64,000 nucleotides of DNA from Echinarachnius parma. Its lineage: Eukaryota; Echinodermata; Echinoidea; Clypeasteroida; Echinarachniidae. Below the pieces are notes generated by a model. The model was not told the DNA's origin. It did not search any database and saw only the letters and a program-made list of their open reading frames with translations. Shown here piece after piece: positions 1-64,000 of the stretch. Location of the stretch: contig JBAMJV010003058.1 in assembly GCA_037951105.1 (NCBI GenBank), positions 1 to 64,000 of the forward strand, given 5' to 3'. Made by a program: the position numbers and the translations under genes. The stretch's first letter is position 1, and the number at the start of each line of letters is the position of its first letter.

Positions 1-1271
1 ACTACAAGAAAGCAATCCAGAAGCAAATCGAATCCCTTCAGACGAAAGCTACGACTAAAATTGCGACGATCGAAGCACACGCAGAGCTAGTAAAAGAACA
101 GAAAGCAGTTGTTGAGGTTGAACTTGATCAGAAGATAGCTGAGATCAACAAATCGTATGAAGAAGCAGTGAATCATCTCACCAGACAACGCAATAATCTC
201 ATCGACCGATGCAAAAAGAAAAGGCTTCTCACATCGCACAACTTGAGAAGATCAAGGAATCTGATGACATAGAGATGTGTCGCATTCGAAGTGCATCTGA
301 GCTAGTCGGCAATGGTGTCAAGGGATTGCTAGAGGGGCGTTCACTGGCTGTGCACAACACGATTTGTGGCAATTTGGAGAAAATGTTGGTTGAAAGTAAA
401 CCTGATGTCACGCAGCCCAGGGCCATAGCTGATCGTACACAGCGGGTGAAATTCACCAAGACTGATATTCACAACAGTCTGGGTGACTTGCAACTACCTG
501 ACTGGCAGCTTGAGAAGGTGAACACATTTCCTCTGTCATATACAGGTCCAAGGGATATTTTGCCTTTGTCGGATGGACGAGTGGCTATTGGATATTGGGA
601 TTGGAAGAGAATTGAGATGTTCACTGTTGATGGGCCACAGGAAACCGTGCTGGAGGGTGTGAAGGTATACCGTGTATCTGTCTTGTCTGATGGTCGCTAC
701 GTTGTACGAGGTACGGGTAACAATATCACACTGTACACGCAGGCATGGGAGAAGCTCAATGTTCAGTTCAGCACACTCTCATTCAATGGTGGAGGTTTAG
801 GAGCCATGTGTGTAGACAGGGATGACAACATATACGGTGGTTATACTTAAAAAAAAAAAGATCTCTGTATTCCGACCAGAAGGGGGTGTGCCATCTCGAA
901 AGATTCCGTGCCATGGCTATCAGCCTTGGGAAATCTGTCACATGAATCACAGCAAAAGGATGGTAGTGTGTGATTTGAAAGAGTCTGTCAAGGTCATTGA
1001 TGACAAGGATGAGAAAGGCACCGTAATTCATCACATCCAGGTGGATAGTCAGAATACACGCATCGCTGTCCTGAAGGATGATACCATACTGATTGCATGC
1101 AGGAAGGATACTCTGATGGGTATGGAGCTCTACACAAAAGACCTGAAGAAAATCAGAACAGTCCTCATGGGCTTTCCACTGGTAGATGGCATAGAGAAAT
1201 TGGTTGCCTTGCCCACTGGGGAGATTGCTGTAGTATCAGAGAATCAATTCATTGTCTTCCACAAAATCTAA
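1..1271 (+). pseudogene. TRIM-1: 3' part of a TRIM-propeller gene with two frame breaks
   Basis: The window opens inside the coiled coil of a TRIM paralogue, at a position matching about residue 189 of the intact 608-residue copies. The frame from base 3 reads coiled coil up to about base 212. A one-base deletion there, relative to TRIM-3, shifts it to the frame of 209-850, which runs through the first propeller blades. An 11-base A run at 849-859 then brings a stop (848-850), and the original frame resumes and carries blades 3 to 6 to the stop at 1269-1271. The RING and B-boxes lie off the left edge. The two shifts cancel and both lie in A-rich runs, so either this is a young pseudogene or the assembly has homopolymer errors. 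By homology it would be a RING E3 ligase. The coiled coil and several propeller loops are closest to TRIM-3. Confidence 0.85.
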
Positions 1272-1370
1272 ACATCAAAAGAGAAGCCCGTACAGGACTA
1301 GTACTGAAAATGTATTTCAATCCTATAGTATTTAAATAAATTAAAGATTTTCTTGCAACAAAAATTAAAT

Positions 1371-1376
1371 AATAAA
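1371..1376 (+). terminator. Polyadenylation signal of TRIM-1
   Basis: AATAAA lies about 100 bases after the stop codon. Its downstream context (ATCAATGTACAT) matches the equivalent signal after TRIM-4, so this is probably the ancestral site. Another AATAAA is present at 1335-1340. Confidence 0.55.
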
Positions 1377-1579
1377 TCAATGTACATACATTTAATTAGT
1401 TGTAACGAAAATCAATGAAGGAACCAGTGAGGAAGCCGAGCTTGTAATAATGCTGGTCCCTAGTTACATCGTTAAGCTACATTAACCTGTTGACATGGTT
1501 GAAGACCATTTAGATTTGTGTATAACACACATTCTCCATAGACTCCAGTCAGCGTGTTTTGGACCAGTCCTGAGCGGGT
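1377..1579. other. TRIM-1 3' flank, shared with other TRIM units
   Basis: No gene is seen. The stretch carries a block (AACCAGTGAGGAAG, then a 'GGTCCCTrGTTACAT' motif, then 'CACATTCTCCATAGACTCCAG') that recurs after TRIM-2 at about 18900-19500. It recurs in scattered form after TRIM-4 at about 62655 and 63840. It is part of the duplicated gene unit. At about 1480-1490 it holds the empty counterpart of the MITE found at 18962 behind TRIM-2. Confidence 0.7.
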
Positions 1580-2200
1580 TTAAAGGGACATTCCCTCTTT
1601 TGCAAGCCAAATTTCAAAAATTTCAAAAGAAAATGTCATTTAATAGCATGCCTGAAAAAATTAGGGCTTGAAATATCTTTTTCGTGGAGTTATAGACCTA
1701 AACCTATAAACCGTCGTCCAACAAACAATTGTGCATTATACGTATATTCACCCAGTGAGGAAGTTCGTAAACTGATTCCATGAAGTACCACAACGCTATG
1801 CGTGACCCCTACGTGACCCGCGCTTGCTACGTGACCCGCACACACATAAGAATAGCATGACCGCCCACTAGGCAAAATAACCAAACCTCGCTTAAACTGT
1901 CTACATGTAATTACATATTCTTCATTTTTGAGATTTGTTTCCGTGACATACCTTTACAAATGTCGGCTTCACAATACCTTTACAAGAATAAGTACAATAT
2001 AGTTGTAATATTATGCTAAATCAGTTAAACTCTTTTATTGACCGATATTATAGTCTGATGGAGGGACGCATTCTTTTTTCATTCATAGAATCCAAATTAT
2101 AGGGCTGTTCGATCTGATTTTTTTGTTTGTGTTTCATTCATCCCCATCCGTCAACTGGAAACTGTTCAGACGTTTTGTAAAAGAGGGACTGTCCCTTTAA
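1580..2200. mobile_element. MITE with TTAA target duplication (copy 1)
   Basis: Both ends carry TTAA (1580-1583 and 2197-2200). Inside these, the terminal inverted repeat reads AGGGACATTCCCTCTTTTGC on the left and AGGGACAGTCCCTCTTTTAC on the right, read inwards. A second copy lies at 63157-63795. No coding region is visible inside. A TTAA target is typical of piggyBac- and Kolobok-type transposases, so it is presumably mobilised in trans by one of these. The site is empty in the flanks of TRIM-2 (about 19520) and TRIM-4 (about 63910). Confidence 0.85.
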
Positions 2201-2784
2201 GCAACACAGTATACCCTTGAATGGGACATATTTACTCAAGATTTATTTGTGTGATGAACTTGTTAAGGCCTGGTCTCATCCGACCGGATTGCGTAAACGT
2301 ATGCCAAACATATAGAAAATATGCGAAATAAAATCATTCGGTGACGAATAGACCGGCAGCCCAGAGGTCTTTTGTGCATCGAAAAGCGTACTGATTGTTG
2401 AACATATGAATATTTAGAGGAGAATGTAACAAATCCAAAAATATGAGTCTCCCGGGGTGTACCCGTGGATAAAGGGGTCCTGTGCGCCTCCAAAGTTTGT
2501 TCCCTGGGGATTGTCCGATGCTTCTATTTTGTGGCGAATGTACCGTGTTCAACATCGCTGACTGCGGGGAGAGCGAAACAGATTACAAAGTGATCGCTGA
2601 TGCGTATCTGGCAATTTCGGAAAATGTTACGCTGCCTGTTTTGAAAGACGAAATACACGTTGATGCATTGGGGATTATATCCAAAACCTCTTTCAACTAA
2701 TAACAAATATGTCTTACAGATTACAGAATTCATATTGATAGCACGTTTGAATATGTCAAAGGCTATAGTCCAGTCAATACACTG

Positions 2785-4262
2785 GGTCTTGACCTCGGCA
2801 AAATTGCAACATGGGAATTCTCTTCGGAATTCTATTCAGGAAACTCCCCTGAACAACATAAGTCGAAGCTAGGGAAAGTGGTTTAATTTGCATTATAAAG
2901 ATAATTACTAATTTGCATATTTCTGAAATGTGGTCAGGGGTCATTTTCTATCTAGGAATAGTACAATATTGATAAAAACGATTACAGTATGCTAGGGTAT
3001 TTAGGGCAATAAATCCATTAACGGTGGTCATTTGCATGTGTCGTATAGGCAACGCCCTAAAATCCAAGATGGCTGCCCCTAATTTGCATATGTATGAATA
3101 TTATTGATTTTCAGTGGTTACAGCCTCTAATAAGCAATAATTCCAGATTATTATTTTTCATTCATGTTCTAAATATGTAGTGAAGCTATTTCAGATTAGT
3201 TGCCACCTTGGCAACCTCTATCAATGCATATAATTTGCATAATTGGGTTATTTTATACCTAATTTGCATATTCCCCCAAATTGAGTATATTGGGAAGCTG
3301 GCAAGTAAAAATGACAAGTTATACCACTTTTCCAAGGTTTTGGGGGGCAACAAGTCCATTTTTTATACTTATTTCAATAAAGCACCATGGCAACCTTCTT
3401 AAATCCAAGATGGCTGCTCCCACATTTCACATGTAATGATACACAACTTCATTATTTTGGTTATATTAGAACAATATTATAATTTTTGGACTCTCAACTA
3501 TTGGAATTAGCAATTGGAATACTTAAATTTTAATGTAGCTGGTTGCTAACAGTAAACAAATTATGCTCTCAAAAAAAATGCCGTTAAAGTGGCAAATAGC
3601 ATTATCTCCTTTAAAATGCCAACGACGGCCATCTTGGATTATGTGGGTTGCCAAGGTGATACGTCGAATTAGGTATCATAAATGGATTTCCTGCCCCCAA
3701 AACCTTGGAAAAGTGGTATTTCTCGTCATTTTTACTTTCCGGGTTCCCAATATACTCAATTTGGGGGAATATGCAAATTAGGTAAATAATACAAATTATG
3801 CTAATTATATGCATTGCTAGAGGTTGCCAAGGCGGCAACTAAGCTGAAGTATCTTTAATATACATTAAGAACATGATTAAAGAAAAAACCTATAATTATT
3901 GCTTATTAGAGGCTGTAGCCACTGAAAACCAATAATATTCATAAATATGTAAATTAGGAAGCAGCCATCTTGGATTTCAGGGTTTTGCCCATATGGCACT
4001 CGCAAACGAGCACCGGAAATGGATTCCTTGCCCCAAAATACCTTAGAATATTTGTTTTAATTACTAGTGTACTATTCCTAGATAGAAAATGACCCCTGAC
4101 CTTATTTCACAATTATGCAAATTTGCTAATTATCTTTATAATGCAAATTAAACCACTTTCCCCAGCTTCCATTTCTTAGGACTTTTTGTATGTTGTTCAG
4201 GGGAGTTTCCTGAACGAAATTTCGAAGAAAAATCCCATGTTGCAATTTTGTCGAGGTTACCC
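2785..4262. mobile_element. Near-complete palindromic element (about 1.5 kb)
   Basis: The sequence reads from about 2785 to a centre near 3530 and then back in reverse complement to about 4262. Examples are the 'CCCCCAAATTGAGTATATTGGG' region near 3270 against its mirror near 3750, and 'AAAATTGCAACATGGGA' near 2800 against its mirror near 4235. Termini approximate GGGTnnnnACCTCG. No protein-coding potential is evident. It resembles a fold-back MITE nested in the larger inverted repeat. Confidence 0.8.
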
Positions 4263-5277
4263 CCTAATATTTGCTAGATTGACTAACTACTATATAACTA
4301 CTATATAAATACATCTGAATGAACCCCATCACCAAAACAAGATCAAACAGGGCTTCCACTTACAAATGAATCTTAAGACATTACATAAACACCTGTCTAG
4401 AAAATAGCCGTATGCAGAGGAACCAATATGAGCGCATGGCATAGCGACAGGGCACACACAAACACACACACACATTCACCTATGGTCATAATGCGTCACG
4501 AGATCGCCTCCTTTTGCGTAATGGAGTGGGCACACGAGACTTGCGACGACCTGCAACAGCCTGCAACAAGACAATAGAACTTATGAAGGGCCGATCATGT
4601 TCGAAATAACTAGACGTTACATCAGAATGCAAATATCGCAATAAATTCGGTATTATTCCCATTATAGCCATAAATAGGTTGTATGTATTACATTTAGGCT
4701 AAAGTAAACCTAACATGTTATTTACCGTGCTTAATAAGCATCATAAGCCTGGTTTTGGATTGTCGATCGAACAATAGCACGACTGGTCACGAGGAACGCA
4801 TGCGCCGTGTGTTCTCTTGCGACGGCAGGTTCCCGTCGCAAGTCTTGTCGCAAGGTTTTTGAACATCAAAAAGTCGGTTCAAAATCCGTTGCGATCAAAA
4901 CAATAGAAGAGAGAGAGAAAGAGCAAGGTGATTGCGGTGATTGCGGTTATTGCGGTGGCTTCATCTCACCCTATTGGCCTATTGAAATTGCATCCATGGC
5001 AAATATTCATGGTTTGGTAGACAATACTTAATCCTGAATACTTCAGGCAAGTCTCGTCGCATGCGGTGACCTATTGAAATCGTATCTATGGCAACGATGC
5101 ATGGTTTGGTAGACAATGATTTATCCTGAATACTCCAGGCAAGCCTCTAGATATTTCTGCTTTTCATCAAAAGTTATTTATTCTCATTACATACCCTTAC
5201 CAATAATGAAAGGGAGGTGTTCAACCGACAGATTTGTATTATCATTATTGGGAATGGCATCCACATGACAACGATCG

Positions 5278-5312
5278 AATGGGAGGGGGGGGGGGGGGGG
5301 GGGGGTGGGGGG
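5278..5312 (+). repeat. Poly-G tract
   Basis: An almost pure run of G, interrupted once by T. It could form G-quadruplex structure and is a likely site of length polymorphism or assembly error. Confidence 0.9.
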
Positions 5313-5564
5313 TCTCGGCTCTTGCGCTCTTGGGGCCCACGATTCTCTTTCATGTCCCACAGTTATTATTTTTGTTGTTTTTCTACCTTGTTTACCGCGG
5401 TAATTTATATTTGGCCTATTGGAGGTCTTTGTATGAGCTAATAAAGAGCCAAAAGCTAGCACCACGTCCTATGTTTATATTTTGCAACATTTGTCTTTGC
5501 TATGGCTCCATACTCAGGCTAATTTCATATAAGCTTAGTGCACCAATATGGTACCCACCGCTAG

Positions 5565-5765
5565 CATGCTCCTCAGGGAGTAGAGGATGTGTACAATGCG
5601 GGTGTGACGCTTAGAGGCTATTATAGGCGCTATATAATACGAACTACTATTATTATTAATTATTATTAAATAATATTATTATTATAATTAACAATATTAC
5701 TATTATAATTATTATTATTATTAGTAGCAGTAGAAGTAGTAGTAGTAGTGGTAGTAGTAATAGTA
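5565..5765 (+). mobile_element. SINE 3' tail with ATT repeats
   Basis: A block ending GGCGCTATATAATACGAACT followed by a degenerate (ATT)n/(AGT)n tail. The same tail type (GCGCTATATAAATGT then ATT repeats) ends the tRNA-derived SINEs on the minus strand at 12010-12335 and 40851-41185, so this is the 3' end of a related, truncated copy. Confidence 0.55.
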
Positions 5766-6639
5766 GTAATTTGTGCATCAAGACCATATCAATATAAGAG
5801 CAGAGAGATATTAACGCTCATCCTTGAATTGCGGAACATTTTGTGAGTGTTTATATTGTACATCTGCAGTGAGTTTGTACAGGGCGGTGATGTATTACAG
5901 ACTTTGGCAAAATCCGCCTTTCATATGTGCACGTGACCAATCGCAAGCTGTTGCAGGTCGTCGCAAGTATCGTGTGACCACTCCATTACAAGCCGATTTG
6001 AGATCCTGCGAGAGAATGTCTATTGTCCTCTATACATGCAGCTATGGCGCCCTTACACACATAAAACTGACCTTTATGTCTGATTTTGTGCAGCGATCGT
6101 GTCGTTTGGGTTCATTTATAACATTTACGTACGAAAATACAATTTCTGAAAGTGGAAGCTCATTTATTTTTTAAACAACTTTGACGAGTCGATCTTCAAC
6201 ATTCAGAGGCATATGAAGGGTAATTTAACGGATGACATTTGTATCCAATATGTATTCTGTAATCTGTAAGACATATTTGTTAAGTTGCAAGAGGTATTGG
6301 ATATAATCCCTAATGCATCAACGTGTATTTCGTCTTTCAAAACAGGCAACGTAAACAATTTCCAAAATTGCCAGATACGCATCAGCGATCACTTTGTAAA
6401 CTGTTTCGCTCTCCCCGCAGTCAGCGATGTTGAACACGGTACATTCGCAAAAAATAGAAGCATCGGACAATCCCCAGGGGCCAAACTTTGGAGGCGCAAA
6501 GGACCCCTTTATCCACGGGTACACCCCGGGAGACTAATATGTTTGGATTTGTTACAGTCTCTTCTAAATATTCATATGTTCAATAATCAGTACGCTTTTC
6601 GATGCACAAAAGACCTCTGGGCTGCCGGTCTAGAACGTT

Positions 6640-7440
6640 GTCTCCGTTGCTGCTCAAAGAACGGATATGAAACGGATTTAACGTACACAAACGCACGACT
6701 ACCAGACGAGTAGAGGACAGCTACCGAGTATAGAACGGACATCACCGTATGAGTAATGGTCCTAACGGACAACACCGTACGAGCAACTTACAAGAACCGG
6801 TCGAAACGAAAGTGGAAGGCATAAGAAAGTGACAAAACTTTCTTCGAACGCATTTATTAGCCCGGTCACATCTGACCGGATTGCGAAAACGTATGCCAAA
6901 CGAACATCAACATTTTCAATACGTTCGTCTCCGTTTGTCTCCGTTCGTATACGTTTGTTGTCCTTTTCTTGTTCGGCGAATACGTCCCTTGTACGGCGTA
7001 CTTGTAACGGACACCACCGAATACAGTCGTCTGTTGGTTGTACGTTTGCTGTGCGCTGTGCATCCATTTTGTTCGGAACCCTTACGTTTCTCGTCTTGTA
7101 CTTGTCAGTTCGTATCCGTTGATGTCCGGTGGATCTGTGTCACGACCGGATAGCTAATTGATTCCAAACAAAACGGATGCACAGCGTACAACCAACGGAC
7201 GACAACATAGAACAGACATCGCCGTACAAGGGACGTATTCGCCGAACAAGAAAAGGAATACTGAGACAAACCTGTATTAGTGGCCACCTTTCTACAACAG
7301 CCAATAAGCCTACATAGTTGCGACTAAACATTTCCCCTGCAGAGAAAAACAATTTTAAAGAAAATGTCTATACATATAGGGCACCTGTCTACAGTGGCCA
7401 AGTGGCTTATATAATGGTTTCCTTTGGGTGGTCGCTATAC
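6640..7440. repeat. Inverted-repeat region rich in ACGGACA/ CGTTCGT motifs
   Basis: The stretch 6955-7115 is partly mirrored at 7140-7255: for example CTTGTTCGGCGAATACGTCC near 6970 against its reverse complement near 7235, and GTTGGTTGTACG near 7033 against its mirror near 7188. This makes a fold-back of about 300 bases. Open frames on both strands are mirror products with no domain. Near 6865 there is also a direct copy of the 'GACCGGATTGCG' block found near 2282. Confidence 0.6.
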
Positions 7441-8954
7441 ACAGGTTTTGTCTGTATTTACTCAAGATTTATCTTATTGTGATAAACTTGTTAAGTTGAT
7501 GTGTATTTCGCTGTACTGCGAATCAATGTGCCATACAGACCTACTTCAAAAAGCAGACAAAATATAGCATCCCGGGCAGTTATGTCTGAATCTGCTAGTC
7601 AATTGATGAAGTACGCATTATTGCATTCATGTTTGATATGAAATAAAATATAAAATGAGATTATCATTCTGCAGAGCCTTCAAAAACATGACAAAATAAT
7701 GAATTAAATTGAACTGTATGATAATAATATTCCGTGATCACATTATACAATATTGTACATACTGCATTTACTTAAACACAATTATCATGTTTTTCATCAA
7801 AGAGATTTGTAAACTCTAATGCTCTATGACGTCTTATATCTGAATATTCTCAAAGTCTTATTGCATCTCTCTGCATGGTACAGTGTACTAGTTGTTTGCA
7901 GAGATACCACATCTCTGTTATCAATCGTTATCTCATATTTGCACCAAATAACATTATTATATGTTGTTCTTTGCTCTCTGCTATGGAAACTTGTTTTCTA
8001 GTGCTAATCATCATGGTTCCAAGATAAATAAGTTTGCCTATATTTTCACTATTATCAAAACACTTTGCTTGAAATGTTTATTATATTTACCTAGAATAAA
8101 TTGTACAGTGTATACTTGCTTACGTGCAAACCTGCCAACTGTATTTCATTGCTTGTTATCTAAAAATAATGTTCTAATGGTTTAAACACTGGAAAAGAGA
8201 TAACATTCATCATACATGAGTTAGTCTATATAATCATGGTTATTAAGTGCTTATTGCAAATTATAAGTTGTATCATCTTGTTTACCTTGTCTACTAATTA
8301 TTTTACACTTGCATAATTATGTACAGGAAAAGTATTGCATTAAGAAAAAATAGTTTGATGCTACAATAACTTATTATCACAATATTCCTGAAAGAATATA
8401 ACTATATTTAATAATGGATTGTTTTTACACACACACATTTCCATTATTACATAATGAAACAAGAAAAAAGAGATATGTATTATTATATTCACGCATGTTG
8501 TTTTGTTTCATTATGTAAAGCTTACCACACTTTGATGGTGAAACAATACTTTTTAGTGGCTGAATCAAATTTCTGATAGCCATTGGGTCTTGGGCCACCG
8601 CTTAATAAAATAAGCCCTGTAGGAGGTATTGATGATACTTGCCTGACAGAGCCACCATGAAAACATGTTAATGTCTAGCTCCGATGTATCCATATGCCTT
8701 GTAAACATGAATTTGATAATAAATCATTCAATATTGAAACAAAATAATTCAAAATGTCATTATCTCTTATGAAATGATTGTTGTCCTCTTCTTTGAAGTA
8801 TTAACATGATGACACAATGATACAGTTTGATATAATTATAATGAGAACATTGTTGTATACATATTGATGAATAAATCATTAGATGAAAAAAATACCTTTG
8901 TACATAATAGATTATTTTTGCTGGTATATTTGTATGTGTTTTTGTGCATATGTG

Positions 8955-9180
8955 CTTGCGTGCGTGTGTGTGTGTGTGTGTGCGTTGTGTTTGTGTGTGT
9001 GTGGGGGGGGGCGGGGGGGGGGGGGGTTCTCTGTTTTTGTTTCGTTGTGTATGGGTGTGTATGTGTGTGTATGTGTGTGTTGTATATAATGTGCAGATGT
9101 GTATATGTGTATGTCATTGTGTATGTATGTGTATGTCATATATGAACTTGTGTATGTGGCTGTGCTTGCACGCGTGTGTT
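8955..9180 (+). repeat. (GT)n microsatellite with embedded poly-G
   Basis: TG/GT dinucleotide runs interrupted by a G-rich tract at about 9001-9026. Equivalent tracts lie at the same place in the other units (21695-21810 and 37765-37850). The long Thr/His- or Val/Cys-rich open frames across it are artefacts of the repeat. Confidence 0.9.
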
Positions 9181-10890
9181 CGTATTTATGATAAAAAGAC
9201 ATGCAAAGCAGAAAACAAATATGCCATAAATTTGTCATATTTAGTAAAATCGTACATCCATTATCTGCCAAGTTGATGTCTGAATACGATGAAGAATAAG
9301 GACAGGAAAGTTATATACCAGCCATGTGAAGGGATTCTCTCCAATATTTACCATTAAAAACTTTGATCAAATGCGTATTTAATCAAAATCTTGAACTTCT
9401 AACCCCAAAGCATCAAAATATATGTATTGGATAGTACATTATATTGTATTTACATTTAATGCTTTTCGTTAGTGCAAAGTAATAATAATATAATATACTC
9501 GATTTATTTATCGCATAATGTGATTAGTCATGCAAGTATATTGACCCTCGACCCTACTCTAACCCTTATCATATAGATATCGCTTAATGCTAAGCCTTTA
9601 AAATTTAATTTGGAAGTACATTTAGGCAAGATGCGAGTAGAATAAACGGGTATCATTCTGAAGAACGGGAAAAGTGAGCAACGCCACCTAGTGTTTGTAA
9701 CTGAATAGCCGGGACCCTGCACAGAACAATGAGTCATAGCGGGTACAAATATGATGTGCTGCAACAGACTACTCCACTTATATGTAATGCACATTGTTTA
9801 CACATGCTGCAGAACTCTCATACAGCACAGGTGAGGGTGGAAAAGAGGGCTTAGGTCCCCATTAAAAACACAATGCCAACATGTCCCCACCCGCGAATGC
9901 GCGATAATCTACTTCAAAAATAACACCCCCTCTTCCCGAAAATTATTAATAGCAGTCTAACACCTTGCCAAAGGCTTGCCGACATGGCAACAACTTATGT
10001 ACTTGCGTAGTGATTGTTTTTATAAGGAGCAGGTTAAATGAGTAGCGAAAAAGTAGACAATATCTCTAGGGCATCTCTAGGTCTGACGGTATCTCTCTTC
10101 ATGCATGCAGACAATGTACATACATTTATAAATTAAAGGAACTAAAGAATACAACGTACTTTGACACTTATTCCATAGTTGATGACTTGTAAAATAGGTC
10201 TGCCGAAAAAAAACTACATGGAAATAAACACAGTAGTGATTTTAGACTAATTTACTGATGCTAAATCTCACTTAGCAGGCAGTTTACGCCCCGCCCACCT
10301 TTAGGGTCCAGAATCGGCAGCGTGATTAACATGTGATTAACAATTCATTGGCTTACGTCATCTACAGAATTTAGTTCATTACTCCGTTCTTTAGATGACG
10401 TCACATTTTGGCAATTTAAAAGGGGCGTTCCCAGGACAAGTATATATTCACTAATTACCCCAAAATTGATTGATTTCATGGGAAATGACTGCCAAATTCC
10501 TTTTCTTGATGACAAATTACGTATAGAGAGCCTAATTGGGGAAATTAGGCCATCTAGACGCTGTAGTTCATTTAAGTACGGTATTAAATAGTGGTTACTC
10601 TAGACTAGTCGATATATCGATCTCATAGGACTGTACAGTAAAACCTGTATAACATGATAACACAAGGGAAACCGCAAACAAATGGGGCCTCATTCTCTAG
10701 GGAGGTCGCCTTTATAGACTGATTGATACAAAAACAAATAGTTTGCCTTATTTCAACGACAACACATGACTGAGGAAGTAAAATTCGTATTTCAGGATAC
10801 AAGCAAAAACATGTAAGGTAAAGTGCGCATTAGAGAGCCGAGGCCACTACTATGTCAGGATAAACTAATTATTCACATGGAAGTGTTATA

Positions 10891-11131
10891 GCGTGGTTGG
10901 ATAAGCACTTGAATAAGTCGAGTTTGAAACCTACCGATACCCCAGCATTTGTGTCCTTCAGCAAGACACTTCATCCACATTGCCGCTCCCAACCCAGGTG
11001 TAATAAATAGGTACTCTGCATGCGGGGAAGAGGGTTTGTAAAATATGAGTGCACGCTATAGTACGACCTGCTGAAATGCTCCCATGTGAGTGGATATAGT
11101 GCACAATACAATATAAGTGCTGGATTGATTG
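10891..11131 (+). mobile_element. tRNA-derived SINE (copy A)
   Basis: The head GCGTGGTTGGATAAGCACTT resembles a tRNA 5' half with A box, and GAGTTTGAAACCT about 30 bases later resembles a B box. The body contains 'GTCCTTCAGCAAGACA', which is shared with the minus strand SINE family at 12010. An orthologous copy lies in duplicate C at 39735. It is not a functional tRNA. Confidence 0.6.
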
Positions 11132-11461
11132 TTAGTGTGTATCTGATGGCTCGACTAATAATATGCAAGTTCTCGGAGAACAGTGCAATTGCAATGGCAC
11201 TGGGAAGGCTTACCTGGAAAACAAGACTTTAAAATAAAATGGTTGTCGTCATCCCCTCTCTTTTGTCATCTTTCCTTTTTAGCAATTGAAATTAGCAGTA
11301 TTAGCAATGAAATGAGCAACGGAAAAGGGGCTTCCCTATTTGTATTTATATTATATATTTTTGGTCAGTTTCCCTGTTTGAAATTATATGTAATCATTCA
11401 CACATAATTATTAAACCTTATTAATTGCATGCTGACTGTGCTTGCATGCTAATGATGTGGG

Positions 11462-11826
11462 ATGCTAAATTTGGTGCAGCATTTCATATTGGAGCTTAGA
11501 TGTTGTGACATACAAGTTGTGTATAGTGTCATGGCAACAGCATTATACACCTCTTTATACACCCGCAGCTATTGCGCTGTTCTGCTGTACACAGCAATCG
11601 ACATGTTTAATACAACATTGGTGTGTATAATGCGTCACCTACCTACCAATATCGTGCAGAGAATAACCAGTATCAATACACCCTTTTTCAACTTGATGTT
11701 GGATCATTTATATAGCTGTGATGACATAATATTGTTGAAGGAAATTATAACCAAACACTTGATGACAGCAATGTTTGGATGAAAAAGGGAAAGATTTTCA
11801 ATTCAGCGCGGAAGCTTGGAATATGT
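11462..11826 (+). other. Probable non-coding first exon of TRIM-2, ending at a GT donor
   Basis: GGAATAT is followed by GTGAGT (donor GT at 11825-11826). The same GCTTGGAATAT/GTGAGTTT junction sits before TRIM-3 (32861), a variant sits before TRIM-4 (58995), and an orphan copy is at 40666. Pairing with the acceptor at 16885-16886 gives a 5.06-kb intron. The exon start is not visible; the left coordinate only marks where sequence conserved with duplicate C is dense and lacks SINE. Confidence 0.55.
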
Positions 11827-12009
11827 GAGTTTTGTTTATTTCAATGACCTCATTATAGATAAGGAATTACATTTTATATTTCATAATACAGGTGAATTGT
11901 AACATTTTTGTTTGGATTTCACACCAATTTATGGACGACAGTATTCATGACTGGCAGTAGGGATAACCTACTTTCTTTTAGAAAACTGTTAATATATAGA
12001 TGTGTATTT

Positions 12010-12335
12010 ATAATAATAATAATAATAATATAATATATTACATTTATATAGCGCTTAATACAATGTTTCTAAGCGCTTTATTATTACCCTTGGTCATCAG
12101 GTACAGGTAAAACCCGCACAATTATCTTGCGCACCATCTCAACTCCCTGGGGAGCATACTAGCACAGCAGCCCACCGGGCTAATTAACACCCGACCAAGT
12201 ACCCATTTATACTCCTGGGTAGAGAGCAGCAATGTTGATTAATTGTCTTGCTGAAGGACAAACGGTGTGTGCTGGGTTCGAACTCGGGATCTCGAGATCA
12301 GAAAGCGCGCGCTCTACCGATCTTGCCACACCACG
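12010..12335 (-). mobile_element. tRNA-derived SINE with ATT tail (copy A)
   Basis: Read on the minus strand, it starts CGTGGTGTGGCAAGATCGGT (tRNA-like A-box region). A B box follows (GAGTTCGAACCC), then a body, then AAGCGCTATATAAATGT, and it ends in (ATT)n at about 12010-12035. It lies in the TRIM-2 intron just after the first exon and has a counterpart at 40851-41185. Confidence 0.75.
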
Positions 12336-12394
12336 TTATTTGGTAGACAAATAACATATTTAAAGGGACTAAGTAACACTGAAAACCTAAACTG

Positions 12395-12650
12395 GTAAGC
12401 TGGACTAGCTTAAAGCTAGTCCAGATGGTGTTAGTCCAGCTTGCTGGACTAACATGGCGGACTAACTTTGGCTTAGTCCAGCGTGCTGGACTAGCATTGC
12501 GCTAATCGCTCGACTAGCTTAAAGCTAGTCGGTCGACTAGTTTTATGTTAGTCCAGCATGCTGGACTAGCATCAGCTATAGTCGCTCGACTAGCTTAAAG
12601 CTAGTCGAACGACTAGTTGGACTAGTTTTGATGTTATTAGTCCAGTCAGA
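12395..12650. repeat. Palindromic CTAG-rich array (short allele)
   Basis: Repeated self-complementary modules such as CTGGACTAGC..GCTAGTCCAG, CGACTAGCTTAAAGCTAGTCG and CAGCATGCTGGACTAGCAT occur head to tail. The array is about 250 bases here and about 490 bases in duplicate C (41252-41745). No coding potential. Confidence 0.85.
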
Positions 12651-13134
12651 CCTGCATGTTGGCAAATGCCTTTTTTTCCAGACCATGTTGTCTCATTTCG
12701 CCTGGCTACATCAATCTAATCACAGACTGTACCCAAACCTATCACAGGCATATAGATTCTGAAATAAGAAAAGTATATTCAATAATAACATTTTAACAAG
12801 TAATTTATTTTTCAAAGGCATATACTGCCAACTCTTCACACCAAAAGTCTCTAACATCAGGATCCATGATTCTTGACAAATTGGGTTACAAAAAGAAAAC
12901 TATTTGTTTTAAAAAGGAATCTTGAGCAGACATGATGTTTTGAGCAGGGAAATAACCGAACTATTCACATTTTCAAAACATTACATTGCAGTACAGACTA
13001 CTGACCTATACTGGCTATTCATTTGTATGAACATACATTATACCTTGGATATATACCTTGGATGTGGGCTTATAAAGTTTTACAAACTTATTTGCCCCTC
13101 GTTGACATCAGAGTAGGTCTGAACTTCTGTGCGA

Positions 13135-16098
13135 TTAGTGACGCTGTACAGCAGATGATGAACATGGGCAGGCAAAACCTTCATCAAGACTGAATTTGTC
13201 TCTTTTTACAGACCAAAATCTCTCCAAGTTGGATTTGAAAACATTTATGGACGAGCTTTCTACAACATGCAAGGGTAGACTGTTCCATTCGTTAATCACT
13301 CTCTGTGAAAAAGAACACTGCCTCAACTTTAAATTGACGTGTTTCTTCTGCAGTTTGTACTGGTGACCTCTAGTTCTGCTTCCGGATGAAATATCAAACA
13401 GCTTTGATGGGTGAAGATCGTCAAGACTGTGTATTATTTTGTATATCTGGATCATATCTGCTCTATGGCGTCGGTAGGCAAGTGATGGCAAATTTAAGTG
13501 TTTCAGTCTCTCTTCATAACTCAGTTGTCTCAATGAGTGCACTAGTCGAGTTGCCCGCCGCTGAACCTTTTCAATTTTCGTAATGTCTTTCTTAAAGTAT
13601 GGGTGCCATACTGTGGAACAATATTCAAGGGCTGGTCTTACAATTGATTTGTACAGGTGCATAAAGCCTTTCTCGTCCATTGTGGAAAAGGTTCGTTTGA
13701 TGACTCCAAGTTTGCGGTTTGCCGAAGCACTAATAATGTCTACATGATGAGAAAATGACATCTTTTGGTCGAATGTAACTCCAAGATCCTTTTCAAGCTG
13801 TACTGCAGGGATGGAATCGCCCTCTGCGTTCATAGAGTATTCACAGCATGGATTGTTCTGACCATAATGAACGACCTTACACTTTTCTTGGTTGAAAGGG
13901 AGTTGCCATTGGCGAGACCATTCTTGCAGTCTGGTTAGCTCAGCTTGCAGGTTTCTTCCATCAGAGATGCTGTTTATTGGTGAATAAAGTTTTGTATCAT
14001 CTGCGAAGAGTCTAATCTGGCATCCTCGTCCTTGAAGTACTTCAGGAATGTCGTTAACATACAGCAGGAAGAGAACTGGCCCCAACACGCTGCCTTGTGG
14101 GACGCCACTAGCGACTGACGATTGAGATGACGAGACATTGTTGATGACTACCCGTTGTATTCTGCCTCTTAGAAAAGATTGGATCCAGTTCAGTAGGTTA
14201 CCTACTATGCCGTATGCCTCTACCTTTTTCAATAGTCTGGTGTGTGGGACCTTATCGAAAGCCTTGCTGTAGTCAAGATAAATACAGTCTATGCTTCCTT
14301 TCTCGTCTAGCACTTTTGTCCAGTTTTCTGTCACATCCAACAACTGTGTTGCACAAGATCTGCCTTTCCTAAAACCATATTGCTCATTCGCAAACAGCGA
14401 GTTGGAGTTCATGTACTTGACAATCTCATCTCTTACAATGGTTTCCATCAGTTTGGAGAGAACGCTCGTTAAACTCACTGGGCGATAGTTTCCTGGTTTT
14501 CTCTTATCTCCCTTTTTATAAATCGGGGTCACATTTGCTTCTTTCCAGGAGTCTGGTACTACACCTATGGATAGAGACTTGGTAAACAGGTTGGCCAGGG
14601 GCTTAGAGATGTAATCCACCAGTTCTTTCAGGATTCGATTATGCACTTGATCAGGTCCTGCAGATTTGGACTGATCCAGTTTTGAGATCATTTCCTTAAC
14701 CTTCTCTTCGGTAAAGGTTATTGTTTCGATACTTGTACCATGAACTCTAGATTCAAAATCCGGAACATTGGTTACATCCTCCACTGTGAAAACTGAAGTA
14801 AAGAATCTGTTCAGCGTTTCTGCTTTGTCTTTGTCCGATTCTGCTGTGGTTCCGTCAGATTTCTCCAGGGTTCCAATTCCTTGCTTGGTTTTAGTTTTGC
14901 TTTGCACATATCTCCAGAAGCTTTTGGGATTTGTCTTAACTTCTGATGTTAGTTTACTTTCAAATGACTTCTTTGCACTTACAACTTCCTTTGTTACTTC
15001 ATTCCTTGCCTTATTGAAAGTAACTCTATCAAGCTCGTTCTCTGTCTTCTGGAAACGGTTCCAAGCTTTGTGTTTAGTTTTTACGGCTTGTTTCACTTTA
15101 CTATTCATCCATAGTGGTTGCTGCTTTGATCTAGCTCTAACTTTTGGTACAAATCTATTTGTTAACATCTCAATGGAGCTAACAAGATCTTCGACCGTGT
15201 CCGTCGTATGAAAGATGTCGTTGATCTCTACATATTTCCGCATGCCATCATAATCACCTTTAAAATATGCAAAGTGTTCTGTATTTGTTAATCGATGAAT
15301 GCTGCCTGGAATGATCAGTCTAAACTTCAAAATCATGTGGTCACTTTTTCCAACTGGTGATGAAACTTCAAGGCAGTCCACCAAGTCCTCTTGATTTGTG
15401 ATAACTAGGTCCAGAACATTTGACTTCTGCCCTTCTCTTTTCCGTGTTGGTTCTTCAACTAGCTGTGACAAAAAATGGTCTTGGAGTAAGTCTATAAAAT
15501 CACTGGCATATCTACTCCCGGTTCCAGATACTGCAGGAATCTGCCAGTTGATATTTGGTAAGTTAAAGTCGCCGACGATGAACAAGTTAGAGGGTGACTT
15601 TCCCACTTCATGTATGAGGCGTGATAGGGATTCATCGTTAGAAACAGTACTGTTTGGGCTTCTGTAAATACATCCAAAAAGAATATCTTGTGATCCACAA
15701 ACAATTTTGCACCAGACGTTTTCTTCAAAGTCAATGTCTTCAAAAATAACTTGTTTTACTTGTAAATTCTTCTTTACATATATTACTATGCCTCTATGAC
15801 TTCTTGTAGGCAGGAACATATTGTAACCAGGAAACTGAAGTTCACTTTCTTCCACTGGTAACGCTGAGTTTTTAGGAAATATCTCTACCAAAGCAATAAT
15901 ATCTGGATCCACAATAGCAATCCTCGCTTCTAATTCAGTCTTCTTGTTAAGTAGAGAATCAACATTGCTGTACATACATGACAATTGGTCTTGGTTAAAA
16001 ACTTCAGTATTTACACAGTTATTTGATGCCTTGTGTTGGTTATTCTCTCTGAAAGGGTTAGTCTCTCTGAAAGGGCTGTGGGCTCTTGGGAGGACCAT
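13135..16098 (-). CDS. LINE ORF2: endonuclease-reverse transcriptase, intact
   Basis: A 987-residue protein. The apurinic-type endonuclease occupies roughly residues 35-265, with MYSNVDSLLNKK, FIVGDFNLPNINW and the GKSDHMIL motif. The reverse transcriptase follows at about 480-760 with KEANVTPIYKKGDKRKPGNY, QYGFRKGRS, YLDYSKAFDKVPH, GVPQGSVLGPVLF and the catalytic RLFADDTKLY. The C-terminal region (RPALEYCSTVWHPY, IQRRATR-like KVQRRATRLV, WNSLP) is typical of CR1/L2-group LINEs. It would nick target DNA and copy the element RNA. All catalytic motifs are present and there is no stop or frameshift, so it could be functional. The ATG at 16096-16098 lies inside the end of ORF1, overlapping by 41 bases in another frame. 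Clade assignment is from motif style only. Confidence 0.93.
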   Translation of the reverse strand: MVLPRAHSPFRETNPFRENNQHKASNNCVNTEVFNQDQLSCMYSNVDSLLNKKTELEARIAIVDPDIIALVEIFPKNSALPVEESELQFPGYNMFLPTRSHRGIVIYVKKNLQVKQVIFEDIDFEENVWCKIVCGSQDILFGCIYRSPNSTVSNDESLSRLIHEVGKSPSNLFIVGDFNLPNINWQIPAVSGTGSRYASDFIDLLQDHFLSQLVEEPTRKREGQKSNVLDLVITNQEDLVDCLEVSSPVGKSDHMILKFRLIIPGSIHRLTNTEHFAYFKGDYDGMRKYVEINDIFHTTDTVEDLVSSIEMLTNRFVPKVRARSKQQPLWMNSKVKQAVKTKHKAWNRFQKTENELDRVTFNKARNEVTKEVVSAKKSFESKLTSEVKTNPKSFWRYVQSKTKTKQGIGTLEKSDGTTAESDKDKAETLNRFFTSVFTVEDVTNVPDFESRVHGTSIETITFTEEKVKEMISKLDQSKSAGPDQVHNRILKELVDYISKPLANLFTKSLSIGVVPDSWKEANVTPIYKKGDKRKPGNYRPVSLTSVLSKLMETIVRDEIVKYMNSNSLFANEQYGFRKGRSCATQLLDVTENWTKVLDEKGSIDCIYLDYSKAFDKVPHTRLLKKVEAYGIVGNLLNWIQSFLRGRIQRVVINNVSSSQSSVASGVPQGSVLGPVLFLLYVNDIPEVLQGRGCQIRLFADDTKLYSPINSISDGRNLQAELTRLQEWSRQWQLPFNQEKCKVVHYGQNNPCCEYSMNAEGDSIPAVQLEKDLGVTFDQKMSFSHHVDIISASANRKLGVIKRTFSTMDEKGFMHLYKSIVRPALEYCSTVWHPYFKKDITKIEKVQRRATRLVHSLRQLSYEERLKHLNLPSLAYRRHRADMIQIYKIIHSLDDLHPSKLFDISSGSRTRGHQYKLQKKHVNLKLRQCSFSQRVINEWNSLPLHVVESSSINVFKSNLERFWSVKRDKFSLDEGFACPCSSSAVQRH

Positions 16099-16702
16099 CC
16101 TCGGCTTCCTTGTTCAGTGATGACCGAGTTGATAGCTCCTTTCTTCGAACAAGTTTGTCTCCTCGAATAACCCAATTTCTGTCCCCTTCACTTTGTCTCC
16201 TTTTCATCTCTTGGACCAGATTGTTTCTTGACACACGTTCTTTTTTTGTCAAGTCTTGTTGGATGTAGAGCTTCTTAAGGTCATTTGATCCAAATCGCAA
16301 CTTGCTGGCTTTCCTCCTTGCATCACTGCTCGACTCGGGGCTAGAAAATTCCACCAACAGAGGACGTGGTCTTGCATCGCTATCAAGATTCCTTCTCCCC
16401 AACCGCAGAACACGTTTCACGTCTCTGTCAACTTCCAGGTAGTCTAGCACCTCACGAACCCCACCAGTATCATAGTAGAGTCTTTCCTTACCATCTTCAG
16501 ATTTGAATTCCGCCATGCCTTGAATGATGATGTTGTGCTTCCTTCTTTCTTTTTCGTGTTCTTCTGCAGCACATTCTTGAAAAAGCGAATGCACAGTTGA
16601 GGCCAGTACATCGTCTTGCACACTCCTATGTTGTTGCGTGTCATCTTTCTGTTGAAGCGTAGCCTTTAGATCTTTCATGTCAGCTTCAAGCTGCTGGTAC
16701 AT
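16058..16702 (-). CDS. LINE ORF1 RNA-binding protein
   Basis: A 214-residue frame immediately upstream of ORF2. It begins with a short heptad-like stretch (YQQLEADMKDLKATL) suggestive of a coiled coil. It continues with a fold typical of LINE ORF1 proteins: ERRKHNIIIQGMAE, then KRVLRLGRR, RPRPLLVEF, LYIQQDLTKKERVSR and a basic end (RGDKLVRRKE). Proteins of this type bind and package element RNA. The start lies at the element edge, so the natural N-terminus may be longer and lost by 5' truncation. The end overlaps the ORF2 start. Confidence 0.85.
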   Translation of the reverse strand: MYQQLEADMKDLKATLQQKDDTQQHRSVQDDVLASTVHSLFQECAAEEHEKERRKHNIIIQGMAEFKSEDGKERLYYDTGGVREVLDYLEVDRDVKRVLRLGRRNLDSDARPRPLLVEFSSPESSSDARRKASKLRFGSNDLKKLYIQQDLTKKERVSRNNLVQEMKRRQSEGDRNWVIRGDKLVRRKELSTRSSLNKEAEDGPPKSPQPFQRD

Positions 16703-16867
16703 TGCATCTTAAATAACATTTTCTTTCATATAAGACAATAATTTCTAAACTTTTGAAATATGGCTTGCAATAGGCGGACACTTCCTTTATATAGTTGTTT
16801 AACCTATAATCCTTTTATATTTCTATAGATTTGTTGATAATGCTAAACCTAGGCATATGTTTTTGTT

Positions 16868-16890
16868 TTGTTTTCTTTACTTGCAGAGCC
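16868..16890 (+). other. Splice acceptor and ATG context of TRIM-2
   Basis: A T-rich tract ends in TTGCAG (AG at 16885-16886), followed by AGCC and the ATG. The same arrangement (pyrimidines, ACAG, ARCC, ATGG) precedes TRIM-3 (AG 33198-33199) and TRIM-4 (AG 60666-60667). The upstream in-frame ATG at 16831 therefore lies in intron. Confidence 0.8.
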
Positions 16891-18717
16891 ATGGCAAGTG
16901 AAGATGCTGTCGTCATTCAAAGTTTGGAATGCAGCCTATGCTACGAGCTATTTACCCAACCAAAACTCTTGACTTGTGCCCACACATTCTGTAAAGAATG
17001 TTTGGTTCATCTCTACGCATGTCATCCCCAACAAAACCACCTCTCTTGTCCGATTTGTCGTCAGATTACCCAAATCAACAATGGAGACATATCTACACTG
17101 CAGACTAACATTTTGATTCATTCTATGGTTGAAGACTTGAAATCCGCCAAAAAACCCTGCACACTCTGTGACCCGGAAGCTAAATCTCATGCGGTACAAT
17201 ACTGTTCACAGTGTGATGAGTACATGTGTGACCCCTGCACAGTAGCTCATGGGAGGTACAAGAAGAACGTAAAACACGATGTGGTCAGCATGGATGACGT
17301 CAAGAAGGGAAAGGTCAAAGTGAAGCGTTTCTGTACCAAGCATACAGAGGAAGAGAAGCTGTATGTATGTACATCGTGTAACGTATCCATCTGCTTCAGA
17401 TGTCACATGCTCTACCACGGAAAACCGGATCACGAGATCAAAGAGGTGTCCGACTACAAGAAAACTATCAAAACGCAAATCAAATCCCTTCAGATGAAAG
17501 CTACGACAAGACTCGCGATAATCAAGGCACACACAGAGCTAGTACAGGAGCAGAAAGCAGTTGTTAAGGTTGAACTTGACCAGAGGATAGCTGAGATCAA
17601 CCAATCGTATGAAGAAGCAGTGAATCACCTCACCAGGCAACGCAATGATCTCATCGACCGATGCAAACATGAAAAGTCTTCTCACATCGCGCAACTTGAG
17701 AAGATCAAGGAATCAGATGACATAGAGATGTGTTGCATTCGAAGTGCATCTGAGCTAGTCGGCAATGGTACTAAGGCATTGCTAGAGGGGCAGACACTGG
17801 CTGTGCACAACACGATTTGTTGTGATTTGGAGAAAATGTTGGTTGAAAGTAATCCTGATGCCACACAGCCCAAATCCATAGCTGACTCTGCAAAGCGGGT
17901 GAAATTCACCAGGAGAGATACTCCCACCAGTCTGGGTGAATTGCGACAATGGCAGCTTGAAGAGGTGAGAACATTCCCCCTCTCACATGACAACCCATAT
18001 GATGCAGTGCCTTTGCCTAATGGTCAGATGGCTATTGGTTATTACATGGGGTCAGCGATTGAGATGTTCACTGTTGGTGGGCTACAAAGAACAGTGCTGA
18101 AGGGTGTGCATGTATTCTGTGTTTCTTTCTTGTCCGACAGTCGCTACGTTGTAAGATATATTCCCAACATGATCACACTGTACACAAATGCATGGGGGAG
18201 GCTTAATGTTCAGTTCAACACATCATCACTTAACGATGTAAATTTGGGAGGCATGTGTGTAGACAGGGATGACAACATTTACGTTGGTGATAACCTGGCA
18301 AAAAAGATAGCAGTATACCGACCAGAAGGTGGTGCGCCAATTCGGGAGATTCGGTGCCATGGCTATAAGCCTTGGGAAATCCGTCACATGAATCACAGCA
18401 CAAGGCTGGTAGTGTATGATTGCTCAAAGTCAGTCAGGGTCATTGATGACAGGGATGAGAAAGGCACCATCCTTCATCACATCCAGGTGGATAGTGGGAA
18501 TCCACACATTGCTGTCCTGAAGGATGATAGCATACTGGTTGCATGCAGGAAGGGTAAGCTGATGAGCATTGAGCTCTATACAAAGGACCTGGAGAAAATC
18601 AGATCAGTCCTCAAGGACTTTCCACTGGCAAATTACTTACGGAAATTGGTTGCATTGCCCACTGGGGAGATTGTTGGAGTATCAGAGAAGCAATTCATTG
18701 TCTTCCACAAAAGCTAA
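16891..18717 (+). CDS. TRIM-2: RING/B-box/coiled-coil/NHL-like propeller protein, 608 aa
   Basis: An intact single-exon coding frame. A C3HC4 RING uses C14, C17, C29, H31, C34, C37, C53 and C56. B-box1 is at about 90-129 (C90, C93, C105, C108, C113, C116, H120, H129). B-box2 is at about 148-181 (C148, H151, C160, C163, C168, C171, H176, H181). A charged coiled coil follows at about 186-300, and a six-bladed NHL-like propeller covers about 360-608. RING TRIM proteins are E3 ubiquitin ligases that dimerise through the coiled coil and select targets with the C-terminal domain; target and pathway are unknown here. The start is the ATG four bases after the splice acceptor. The RING half is almost identical to TRIM-4, while the propeller differs more. 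Innate immune function is possible by analogy to other expanded TRIM families, not shown. Confidence 0.93.
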   Translation: MASEDAVVIQSLECSLCYELFTQPKLLTCAHTFCKECLVHLYACHPQQNHLSCPICRQITQINNGDISTLQTNILIHSMVEDLKSAKKPCTLCDPEAKSHAVQYCSQCDEYMCDPCTVAHGRYKKNVKHDVVSMDDVKKGKVKVKRFCTKHTEEEKLYVCTSCNVSICFRCHMLYHGKPDHEIKEVSDYKKTIKTQIKSLQMKATTRLAIIKAHTELVQEQKAVVKVELDQRIAEINQSYEEAVNHLTRQRNDLIDRCKHEKSSHIAQLEKIKESDDIEMCCIRSASELVGNGTKALLEGQTLAVHNTICCDLEKMLVESNPDATQPKSIADSAKRVKFTRRDTPTSLGELRQWQLEEVRTFPLSHDNPYDAVPLPNGQMAIGYYMGSAIEMFTVGGLQRTVLKGVHVFCVSFLSDSRYVVRYIPNMITLYTNAWGRLNVQFNTSSLNDVNLGGMCVDRDDNIYVGDNLAKKIAVYRPEGGAPIREIRCHGYKPWEIRHMNHSTRLVVYDCSKSVRVIDDRDEKGTILHHIQVDSGNPHIAVLKDDSILVACRKGKLMSIELYTKDLEKIRSVLKDFPLANYLRKLVALPTGEIVGVSEKQFIVFHKS

Positions 18718-18845
18718 ACATCATAGCAAAAACTATATATACTGTCATACCACTTTTTGACCCATTCAGGACTGGTACTGAAAATGCATTTCTTATCAAA
18801 TAAAATATTCATATTCATTATTATTTTATTGCATTTCAGCAATAG

Positions 18846-18851
18846 AATAAA
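18846..18851 (+). terminator. Polyadenylation signal of TRIM-2
   Basis: AATAAA in the context GAATAAAGTTATCAATCTATG, which matches the TRIM-4 signal at 62603 in position and flanks. Another AATAAA lies at 18799-18804. Confidence 0.6.
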
Positions 18852-18961
18852 GTTATCAATCTATGTATATTAAATCAAATTATAATGACAATGAAAGAAG
18901 AAACCAGCGAGGAAGCAAAGCCTGTAATAATGCAGGTCCCTGGTTACATGGTTAAGCTACC

Positions 18962-19429
18962 TTAAAGGGGTAGTTCTGTTTTGGTAGAGAGGGCGCTGCA
19001 CAACACAACTTTTTTGAGAGGTAATGAAAAAAGTGAGTTGAATTTGAAAGCACACGCAATTTGAATGGCAGAATAAAATTTATTTAGTCAAGATCGGTTC
19101 AGAAATGGCTGAAATATCAATAATTATATCCGATCGTAATTAATTTGGGCCCCAAATTTATTCGATGATTTTTCAAATTTTTCATTATTTCAAAAAAACA
19201 TCTCATGCATAATTTTGTATGAAAAATGGTTGAACCCAATACTTTTTTAGAGAGCGCCCTCTTGTGTTTTAATGGCTCTTTTTTTAATGAAAACAGGCAT
19301 TTTACTTAGTTGTTAGTAATTTTGTATACCTTCCGAGCATGGTGGAGGAATAACTATTAGTTTGCAATGTTCCTTAGCAGGTTTGGGATACTAAAGTTCA
19401 GCCCTACCGAAATGGTACCACCCCTTTAA
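18962..19429. mobile_element. MITE with TTAA target duplication, second family
   Basis: TTAA at 18962-18965 and 19426-19429 bracket terminal inverted repeats AGGGGTAGTTCTGTTTTGGT (left) and AGGGGTGGTACCATTTCGGT (right, read inwards). The corresponding spot behind TRIM-1 (about 1480-1490) has no insertion. A related truncated copy lies behind TRIM-3 at 35735-35972. No coding capacity. Confidence 0.8.
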
Positions 19430-19710
19430 TATGTTGACAGGGTTGAAGACCATTTCGATTTGGTATAACACACATTCTCCATAGACTCCAGCCAACGTGT
19501 TTAAAAGACCAGTCGTGAATGGGTTAACGCAATACAATATAATCCTGAATGGGTTAATGGGACATGTTAACTCAATATCTATTTGTGAGACGAATTTATG
19601 TGTCTTTCACGGTACTCCGAATTACCATGTAAATAACTTACTACTTCATACCGATAACTAATCTATTTCATAACAAAACCTAAAATATACAATACTAAGT
19701 CAAACCTGTC

Positions 19711-19973
19711 TAAAGCCCGGCGCAGACAGAGCCGACTCGATCCGATCCGACTGGTTTCAATCAGGCTAGAGTCGGACCAGGTCGGTCGGAGCCGATTCAT
19801 CGTGTTGAATCGGCCCCGACTGGTATCCGACTGTCTCTCGACTGGCAAAATGTATGTCGCGAGGCACTGAAAACTGAGCCGATCCGGGTCGAGTCGGGTC
19901 GAGTCGGGTCGAGTCGGGTCGAGTCGGGTCGGGTCGAGTCGGGTCGAGTCGGCTCTGTCTGCAGAGGGCTTTA
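19711..19973. mobile_element. MITE carrying a GGTCGAGTC minisatellite
   Basis: TA at 19711-19712 and 19972-19973 flank terminal inverted repeats AAGCCCnnnGCAGACAGAGC and its mirror. The interior right half, 19880-19950, is a tandem array of the 10-base unit GGGTCGAGTC. Open frames that give Leu-Asp-Pro-Thr-Arg repeats on the minus strand are products of this array. The TA duplication suggests Tc1/mariner mobilisation. Confidence 0.75.
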
Positions 19974-20730
19974 GAGGCAACTTGTCTATAACATCCAACC
20001 CGTCTTTATATATAGTGGACACTAAACATGTTCCCCTGCAGAGGAAAACAACTTTAAAGAAACTGACTATATTAATGTAGGTCACCTGTCTACAGTGGCC
20101 ACTATACATGTTTCCTTTGGGTGGTCGCGATACACATGTGTTGACTATATTTACTCAAGATTGTTTTGATTGCCGAACTTGTTAAATTGATGTGTTTTTC
20201 GCTGTACTGTGAATCAATGTGTCATACAGATCTACTTCAAATCAGACAAAAATATAGCACCCCGAGCAGTAATGTCGGAATCTGCTAGTCAATTGTTCAA
20301 GTGCGTATTATTGCATTTGTACTGGATATGGAACACAAATGAAATGAGATTAGCATTTGGCAGTGGCATTAGAAATCATGGCAAATAATGAATTCAATTG
20401 AATTGTATGATAATAATCTTTCGTGATTACATTATATAATTGTACATACTGCATCCTCATGATGTATCACAAAGAGATTATTAAATCTATCACGTTACAT
20501 ATCTGAATATGCTCAAATTTGTATTTACACCTCTCTGTATATACACAGTGTACTAGATATTTGCAAACACACCACATTTCTGTTATCAATCGTTCTCATA
20601 TTTGCAGCAAATGACATTTATTGTAATTATGTTGCTCTTTGCTCTCTGCAAGTGCTTGCTATGGAAACTAGTTTATAGTGCTAATCATCATAGTTTCATC
20701 AATATTTGTATTAGAATGTGTTGTACTTAT

Positions 20731-20812
20731 GTGCAAACCAACGAACGTTGAAGGCGTAAACACGAGACTGTGTTGCAACGTGTTTACGCCCTCAACGTTC
20801 GTTTGTGCAAAC
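20731..20812. mobile_element. 66-base hairpin element with 8-bp target duplication
   Basis: GTGCAAAC is duplicated exactly at 20731-20738 and 20805-20812. Between them, 20739-20804 is an almost perfect inverted repeat (AACGAACGTTGAAGGCGTAA pairing with its mirror) around a loop of about 14 bases. The paralogous positions near 8120 and 36950 have a single GTGCAAAC and no insert. An 8-bp duplication fits hAT-type transposition. Confidence 0.8.
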
Positions 20813-21694
20813 CTACCAAATGTATGAAATTGTTTGTTATATAATATATGCAAATAGTTTGAACACTGGAACATGAGATAACAATCATTATACATTCATT
20901 GTATAATGTATCATAGTTCTTAAGTGCACATTTAAAAACATAACACACTGCAATTACAAATCAACAAATTACAAGCTGTATTATCTTGTATAACCTTATC
21001 TACGAATTATGTTTACACTTGCATGTCAAGGAAAGGCAAATATTGATTAAAGGAAAATAGTGTGATGCTACATAAAATGTCATTCTCACAATATGCCTGA
21101 AATAATCTGACTACATATTATGTGCTCTTTTGTAAACAAACATTTCCAATTTTCTATTGTTATCTTAAAAAACAAGAACATATTGATATGTATTATTATT
21201 TTGCATGTATATTTTGTCATTTTGTAAATTGCCATCTTGTATAAGCCTTATTCTTTGGTGGTAACAAGACATTTTAGTGGCCAAATTCAATTTATGGTGG
21301 CCATTGGGTCTTATGCCACCATTTAATAAGATAAGCACTATGGGGGTCCGCACGATATCTGCTTGACAGGGTCACCATGGAAACAAGTTAATGTCACGCC
21401 CTAATGTATCCCTGTGCCTTGTAAACTAGTTTGGAATCATACCAAAATTAATTAAATGATAGATCATCATATATACAAACAAATAAATAAGAAAACCGCA
21501 TTGCGTTATCTTTTGTAAAAAGATTGTTATCCTCTTCTTTGAAGTATGACATGATGAAACAATGATACAGTTTGGTCTATAATAATATAAGAAAACCTTT
21601 GTACACAAAATCATGAGGATGAATAAAATCATAAGATGGTAAAATGTATTTGTGCATTGTACATCCGTTGTCCTAGTATATTGGTATGTGTATG

Positions 21695-21706
21695 TTTTTG
21701 TGTGTT

Positions 21707-21784
<78 letters not shown>

Positions 21785-21805
21785 TGTGAGGGGGGGGGGG
21801 GTCAT
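21695..21805 (+). repeat. (GT)n microsatellite with G run
   Basis: About 90 bases of nearly pure TG dinucleotide, then a G run at about 21789-21800. It is at the same place in the unit as those at 8955 and 37765. Confidence 0.95.
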
Positions 21806-22928
21806 AATTTATGTGTATGTGTTTATGTTTAAACATTATATATGTGTTTATTTGTGTGCATTTTTGTGAGTGTGTGTCTAGATGTGCATGCATGCGTGTG
21901 TTTGTATTTAACCAGGTTTATTATAGGAGGCAGAGCAGAAAGTAAAGATGCCAGATACATTATTATATTTAGTCAAATCATACATTTGTGTCTCATAATT
22001 ATTTTGGCAAGGACTAATCTGAATATCGCTGAAGAACATGCAGGGGCACTACAGACATGTAAAGGTTATGCATAGGGAGCTTTTTTGACTTGTACGTTAA
22101 AAAAATTGATCTATCAAAATGTGTAACTTCTACTGTCATAAAATCAGCATATTTTAATACAGTTATTATCTTTCAAAAGTGGTTGTGAGTGCATATTAGT
22201 CATAACAAGGGTAAAATATGGTGCCGTTCTTTTCTAGGCGTCTTCAAGTTCAGTAAAAACAGTCCACAAACCACAAGGGTACAGGTTGTTCATCAAGTAC
22301 ATCAGGTTGGTGACATTTTGAAGTTGACACTGATACAGGATTCAAATGATGTCAGAAACAATAATCACTTTGTAGTCTAACTATCAGGCTCATTTCTTTC
22401 CTATTCTGAATCTTTTTATCAAGGATTATTTTTCACCCTTTTACCAAGTTAAACGTAAATTAAACCTGTTGCGTCACAAATCTGATTGAGTCACGTTGAT
22501 AGTGCTTAACCAAAATACATTAAGTATTTGTTGTGTGAACATCAAGCACGGAAAAAAGGCATTCATCATCTTATGAATGATAAGATGTTTACAAGACCTC
22601 TTCACTTATTGTGGATTAAAATTCCCAGATTTCCATAGGCAATGGCCATAGGAACGATATGCTACTTGGAACACAATGACATAAGAGAGTTATGAATGTT
22701 AATCTGCAGAATTAGAAAATATCAACAGCGCCACCTCTTGTTTGTATCAGAATAGTTTGGCTTGGGTCTATGTCGTTACTTGCTTGGTCTACACTCATTT
22801 GGTCTACGTCTCATTATGTCTACAACATGATGCCTAAAAATTCGATTTCTCCAACTCCAATTTTAAACCTCAAGCATACTTTTACCCTTGTCCCAAACCT
22901 TATTACCCTATTCTTGTTGCCTAATCTT

Positions 22929-23310
22929 AAAGGGATCTAGTAACCTTTTTGACATATGCAAAAACTGATGAAGGGTTGATACAAAATGTATTTCTGTGAT
23001 ATGCTCACTGAGTGATGTGTGAAAATTATATGGTAAATTAGTGTCGTAATATGACAGAGTAGTGGAATTAAAATGCAAAGTGATATGTACTAACTCATTG
23101 TACTGACTTTGTACCAGTTTAATATAATTATCCAGTAGATAATTATACATCTAAACACTTCAATCATACGTATCTTTATAACGGAAGAGAAATTTTGAAA
23201 ACCGAATGCTGTACCATGCTTCTATTGGTAATATGGATACAATGAGGTACGAGAGAACAATTATAGTTCTAAGTAAGATTTGTGGATTTGGACAATGTTA
23301 CTAGATCCCT
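22929..23310. mobile_element. MITE-like repeat, first of a tandem pair
   Basis: Ends AAAGGGATCTAGTAAC and GTTACTAGATCCCTTA form short inverted termini. The interior (for example ATAATTATCCAGTAGATAATTAT and CATGCTTCTATTGGT) recurs in direct orientation at 23435-23790. No gene. Confidence 0.65.
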
Positions 23311-23434
23311 TAGCCCTAAAAAGGCCGGGCGTTTTGAGGTCTTTCTACGGTCGGGGAGGGGGGGGGGGGGCATCATGCCCCTCCCCCCTCTCGGCCGTAT
23401 GAAGACCTCAACTAGCCCAGCATTTTAAGGGTTA
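23311..23434. repeat. G-rich hairpin between the two repeat copies
   Basis: CTTAGCCCTAAAAAGGCCGG on the left mirrors GCCCAGCATTTTAAGGG on the right, and GAGGTCTT/AAGACCTC pair further in. The loop holds a run of G at 23350-23368 followed by a C-rich stretch, so the whole block folds back on itself. It is probably a small inserted element. Confidence 0.6.
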
Positions 23435-23790
23435 AAGTAACTTTGTTGACATAATACAAAAACTTATGAATGGTTGATGAGATGTGTGATTTTATATATT
23501 CACTAAGTGATGTGTGAAAATTCTATGGTAAATTGAGTGTCATATGACCGAGTAATGAACGAAAAATGCAAAGTGTTATTCACTAACTCATTGCACTGAC
23601 TTTGTACACAGTGATAATTATCCAGTAAATAATTATTAATCTAAACACATCAATCATACGTATTTTTATAACGGAAGAGAAATGTTGAAATACGAAAGCT
23701 CTGCCATGCTTCTATTGGTTATATGAATAGAATGAGGTATGTAAGAATCATGCAATAGAGTTCCAAGTAAATTTAAGGATTACTAGAACC
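23435..23790. mobile_element. MITE-like repeat, second of a tandem pair
   Basis: Direct, more diverged copy of 22929-23310, sharing for example AGTGATGTGTGAAAATT and ATCATACGTAT. Its termini are degraded. Confidence 0.6.
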
Positions 23791-23875
23791 ATTTAGCGTC
23801 TAAAATCAATTTCTGGAACCACATGTAGACAAGATGGGTGTAGACTCACAAGTATACAACTCTGGCTTGAGCCCC

Positions 23876-24091
23876 ATAGAGTACCGAAGTGTGACGTCAG
23901 AGCTATTCATTGCCATGGGTAATGGTTCTAAACAATGTCAGGCAAGCAATTAATTGGTGATTTAGCGGTTGCTAAGAAGGCAATCGTCCAGCTCCGACCG
24001 ACTACAAAATGCCAGTATGAAAGGACAAGTTGTTTAGAACCATTACTATGCCATAACAAAAGCATGTGACGTCACTACTTCGGTACTCTAT
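23876..24091. mobile_element. MITE with ATAGAGTACCGAAGT termini
   Basis: Left ATAGAGTACCGAAGTGTGACGTC is mirrored on the right by GACGTCACTACTTCGGTACTCTAT. Interior pieces (GGTTCTAAACAA and TTGTTTAGAACC) also pair, giving about 216 bases of fold-back, probably with TA targets. Confidence 0.7.
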
Positions 24092-24659
24092 AATAAGAGA
24101 GTTGTAATTCTGTACAATGAGAACATTTAAATAGCGCCACCTCGTGTTTGTGACTGAACATCTAGACCATGGCTAGGCCATTTGATGTCAATAAAGTATA
24201 GTAGAGCAATAGACCAGTCCAATTACATACAGTGTTGCCAATAGAGTTGGAATATACAGTATAATATATTTTTTAGATCCAACTTCATTAGACTTAGTAT
24301 AATGACTATGTAATGTGTCCAAACTACAGGTACAATGAATGGTTGCATACATTTGCATTGATTAACTAAGCCTTTTGTTTGGAGCTTTGGAAGGCAGGAC
24401 ATTTGATGATTGGCCCCTTTCCATCTCCAAAGCGTATATCCAACAAGTCATCGTTATGGGTAATTTCTCAGAGTCGGCTGTAAATCTTTCAACTAAAATT
24501 GGCACAAAGGCTCTATATAGGCCATACTCCGTCCAACGCCATTGGCTGCAGGCCAAACAATGCTTGTACCCCACCAGGAATGGATGTCAACAAGCAATGT
24601 CCTCTATTTCGTTGGACGGGCAGGTTACGGTTTGTAAAATCCTCAAACGTCATGGAGAG

Positions 24660-25289
24660 GGGGTCAATTAAGGCCACGGGAATTTCTAGGACGTCCACGA
24701 TTGACCACCAGGATGGATGATCGTAAACTGCTTAACCTGTGCCGTAGAAACCGGAAATTCCAAAAAGGAGTCTTCGCCGTCTATGACGAAGACACTACGT
24801 AATCAACGCATTCCGCCAAACTGTACATCGGAGATCGCTCTAACATGGTCACCGAGCAAGACAAACTACCAAGTGTTGACTTAAACCATGCAACACAGAT
24901 TTACCGGACGTCCCTGGACTAGGGAGTACAGAAGATTGCAGCTTGGACACTAGTAATATGTCATCTTAATGGATAAGAACCATAATATCCTCGACCGAAC
25001 AGATTGAAGACAAAGGGTTCGTCGATCACAAAACAATTTGAGGTTGTGACGGCCCGATGGTGGTATGGGCAGGTATTAACTATGGCTGTAAAACACCACT
25101 GGTGGTGACAGATGGAAATGTCGACGCCATCGTCCGCCGGGACATTCTGTATAATTGCTCTCCCAAACGCAAGAAGGCCCCACGGAAACCATTTCCGGCT
25201 GCAAGACGACAACGCTAAACCCCAGAGAGCAGCTGCAGTTAGATAATTTCTTGATGAGAAGGGGTTGCTTCAGTTACCATGGCCTGCTT
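24660..25289 (+). pseudogene. Tc1-like transposase, 5' piece
   Basis: Fragments in shifting frames match the Tc1 transposase plan. GRPR starts at 24689 and is followed by DDRKLLNLCRRNRKFQKG (N-terminal DNA-binding part). Later come WAGINYGCKTPLVVTDGN at about 25060 and DNAKP with the second catalytic aspartate at about 25207. FLDEKG and LPWPA follow close to the right edge. Several stops and frameshifts make it non-functional. The reading is cut after the LPWPA codons by the fold-back element at 25290 and resumes at 31655. Confidence 0.8.
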
Positions 25290-28200
25290 CCCAGCTAGCC
25301 ACTTGACGTCGTGCCGATGTCATAAGTTGTTGGCCGGATGTCGGCTTATCGCGGTTGGCTCGAGGTTAAAATGTCCGCCAGCACAACATCGTAACTACGT
25401 CATTTTTGTGATATATTGGCACAACGTCAATTTCCGACAATGGCCCAACATCATCTCATGACATTGGATCTACATAACATTATGATGTCGGCTCGAGGTT
25501 AAAATATCCGCTAGCCCAACATTGTCACGACATCATTCTGTGATGTTGGCCCAACGTCAATTTCCGCCAATGGCCCAATAAAAATCGATTCGACATGAAT
25601 ATGACATCTCAATGATGACGCCATAGCGATATTCTGCCGATGTCAACCTCTGGCAGCTATGAAACAAGTCGGCAAATGGTCATAAAATTGATGTTGCGCC
25701 AATGTCAATCGTCCGACATTAATATGACATCTCATACATGACGTCGGGCTAATATCGCGCCGATGTTGGAAGTGGTATCAATTTAAGAGGTCGCTTAATG
25801 GTTGTGAAAGTAATGTCGGGACAATGTTATTAATTGAACATCAATATGATATCAACAATATGATGTCAGACCGATATCCCGCCGACGTAAGAACATAATT
25901 CAGCATTGAAACCACTCGGCAAATGGTCAGCAAATTGATATTACATCGATGTCAATAGTCCGACATGAATATGACATCTTCAATTTGACGTCGACCTTAT
26001 ATCGCGCCGATGTTGGAACTGGTATCCTTTTAAGAGGACGGTAAATGGTTGTGAAAGTAATGTCGGGACAATGTTATTAATTGAACATCAATATGATATC
26101 GACAATATGATGTCAGGCCGATATCCCGCCGACGTTAGAACATTCAGCAATGAAACAACTCGGCAAATGGTCATAAAATTGATGTTGCGTTGATGTCAAT
26201 AGTCCTACATGAATATGCCATCTCATGAATGACGTCGGGCCAATATCGCGCCGATGTTGGAACTGATAGCAATTTAGGAGGTCGGTAAATGGTTGTAAAA
26301 TTGATGTTGTGCCGAGGTCAATGATTAGACATAAATATGACATCTCCATCTCCATGATGACGCCATAGCGATATCCTGCCGATGTCAGCCTCTGGCAGCT
26401 ATGAAACAAGTGGGCAAATGGTCATAAAACTGATGTTGCGCCAATGTCAATAGTCCGATATGAATATGACATCTCATAAATGACGATTTATTATGTATGC
26501 ATGGTGTACGTATCACGAACTCGTGTGGGAGGGATTCAAAGTTTGACAAAAAGTTGACATTTGTCTGTTAATTATGCACTTTTACCAATACCTATATACT
26601 CACTTTCCTCTAATTCTTAGGAAGCACAACGGAATAACCCTTTTAGCCACCTGACATTGTGACAACGTTGGGCAGATGTAAAATTCGTTGTAAGAGGACG
26701 TTGGGCCTACATTAAACATGCGACGTAAAAATGTCCGCCAGCCCAACATCAGCGCGGCGGTTTTTTTTTAATGCTGACCCAACGTAATTTTGCGATTTCG
26801 GCCCAACATCAATTATTGACAATGGCCCAATGTCAGTTCTAACGTATGCCCAACGTCGATTCCTGACGTTGAGAGAACATCAAGTTCTGACGTTGGCCCG
26901 ACGTTAAAATGTCCGCCAGCCCAACATCGTAACCACGTCATTTTGTGATATTGGCCTAACGTCAATTTCTGACAATGGCCCAACATCAACTCATGACATT
27001 GGCCCAACATAACATTATGATGTGGGCTCGAGGTTAAAATGTCCGCTAGCCAAACATTGTCACAACATCATTCTGTGATGTTAAGCCAATGTCTATTTCC
27101 GACAATGGCCCAACACCGAATCCTGACATAGGAGAGATATACAATTCTGATGTGGGCTCGACGTTAAAATGTCCGCCAGCCCAACATTGGCCCAATGTCA
27201 TTTTGTGATGTAGGCTTACCATTAATTGTTGGCACTGGCCCAATGTCAGGTTACCCAACAAAAGGCCAACATCAAATTCTGACGTTGGCCCGACATTAAA
27301 ATGTCCGCCACACCGACATTAGCCCAATGTTATTAATTTAACCTCAATATGACATTTCAATTATGACGTCACACCGATATCCTGCCGATGTCAGAATTAG
27401 CAGCAATAAAACAAGTCGGCAAATGGTCATCGAATCGATGTTGCACCAATGTCAATACTCCGACATGAATATGACATGTCAAATATGCCGTCGGGCTAAT
27501 ATCGCGCGAATATCGGAACTGGTAGCAATATAGAAGGTAGGAAACAGGTTGTAAAATTTATGTCGGGCCAATGTCATTACTCCGATATAAATATGAGACC
27601 CCAAATATGATGTCGGTCCGATATTGTGCCGATGTTAGAACTTGTTAGCAATTTAAGAGTTCTGTAAATGGTGTTTAGTTTGATGTCAGCCTGATGTAAT
27701 TTATTAGACATCTATACTATGACGGCAAACATATATTCCGTCGAAGACAGAACCTTCAGCAACGGAACAAGTCGGCAAATGGTAAAATTAATGTCCTGTC
27801 ATTAATCCGTTATAGATATGATAAATGGTCATAAAATTGATGTTGCGCCGATGTCAATAGTCCTACATGAATATGACATCTCATAAATGACGTCGGGCTA
27901 ATTTCGCGCCGATGTTGGAACTGGTAGCAATTAGAGAGGTCGGTAAATGGTTGTGAAATTGATGTCGATTTATTAAGGAGACAAAAATATGAAATATCAA
28001 TTCTGACGTCGAACCGAAATCCTGCCGATGTCAGAATGGGCAACAATGAATCAACTCGGCTTATAGTCATTAAGTTGATGTTGAGCCGATGTCAATAATC
28101 CGACATGAATATGACATGTGCAATGTGACGTCGTGCTAATATCGCGCCGATGTCGGATATGATGGCAATTTACGAGGTCGGTAAATGGTAGTAAAATTGA

Positions 28201-31200
28201 TGTCGGTCCGATGTTATTAATTAGACATCAATGTGACCTCTTTAATATGATGTCAAGCCGATGTAAGAACTTGCAGCAATGACACAACTCGGCAAATGTT
28301 CATTAAATTGATGTTGTGGCGACGTCAGTGATTAGAAATGAATATGACATCTCAATGATGACGCCATAGCGATATCATGCCGATGTCAGAACTGGCAGCA
28401 TGAAACAAGCCGGCAAAATGGTCGCCAGTTCCGACATCGGTACAACATTGACCCAACGTCATATTTGAGCTGTCATATTTATGTATATTTAATAACATAA
28501 TCCCAACATCAATTTTACAACCTTTAACCAACCTCTTAATTTGCTACCAGTTCCAACATCGGCGCGATATTAGCCCGACGTCATATTTGAGATCTCTTAT
28601 TCATGTCGGATTAATGACATGGGCACGACATTAATTTAATGACCATTTGCCGACTTGTTCCATTGATAACGGTTTTGACATCGACAGGATAATGGTTTGA
28701 CGTCATATTTCAGATGTCTAATTAATTACATCGGCCCGACATCAAATTAACAACCATTTATTATAACGACCTCTTAATTTGCTAGAGCTCTATCATCGGC
28801 ACACTGTCGAACCGACGCCATATTTTAGATGTCATATTTATGACGGATTAATGGCAGGACATTAATTTTACCATTTGCCGACTTGTTCCGTTGCTGAAGG
28901 TTCTGTCTTCGACGGAATATAAGTTTGCCGTCATAGTATAGATGTTTAATAAATTACATCGGGCTGACATCAAACTAAACACCATTTACAGAACTATTAA
29001 ATTGCTAACAAGTTCTAACATCGGCACAATATCGGAACGGCATCAAATTTGGGGTCTCATATATTCATGACGCAGTATTGACATGGGCGCAACATCGATT
29101 TGATGACCATTTGCCTACTTGTTTTATTGCTGCCAATTCTGACAGCGGCAAGATATCGGTGTGACGTTATAATTGAGATATCATATTGAGGTCCAATTAA
29201 AAACATTGGCCCTGCATTAATTTCACAACCATGTACCGACCTCTTATTTTGCTACCAGATCCAACATCATCACAATATCGGACTGACGTCTTAATAGAGA
29301 TGTCATATTTATGTAGGAGTAATGACATCCGCCCGACATCTATTTAACAACCTTTCACCCTCCTTGAAAATTGCTATAAGTTCCGACATCTGTGCGGTAT
29401 AGGCCCAAAGTTGTATTTGAGTTGTCATATTTCTGTTCAATTAATAACATTGGCCCAACATAAATTTCACAACGTTTTACCGACCTCTTAAATTACTACC
29501 AGTTCCAACATCGGGGCGATAGAAGGCCGATTTTATATTTGAGATGTCATATTCATGTCGAATTATTGACATCGGCACAACATCCATTTAACATCTATTT
29601 AATGATTAGTTACATTGGTGTCATTTATGACATCGGCAGGATATCGCTTTAGCGTCATAATTGAGATGTCATATGTATGTCCAATAAAAAACATTGGTCC
29701 GACATCAATGTTACAATGTTATTTACCGACCTCTTTAATTGCTACCAGTTCCAACATCGGCGCGAAATTATCCCGACGTCATATTAGAGATGTCAGAATA
29801 TTGACATAGGCTGAACATAGGCTGAACATAGGCTGAACATCGATTTCATGACTCTTAAATTGGTATCAGTTTCGGCATTGGTGCGATTTTAGCGCGACGT
29901 TTTATTTGAGACGTATTTTTTCGTCAGCTTTATGACATCGGCACGACATTCAACTACAACCATTTTCCGACTTATTTAATTTTCAAAACCTCAAACTTAA
30001 ATTCGACGTTGGCGAAATGTTGGCGCGACGTCTGTTTGCCGACCACGATCTTGCCGACGACCTGCCGACACCGGTCCGACGTCAGTTAGCTAGCTGGGTA
30101 CTTATAATATTTTTGTTAACTTGCTTTGAGAATCTCTAATGAATTGCATTTCGTTTAATCGATTACAAACATTAGTAATTCAAAAGTAAAGAAAAAGAAG
30201 TATTGCTATCGGGCAATTCATGATCGATTATAAGCGATCGTAAGTGAAATGAAAATTTTCGATTTTTGGAATCATTTATATTAAAAAATATACTTGTGTC
30301 ATGTCCTTGCTGCTGTATATAATTTATAAAGATATATAAGAATATAAATAACACATGTAAATAGTGTTATGAATATAATTTGAAGGTGGATTATTTCAGA
30401 TTCAACGCTCTGAAATTACTAACCATTACAAAACATACATGCTAAGAAGAGGTGTATATATATTATACCGATTGCGACATGTGTTTGTAGGACGATAGGA
30501 TGATAGGTTAGGATTAGGCAATAGGACGGTGTAGGAATAGGATATGTATACAATTATGATTTATGAATGTGTGTAAAGGTTAAACAAAGTACATGGAGCA
30601 AACGTGGAATCTATGCATGTCTTCACATTTCTTTTTACGTTTTGATGTTGGTCCTACGTTGGCCATTTGACATTGGGCCATTGTCAAATTGTGATCTTGG
30701 TCCAGCATCAGAAAATGACGTTGGGCCAATGTTGGGTTAGCGGACATTCAAACGTCGGGCGAACGTCAAGATTTGATGTTGGGCAAACGTCAAGATTTGA
30801 TGTTGGGCCAACAATAAACAATAACGTTGGGCTAATGTCGGGCTGGCGGACATTTTAATGTCGGGCCAACGTCAGAATTTGATGTTGGACCAACTTCAGG
30901 ATTTGATATTGGGCCATTGGCGGAAATTGACGTTGGGCCAACATCACAGAATGATGTCGTGACAATGTTCGGCTAGCGGACATTTTAACCTCGAGCCGAC
31001 ATCATAATGTTATGTTGGTCCAATGTCATGAGTTGATGTTGGGCCATTGTCGGAAATTGACGTTATGCCAAAATCATAAAATTACATAGTGACGATGTTG
31101 GGCTGGCGGACATTTTAACGTCGAGCCCACATCAAAATTTGATATCTGTCCTATGTCTGGATTCGGTGTTGGGCCATTGTCGGAAATTGACATTGGCTCA

Positions 31201-31654
31201 ACATCACAGAATGATGTCATGACAATGTTGGGCTAGTGGACATTTTAACGTCGAGCCCACATCAGAATTTGATATCTGTCCTATGTCTGGATTCGGTGTT
31301 GGGCCATTGTCGGAAATTGACATTTGCTCGACATCACAAAATGATGTTGGGACAATGTTGGGCTGGCGGACATTTTAACGTCGGCCCAACGTCAGAACTT
31401 GATGTTCTTTCAACTTCAGGAATCGATGTTGGGCCTACGTTAGAACTGACATTGGGCCATTGTCAATCATTGATGTTGGGCCGAAATCGCTAAATGACGT
31501 TGGGCCAGCATTAAAAAACGACGCCGAGCTGATGCTGGGCTGGCGGACATTTTAACGTCTCGGTGACGTCGCATGTCGCATGTTGGCCCAACGTCCCCTT
31601 ACAACGAAAATGACATCGGCCCAACGTTGGCACGACGTCAGGTGGCTAGCTGGG
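25290..31654. mobile_element. Giant fold-back element built from tandem repeat units
   Basis: The ends are inverted copies of CCCAGCTAGCCAC(T/C)TGACG, continuing to GTCGTGCC, about 26 bases with one mismatch. The flanking TT at 25288-25289 and 31655-31656 may be a target duplication. The left arm has two unit types. One is about 130 bases and marked by AATGTCCGCCAGCCCAACAT (for example 26907, 27037, 27167). The other is about 245 bases and marked by CGGCAAATGGTCATAAAATT. From a centre near 28430 the right arm runs through the same units in reverse complement (markers at about 30842, 30971, 31101, 31230, 31361). Non-repeat islands at 26480-26635 and 30099-30640, plus an internal terminus-like GCTAGCTGGG at 30089-30098, suggest a composite of related copies. 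No plausible protein is encoded. Confidence 0.85.
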
Positions 31655-31870
31655 TTCTTACCCTTATACGAGCCCTTTTGAGCATGCCTGGGATATCCTA
31701 GCTCGAGTCATCAATGGCAGAGGCAACTTTCTCCATACTCAACAATATATATTCGGGCTCTGACCAAAGAGAGGGACGAGCAGTCCTTTGACAGCGTCAA
31801 AAAGCTCGATGACAGCATCCTGCGACGTCTTCAGCAGGGGTCAGGGGTCATATTCGATATAAGTGTCTAA
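31655..31870 (+). pseudogene. Tc1-like transposase, 3' piece
   Basis: Directly after the fold-back element, the frame reads SPFEHAWDILARV, matching the Tc1 motif around the third catalytic acid (SPDLNPIEHLWD in many members). After a frameshift near 31760 it reads SVKKLDDSILRRLQQ, matching the C-terminal helix. It continues the 5' piece that stops at 25289. Confidence 0.8.
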
Positions 31871-32394
31871 TGACTGATAGACATTTGAATGTTGAACATT
31901 TTCATGAAAACAAATCCACTCCAACATTAGTTGAATGCTGACCAAAGATGTAAATTGTAACAAAATCCTTAATACTGATGTTGTTTTGCCCCCCCTTTTT
32001 TTAAAAACCGTTAATGTACACTTTGCGAAGGATATTGTACATTATTTCATTATGATATGATTTTAAGAACTTGATAAATAACTTATTGCGGTCATATATA
32101 CCATACCTATCATAAATAATTCACAGTGACATATTTAACTTCGTATACAGTTGAACAAAAATACTTCCAACTATATGGGCAACAGTGTATCCATACTGAA
32201 TGCATTTCCTGCAACACTTCCTTGAAGAAGGGGGTGCTAAGGGGGTGCTAAGGGGGCTACCCCCCTCCATACGAATCAGATTGAAATATAACCATATTGT
32301 ATATATTCTACAACATTAGCATACAAATAGAGGTTGAATATAGTACAATTATCAAATATTATTTAACTCTCTTTTAAGGTAAGTTCAAAATGTT

Positions 32395-32862
32395 AATTTG
32401 TAGGGAAACCCTCTCCCAAATTCATACCTATTCACCAGAGCGTATGCGATTATTTTGCTCTTTATACAAATATGTCTTTGTTTCTTCCTTTTTGCCTTCC
32501 CAAACGGAAGCTGTGTATGGTAATTACAATTTTGATGTTAGATCGAATACGTGCATCTTAGCCGGTCAGTGGTACACTACAACAAACATGATAATTTAAG
32601 CAGTAACTACTCCGCGTGTGTCTTTATGCTACATTGCAAAATTGTGAGGAAAATTAACCGTATAACTTTAGAAAACCTTTCTCTATCTAATTTTGGAGGG
32701 TTTCAAAAGCTGCGACATCATCTTATCTGTGGATACTATTACAACCAAATCAGAGCATTACTTTGACATAGAAGGAAGTGGTTTTTGATAAGAAGAGAGA
32801 CTGCAACAAGTTAGAGCCCTACACCAAAGTTGTTTTTGTGCTTCAATAAGCTTGGAATATGT
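32395..32862 (+). other. Probable non-coding first exon of TRIM-3, ending at a GT donor
   Basis: GCTTGGAATAT/GTGAGTTT gives a donor GT at 32861-32862. With the acceptor at 33198-33199 the intron is 339 bases. Sequence after the donor (for example TTAGAAATGCGTGCTATGGATT) is shared with the start of the TRIM-4 intron. The exon start is not visible; its left edge here is only indicative. Confidence 0.55.
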
Positions 32863-33203
32863 GAGTTTTCTTAATCTTTATAGTGAACATGTTACTATGA
32901 GGAACTACATTCAATATTTATATTATAATATTTCTGATTAGAAATGCGTGCTATGGATTGCAATAATCTTCGGCAACATATCAATTGAATATCTACATAT
33001 ACATGTATATGTTTTTTCTGGGGTGAAATGCATACTAATTCATAATAATATAATTAATTTTGATAATACTGTTCTCATATTTGACAGGTAGATTAGCTCG
33101 TAGGAATGTTTTTAGTTTTATCTATGACAAACATTTCTATCAAACAATCATCACTTATGAACTTTTTCCTTTTAATCTTTATGTGCCTTTTTTTTACAGA
33201 GCC

Positions 33204-35030
33204 ATGGCAAGTAAGGATACTGCAGTTACTCAAAGTTTGGAATGCTGCCTATGCTTCGACTATTTCAACGAACCTAAGTTCCTGAGTTGTGGGCACACCT
33301 TTTGTAAGGAATGTTTGGACAACCTCTACAGATGTCATCCACAACAAAACCAGCTCTCTTGTCCGATTTGTCGTCAGATTACTAATATTAACAATGGAGA
33401 CATTTCTAAACTACAAAGTAACGTTCTCATTAATTATATGGTTGAGGATGTGAAATCCGCCGAAAGAAGCTGCACTGTCTGTGAAGCAAAATCTTTTGCC
33501 AAACAAATCTGCGAACAGTGTGACGAGTACATGTGTGACCCCTGCACAGCGGCTCATGGGAACTTTAAGAAGAACACAAAACATGACGTGGTTAGCATGG
33601 ACGATGTCAAGAGGGGGATGGTCAAAGTGAAGCATTTTTGTACGAAGCATCCAGAGGAAGAGAAGCTGTATGTCTGTACATTGTGTAACGTATCCATCTG
33701 CTTCAGATGTCGCGTGATTGACCACGGCAAAGCGAGTCACGAGATCAAAGAGGTGGCTGACTACAAGAAAACAATCCAGAAGCAAATCCAATCCCTTCAG
33801 ACAAAAGCTACAACTAAAATTGTGACAATCGAGGCACACGCAGAGTTAGTAAAGGAACAGAAAGCAGTTGTTGAGTTGGAACTTGATCAGAGGATAGCTG
33901 AGATCAACCAATCGTATGAAGAATTAGTGAAGCATCTCACGAGGCAACGCAATGATCTCATCGACCGATGCAAACAAGCAAAGGCTTCTCACATCGCACA
34001 ACTAGCGGAGATCAAGGAATCCGATGACATAAAGATGTGTTGCATTCGAAGTACATCTGAGCTAGTCGGCAATGGTATCAAGGCATTGCTAGAGGGGCAG
34101 AAACTGGCTGTACATAACACCATTTGTTGTGATTTGGAGAAAATGTTGGATGAAAGTAATCCTGATGCCACACAGCCCAAATCCATAGCTGACCGTGCAA
34201 AAGGGGTGAAATTCACCAAGAGCAATACTCCAACAAGTATGGGTGATTTGCAGTTTTCTGTCTGGCAGCTTGAGGAGGTGAACGCATTTCCACTCTCACA
34301 TGGCCATCCACGGGATGCAGTACCATTGCCTGATGGACGGGTGGCCGTTGGTTATTACATGGGGAAAGCGATTGAGATGTTCACTGTTGATGGGCCGCAG
34401 GAAACCGTGCTGAAGGGTGTGAAGGTACGCTGTGCATCTGTCTTGTCTGATCGTCGATATGTTGTAGGAGATACTGGTAACAATATCACACTGTACACAC
34501 AGGCATGGGAGAGGCTCAATGTTCAGTTCAACACACTCTCAATTAGGAATAGAGGACTAGGGGGCATGTGTGTAAACAGTGATGACAACATCTACGTTTT
34601 TTATAGTAAGACAAAGAAGATTGTTGCATTCCGACCAAAAGGTGGTGCGCCACATCGGGAGATACTGTGCCACGGACATGAGCCTTGGGAAATATGTCAC
34701 ATGAATCACAGCAGAAGGCTGGTAGTGTGTGATTGGTTTAAGTCAGGCAGGGTCATTGATGACACGGATGAGGAAGGCGCCATCCTTCATCATATCCAGT
34801 TGGATAGTCAGAATACACGCATTGCTGTCCTGAATGATGATAGCATACTGATTGCACGCGAGAAGGATGATCTGCTGAGTATTGAGCTGTACACAAAGGA
34901 CCTGAAGAGAATCAGAACAGTCTTGGGGGAATTTCTTCTGGCAGACAAAATGCGAAAATTGGTTGCTTTGCCCTCTGGACAGTTTGTAGTAGTATCATAT
35001 GAAAAATTCGTTGTCTTCCGGAAAATCTAA
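33204..35030 (+). CDS. TRIM-3: RING/B-box/coiled-coil/NHL-like propeller protein, 608 aa
   Basis: Intact coding exon beginning MASKDTAV, four bases after the splice acceptor. The RING has the same C3HC4 spacing as TRIM-2 (ECCLCFDYF, CGHTFCKECL, CPICRQ). B-box1 is two residues shorter between its second and third cysteines, and two extra residues (LQFSVWQLEE) before the propeller restore the total to 608. B-box2 (HFCTKHPEEEKLYVC onward) is complete. The coiled coil spans about 185-300 and the six propeller blades about 360-608. It is the most divergent of the three intact copies in the RING and B-box1, and closest to TRIM-1 in the coiled coil. Expected role: E3 ubiquitin ligase, with the propeller as binding module; partners unknown. 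The reading upstream of this ATG is intron. Confidence 0.93.
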   Translation: MASKDTAVTQSLECCLCFDYFNEPKFLSCGHTFCKECLDNLYRCHPQQNQLSCPICRQITNINNGDISKLQSNVLINYMVEDVKSAERSCTVCEAKSFAKQICEQCDEYMCDPCTAAHGNFKKNTKHDVVSMDDVKRGMVKVKHFCTKHPEEEKLYVCTLCNVSICFRCRVIDHGKASHEIKEVADYKKTIQKQIQSLQTKATTKIVTIEAHAELVKEQKAVVELELDQRIAEINQSYEELVKHLTRQRNDLIDRCKQAKASHIAQLAEIKESDDIKMCCIRSTSELVGNGIKALLEGQKLAVHNTICCDLEKMLDESNPDATQPKSIADRAKGVKFTKSNTPTSMGDLQFSVWQLEEVNAFPLSHGHPRDAVPLPDGRVAVGYYMGKAIEMFTVDGPQETVLKGVKVRCASVLSDRRYVVGDTGNNITLYTQAWERLNVQFNTLSIRNRGLGGMCVNSDDNIYVFYSKTKKIVAFRPKGGAPHREILCHGHEPWEICHMNHSRRLVVCDWFKSGRVIDDTDEEGAILHHIQLDSQNTRIAVLNDDSILIAREKDDLLSIELYTKDLKRIRTVLGEFLLADKMRKLVALPSGQFVVVSYEKFVVFRKI

Positions 35031-35085
35031 ACATCACAATGGATCAGGCCCGTCGGAGCCGCTACGGTTAGTACGGATCTGACCG

Positions 35086-35222
35086 TACCACTTTTCAGCC
35101 AAAAGAAAAAAGAGGAAAAAAGAGAGAGAGGGAGAATAAAAGAGAAGAGAAAGGAAGGAGGGAGAGGGAGAAGAAAAGAAAAGAGTAAAGAAGAGAGAAG
35201 GTGGGAGGATGATTGAAAGATG
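35086..35222 (+). repeat. Polypurine (GA-rich) tract after TRIM-3
   Basis: About 130 bases made almost entirely of A and G, 60 bases after the stop codon, probably within the 3' untranslated region. It replaces the sequence shared by the 3' ends of TRIM-1, -2 and -4. Such tracts can form triplex DNA. No gene. Confidence 0.85.
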
Positions 35223-35316
35223 TCATGTAGGCTGATCGTAACCATCTTATGGGGGATTTACTGTATGTCTTTGAAACAGCTCAGTAGTATGTGAAACGTC
35301 ACTATGGATAAATGCA

Positions 35317-35322
35317 AATAAA
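35317..35322 (+). terminator. Candidate polyadenylation signal of TRIM-3
   Basis: AATAAA about 290 bases after the stop codon, in sequence not shared with the other copies. Position is plausible, but there is no other support. Confidence 0.4.
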
Positions 35323-35734
35323 GAACAAATGCACAATTTATATAAAAATGAATATTTATATACCAAACCGATTAGAATGCTTAATGTGCGAAATCGGGTG
35401 CCTATAAACGAATTTGAATGTTGATTGAGGTACAGATTTATTGCTCTTCATCCCCAGCGCGAAATTGAATGACGATTGTGCAGTGTTAATTTGAATGAAC
35501 AGGAGTACAAATTTATATGCCTATTAACGAATTTGAATGATCTTAAAGTGAAAATGAATATAGCGAACAGCACGTGAAGAAAAATTGCTTTAATTTGAAT
35601 GATCGAATCGTCAGTTTGGATGCTATGTTGACGAATTTGACCGGGAAAACCGATGATAATTGTGGGGCCCCACAATTTTTAAATTTTGAACCAGCCATTA
35701 ATTTGTTAAATATTTGTTAATTATCTCTCTATCT

Positions 35735-35972
35735 TATCACTATTTCAACAAAATGTCACATGCAAAATATTTTATTTAACATGGTTGAAACCAATGAGTG
35801 TTTACAGAGCGCCCTCTTGAGTTTTAATGGCTCATTTTGTAATGTTTTATTCATTTCGAGCATGGTGGAGTTACAACTATTAGTTTGTAATGTAATGGTG
35901 CAGATTTTGGTTACTAACATTCAGTTTGACCAAAACTGTACTCTCTTTACCAGAACTCAACTATCCCTTTAA
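35735..35972. mobile_element. Truncated copy of the TTAA MITE found at 18962
   Basis: Shares GAGCGCCCTCTTG, TTTTAATGGCTC, CGAGCATGGTGGAG and the terminal CCCTTTAA (ending 35972) with 18962-19429. The left terminus is missing. Confidence 0.65.
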
Positions 35973-37764
35973 GTCATGATTTCTTTAATTTAGTATTATC
36001 AAATTTCCTTCCAAGGTATGCACCAGATTGTATTATTTCGAGTGAAATTTGCAAATTATAATTTCTCTATTCCGCTTTCTCCCCTTTCTCTATCGCTTTC
36101 CCTATCAATCATAAACAGACGTTTTAATTGTATATACATGTACTGTATCTATTTGTGAGACCCCAAGGAAGAACAGCGGTTTTGTCTTTTTAATTCTGCT
36201 GAATTGGGTCAATCCCCCGTTGCATTTATTGTTGTGATTTCGGAAATAAACAAACAAACAAAATGTATATTTACTCTCAGGATTCATTTGCAAGATGAAC
36301 TTGTTAAATTGACATGTCTTTCACTGTGCGGTGAATCAATGTGTCATATAAGGATTTTCCTCAAAGCAGACAGACAAATATTGCATCCTGGGCAGCATAA
36401 CTGAATCTGCTAGTCCATTGATGAAGTATGAATTATTGCATTCATGTTGGATATTGAATACAATTAAATGAGATTATCATTTTGCAGAGCATTCAGAAAT
36501 CATGAAAAAATAATTAATTCAATCGAACTGTATGATAATAATCTTTCGTGATCACATTATACCGTACAATATTGTACATACTGCATTTACTTAAACAAAT
36601 TTATCATGTTTTTCATCATTATGTATCACAAAGAGATTAGTAAACTTTATGACGTTTTATATCTGAATATGCTCAAAGTCTTATTGCATCTCTCTGCATT
36701 GTACAGTGTACTAGTTATTTGCAAAGATACAACATCTCTGTTATCAATCGTTATCTCATATTTGCACCAAATAACATGGTTATATGTTGTTCTTTGCTCT
36801 CTGTAAGTGCTTGCTATGGAAACTCTTTTCTATTGCTAATCATCATGGTTCCAAGATAAATAAGTTTGCCTATATTTTCACTATTATCAAAACAATTTGC
36901 CTGAAATGTTTATTATATTTAAAATGTATTGTACATTGTATACTTGCTTACGTGCAAACCTGCCACATTTATTTTATTGCTTGTTATCTAAAATGTTCTA
37001 ATGGTTTAAACACTGGAAAAGGAGATAACATTCATCATACATGGGTTAGTATATACTCATGGTATGTGCTTATTACAAATTACAAGTTATATCATCTTGT
37101 TTACCTTGTCTACTAATTATTTTACACTTGCATATGTACAGGAAAAGTAAATATTGCATTAAGAAATATAGTTTGATGCTACAATAATTTCATTATCACA
37201 ATATGCCTGAAAGAATCTAACTATATTAAATTTTGGATTGTTTTTATACACAAACATTTCCATTATTACCTAATGAAACAAGAAAATATAGATATGTATT
37301 ATTATATTCACGCATGTTGTTTTGTTTCATTATGTAAAGCTTACCACACTTTGATGGTAAAACAATACTTTTTAGTGGCCGAATCAAATTGCTGATGGCC
37401 ATGTGTGACTTGGGCCACCGCTTAATAAGATAAGCCCTGTAGGAGGTATTGATGGTACTTGCTTGACAGGGTCGCCATGGAAACAAATTAATGTCTAGCT
37501 CCGATGTATCCATATGCCTTGTAAACATGAATCTTATAATAAATCATTCAATATTGAAACGAATAATTAAAAATGTCATTATCTCTTATGAAATGATTGT
37601 TGTCCTCTTCTTTGAAGTATTAAAATGATGACACAATGATGCAGTTTGATATAATTATAATAAGAATATTGTTGTATACATTTTGATGAATAAATCAGAT
37701 GACAAACATACTTTTGTACATTATAGATTATTTTTGCTGGTATATTTGTATGTGTTTTTGTGCA

Positions 37765-37766
37765 TA

Positions 37767-37819
<53 letters not shown>

Positions 37820-37850
37820 TGTGTTTGTGTGTGTGTGTGGGGGGGTTCTC
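37765..37850 (+). repeat. (GT)n microsatellite
   Basis: Nearly pure TG dinucleotides followed by a short G run, the counterpart of 8955 in duplicate A. Long open frames across it are repeat artefacts. Confidence 0.95.
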
Positions 37851-39734
37851 TGTTTGTGTTTCGTTGTATATGGGTGTGTATGTTTATATATGTGTTTATG
37901 TGCATGTGTATGTGTGTGTGTTTTAATGTGCAGATGTGTATGTGTGTATGTAATTATGTATGTATGTATATGTCATATATGAACTTGTGTATGTGGCTGT
38001 GCTTGCACGTGTGTGTTCGTATTTATGATAAAAAGACATGCAAAGCAGAAAACAAATATGCGATAAATTTGTCATATTTAGTAAAATCGTACATGTGTGT
38101 CTTATTTGGCAAGTTGATGTCTGAATACGATGAAGAATAAGGACAGGAAAGTTATATACCAGCCATGTGAAGGGATTCTCTCCAATATTTACCATTAAAA
38201 ACTTTGATCAAATACGTATTTGATCAAAATCTTGAACTTCTAACCCCAAAGCATCAAAATATATTTATTGGATAGTACATTATATTGTATTTACATTTAA
38301 TGCTTTTCGTTAGTGCAAAGTAATAATAATATAATATACTCGATTTATTTATCGCATAATGTGATTAGTCATGCATGTATATTGACCCTCGACCCTACTC
38401 TAACCCTTATCATATTGATATCGCTTAATGCTAAGCCTTTAAAATTAAATTTGGAACTACATTTAGGCAAGATGCGAGTAGAATAAACGGGTATCATTCT
38501 GAACAACGGGAACAGTCAGCAACGCCACCTAGTGTTTGTAACTGAATAGCCGGGACCCTGCACAGAACAATGAGTCATAGCGGGTACAAATATGATGTGC
38601 TGCAACAGACTACTCCACTTATATGTAATGCACATTGTTTACACATGCTGCAGAACTCTCATACAGCACAGGTGAGGGTGGAAAAGGGGGCTTAGGTCCC
38701 CATTAAAAACACAATGCCAACATGTCCCCACCCGCGAATGCGCGATAATCTACTTAAGAAAAAACACCCCCTCTTCCCGAAAATTATTAATAGCAGTTTA
38801 ACACCTTGCCAAAGGCTTGCCGACGTGGCAACAACTCATGTACTTGCGTAGTGATTGTTTTTATAAGGAGCAGGTTAAATGAGTAGCGAAAAAGTAGACA
38901 ATATCTCTAGGGCATCTCTAGGTCTGACGATATCTCTCTTCATGCATGCAGGCAATGTACATACATTTATAAATTAAAGGAACTAAAGAATACAACGTAC
39001 TTTGACATTTATTCCATAGTTGATGACTTGTAAAAGAGGTCTGCCGAAAAAAAAACTACATGGAAATAAACACAGTAGTGATTTTAGACTAATTTACTGA
39101 TGCTAAATCTCACTTAGCAGGCAGTTTACGCCCCGCCCACCTTTAGGGTCCAGAATCGGCAGCGTGATTAACATGTGATTAACAATTCATTGGCTTACGT
39201 CATCTACAGAATTTAGTTCATTACTCCGTTCTTTAGATGACGTCACATTTTGGCGATTTAAAAGGGGCGTTTCCAGGACAAGTATATATTCACTAATTAC
39301 CCCAACATTTATTGATTTCATGGGAAATGACTGCCAAATTCTTTTTGTTGAGGAAAAATTACGTATAGAGAGCCTAATTGTGGAAATTAGGCCATCTAGA
39401 CGCTGTAGTTCCTTTAAGTACGGTATTAAATAGTGGTTACTCTAGACGATAGTCGATATATCGATCTCATAGGACTGTACAGTAAAACCTGTATAACATG
39501 ATAACACAAGGGAAACCGCAAACAAATGGGGCCTCATTCTCTAGGGAGGTCGCCTTTATAGACTGATTGATACAAAAACAAATAGTTTGCTTTATTTCAA
39601 CGACAACACATGACTGAGGAAGTAAAATTCGTATTTCAGGATACAAGCAAAAACATGTAAGGTAAAGTGAGCATTAGAGAGCCGAGGCCACTACTATGTC
39701 AGGATAAACTAATTATTCACATGGAAGTGTTATA

Positions 39735-39972
39735 GCGTGGTTGGATAAGCACTTGAATAAGTCGAGTTTGAAACCTACCGATACCCCAGCATTTGTGTCC
39801 TTCAGCAAGACACTTCATCCACATTGCCGCTCCCAACCCAGGTGTAATAAATAGGTACTCTGCATGCGGGGAAGAGGGTTTGTAAAATATGAGTGCACGG
39901 TATAGTACGACCTGCTGAAATGCTCCCATGTGAGTTGATATAGTGCACAATACAATATAAGTGCTGGATTGA
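39735..39972 (+). mobile_element. tRNA-derived SINE (copy C)
   Basis: Counterpart of 10891-11131, with the same tRNA-like head GCGTGGTTGGATAAGCACTT and only a few base differences, so it was inserted before the duplication. Confidence 0.6.
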
Positions 39973-40319
39973 TTGTTGGTGTGTATCTGATGGCTCGACT
40001 AATAATATGCAAGTTCTCGGAGAACAGTGCAATTGCAATGGCACTGGGAAGGCTTTCCTGGAAAACAAGACTTTAAAAAAAATGGTTGTCGTCATCCCCT
40101 CTCTTTTGTCATCTTTCCTTTTTAGCAATTGAAATTAGCAGTTTTAGCAATGAAATGAGCAACGGAAAAGGGGCTTCCCTATTTTTTATTTATATTATAT
40201 ATTTTGGTCAGTTTCCCTGTTTGAAATTATATGTAATCATTCACACATAATTATTAAACCTTATTAATTGCATGCTGACTGTGCTTGCATGCTAATGATG
40301 TGGGATGCTAAATTTGGTG

Positions 40320-40667
40320 CAGCATTTCATATTGGAGCTTAGATGTTGTGACATACAAGTTGTGTATAGTGTCATGGCAACAGCATTATACACCTTTATA
40401 TACCCGCAGCTATTGCGCTGTTCTGCTGTACACAGCAATCGACATGTTTAATACAACATTGGTGTGTATAATGCGTCACCTACCTACCAATATCGTGCAG
40501 AGAATAACCAGTATCAATACACCCTTTTTCAACTTGATGTTGGATCATTTATATAGCTGTGATGACATAATATTGTTGAAGGAAATTATAACTAAACACT
40601 TGATGACAGCAATGTTTGGATGAAAAAGGGAAATATTTTCAATTCAGCGCGGAAGCTTGGAATATGT
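40320..40667 (+). other. Orphan non-coding first exon with GT donor
   Basis: GCTTGGAATAT/GTGAGTTT with donor GT at 40666-40667, nearly identical to the TRIM-2 first exon region at 11462-11826. No TRIM coding exon lies between here and 60668, so either the coding exon of this unit was lost or the duplication did not include it. The left edge is indicative. Confidence 0.6.
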
Positions 40668-40850
40668 GAGTTTTGTTTATTTCAATGACCTCATTATAGA
40701 TAAGGAATTACATTTTATATTTCATAATACAGGTGAATTGTAACATTTTTGTTTGGATTTCACACCAATTTATGGACGACAGTATTCTTGACTGGCAGTA
40801 GGGATAACCTACTTTCTTTTAGAAAACTGTTAATATATAGATGTGTATTT

Positions 40851-41185
40851 ATAATAATAATAATAATAACATAATATATTACATTTATATAGAGCTTAAT
40901 ACAATGTTTCTAAGCGCTTTATTATTACCCTTGGTCATCAGGTACAGGTCAAACCCGCACAATTATCTTGCGCACCATCTCAACTCCCTGGGGAGCATAC
41001 TAGCCCAGCAGCGCACCGGGCGCTGAAGGCTAATTAACACCCGACCAAGTACCCATTTATACTCCTGGGTAGAGAGCAGCAATGTTGATTAATTGTCTTG
41101 CTGAAGGACAAACGGAGTGTGCTGGGTTCGAACTCGGGATCTCGAGATCAGAAAGCGCGCGCTCTACCGATCTTGCCACACCACG
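40851..41185 (-). mobile_element. tRNA-derived SINE with ATT tail (copy C)
   Basis: Counterpart of 12010-12335, with the same tRNA-like head on the minus strand, the B box GAGTTCGAACCC and the ATT tail. A short insertion (GCGCTGAAG, about 41019-41028) distinguishes it from copy A. Confidence 0.75.
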
Positions 41186-41251
41186 TTATTTGGTAGACAA
41201 ATAACATATTTAAAGGGACTAAGTAACACTGAAAACCTAAACTGGTAAGCT

Positions 41252-41745
41252 GGACTAGCTTAAATCTAGTCCAGATGGTGTCCATCTGGACTAGTTTTAA
41301 GTTAGTCCGGCTTGCTGGACTAACATGGCGGACTAACTTTGGCTTAGTCCAGCGTGCTGGACTAGCATTGCGCTAATCGCTCGACTAGCTTAAAGCTAGT
41401 CGGTCGACTAGTTTTATGTTAGTCCAGCATGCTGGACTAGCATCAGCTAGTCGCTCGACTAGCTTAAAGCTAGTCCAGATGGTGCCCAGCTGGACTAGTT
41501 TGATGTTAGTCCATCTGGCTGGAGTAACATCAAACTAGTCCAACTGGGCACCATCTGGACTAGCTTTAAGCTAGTCAGTAACTAGTCGAGCGACTAGTTT
41601 TATGTTAGTCCAGCATGCTGGACTAGCATCAGCTAGTCGAGCGACTAGTTTCATGTTATTCCAGCATGCTGGACTAGCATCAGCTATAGTCGCTCGACTA
41701 GCTTAAAGCTAGTCAAACGACTAGTTGGACTAGTTTGATGTTATT
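41252..41745. repeat. Palindromic CTAG-rich array (long allele)
   Basis: Same modules as 12395-12650 but about twice as long, with extra units such as CCATCTGGACTAG and AGCTGGACTAG and repeated GCGACTAGTTT blocks. The flanks match duplicate A on both sides, so the difference is expansion or contraction since duplication. Confidence 0.85.
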
Positions 41746-41861
41746 TGTCCAGTCAGACCTGCATGTTGGCAAATGCCCTTTTTTCCAGACCATGTTGTCT
41801 CATTTCAGCTGGCTACATCAATCTAATCACAGACTGTACCCAAACCGATCACAGGCATATA

Positions 41862-42748
41862 CACCGTGTCCCAGAAAAAACGAAACCGGGTTTCGTGGCA
41901 GAAATTTTCTGTCATAATGAATAATTTAATTGATGATATATATATGCCTGGAAAGCTCTGTGTCTCTTCTTTCATTTGATGTGCAACTTATGGCACATAC
42001 TTCAAGCATGACTGAATTAGAACAATAGAAAGTGGTGTTACCAATATTCAATTTGCACGCATAAATTTGAAGTTTGGGTGAGTTTTAAGAGTTGTAAACG
42101 TACTTATTTTTAAAAAGGACAAACACCACATACAAATTCATATTTTTATCTTTTACATGACACCTCATGCTAAAAAAATAAATGATTTATGCCAGAGAAC
42201 GAGTACAATGAAAACATGCCTGATTTCTGCCCGAATGAGTGAAAGTTGAGTAAGAAGTCGCTCAGCTTTCCTGACTAGCAGCTGACAATGGACTTTGATG
42301 CATGAGTGAATTTACACAAACATGGGGATCAGGAAACGGGCTATATCAGGAAAGTTACTCATTTGGGCTGGAATCAAGCATGTTTTCATTGTATTCGTTC
42401 TCTGGCATATATAATTTATTTTTTAATCATGAGGTGTCATATAAAAGATAAAATTATGAATTTTCATGCGGTGTCTGTCCTTTTTCAAAATAAGTACGTT
42501 TACTACTCTTAAAACTCTCCCCAAAACATCACCCAAACTTGCAATTTCTGCGCGCCAATTGAATTTTGGTAACACCACTTTCTATCGTTCTAATTCAGTC
42601 ATGCGTGAATTATGTGCCATAAGTTGTATATCAAATAAAAAAAGAGACACATAGCTTTTCAGACATATATATATCATCAAGGAAATTATTCATTATAACA
42701 TAACATTTCTGCCATGAATCCCGGTTTCGTTTTTTCTGGGACACGGTG
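41862..42748. mobile_element. 887-base fully palindromic MITE with TA duplication
   Basis: Termini CACCGTGTCCCAGAAAAAAC at both ends (inverted), flanked by TA at 41860-41861 and 42749-42750. Apart from a short centre near 42270 the two halves, each about 420 bases, are reverse complements with scattered differences. The equivalent point of duplicate A (near 12752) is uninterrupted. No coding capacity; TA suggests Tc1/mariner mobilisation. Confidence 0.88.
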
Positions 42749-42750
42749 TA

Positions 42751-44088
42751 TATTCTTAAATATGCAAACCACCCAAAGTTATTTGCTTAGTATGTAATAA
42801 TTACAAATGCTTTGAACATTTGAACAGGAAAGAACTATCATCACAAATTTATTTTCCCCAAAATATCATGCTTCTTTAGTGGTCATTTGAAAACATACCA
42901 TATTGCAATACAAATCAACAAATTCTAAGTTGTATAATCTTATATTATCATGTCTACTTACATGATCTCATTATATATTCTATATTTGTTTGTAAACAAA
43001 TATTGTATGTGAATTTAATAGAAAAAGGAATGCAATTTTATTTTCGTGCATATCTTGTTGGTTTGTAAATGGTACAATTGCAATGATGTATAAGCCTTAC
43101 TCTTTGATCATAACAATACTTTTTAGTGGCCATATGAAATTTCTGGTGGCCATTGGGTCTTGGGCCACCACTTAAGATAAGCCTTGTGGGAGGTCCGGGC
43201 GATACCTGCTTGACAGGGTCACCATGGAAACAAGTTAATGTCTAGCCCTGCTATAACCTACGGTATGCCTTGTACATTTGTATGGAAACATACCAATATG
43301 AATGAATGATAGATCATTTAATATAAAACAATAATGATAAATTGCATTATCTTTTGCAAAACAGTTGTTATGCTCTCATTTAGTTTAGTAACAACTCTCA
43401 ACTCTAAATAGAAATGTTTGTCTACCAACATTGTTGTACAAATGTTGATGAATACATTCATTAGATATACAATATCTTTATACATTATAGAAACAATTAT
43501 TGTATATTTTCTGTGTTTTTATTCATGTGTATAATCAGGTGGGGGTGTATGTTTCTTTGTGTGTGGGGTGTGAGTGTTAATGTGCATGCATGTTTGTTGA
43601 TGTGATTACAAGTGTCACACTGGCGTACCCAGGACTTTTTTTAAAGGGGGGGGGGGGGTTCTTCAGAACAAATTCTGTTCTAGAAGCTGAGACCAACAAT
43701 TTTCGACGTTTTCGAGGCCGATTTGTCAACCATTGTAAATGTCCAATTATTCTAACTTGTAGGTCAACAGCCAATCAGCACGGAGCATTCGAGCTGTTAC
43801 AGTGGTAGTTGCATCAATTGGTCTAGTTTGTATGTAATAAAAATGTTTTAAATTCTACATACAATCCGCATTAGTATTGAATAAGTTTTAGTAGTCGTAG
43901 AGGTCTTAAGGATAGTGCCCTTCTTCCTAGGACTGCGTCTTCATATTCAGTAAAACATTCCATATACCACATCAGGTTAATGCAATGTTGAAATTGACGC
44001 TGATAAAGGCTTCAAATGATGCCAGAAAAAATTGCTTTGTAATATAACTATCACCCTCATTTCTTTTCTATTCTGAAACATGGATCTA
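42751..44088 (+). repeat. TRIM-unit intergenic remnant (unit D), no gene
   Basis: Matches 8510-8690, 21230-21420 and 37350-37520 (GGCCATTGGGTCTTGGGCCACC and TGACAGGGTCACCATGGAAAC). Near 43619 it also holds a 'TGGCGTACCCAGGACTTTTT' plus poly-G repeat end that recurs near 57952. It is a further partial copy of the intergenic unit without coding sequence. Confidence 0.65.
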
Positions 44089-44089
44089 A

Positions 44090-46000
44090 AACCCCTTAAA
44101 ACAAGTTCGGAGACTCAACTATGATCGATTATATTAACCCTAGGAAACTCAACGTCGTGATCTTTTAGATTTCTTGTTGACCACATTGCGAGACAAACGA
44201 ATATCACTAGCGATATCTTTTCCGATATATTACTCTTATTGTCATATTGTATTTTTTTTCTTCTAGTGTCATTGCATTGCATGATGATTTCCCTTTACAT
44301 AGAATGGCACACTATTTGTCATTTACATTACGTCCAAACCACGTTAGCCAAAAAAACTCATCTAACGGGCTGAAGTGAGGTGCTTAGATTTGACCATTCG
44401 AGCCTGCATCCAGTAGATTTTTTATCAGGGATAGAACTTTCTTATCGCTATAGGCCTTGAGGGGAAGTAAACACAGAGTGAGTTTGTTGACAGTAGTGAT
44501 ACAACTGTCAGAAACCGATAAGAATGTGGTCGATCGAGGTAGGAAAATGATAGAATTGATTTCCACGATGGTGGTCATCACGGCTAACGTGAAAATCACG
44601 TCATGTATTTCAAATCAGGGAATACATAGTGCGTTTCAGAATGGAGGACGGTCAGAAGTCAAATGTCGCAAAATGGGCCGAGAGTATTCAATTGGGAAAT
44701 TGTACTCTTGTGTCGTATTTGTTAATGCTCCAGTTGTATCAAAGATTGTAGCGCGTTCAAATGATTTAAACCTATCAAATTTGGTATCATTTTTAAGCCC
44801 ACTTGCCTATCTTTGCAATACGATTATGTCCGTAACAATTTTATTAGCAGGTTAAGTATGGTACAGCAGCTGAATAGGGGGAGGGTCGAATATGAAATGT
44901 TGCAAAATGCATTTCATTTTGTGAAATTGAAGGCGTTGCATCGAAACTCGACTATTGGAGGGGATGTTGTGGGGTCTTACATTGCATAATCATCAGTAAA
45001 TTTAGCATCATGAGAAGGCATTTTTATTTCCCCTTAAACTTATGTCTCACTTGTAATTATTATGCTATTGGGGTAATGGGGTGTGTGCAGTAAAGCCGGA
45101 TATGAGGCGTATTAATGCTATGAATTTAAGACCGTGGCTTCCTGTTTCAAGATTCCGGTAAGATATCGTTTTACTCATAACTCTATCATCATTACGTTTT
45201 GCACTAAAAGAAAGCTCATTAATTTACCTTGAATATGATATCTCATTTGCAATGATTATGCTGCATGTGTGTGTGCATTACAGGAAAACTCTCAAAGTTG
45301 ATGTTTTGAAAATGCATCAAATTTCCTTAAACCTACGCAAACTGGCCAGAACTGGCGTATTAGCGCCCTCTTTGACCGTGTAGGTATGCCCTGGTAGCAC
45401 GTTATCAAATGGCAAAACGTTGACATTGCAACGTGTCATTTTGAGCCCCATATACATTTAGAGGTACTACACACACCTCAATCACATAGTCATTATGAAT
45501 GGGGCATTATTTTATTGACAAATTAACCCCCACTTTAACATGATGTTGAATTTCATAATGATTATGTAAAGTAAAGTACTAAGATATCTCCACAAAAAGT
45601 CGTTTTTGGATGCAACGCCTTCAATTTCACACAATCAAATGCATTTTGTTTACATTTCGCTTTCGATTCTCCCCAAAATTCACCTTTATTGTACCTACCC
45701 GGCTTTCATAATCATTCCCAGTGAGGTGTCATTGGAAAGATAATTAAACAGGCTTTTTTTTTTATACCGTATTCTTCATTGTCAAGATATTCATCGTCAA
45801 AAGAATTTGAACTTGAGAAAGACCGTTATATTAGTGTCACACCTTCCGACTAAAGTTTGTTGGCGCATTTTGTGACATTTCACTTCTGACCTTCCCTCGT
45901 CCTCAAATATACTGCTCATACGCCGTACTCGTGATGCTTACGAATTAGGTATCATTTTAAAGAGGTATACCCACTCTTTCAACATGACACAACATGACAC
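44090..46000 (+). mobile_element. Inverted-repeat element, copy 1
   Basis: Starts CCCCTTAAAACAAGTTCGGA and is the reverse complement, block by block, of 47922-49224: for example CTCGACTATTGGAGGGGATG near 44950 against its mirror near 48730. The pairing continues to about 46000, where the copy is truncated. Internal blocks such as GAAATTGAAGGCGTTGCATC also occur in both orientations within the copy. Open frames inside show no domain. No gene. Confidence 0.7.
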
Positions 46001-47921
46001 GCTGTAGACATAATCACTTGGGGTCATGGGTTCGAATCCTCTCTTGGACTCTTCTTTTCTTTTGCCATAAAACATGGTGAGTAGTGGTTCATTTAGTGAA
46101 TGTATCACGCAGAGTTTTCACTCAGTCTGAAATGACGTATCGTGATGTCATTACCCTATGATTATTCATGAACGCCCAGCCGAGCACTGGCCCTCACGCT
46201 ACTGTTGGCTCAAAAGTAACTACCTATACAAATACTGGATATAGCAACAACGCCCTCTTCATGAAGCCAGCGACAGTGTCAAAAGTACACCCAAGACAAA
46301 AAGTGCTCCATTCATGCTCACTCGCGACCTTTTGTATTGAATGTACTTTTAGATATTTGCGGCGGTTTCAACGTCATTCGGTAGTGTGCAGCTTGATATA
46401 TGCAGTGTTATTATATCGATGAGGTCAATGATGTCATCTAAGTAGAGCAATAGACCAGCCAAATTACATATTCATATTGAATGCATTTCCTGCAAAACTT
46501 CCTTGCAGAAGGGGGTATTAAGGGGGCTACCCCCCCCCCCCCCCCCCCCTCCACCCATATGAATGAAACCAATTGTAGTATAACTATCATGCAGGCTCAT
46601 TTCCTTTCCATTCTAAAACATAGATCTACAGTATGTCTCTGCCTCTGGGATAAGTGTTCATCCTTTTACCCAAGTTAAAGTGAATTCAAATCAATAAGAC
46701 AATTAAAATAGCGCCATCTGCTATTTGTAACTGAACAACTAGACATTGGCTAGGCCAATGCCAAAGAGCAGACCAGCCCTATTACATATCCACATTTAAT
46801 GCATTTCCTGTAACACTTCCTTGTAGAAGAAGGTACTAAGGGGGCTACCCCCCCCCCCCTTCCTCACCCTTATGAATAAAAACCATCATAAAGCATTAGC
46901 ATACAAACGGAGGTTGAATATAGTAAGAATTATCCAAAATCATTAAACTCTCAACTGCCATGTTCAGAATGATAATTTCAAACTTAGCGCATGCGGGGTA
47001 ACCATCACCCAAATCCAGATCTATTCACCAGAGTGCATGCGATTAGTTTACTTTTTATCAAGTACGTTTTTTTCTTCTTCTTCTTTTTCCTTTTGGCCTT
47101 GCTTACCGGAAGCTATGTATGGTAATCGTGATGTTAGATCTAACGGAAGATTTAAATAGACTCGACAGTACTCAGTACTCTGTTTTAAAGTTTCTACGCA
47201 ATATAATATGCTGAATCTTCCTTTAATTTTCAATTTCTCTAGGGCATTCACATATGCACTTCATAAATACAATATCATTACTATTATTAATAAACATATA
47301 AGAATGAGATGAATAATATATTTGCCCAGTGTAGTTTAGTATTGCCAGTACATTTGTTTGTGTACTTATAGGTGTATATGTGGGTGTATCTGTTTGTGTG
47401 TGTGTGTGTGTGTTGAGTGCATTGTCCGCATACGTGTGTCCGTGTGTGCATGTCTGTGTGTGTGCGCGTGTGTATGTGTGGATGTTCTCACGCCGGCATT
47501 CTTGTGGGGTCTCATGTGGGTATACTTGTGGGGTATTTTTTTTTTTTTGTGGGGAATAAATCATAGACCCCTGTAAGCATTATTGCCTTAAATCGGCGTA
47601 TTTTGCTTCATAAAGTTATGTGACAAATTTGTGTAACTGTACAGTTACAAACATTTGTCACATAAATTTATGAAGCAAAATCATCAGATTTATTTCAATT
47701 TAATTTATTCATTTTCATTTCTTATAAAAAACAATACATATATATATATATACACAAATTAGGATTCACAGTATGAAGCAAAATGACTTAAGGAGATTTT
47801 TTTTTATCTAGACACTTGTTGTAGCACAAGTTCCCCACAAGTTGGGCTCCACAAGTATGCCCATGTAAGTATGTGTGTGTGTGTGTGTGTGTGTAAAAAG
47901 TGGGTGTAAATGGACCCCATA
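46001..47921. other. Unit D remnant between the two inverted elements; no gene seen
   Basis: Holds two direct copies of a block ('ATTACATAT...TGAATGCATTTCCTG...CTTCCTTG..GAAGG', at about 46463-46550 and 46780-46870), each ending in a poly-C tract. A third copy lies near 32190. The copies carry the empty target of the Tc1 element. Also present are a (TG)n tract at 47395-47475, a poly-T at 47536-47550, a hairpin at 47601-47680 and a (GT)n at 47872-47893. No coding gene. Confidence 0.6.
47601..47680. repeat. 80-base palindrome
   Basis: Two 40-base arms meet at 47640/47641 (GTAACTGT/ACAGTTAC) with three mismatches and no loop. TTTTGCTTCATAAA opens the left arm and its mirror closes the right. 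It could extrude as a cruciform or be the core of a small element. Confidence 0.8.
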
Positions 47922-49224
47922 GTAAACCCCTCAAAAAAAGTTCGGAAAATCAAGTTTGATCGATTATATCTATTTTCTTATGAAACCATAATGGTTATAT
48001 TTGGTATCACTTAAAAGAGTGTGTATACCTCTTTAAAATGATACCAAATTCGTAAGCATATCGAGTACGGGGTATGAGCTGTATATTTGAGAACGGGGGA
48101 AGGTCAGAAGTGAAATGTCACAAAATGCGCCAACAAACTTCAGTCGGAAGGTCTGACAGTCATATCACGGTTATTAAGTTCAAATTCTTTCGACGATGAA
48201 TATCTTGACAATGATTATGAAAGCCGGGTAGGTACAATTAAGGTGAATATTGGGGAGGATCGACAGCGAAATGTAAACAAAATGCATTTGATTGTGTGAA
48301 ATTGAAGGCGTTGCATCCAAAAACGACTATTTATGGAGATATCTCAGTACTTTACTTTACATAATCATTATTAAATTTGATGCATTTTCAAAACATCAAG
48401 TTTTAGAGTTTTCCTGTAATGCACACACACATGCAGCATAATCATTGCACATGAGATATCATATTGAAGGTTAAGTAATGAGCTTTCTGATAGTGCAAAA
48501 CGTAATGATGATAGAGTTATGAATAATAAAACAATATCTTACCGGAATCTTGAAACAAGAAGCCACGGTCTTAAATCCATAGCATTAATACGCCCTCATA
48601 TCCCGCTTTACTGCACACACCCCAATAGTATACTTATTACAGGTGAGTCATAATTTTAAGGAGGAATAAACATGCTTTCACGTGATGCTAAATTAACTGA
48701 TGATTATGCAATGTAAAACCCCAAAACATCTCCTCCAATAGTCAATTTTCGGTGCAACGCCTTCAATTTCACAAAATGAAATGCATTTTGCAACATTTCA
48801 TATTCGACCCTACCCCATATTCAGCTGTACCATACTTAACCTGCTAATAACATTGTTACGGACATAATCGTATTGAAAAGATAGGCAAGTGGGCTTTAAA
48901 GTGATACCAAATTTAATAGGTTTAATTCATTTGAACGCGCTACAATTTTCGATATAATTTGAGAATTACAGAATACGACACAAGAGTAAAATTTCCCAAC
49001 TGAATATTCTCGGCCCATTTTGCGACATTTGACTTCTGACAGTCCTCCATTCTGAAACGCACTATGTATTCCCCGATTTGAAATAAATGATAAATAATGT
49101 ACCATTTAAAAAGGAGATCATGATGCAATGCAATGACACTAAAATAACAAAATACAATTTGACAATAAGATTAATATAATCGATCAAAGTTGAGTTTCCT
49201 AACTTTTTTTGAGGGGTTTAGATC
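47922..49224 (-). mobile_element. Inverted-repeat element, copy 2 (1.3 kb, complete ends)
   Basis: Both ends carry AACCCCTCAAAAAAAGTT(C/A)GG in inverted orientation, continuing through GATCGATTATAT, so about 45 bases of terminal inverted repeat. The interior is the reverse complement of copy 1 at 44090-46000, in which 45320-45600 is extra. Its right end abuts the decayed LINE at 49225. No coding gene. Confidence 0.75.
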
Positions 49225-52200
49225 AGCAATGTCTGCATAGACAGCGTTGAATGGGCCATCCCTCCGAATCTACTGTTTTTACTTGTGCTTCATGATGCCA
49301 AAGAACCGGTAACTTTCCACTCAAGCAGATGGAGAAGGGATTACAATCCGGATCTCTGCTTCCTGTCCAAAACCAGCAATGGCCGCCCACTACATGCATC
49401 TCGCAAGATACTTCCTCTCTTCCGTCATAGCCAACATCGTCCAGCTTTAATCCATATTGGAGTAGAGATACCTCTTATCCAATCAAAGCCCCAACCACGA
49501 TGGAACTTTAGGAAAGCTGACTGGAAAGCCTTTACAGATGACGTGGAGGAGCAAATCACCAATCTTGAACCAGTCCCCAAATGCTACACATCCTTCTGCA
49601 ATATCCTCAAGGACACTGCCAAGAAACACATCCCTCGTGGCTTTCGTAAAGTCTTCACACCTTGCTGGCTGCCAGAGACACAAGAGCCCCTCAAGCAGTA
49701 TTAATCCACTGGTGATCCAGACATTGCAACAGAACTCTTGGATTCCCTTGACACAGCTAGACAAAAGCGCTGGCAAGAGACAGTAGAAGATCTCAACTTT
49801 ACACACTCGAGCCAGAAGGCCTGGAACCTTCTTCGACATCTTGGAGCAGCAACCCCGGTTCAACATCAACCTCCTAAAGTAACAGCAAATGCTGTTGCTT
49901 CACGCCTGCTCCTCAATTCCAAGGTACCTTCTACAAAGGCATCACGTAAAGAAGTCAAGAAGAACCTTTCCAAGTCCTACTCAACATCAGCTAAGACTTC
50001 CCCACTTGCAAGACCTTACACTAGATCCACAAAATCAGGGAAAGCTGCGGGAATTGATGGAATCTACCCAGAATTCCTGAAGAACCTTGGACCAAAAGGC
50101 CGCGGCTGGCTGGCCTCATTCTTCACATACATCCACTCTTCCGGAGTTATCCCAAAGGCTTGGAGAGAGGCTAAAGTGATTGCGATCATCAAACCAGGGA
50201 AACCTGCGAACGACCCTGCAAGCTAGAGATAGATAGATAGATAGATAGTTTATTTCAAAAATCATGATTCGCGGCATAGCCGAATTGTACATGATAAAAA
50301 TACATTTAAAAACATCAAAATGGACAAAGTGCATCTTTTACAAAGCAAAGTACATAAATAAGCAAATTCAAAATCATGTCAAAATAATATACATTTGATA
50401 AATGCAAATTTTCTAACATTGACAATAGTAGTGGTAGGCAGTAAGAATAAATAAATACTCAATATATAATCAGGTGGAATAGAGAGAAAATGAGGAATAT
50501 TAGAAGAATAAAGAGATGAAAAGAGGAGGGGGAAGTAAGGGACGACGGTGAAGGGTGAAGAGGAATAAGAAGAAGAAGAAGAAGAAGACAAAGAAGGGGG
50601 AGAGAAGGAGAAAAAAGGAGAAATGGAGAAGGAGCAGAAGTAATAGGGTAATAATGCATAGATTAGAATAAGAAGTATTTATTGAAAAATCCTAGTCAAG
50701 TAGGTCGTTCATAGTAAGTTATATGATTTCAAGAGGATACTTGTATTATGAGCCTAACCAAGTAAACAAATCAAATACAGTAACATATATATTTAGGGAG
50801 TTTGATAGAGTTACGCCATTAAAATAAATCATCTTACTACTTATATATAAGATAATGAAATATAATCATCAGAGAAGTACAACTAAGTAGTTGAATTGTG
50901 TGGGGGATACATAATGCACTTATATTTGTTGCAAATTACATATAAATTAATATTTCTCCAATATTTAAAAATTTAAAATACTTAAATACTGCTAATTGTT
51001 GCATGTTTACAATACATCTAATATAATTTAGCTCACTAATATTATTGAATCTGTATTACATTTCTATATCAAATTATTTCTTGTGAGTATATTAACAAAA
51101 AATCAAACAATAATTTCAATATACATATTTAATGTGTGAACGAATTATGCATTGTGTATATTGCACCAGAATTCTATTTTAAATATAACATTTATAAAAA
51201 CAAGAACAACTTAATTGTACACACAAATTCTATAAAAAGAGATAAAAACTAATATTATATATGTGATCATTTTCCCTAAACATAAATATTGCAATATTTC
51301 AAATCTATTTCATAAATGAAAGCTGACTAATTGTCATTGAACAATTGGATAAGCGATGGTATGGGGCTAGTCTGCATCCGTTTGGTTTTGCATCTCAATT
51401 GAGGAATCTTTTGAGTTTTTCTTAGTACTCTCGTACTACGTTGTTGTTGTTTTGGGAGGAAATTTTGAAACTGATTTGTGGAGGAAAGAGTACTTTTAAA
51501 AAACCTAAGTGAAAGATCTTTTCTTCGTTGTTCCAGTGTGTCCAAGTTGGAGAGGGCAAGGGTGGCATTGTAATCAGTAAAGTCATTTTGGTAAATAATG
51601 CGGAGAGCACGTCTTTGAATTCTCTCCAAGCTACCGTCCCATCTCTCTTCTGTGCACATCCTACAAACTGTTCGAGCGCCTCCTTCTAGTCAGGCTTAGC
51701 CCATTGGTAGAATCTGTGCTACCAAAGGAGCAAGCAGGCTTCAGACCGAAAAGGAGCTGTTCCGACCAAGTCCTAGCCCTCACTACCTACATCGAGGCAG
51801 GATATCAGCGCGCCCTCAAAACGGGCGTGGCACTGATTGACCTCTCATCAGCCTACGACACTGTATGGAGACATGGCCTGCTACTCAAAGCGTCCCGCAT
51901 CTTCAAGTGTCAGACAACCAGACGCATCCTTGCTTCCATACTCAGCAACAGAAGATTCAGAGTTTCACTTGGAGGACAAACAAGCTAGGCTAGAACCCTC
52001 AACGACGGCCTCCCTCAAGGATCTGTCTTGGCCCCGATGCTTTTTAACATCTATGTAAGTGACATGCCGGAGACCACGTCCAGGAAATTTGCGTATGCAG
52101 ATGACCTTGCACTAGCTACCCAATCCACCGATTTCAACGTACTTAGCAGAACCCTCAGCGAGGACATGAAGATGATGGAGGACTACTTCACCTACTGGCG

Positions 52201-53076
52201 CCTTCGTCTCAATCCCAATAAGACTACAACCACTGCCTTCCACCTCAGTAACCGACAAGGGAAAACAGAACTGAATGTCACCTTCTGTAGCAAAACAGTT
52301 AAGCATGAAGAGTTCCCCAAATACCTAGGAGTTACCCTGGACCGCAGCCTCACCTATCGCGAACATCTCAAGAGGGTTTCTGGAAAACTGAAGACCAGAG
52401 TCAACATTATCCGGAAGCTTGCAGGAAATAGCTGGGGTTCAGACACACAAACCCTCCGAACAGCCTGCATAGCTCTAGTCTACTCTGTTGCAGTGTACTG
52501 CTCACCAGTGTGGACAGAGAGCTGCCATACCAAGAAGATAGATGTAATCTTGAACTCGGCTATGAGAATAATTACTGGCACCCTTAAGTCAACACCTCTT
52601 CAATGGCTACCTGCTCTCTCCCACATCGCTCCCCCTGGTGTACGCAGACAGGAGATAATGCGCAAGGAACTACACCGCACCTCCACCAACCCAGACCTAC
52701 CTATCCACGAAGACCTAGGAAACCTACCCAAAATGCGCCTCAAATCACGGACACCCTTTTGGACTTCTGCAAAGTCTCTAGTTTGACCTGAAAGGAGAAT
52801 GGCGCAAAACCTGGGTAGAGTCCGACTTCCCTAACCATGACCTTGTACAGGATTCTACGTCAGAGCCAGCTGGGTTCAACCTCCCCAGAAAGCAATGGGT
52901 GACTCTGAACAGGATAAGAACACAGCCCTGCATGTGACTGCGGGAACCCAGACCAGACAGTGAAGCATGTGGTAAACGACTGCCCTCTCCGATGTTTCCC
53001 TGACAGTTTTGAGGGGATTCATCAGACAACAGATGTTGCTCTGACCTGGCTGAGAAACCTAGACTTGAATTTATAA
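49225..53076 (+). pseudogene. Decayed LINE (I/Nimb-like), endonuclease end to C-terminus
   Basis: The frame enters near the end of an endonuclease domain (NPDLCFL, HSQHRPALIHIGVEIPL, PRWNFRKADW). A reverse transcriptase follows: KAAGIDGIYPEFLK, AWREAKVIAIIKPGK, then after an insertion YRPISLL, EQAGFRPKRSCSDQVLALT, LIDLSSAYDTVW, LPQGSVLAPMLFNIYV and the catalytic FAYADDLALA. Then come YLGVTLDRSLTYREHLK and ITGTLKSTPLQWLP. A C-terminal zinc-knuckle-like CDCGNPDQTVKHVVNDC ends with LDLNL. Stops at 49702-49704 and 51986-51988 and frameshifts near 52785 and 52930 make it dead. A second LINE is inserted at 50226-51626. A tail of (AATA)n lies at 53127-53156. Clade assignment is tentative. Confidence 0.85.
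50226..51626 (-). mobile_element. 5'-truncated LINE inserted inside the older LINE
   Basis: Flanked by an exact 7-base duplication CAAGCTA at 50219-50225 and 51627-51633. Removing the insert and one copy restores the host frame (NDPAS joined to YRPISLL). On the minus strand the insert begins with a reverse transcriptase C-terminal segment of about 100 residues (LERIQRRALRIIYQ, LDTLEQRRKDLSLRFF, IPSLIQLFND). A long 3' untranslated region follows, containing a CTT-rich tract (about 50500-50650), and it ends in (TATC)n at 50226-50248. The C-terminal motif fits CR1/L2-type LINEs, which often end in microsatellites. Confidence 0.88.
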
Positions 53077-53226
53077 ATGTGCATATATGTCATACGAAAC
53101 AAACAAACAAACTTGTGCTTCGGAAAATAAATAAATAAATAGATAAATAAATAAAAGCTGTGCATACATGCATATAACCAAGATTAACAAACTCGCAAAT
53201 ATTTATTGTCCTCTGTGGTATATTCA
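53077..53226. other. LINE 3' tail and junction to the next LINE
   Basis: Short A-rich tandem repeats (AAAC near 53097-53113 and AATA at 53127-53156) that end the upstream LINE, then unique DNA including the 12-base target copy at 53215-53226. Confidence 0.7.
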
Positions 53227-56200
53227 GAGGTCAGGTCAGGTCAGGTCAGATGATCTCTCTTGCTACCGGTAAACATGTAGCCCGGTACCACCTGCCACAT
53301 GGTCGACACCTTGGCGACTAAACCGAGGTCCTCCTCTGAAACAATGGCCCAAGCATGAGGAGGGGGTGCTGGACCTCCTGTTAGAAGAAAGAACCACAAT
53401 CTGACTTAAGAGCTCCTTTAGATCCGACAGGAGACCAAGGAGCTCATTCAGCCTCTACCAATTCACCTTGCCAGTGCGGCAGAGTAGGCAATTATCCTTC
53501 ATCAACATGGAAACGAGACAAAGAAGAGGTCGTAATGCCCAAGGCCAAAACGGGCCCAGCTCTACAGGTACTGGTAGAGCTAGGAAACCGGCGAATGGTG
53601 ATCCTTCTGGTGCCAAGCCAAATTATGACGAGTTGGGTCCAAAGCCGCAAGGACGAGTCAGCTCTGAGAAAGGTATCATCAGGAACCACACAGATTTATG
53701 TATTTGCACTTATAATGTAAGGACACTAAGGTCAGAAGAAGACCTAGACACCCTCCTTGAAGAAATAGAGAATGTGAAGTGGCATATTATAGGACTCGCA
53801 GAAACAAGAAGACCACTAAACCTCATTAAGTTAAATAGGTGTGGCCACACATTGTTTACTACCTCTGCAACCAAAAGAGGAAATAATGGAGTAGGATTTC
53901 TGGTTAATTTGAAAGTAATATACTGGAGTATAAAGAAATATCAGACCGAATGGCATATTTAAAATTAGAAATTAATAAACAACACACAATGAAGATTATT
54001 CAAGTCTATGCACCCACTTCAGCTCACGACGACGAAACAGTAGAAGATTTATACACTGACATAGACCGGATAATGGCAACGGAAAATACATCCTTCACTA
54101 TACTCATGGGAGACTTAAATGCAAAGATAGGAGTAAGAAAAGATCAGGAAGAGAATGGTGTAGGTCCATTTGGGATAGGTGACCGGAACGAGAGAGGGGA
54201 AAGGCTTCTAGAATATGTTGCAAGCAGAAACATGGTGATTGGCAATACATGCTTTAAGAAACCAAAGGACAGATATTGGACATGGGAAAGTCCTAATGCA
54301 GCAACCCATAATATGATTGATTACATGATTACGGACCACAAGAGAATATTGATGGATGTAGAGGTTATACCGAAGGTCGACACAGGCAGTGACCATAGAT
54401 TTGTTAGAGCAAAAGTAAGGATCAACAAGAAGATGGAAAGGATAAGAAGAATGAAGATATCAAGGAAAAGACATATTGACTTGGGAAAGCTTTCAGAAAA
54501 ACAACACCAATTCCAACTTGAATTAGAGAACAGATTCTCACTTCTAGAAGACTTTGTAGGCGATGAGCCACTTGATGATGCATTTGAACAAGTAACAAGT
54601 GCGATTATGGAGGAAGCAGAGAAGCTAGCTAAAGGTAAAAAAGAGATAGCAAACACAAACAATAGCAGCGCGGAAGATATTCGAAAAATTAACGAAAAGA
54701 GAAAAGCTCTCAAACCCTTCAGACAGACATCGGCACAAAACCAGATCGAGTATACAGAACTAAACAAGACAATCCGCAAGATGAGAAGGCGGCAAAAGAG
54801 ACAACACAGGACCAAGATGGTGAAAGAGGTGCTGGAAAGCAATAAAGGGCCCAAAATCATCAATACACAACTGGAGGGAGGAAAAAAGCTCTTATCATCA
54901 CTGAAAACAAAAGATGGGACAGAAGTTAACGACAAAGACAAAATCACAGAAACCATTGAGGAATTCTATAGAGAACTGTATGATAGAGATAGACCAGATT
55001 GGAGAACAGCAGAAAATTGGAATGAAAAAGCGGACAGTGTACCACCCATTGAGAAAGACGAAGTGCAGAAAGCTCTAGATCACATGAAGAAAGGAAAGGC
55101 TCCTGGAGAGGACCAGTTAACCGCTGACATATTGAAGCTGGGAGGAAAGAGTACTGTCGACATCTTGACAAAACTGTTCAACAGGATCCTTCAACTGGAA
55201 CAAGTTCCTACTCAGTGGAATGAATCTAAAGTTATTATACTGTTAACAAAAGGAGATACAAAAGACATAAAGAATAATAGATCCATTAGTTTACTACCTC
55301 ACATGTACAAGGTTTTCACAAAAAATATTCTTGCAAGAATCCAAAGACAACTAGATGAAAATCAGCCAAGAGAACAGGCAGGCTTTCGAGCAGGATTCAG
55401 AACATCAGACCATCTACACACTTTAAGTCAGATCATTGAAAAGGCGAAGGAATATCGTTTGGACATTTGCCTTGGATTTGTAGATTACGAGAGAGCCTTC
55501 GATAGTTTAGACCACCAGTCACTATTATATGCTCTACAGAAACAGATAGACGATGAGAAATACATCCGCCTCATCAAAGCTATTTACAAAGACCCTAGCG
55601 CCAGAATTCATCTGGAGAATACGACTACCAATAGTTTTAAAATCCTAAAAGGTGTCAGACAGGGTGATCCAATATCTCCGAAACTCTTTACAGCAGCCAT
55701 GGAAGACGTCTTTAGAAACCTGGATTGGCAATCGAGAGGAATTAAAATAAATGGGGAATATTTGAATTATTTATGGTTTGCAGATGGCATTCTGCTTGTT
55801 AGTCATGATCCTCTGGAACTACAGACGATGATCCAGGAGTTGAGCGTAGAGAGTAAAAAGGCAGGACTCAAAATGAACACTAAAAAGACTAAAGTAATGA
55901 TGAGCAACCAGCTACAAGACCATACAATTGCAGTTGATGGCATGACAATTGAGAAGGTGGATAGTTACATATACCTCGGTAAAAACATCACTCTTGAAAA
56001 TGAAACAGCAGGAGAAGTGCGACGAAGAATACAGCTAGCTTGGGTGAAATTTGGGAAACTCAGCATTATACTCCGAGATGAGAATCTTCCAATCTCCCTC
56101 AAAAGACAAATTTTCAATCAATGCATAATTCCGGTACTATCCTACGGGGCAGAGACTTGAGCGACAACTTAGAAATTGGAAAAGAAGCTTAGAGTCACAG

Positions 56201-56553
56201 AAAGAGCAATGGAGAGGATTATGGTAGGAGTTACAAGAAGAGACAAGGTCAGAAATGAGGACTTAAGAAAGAAAACAAATGCCAGGGATATCATATAGGA
56301 AATAAAAACAAAGAAATCGAGATGGGCAGGCCACCTTGCAAGACGTAAAGATAATAGATGGACACATAATATAACTAACTGGACACTAATAACACAAACC
56401 AGACGAAGAGGCAGACAGAGTAGACGTTGGATGGATGACATCAAAGAATTTGGGGGTGTTACATGGATGCGACTAGCACAAGATAGAAGAAGATGTAATG
56501 GTGATGAAGAGGCCTTCCTTCTGCAGTGGAGAGACATAGGCTAGATAGATAGA
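53227..56553 (+). mobile_element. Full-length RTE-like LINE with 12-bp target duplication
   Basis: GTGGTATATTCA occurs exactly at 53215-53226 and 56554-56565 and defines a 3327-base element. The 5' untranslated region (53227-53506) starts GAGGTCAGGTCAGGTCAGG, four tandem GGTCA units. The coding part is at 53507-56544. The 3' end is a very short (TAGA)n, typical of RTE-type elements that end in simple repeats. Confidence 0.9.
53507..56544 (+). pseudogene. RTE-like endonuclease-reverse transcriptase, inactivated
   Basis: The reading begins METRQRRG. The endonuclease shows TYNVRTLRSEEDL, HIIGLAETRRP, ILMGDLNAKIG and GSDHRFVRAKV. The reverse transcriptase shows KGKAPGEDQLTADIL, REQAGFRAGFRTSDHLH, LGFVDYERAFDSLDH and GVRQGDPISPKLF. 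The conserved FADD is here WFADGILL, so a catalytic aspartate is replaced by glycine. A frameshift lies near 53930. A stop at 56158-56160 stands where YGAETW is expected, and two further stops follow before the C-terminal KSRWAGHLARRKDNRW and RRWMDDIKEFGG motifs. The normal product would nick DNA and prime reverse transcription; this copy cannot. Confidence 0.9.
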
Positions 56554-56565
56554 GTGGTATATTCA

Positions 56566-57108
56566 TACATATGAGTCTCACATTGTCGGATGTCCGAGGA
56601 CAAGGGGATTAGTGGTACAATAGCAGCTGCTGTCCCCAGGAGACACGAAGATCACTGTGTATGTTTGTGTGTATTAATTCGTAAAGACCACATTAATCCG
56701 TTTTTACCAAGTCATGAGAACTGCGACTAAACCTGTTGAAAAACAAATAAAAATTTCCTTCATCCAGTCATTATTATTACGGTTTGTATGATGTAGTTAT
56801 TGTGTTGTATTTGATTTTCATCCTACTTTCAACATTATAAACACAAACTATAAAAATAATTCAAATAATACTCATGGGACAAAATGTTAAGAAATAATCT
56901 CGTAGCAGTTCCTCTTTGTCTCCCTCCCTAAAGTATATTGTGTGTGTATCTCTGTTCCAACGCACAGAAGTACAATATAGAAATATACGAACGTTTACCG
57001 CCCTCTACGTTCGTTGCTCTATTCCATTTATCTCTGTTTTTGTTATGTTTTGCCTAACCCAAGCAATAACTGTTTGTACAATGTTTCCACCAGATGTGGT
57101 TACGAACA
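56566..57108. other. Intergenic DNA, no gene seen
   Basis: AT-rich sequence between two elements. Around 56986-57013 there is a short fold (ACGAACGTTTACCGCCCTCT/ACGTTCGT) that resembles half of the hairpin element at 20739-20804. Confidence 0.5.
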
Positions 57109-57117
57109 AATCAATTG

Positions 57118-58450
57118 GGCTTGGTACGAACAGTCACGTCACGTTCACGTTAACGTCACGTGAACGGTTCTGTACCTTTTGTGAAACAGGTCACCCAAAT
57201 CTACGAAGTGTAGGGTAAAGTGACCCAACAATTTGTCGTTTTCCATGCCGGTAAAACTCGAAGTGTCGCGTTAACCAAATCGTGACGTGAGCGTTTAATC
57301 AAGATTTTTTTAAATTGCAAACGCTTGTTACTAAGACTAGACATACACGCACAAAGAGATTTAAAAATGTCGACGAAAATGCCGATACCCCCTTATCAAA
57401 TCTTTTCAATCATTATTTTTATATTATGTACGTGCATAATTCAGAGTAATCTGAGACGATAATATGCAGTTCTGTCATTTAGGTAATGTACAACCATACC
57501 ACTTGCATTATTTGTCTTGTTATTGGAGTATTTCTAAAGACGTGTCGTGCGTGGATTTTGGCAAATGTTGATTTCCAGCTGAATTGCTACACGCAGCGGA
57601 CAATTCAGTTCGCATACGCCTGAAGTTCCCGTGCTCGACGTCTGAGCGTACTGGCCACTGAGAGGTCAGTGGTACTGGCCCTTAACGGCGTTGTATGTGC
57701 ATGCATGCCTGTGAAAGTGAGTGAGTGAGTGAGTGAGTGAGTTGCAGTGATCAATGAGTTTAAAAGTAATAAAACAATGATTTGATTAATAGTGTTTATT
57801 TATGGTTATTGAATCGAGTCAATCTATAAATCAGTCAATAAACAATCAATTAATCAGTCAATCATTATAATGAAACAATCACACCAACCAATCAATATTA
57901 AATAAATCAATTAATGTATTTGACATTCGAACTAGCTACTTGTTAACAGTGGCGTACCCAGGATTTTTTCAAGGGGTGGGTGTAGGGGGGGGGATATTTT
58001 GTCAGACAAATTGAAGTAAGCGGGGGGAGTGTGGGTAGGGGGTGTCCGTAGAAAATGACCGCAGCCGAGGACGAGACCAGGACCGGTCACAAATTTCGAG
58101 GCCGAGACCAAGACATTTCTTGAATTATGTAAGGGGGTGGGGGTAGGGGGTGTCCATCCCCCTGCCCCCAGGCCTGTGTACGCCTATAATTGGTATTTAC
58201 AGTATAGGTAGGACGGGTTCGTTCACGATTAAATTTACCGAGAATTAGTCTCTTCTCAACGACAATTTACATTAATTTGTTTTACGCAAGCGCCAATTTA
58301 CGTGAGCTTTCATGAATTGCATATAGTATATCTACAAACTGTTGGGTCACGTAACCCAACACTTCGTAGATTTGGGTGACCTGTTTCACAAAAGGTACAG
58401 AACCTTCACGTGACGTGACGTGAACGTGACGTGACTGTTCGTACCAAGCC
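57118..58450. mobile_element. Mutator-like non-autonomous element with 9-bp target duplication
   Basis: AATCAATTG is repeated exactly at 57109-57117 and 58451-58459. The element starts GGCTTGGTACGAACAGTCAC and ends with its reverse complement. Terminal inverted repeats extend about 115 bases (to CACCCAAATCTACGAAGTGT near 57190-57213 and the mirror near 58360). Long inverted ends with a 9-bp duplication are characteristic of MULE transposons. No transposase is present. Inside, at 57950-58195, is a G-rich block beginning TGGCGTACCCAGGATTTTTT, a separate repeat also seen at 43619. Confidence 0.85.
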
Positions 58451-58779
58451 AATCAATTGAACATATTTCTTTTTATCCATAAAGTATCGTTACACACACC
58501 TATGGTCTCTTTCTGTCCTGTATTAGTCTACAAAATCAATAAAGAAAATTTGCGGCTCAAAGTTCATGTATGAACCAGAGTGCAACGCAGCATAAGATAT
58601 TATGCTATTCATGTTATAAATACGTGTTTCCTCCTTTGGCCTTGCTGCACACAAACTGTGCATAGCAGTGATTTTCATTGCACGTTATACTAGACTGGTA
58701 CAGCTTGGCTGCTCTGTTGTATACTAACAACATTATACCACCTCTGCATTCGTATGGTTGTGTTACGTTACTCAACAAA

Positions 58780-58996
58780 ACTGTGCGAAAGAAATTCGAT
58801 TCACCTCTTTGGATTTTGCCACATATTTGTAAAATATTTCAAAAATTGTAACATATTACTTCAACATTGGAGACTATCACAAGTGACTTTTAGCAATTTT
58901 TTGACAAGAAGGAAATGATTTCCAATTAATAGAAACTGCAATCAGTTTAAACCCTATACGGAAGTTGCCTTCGAGCTTCAACAAGCTGGAATAGGT
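58780..58996 (+). other. Probable non-coding first exon of TRIM-4, ending at a GT donor
   Basis: CAAGCTGGAATAG is followed by GTGAGT (donor GT at 58995-58996). Sequence before and after it aligns with the TRIM-3 first exon and intron start. With the acceptor at 60666-60667 the intron is 1673 bases. The left edge is uncertain. Confidence 0.6.
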
Positions 58997-59104
58997 GAGT
59001 TTCCTTTAATAGTGAACGTGTCACTATGAGGAAGTACATTACGTATTGCTTATAAATTGTAATATTCCTGCTTAGAAATGCGTGCTATGGATTCAAATAA
59101 TCTT

Positions 59105-60500
59105 GGGCAATCTAAATTCAGGCCCGTGGCTATTGGGAGGGGTGGAGGGGGGGGGGGGGGGGGGGGGTGCGTTAATTACACAAAACGGGACCGAGACCGG
59201 TGAGTGTGAGACTTTGCGAGGGAGTGAACGAGCAAGCCCACGGTAGGGAGCTTTTGCATTTTTTAAAAACTTGAAACTGTGCAATTTGGTGCATACCTAG
59301 GATGGAAATTCTGACTTGACGACATGGTAAGTGTGTCATGGTTCTACCGACTAGAAAAAAGAATATTTGTTTCATGAAGAAAATAAATGTGCACCCCCTC
59401 AAAAGAAATATTTGTAAATGACATTATGTAGTTTAAACATTGCATCAAATGCCACATTATTTATGATTCACCAACATGAACAAAGTATTCCAAACGAAGA
59501 CAAGGCCGATTCTCGACGGAGCGAAGCGACTGAGAGGGGGAATGGTTTGATGGGAGGGTGTCCGCCCGCGGACACGGTAATGCTACGGTCACAAATGGTC
59601 CGATTTGGGCTACGGCGCCCGTACGATGCCACTTTTAGGTGAAATCTTGCGGGAATCTTGCGGCGCCCGCACGGGTGCCGTGGCTATCGTATGGTCGCTG
59701 TTGCATTTTTCTTCGCTGTACGATGTCAAAATTTTGTTTAACGCGGAGTTAAAACAAAATAATAATGCATCGTACGATGTTTTACTTGCCATAAGCCCGT
59801 AGACACATCGTAGAGAGCATCGCAAGGGCACCACAAGGGCATCGCACGGGCACAGCACGGACATCGCAGCCTTTTTTTTTCGAATATCGTACGATTTTGA
59901 GACTGAATATTTGGCCACTCAAATCGTACGGGTACCGTGGAGTCACCGTAAGAGTACCGTAAGACACCCGTACGGGCACTTAGTTTGTGTTCACGGGGGC
60001 CGTGCGATTTATGTTTTATTTTAAGACAAAGGTCATCGTACGGGGCCCGGAGAATATGTGACTGCTACTCTAAAATACCACTGACATCGTACGATATCAC
60101 GATCTCCCCAAATCGTAGAAAATCCGCCGTAGGGAGAAAAATCGTACGGCGCACGGACCATTTGTGACTGTAGCATTAGGGTGCTTTTGCATTGTTTTAC
60201 TTGAATTATGCAATCTGGTGCATACTTAGGAAGGAGATTTGACTTGACATGAAATAAAATCTGAGTTATCTTGTCTAAAGAAATGTTTTTTTTTTAAATC
60301 ATGGGTATCACATTAGACATAAGTGTCAAGACCGATAAAAAGTGGACCCGAGCCCGGTAATAAGTGCGTGACCGGTATAACGTGACCCCACACCAGTAAA
60401 AACATAAAAATGAAGATTGGACCTTTGGCAAAATTTTCTTTTCTTTTTTCTTCTTTTTTTTTTGGGGGGGGGGGGGGGGGTGCGTACGCACCCGGCGCAC
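59105..60500. repeat. Insertions expanding the TRIM-4 intron
   Basis: TRIM-3 and TRIM-4 introns align up to about 59105 and again from about 60560. The extra 1.4 kb holds a poly-G tract (about 59145-59167), the MITE at 59578-60178, and a direct repeat on both sides of the MITE ('TTTTGCATT...AATyTGGTGCATACyTAGGA', near 59250 and 60185). It ends in a T-run/poly-G tract (60455-60481). No coding gene. Confidence 0.65.
59578..60178. mobile_element. 601-base MITE with GTACG-rich interior, in the TRIM-4 intron
   Basis: TA at 59578-59579 and 60177-60178 flank terminal inverted repeats ATGCTAC(G/A)GTCACAAATGG. Short motifs such as CGTACGAT, CGTACGG and CGTACGGG are scattered through the interior on both strands. 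No protein domain. Probably mobilised by a Tc1/mariner-type transposase. Confidence 0.85.
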
Positions 60501-60671
60501 TTGAATGTCGAGCCCTACTGAAGTTGAACGCTACTATTTCTTGATATAGTATAACTATTTGACAGGTAAATTAGCTTGTAGTGATCTTTCTTTACATAGA
60601 AGAACATTTCCATCAACCAATCAGTACTCATGACCACATCCTTTCAATCGTTGTGTCCTATTTACAGAACC

Positions 60672-62498
60672 ATGGCGAGTGAAGATGCTGTAGTCGCTCA
60701 AGGTTTAGAATGCTGCCTATGCTACGAGCTATTCACCCAACCAAAACTCTTGACATGTGCCCACACTTTCTGTAAGGAATGTTTGGTTCATCTCTATGAA
60801 TGTCATCCCCAACAAAACCAGCTCTCTTGTCCGATTTGTCGTAAGATTACCCAAATCAACAATGGAGACGTATCTACACTGCAGACTAACATTTTGATTC
60901 ATTCTATGGTTGAAGACTTGAAATCCGCCAAAAAACCCTGCACACTCTGTGACCCAGAAGCTAAATCTCATGCGGTACAATACTGTTCACAATGTGACGA
61001 GTACATGTGTGACCCATGCACAGTAGCTCATGGGAGATACAAGAAGAACACGAAACACGATGTGGTCAGCATGGATGATGTCAAGAGGGGAAATGTCAAA
61101 GTGAAGCGTCTCTGTACCAACCATCCAGAGGAAGAGAAGCTGTATTTCTGTACATCATGTAATGTGTCCATCTGCTTCAGATGTCATATGCTCGATCACC
61201 CCAAACCGGATCACGAGATCAAAAATGTGTCCGACTACAAGAAAACTATCAAAACGCAAATCACATCCCTTCAGATGAAAGCTACGACAAAACTCGCGAC
61301 AATCAAGGCACACACAGAGCTAGTACAGGAGCAGAAAGCAGTTGTTGAGGTTGAACTTGACCAGAGGATAGCTGAGATCAACCAATCGTATGAAGAAGCA
61401 GTGAATCACCTCACCAGGCAACGCAATGATCTCATCGACCGATGCAAACATGAAAAGTCTTCTCACATCGCACAACTTGAGAAGATCAAGGAATCTGATG
61501 ACATAGAGATGTGTTGCATCCGATGTGCATCTGAGCTAGTCGGCAATGGTACCAAGGCATTGATAGAGGGGCATACACTGGCTGTGCACAACACGATTTG
61601 TTGTGATTTAGAGAAAATGTTGCGTGAAAGTAATCCTGATGCCACACAGCCCAAATCCATAGCTGACTCTGCAAAGCGGGTGAAATTCACCAGGAACGAT
61701 ACTCCCAACAGCCTGGGTAAATTGCGACAATGGCAGCTTGAGAAGATGAGCACATTCACCCTCTCACATTGCCACCCATGGGATGCGGTGCCTTTGCCTG
61801 ATGGTCGGGTGGCTATTGGTTATTACAATGGGATGGCAATTGAAATGTTCACTGTTGATGGGCCACAGGAAACAGTGCTGAAGGGTGTGTTTGTATTCAG
61901 TGTATCTGTCTTGTCTGACAGTCGCTACGTTGTACGAGATATTCCCAACAATATCACACTGTACACACATGCATGGGAGAGGCTCAATGTTCAGTTCAAC
62001 ACACTTTCATCCTATGATGGGGGACTAGGGGCCATGGATGTAGACAGTGATGACAACATCTACGTTGGTCATTATCCAAAAACAAAGATTGTTGTATTCC
62101 GACCAGAAGGGGGTGCACCGTTTCGGGAGATTCCGTGCCATGGCTATGCGCCTCGTGAAATCAGTCATATGAATCACAGCAAAAGGCTGGTAGTGTGTGA
62201 TTGGTCAAAGTCAGTCAGGGTCATTGATGACACGGATGAGGAAGGCACAGTCCTTCATCACATCCAGGTGGATAGTGAGAATCCACGCATTGCTGTCTTG
62301 ACGGATGATAGCATTCTAATTGCATGCAGGAAGGATGGTCTGATGAGTATTGAGCTCTACACAAAATACCTGCAGAAAATCAGAACAGTCCTCAGGGACT
62401 TTCCACTGGCAGATCAGATATGTAAATTGGTTGAATTGTCCACTGGAGAATTTGTTGTGGTATCAGAGAAGCAATTCATTGTCTTACGTAAAATCTAA
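60672..62498 (+). CDS. TRIM-4: RING/B-box/coiled-coil/NHL-like propeller protein, 608 aa
   Basis: Intact coding exon starting MASEDAVVAQGLECCLCYELF, four bases after the acceptor. The RING is C3HC4 (LTCAHTFCKECLVHLYECH, CPICRK). B-box1 (CTLCDPEAKSHAVQYC..HGRYKKNTKH) and B-box2 (LCTNHPEEEKLYFC..CHMLDHPKPDH) are complete. The coiled coil spans about 185-300. Blades are about 368-405, 406-447, 448-489, 490-532, 533-577 and 578-608. The N-terminal half is nearly identical to TRIM-2. Loop residues in each propeller blade differ (for example HPWDAV, YYNGMAIE, GYAPREISH). Expected role: RING E3 ligase with the propeller as recognition module, by family analogy to TRIM-NHL and TRIM56-like proteins; target unknown. 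Confidence 0.94.
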   Translation: MASEDAVVAQGLECCLCYELFTQPKLLTCAHTFCKECLVHLYECHPQQNQLSCPICRKITQINNGDVSTLQTNILIHSMVEDLKSAKKPCTLCDPEAKSHAVQYCSQCDEYMCDPCTVAHGRYKKNTKHDVVSMDDVKRGNVKVKRLCTNHPEEEKLYFCTSCNVSICFRCHMLDHPKPDHEIKNVSDYKKTIKTQITSLQMKATTKLATIKAHTELVQEQKAVVEVELDQRIAEINQSYEEAVNHLTRQRNDLIDRCKHEKSSHIAQLEKIKESDDIEMCCIRCASELVGNGTKALIEGHTLAVHNTICCDLEKMLRESNPDATQPKSIADSAKRVKFTRNDTPNSLGKLRQWQLEKMSTFTLSHCHPWDAVPLPDGRVAIGYYNGMAIEMFTVDGPQETVLKGVFVFSVSVLSDSRYVVRDIPNNITLYTHAWERLNVQFNTLSSYDGGLGAMDVDSDDNIYVGHYPKTKIVVFRPEGGAPFREIPCHGYAPREISHMNHSKRLVVCDWSKSVRVIDDTDEEGTVLHHIQVDSENPRIAVLTDDSILIACRKDGLMSIELYTKYLQKIRTVLRDFPLADQICKLVELSTGEFVVVSEKQFIVLRKI

Positions 62499-62602
62499 AC
62501 ATCACAATAACAAAACTATGTATCATGTAACAAAACGTTCTAACCCGTTCTGGACCGGAACTGAAAATGTATTTATAATTAAATTCATTTTATTGCATTT
62601 TC

Positions 62603-62608
62603 AATAAA
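62603..62608 (+). terminator. Polyadenylation signal of TRIM-4
   Basis: AATAAA in TCAATAAAGTGATCAATCAA, about 105 bases after the stop, with flanks matching the signals of TRIM-2 and TRIM-1. Confidence 0.6.
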
Positions 62609-62711
62609 GTGATCAATCAATGTACATTGAAGGAATCATATTTTGAAAATGACAGAAGGAACCAGTGAGGAAGAAAAACGTGGAATATTGCTGGTCCCTG
62701 GTTACATGTTT

Positions 62712-63041
62712 AAAGGGTACCACCACCTAAGAATAATAATGTTATACCATAGTAGGGTCCATGGTTATACATAAGGATAACAATTTTAGTTGTCCATTCC
62801 ACTAAAAAGTTCAGAAAAATATGTTTCCAGAAAAATAAATATATAATTGGAAAAAACGCTTCACCATACTACAACATCTGTTTACGGGTTTGCATACGAA
62901 GACAACATTTTGTCTAGGACAAACGCATCGTCTGTGATTATATTGTCTCCAAACGTACGAGTGAATAGAATGGGCGCATCCCCATACGTTTGGCTCGTAT
63001 GGAACCATGAGGCCATAATGGTTCCGTAAGTGGTGGTAATT
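62712..63041. mobile_element. Possible MITE behind TRIM-4
   Basis: TACCACCACCTAAGAA near 62718 is mirrored by TTCCGTAAGTGGTGGTA near 63024-63040, and GGTCCATGGTTA/ GGAACCATGAGG-type blocks also face each other. No matching sequence lies at this point behind TRIM-1 or TRIM-2. Exact ends are uncertain. Confidence 0.4.
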
Positions 63042-63156
63042 TATTGCATTGTTTATGAATTACACAACCATTTGCAAAGTGTTGGGCATCTATTTGATAT
63101 AACACAACGGTACCAAAACATACAATTATGTGTTGTTCTCTGCCTGGTGGTCCCCT

Positions 63157-63795
63157 TTAAAGGGACATTCCCTCTTTTGCAAGCCAAATTTCAAAAGTTG
63201 CGAGGTTATTGTCTTATATGAAAGAAAATATCATTTAATAGCATGCCTGAAAAAATTAGGGCTTGAAATCTCTTTTTCGTGGAGTTATAGACCTAAAACT
63301 AATAAACCGTCGTCCAATTTTAATTGTAGATTATACGTATATTCACCCAGTGAGGAAGTTCGTACATGGATTCCACGAAGTACCATAATGCTATGCGTGA
63401 CCCCTACGTGACCCGCGCTAGCTACATGACCCGCGCACAAATAAGAATAGCACGACCGCACACTAGGCAAAATAACCCAACCTCGCTTAAACTGACTACA
63501 TGTAATTACATATTGTTCATTTTTGAGATTTGTTTCCGTGACATACCTTTACAAATGTCGGCTTCACAATACCTTTAAAAGAATAAGTACAATATAGTTG
63601 TAATATTATGCTAAATCAGTTAAACTCTTTTATTGACCGATATATAGTCTGATGGAGGGACGCATTCGTTTTTCATTCGTAGAATCCAAATTATAGGGCT
63701 GTTCGATCTGATTTTGTTGGTGTGTGTTTCATTCATCCCCATCCGTCAACTGGAAACTGTTCAGACGTTTTGTAAAAGAGGGACTGTCCCTTTAA
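63157..63795. mobile_element. MITE with TTAA target duplication (copy 2)
   Basis: Same family as 1580-2200, with TTAA at 63157-63160 and 63792-63795, AGGGACATTCCCTCTTTTGC at the left and its mirror at the right. Interior blocks (GTGACCCCTACGTGACCCGCG and ATTTGTTTCCGTGACATACC) are shared. It sits at a different point of the TRIM flank from copy 1. Confidence 0.85.
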
Positions 63796-64000
63796 GCTAT
63801 AATACATGTACTTTAACATGATGAAGACTATCTAGATTTGGTATAACACACATTCTCCATAGATTCCAGATAATGTGTTTTGTGGACCAATTCTGAATGT
63901 GTTAAAGCAACACAGTATCATCTTGAATGGGTTAATGGGCTCATGGAAAATATTTATTCACGATTTCTTTGAACTTGACAAATTCATGTGTATATCAATG
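63796..64000. other. TRIM-4 3' flank
   Basis: Continues the shared TRIM 3' flank (CACATTCTCCATAGATTCCAG, then TGTGTTAAAGCAACACAGTAT), matching 1520-1580 plus 2201-2260 without the MITE that splits them there. No gene before the window ends. Confidence 0.7.

What the first reader, a model, noticed from the sequence alone, without database searches (positions are those of the whole stretch)
60672..62498. Paralogue differences concentrate on one face of the TRIM propeller
I aligned TRIM-1 to -4 by eye. The propeller divides into six blades with plan: variable entry, strand a, conserved D/N-G/D turn, strand b, variable loop, strand c, conserved turn, strand d. Differences recur at the entry of strand a (SYTGPRD / SHDNPYD / SHGHPRD / SHCHPWD; VKVYRV / VHVFCV / VKVRCA / VFVFSV; GYQPWEIC / GYKPWEIR / GHEPWEIC / GYAPREIS; LVDGIE / LANYLR / LADKMR / LADQIC). 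They recur again in the b-c loop (YWDWKRIE / YYMGSAIE / YYMGKAIE / YYNGMAIE; RGTGNN / RYIPNM / GDTGNN / RDIPNN; CDLKES / YDCSKS / CDWFKS / CDWSKS). The a-b and c-d turns barely change. Loops d-a and b-c lie on the same side of an NHL-type propeller, the side used for ligand (RNA) binding in Brat. A ligase family varying one recognition face, with constant RING and B-boxes, would be an NHL counterpart of the B30.2-diversified fish TRIMs and a candidate undescribed recognition system.
Basis: partly seen in the sequence, partly recalled or inferred. Interest (0 to 1): 0.88.

Follow-up and report, generated by a model that had tools for sequence, protein, structure and literature searches.

The report
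Sea-urchin TRIM ligases diversify one face
A sea-urchin-like genome carries dozens of copies of a ubiquitin-ligase gene that keep their catalytic front end constant while selection keeps changing one side of the disc-shaped recognition domain, as expected of a built-in repertoire of recognition proteins.

Summary
TRIM-4 (60672-62498) belongs to a single-exon TRIM family with at least 72 places on 31 contigs of its genome, mostly in same-strand arrays. AlphaFold gives a confident six-bladed propeller; the best structural alignments are NHL domains. In 58 cleaned copies omega is 0.25 for RING, 0.36 B-boxes, 0.44 coiled coil, 1.00 propeller. Within the propeller it is 1.60 for d-a/b-c loops and 0.64 for a-b/c-d loops; selected sites number 30 of 58 and 6 of 56. 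This survives segment-wise trees, multi-hit codon models, simulations and splitting the family; a single-base-only count away from gaps gives 0.93. Another echinoid set varies on the same face. The eight closest pairs show no excess. The face is net negative, so RNA is not the favoured ligand. TRIM-1 is broken and cut off. N-terminal and propeller halves have conflicting trees. Best reading: an NHL-propeller counterpart of fish finTRIMs; ligand and immune role are untested.

The parts
60672..62498 (+). TRIM-4, single-exon coding sequence of 608 residues: RING, two B-boxes, coiled coil, six-bladed NHL-type propeller
   Evidence: open frame, Pfam RING and B-box above cut-off, AlphaFold, VIA-align to NHL domains
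60699..60851 (+). RING (residues 10-60), under purifying selection
   Evidence: Pfam; omega 0.25 for residues 1-60 and 0 of 60 selected sites; entropy 0.49; eight zinc ligands kept in 58 of 58 copies
60930..61232 (+). two B-boxes (residues 87-187), under purifying selection
   Evidence: Pfam; omega 0.36; ligands kept in 57 of 58 (first box) and 58 of 58 (second)
61233..61670 (+). coiled coil (residues 188-333)
   Evidence: one predicted helix 186-295 and shorter ones; omega 0.44
61737..62495 (+). six-bladed NHL-type propeller (residues 356-608)
61761..61775 (+). top loop d-a into blade 1 (residues 364-368)
   Evidence: DSSP of the model; selected C367
61824..61835 (+). top loop b-c of blade 1 (385-388)
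   Evidence: selected Y385, N386
61884..61892 (+). top loop d-a into blade 2 (405-407)
   Evidence: selected G405, F407
61941..61952 (+). top loop b-c of blade 2 (424-427)
   Evidence: selected I424, P425
61995..62033 (+). top loop d-a into blade 3 (442-454), the longest; contains gaps between copies
   Evidence: selected T444, S447, Y448, D449, A454; gapped columns
62073..62084 (+). top loop b-c of blade 3 (468-471)
   Evidence: selected Y468, P469, K470
62136..62156 (+). top loop d-a into blade 4 (489-495)
   Evidence: selected A493, R495
62199..62210 (+). top loop b-c of blade 4 (510-513)
   Evidence: selected W511, S512, K513
62268..62285 (+). top loop d-a into blade 5 (533-538)
   Evidence: selected E536, N537, P538
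62334..62339 (+). top loop b-c of blade 5 (555-556)
   Evidence: selected G556
62406..62417 (+). top loop d-a into blade 6 (579-582)
   Evidence: selected L579, A580, D581, Q582
62466..62471 (+). top loop b-c of blade 6 (599-600)
   Evidence: selected E599, K600
16891..18717 (+). TRIM-2, intact paralogue: 92.5 % identical to TRIM-4 in the N-terminal part, 58.6 % in top loops
33204..35030 (+). TRIM-3, intact paralogue: 77 % identical to TRIM-4 in the N-terminal part, 55.2 % in top loops
1..1271 (+). TRIM-1, 3' part only, broken: two changes of frame; not used in the selection tests

Best explanation
This is a tandemly expanded family of single-exon TRIM ubiquitin ligases with an NHL-type propeller in an echinoid genome, evolving as a recognition repertoire. 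Shown here: RING, B-boxes and coiled coil are held by purifying selection; the propeller is held on its strands and bottom; the d-a and b-c loops on its top have been diversified by positive selection between paralogues; front and propeller halves have conflicting histories, so recombination or gene conversion has acted between copies. Inferred: each copy assembles through its coiled coil, binds a different ligand with the top of its propeller, more likely protein or peptide than RNA, and marks it or its surroundings with ubiquitin. Most likely ligands: fast-changing ones, such as proteins of viruses or intracellular microbes.
For: Top-loop omega 1.60 (2dlnL 48.7), 1.77 with segment trees (56.6), against 0.64-0.66 bottom and 0.25-0.44 in RING to coiled coil. 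Selected sites top 30 of 58, bottom 6 of 56, strands 19 of 139; neutral simulation mean 2.0, maximum 18 in all 253 positions (20 runs), recombining neutral simulation maximum 31, at most 13 in the top (20 runs). Both halves of the family repeat it: omega 1.70 and 1.44, 15 shared sites against 3.6 expected. Multi-hit model 1.57-1.74. Tree-free pairs 1.34 (1.14-1.73). Relatives from unnamed ENA contigs: entropy 1.75 top, 0.78 bottom. Zinc ligands of the RING kept in 58 of 58. TRIM genes are induced in S. purpuratus coelomocytes after UVB (PMC13043383, passages).
Against: No expression, ligand or infection data for these genes. The 8 closest pairs show top pN/pS 0.45. Single-base codon changes alone give 1.17 in the top loops, and 0.93 away from gaps. 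The second gene group of this genome shows the face only weakly and without significance in five close copies. 9 of 71 copies read are interrupted or frame-altered, which also fits ordinary birth and death of genes.
Confidence: 0.6

Rival explanations
1. Relaxed constraint: the top loops are tolerant and the copies redundant, so variation accumulates neutrally on that face.
For: Loops tolerate change and gaps; single-base changes away from gaps give pN/pS 0.93; some copies are broken.
Against: Omega above 1 with 2dlnL 28-57 in five model and tree combinations (single-hit and multi-hit, full and segment trees) and 6.2-6.5 on the 24 columns away from gaps. The bottom loops are also loops and stay at 0.64. 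The single pair P0025/P0026 of two other urchins keeps its top loops at 83 %.
Confidence: 0.15
2. Artefact of recombination, gene conversion, multi-base mutation or loop misalignment, which can imitate positive selection.
For: Recombination is real: conflicting trees cost 601 and 1361 lnL units. Multi-base changes are frequent in top loops (160 codons in 16 pairs) and many top columns lie near gaps: 24 of 58 remain away from gaps.
Against: Segment trees give 29 top and 3 bottom sites. Recombining neutral simulations give nearly equal numbers on the two faces (means 4.6 and 3.8). Multi-hit models keep 1.57-1.74. Synonymous rates are not lower in the N-terminal half.
Confidence: 0.08
3. RNA-binding regulators whose target motifs have diversified, as between Brat and LIN-41.
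For: Closest folds include RNA-bound Brat and Lin41; NHL domains of different subfamilies have very different upper surfaces (PMC5908797, passages).
Against: Net charge of top loops -3.8 on average, at most +3; arginine is rarer at selected top sites than in the rest of the propeller (2.5 against 6.2 %, uncleaned set). Only loops were counted; no surface was computed.
Confidence: 0.1
4. Conflict other than infection: control of transposons, gamete or self recognition, or a degradation system for changing food or toxin proteins.
For: Nothing in the sequence names the ligand; the window is rich in retroelement reading frames.
Against: Only inference: TRIM genes of a sea urchin respond in immune cells (PMC13043383, passages), not these genes.
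Confidence: 0.2

Closest known systems
finTRIM (ftr), btr and hltr/trim35 families of teleosts (PMC3137616, passages)
   Same: Large TRIM families with constant RING, B-boxes and coiled coil and positively selected loops of the C-terminal recognition domain; recombination among copies considered there too.
   Different: They carry a B30.2 domain; here the domain is an NHL-type propeller and the animal an echinoid. No B30.2 match at E up to 1.
TRIM-NHL proteins: Mei-P26, Brat, TRIM2, TRIM3, Thin, NHL-2, Lin41/TRIM71
   Different: Those are described as developmental regulators; several bind RNA with a positive top (PMC9070667, passages). Here there are dozens of copies and a variable, net negative top.
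HNWD (het-d, het-e) receptors of Podospora (PMC1805685, passages)
   Same: Propeller whose interaction platform is under diversifying selection in a gene family, with exchange between members.
   Different: WD40 repeats on an NLR, repeats nearly identical and shuffled. Here blades are not alike: no repeats in the DNA, pairwise blade identities low where alignable.
Expanded TRIM genes of S. purpuratus (PMC13043383) and of brittle stars (PMC11310086), passages
   Same: Many TRIM genes in echinoderms; expressed in coelomocytes or in wound response.
   Different: The passages seen describe no diversified propeller face.
MATH-BTB and F-box adaptor families of nematodes (recalled, not looked up)
   Same: Expanded ubiquitin-ligase parts with positive selection in the substrate-binding domain.
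   Different: Different domains and different ligase type.

Membership tests
TRIM (RBCC) ligases | RING with eight zinc ligands | tested here: met
   Pfam above cut-off in 3 of 3 window copies; ligand positions kept in 58 of 58 copies
TRIM (RBCC) ligases | one or two B-boxes | tested here: met
   TRIM-4 above the Pfam B-box cut-off, TRIM-2 and TRIM-3 below it; ligand positions kept in 57 of 58 and 58 of 58
TRIM (RBCC) ligases | coiled coil | tested here: met
   predicted helix of 110 residues, 186-295; by prediction only
TRIM (RBCC) ligases | ubiquitin-ligase activity | not testable with these tools
   needs a bench assay
TRIM-NHL class | NHL-type six-bladed propeller | tested here: met
   in Foldseek's list NHL domains follow four COP1 chains aligned at rmsd 33.5-37.3
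TRIM-NHL class | NHL repeats recognised by sequence | tested here: inconclusive
   PF01436 15.5 and 12.4 bits in TRIM-2 and -3, cut-off 20, not listed for TRIM-4
finTRIM-type families | B30.2 (PRY-SPRY) domain | tested here: not met
   no such match at E up to 1 in 3 window copies; propeller instead
finTRIM-type families | multigene expansion with positively selected recognition loops | tested here: met
HNWD-type repertoire | NACHT/WD40 architecture with near-identical repeats | tested here: not met
   RING and B-boxes; no repeats in the propeller DNA
RNA-binding NHL domains (Brat, LIN-41) | positively charged top surface | tested here: not met
   top loops mean charge -3.8, range -13 to +3, in 58 copies; loops only, no electrostatic surface computed
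RNA-binding NHL domains (Brat, LIN-41) | RNA binding | not testable with these tools
   needs a bench assay

The most novel reading that the evidence does not exclude
A germline-encoded repertoire of some hundred propeller-tipped ubiquitin ligases, in which selection edits one binding face and recombination re-pairs faces with a constant RING module, serves echinoids as a cytosolic non-self recognition system, built separately in at least two echinoid lineages.
Probability: 0.45. Interest if true: 0.87.

Novelty: new variant of a known kind. Interest (0 to 1): 0.73.

Why it matters
Large TRIM families with a positively selected recognition domain are known in vertebrates with the B30.2 domain. 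The same pattern on one face of an NHL-type propeller would show that a constant ligase with an edited recognition face arose on a second scaffold, in animals without vertebrate adaptive immunity. It supplies a list of residues and dozens of natural variants with which to ask what such a propeller recognises. None of my ten paper searches listed a paper whose title, abstract start or passages I saw describe this; the library holds open-licence papers only and no bioRxiv preprints.

Tried and rejected
Homogenisation of the N-terminal half by gene conversion was considered as cause of the contrast and rejected: synonymous rates are not lower there. Recombination as the only cause: not favoured after segment trees and simulation; a first simulation script timed out without output. 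Multi-base mutation was modelled and did not remove the signal. RNA as ligand: disfavoured by charge. Allelic hyper-diversity: looked for in the closest pairs, not seen. Repeat shuffling inside the propeller: looked for, not seen.

The first round contained one copy with a frame-shifted propeller (L070) and two with altered tails (L052, L059). I found this from odd charges, checked the other rows, dropped or masked them and redid trees and tests. The tree script ended with an error in its last step, after the trees were made. The amino-acid composition and the count of distinct faces are from the uncleaned. The site analysis is my own FUBAR-like script, not the published program. The family count is a lower bound: one search scored 72 of 1178 first-look candidates, one search scored 71 of 1110; some contigs may be haplotypes of one another. 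Naming the species through a mitochondrial gene and a third census search failed because the genome search did not complete. In VIA-align's list (50 rows shown) families that are absent are not excluded.

Full report
What is there. TRIM-4 is a 608-residue open frame at 60672-62498. Pfam finds a RING above cut-off in all three intact window copies and a B-box above cut-off in TRIM-4 only; NHL repeats score below cut-off. The window holds two more intact copies, TRIM-2 (16891-18717) and TRIM-3 (33204-35030), and the 3' part of a broken one, TRIM-1 (1-1271), whose frame changes twice and whose 5' end lies beyond the contig. The named protein relatives are sea urchins (Strongylocentrotus, Lytechinus, Diadema) and, far weaker, the brittle star Amphiura; I infer an echinoid or a near relative.

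The family. A search of that genome gave 72 places on 31 contigs; 72 of 1178 first-look candidates were scored. On the window's contig 12 copies, not counting TRIM-1, lie on one strand with starts 10-32 kb apart; 14 of 15 contigs with two or more copies have all of them on one strand. I read 71 of the 72 places (L001-L070 and TRIM-3 in the window; one place on C1388 was not fetched). 62 of 71 have an intact frame that aligns throughout; 9 are interrupted or frame-altered. A query with a Lytechinus protein gave 71 scored places, 9 of them already seen and 62 new, at 36-42 % identity to the query. So at least 134 places carry such genes or pieces, some perhaps haplotypes of one another.

The face. 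I dropped six near-identical copies and L070, masked the altered tails of L052 and L059 and kept 58 copies. Mean entropy is 0.49 in RING, 0.56 in B-boxes, 0.59 in the coiled coil, 1.90 in top loops, 0.65 in bottom loops and 0.78 in propeller strands. Entropy correlates with height at r=0.50; of 252 circular shifts one reaches this, the shift by one residue. Omega is 0.25 (residues 1-60), 0.42 (61-86), 0.36 (B-boxes), 0.44 (coiled coil), 1.34 (linker 334-355, 2dlnL 4.0) and 1.00 (propeller); within the propeller 1.60 top, 0.64 bottom, 0.77 strands. Sites with posterior above 0.9 for beta>alpha: top 30 of 58, bottom 6 of 56, strands 19 of 139; with segment trees 29, 3 and 16; outside the propeller 12 of 355, 6 of them in the linker. 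Fisher test top against bottom: p 2e-6 (all). In the uncleaned set of 65 copies 61 had their own combination at 30 selected top positions.

Controls. Neutral simulation on one tree gave on average 2.0 and at most 18 false sites in 20 runs. Neutral simulation with each segment on its own tree, analysed on one tree, gave on average 17.8 and at most 31 (top mean 4.6, maximum 13; bottom mean 3.8, maximum 10) in 20 runs; analysed with segment trees, mean 9.8, maximum 24, top maximum 6, bottom maximum 10. Splitting the family into 38 and 20 copies gives top omega 1.70 and 1.44 (2dlnL 35.9 and 11.4); of 40 and 23 selected propeller sites 15 are shared, 3.6 expected (all). A multi-hit model keeps top omega at 1.57 (2dlnL 28.1, full tree) and 1.74 (39.8, segment trees); on the 24 top columns away from gaps it is 1.41 in both (6.5 and 6.2). 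Without a tree, 16 disjoint pairs at 2.55-12 % give pN/pS 1.34 (bootstrap 1.14-1.73) top, 0.54 bottom, 0.68 strands, 0.29 N-terminal. The strictest form, single-base codon changes only, gives 1.17 top, and 0.93 without gap-adjacent columns, against 0.46 and 0.47 bottom. So the contrast between the faces stands in every form; the excess over 1 does not stand in that last form, which also discards the fastest codons.

Results against. The eight closest pairs (under 2.55 %; one pair identical, some on one contig, some possibly alleles) give pN/pS 0.45 top (0.17-0.84) and 0.50 N-terminal. Diversification is seen between paralogues and not between the nearest copies; one assembly cannot tell whether alleles vary in populations.

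Relatives. In a tree of 107 proteins the 58 copies form one clade (support 0.62), 23 proteins from unnamed ENA contigs a second (1.0); both together (1.0) join P0025 of S. purpuratus and P0026 of Lytechinus variegatus (0.86). I read the two large sets as separate expansions, with modest support for the first clade. In the ENA set entropy is 1.75 top and 0.78 bottom; in 18 further urchin-group proteins (P0029-P0048 as far as aligned, one of them unnamed) 1.44 and 0.82; 0 of 252 shifts reach the correlation with height in either. P0025 and P0026 are 83 % identical in top loops and 86 % in the N-terminal part. In the second group of this genome the effect is weak over 12 diverse propellers (1.47 top, 1.19 bottom; 8 of 252 shifts as high); in five closer ones omega is 1.43 top (2dlnL 1.9) and 0.59 bottom (3.6).

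Recombination. The propeller alignment loses 601 lnL units on the N-terminal tree and the N-terminal alignment 1361 on the propeller tree. With third positions alone the losses are 370 and 665, AU p below 1e-41 (56 copies). Synonymous distances of the two halves correlate at r=0.36 over 1540 pairs; their means are 0.30 (N-terminal) and 0.24 (propeller), so the front is not homogenised. I infer that exchange or conversion adds to the repertoire.

Ligand. Top loops average -3.8 net charge, bottom loops -7.1. Several RNA-binding NHL domains are described with a highly positive top (PMC9070667, passages), though negative patches on such surfaces are also reported (PMC5908797, passage). Selected top positions are richer in W, G, N, T, K and D than the rest of the propeller (uncleaned set). 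I read this as protein or peptide binding, by inference only.

What it is like. By architecture it is a TRIM of the NHL class, by predicted structure and not by Pfam score. By evolutionary behaviour it is like the fish ftr, btr and hltr families with positively selected B30.2 loops (PMC3137616, passages) and, for the propeller, like the fungal HNWD receptors, in which four positions per WD40 repeat at the interaction surface are under diversifying selection (PMC1805685, passages). It is a member of neither. Coral tachylectin-2, another protein with repeated binding blades, also shows positively selected surface residues (PMC2880987, passages). A 2026 paper counts 140 TRIM-annotated genes in S. 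purpuratus and reports TRIM genes induced in coelomocytes after UVB (PMC13043383, passages); a brittle-star paper mentions an expanded TRIM-like family (PMC11310086, passage); PMC3503706 (passages) links tandem TRIM expansions to external aggression. None of these passages describes a diversified NHL face. The oyster paper PMC4346834 and the sea-cucumber papers PMC13228809 and PMC5638244 were searched for TRIM and NHL: no NHL in any; the passages shown hold nothing on TRIM genes.

Conclusion. Positive selection on one propeller face between paralogues is well supported. A recognition repertoire is the best reading; its ligands and an immune role remain inference.

Noticed in passing
window 13138-16098 (-), 52028-52786 (+) and 53950-56160 (+): Reading frames with reverse-transcriptase matches, two of them with endonuclease matches as well: non-LTR-type retroelements between the TRIM copies. 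Neighbouring frames at 16061-16702 and 49738-50226 had no Pfam match at E 0.001.
   Followed up: partly
window about 1579-2202 and 63156-63797: The same element of about 640 bases, 92 % identical, downstream of both TRIM-1 and TRIM-4, with inverted ends of about 25 bases beside TTAA: looks like a short non-autonomous DNA transposon.
   Followed up: partly
window 60660-60671: A splice-acceptor-like stretch ends four bases before the start codon of TRIM-4, so an intron in the 5' untranslated region is likely; not tested.
   Followed up: no
window 61671-61736 (TRIM-4 residues 334-355): The linker between coiled coil and propeller also varies: omega 1.34, 6 of 22 sites selected on one tree, but 1.06 with segment trees in the uncleaned set.
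   Followed up: partly
G000 contigs C6335 and C8143 (L031/L033, L048/L044): Two near-identical pairs at similar spacing, 27.7 and 29.3 kb: probably haplotypes of one locus.
   Followed up: partly
TRIM-3 (33204-35030), L039 on C5885, L040 on C796: Three copies only 2.3-3.1 % different on three contigs whose other copies differ more; whether alleles, recent duplicates or converted copies is open.
   Followed up: no
G000, 62 further places (e.g. L071-L083): A second, more diverse group of single-exon TRIM-propeller genes, nearer to Lytechinus and Diadema proteins, sampled here only in part.
   Followed up: partly
P0025 and P0026: S. purpuratus and Lytechinus each show one close protein in the clade of this family, 83-89 % identical to one another in all parts, so the expansion may be absent there; the protein collection is clustered and this is not a census.
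   Followed up: partly
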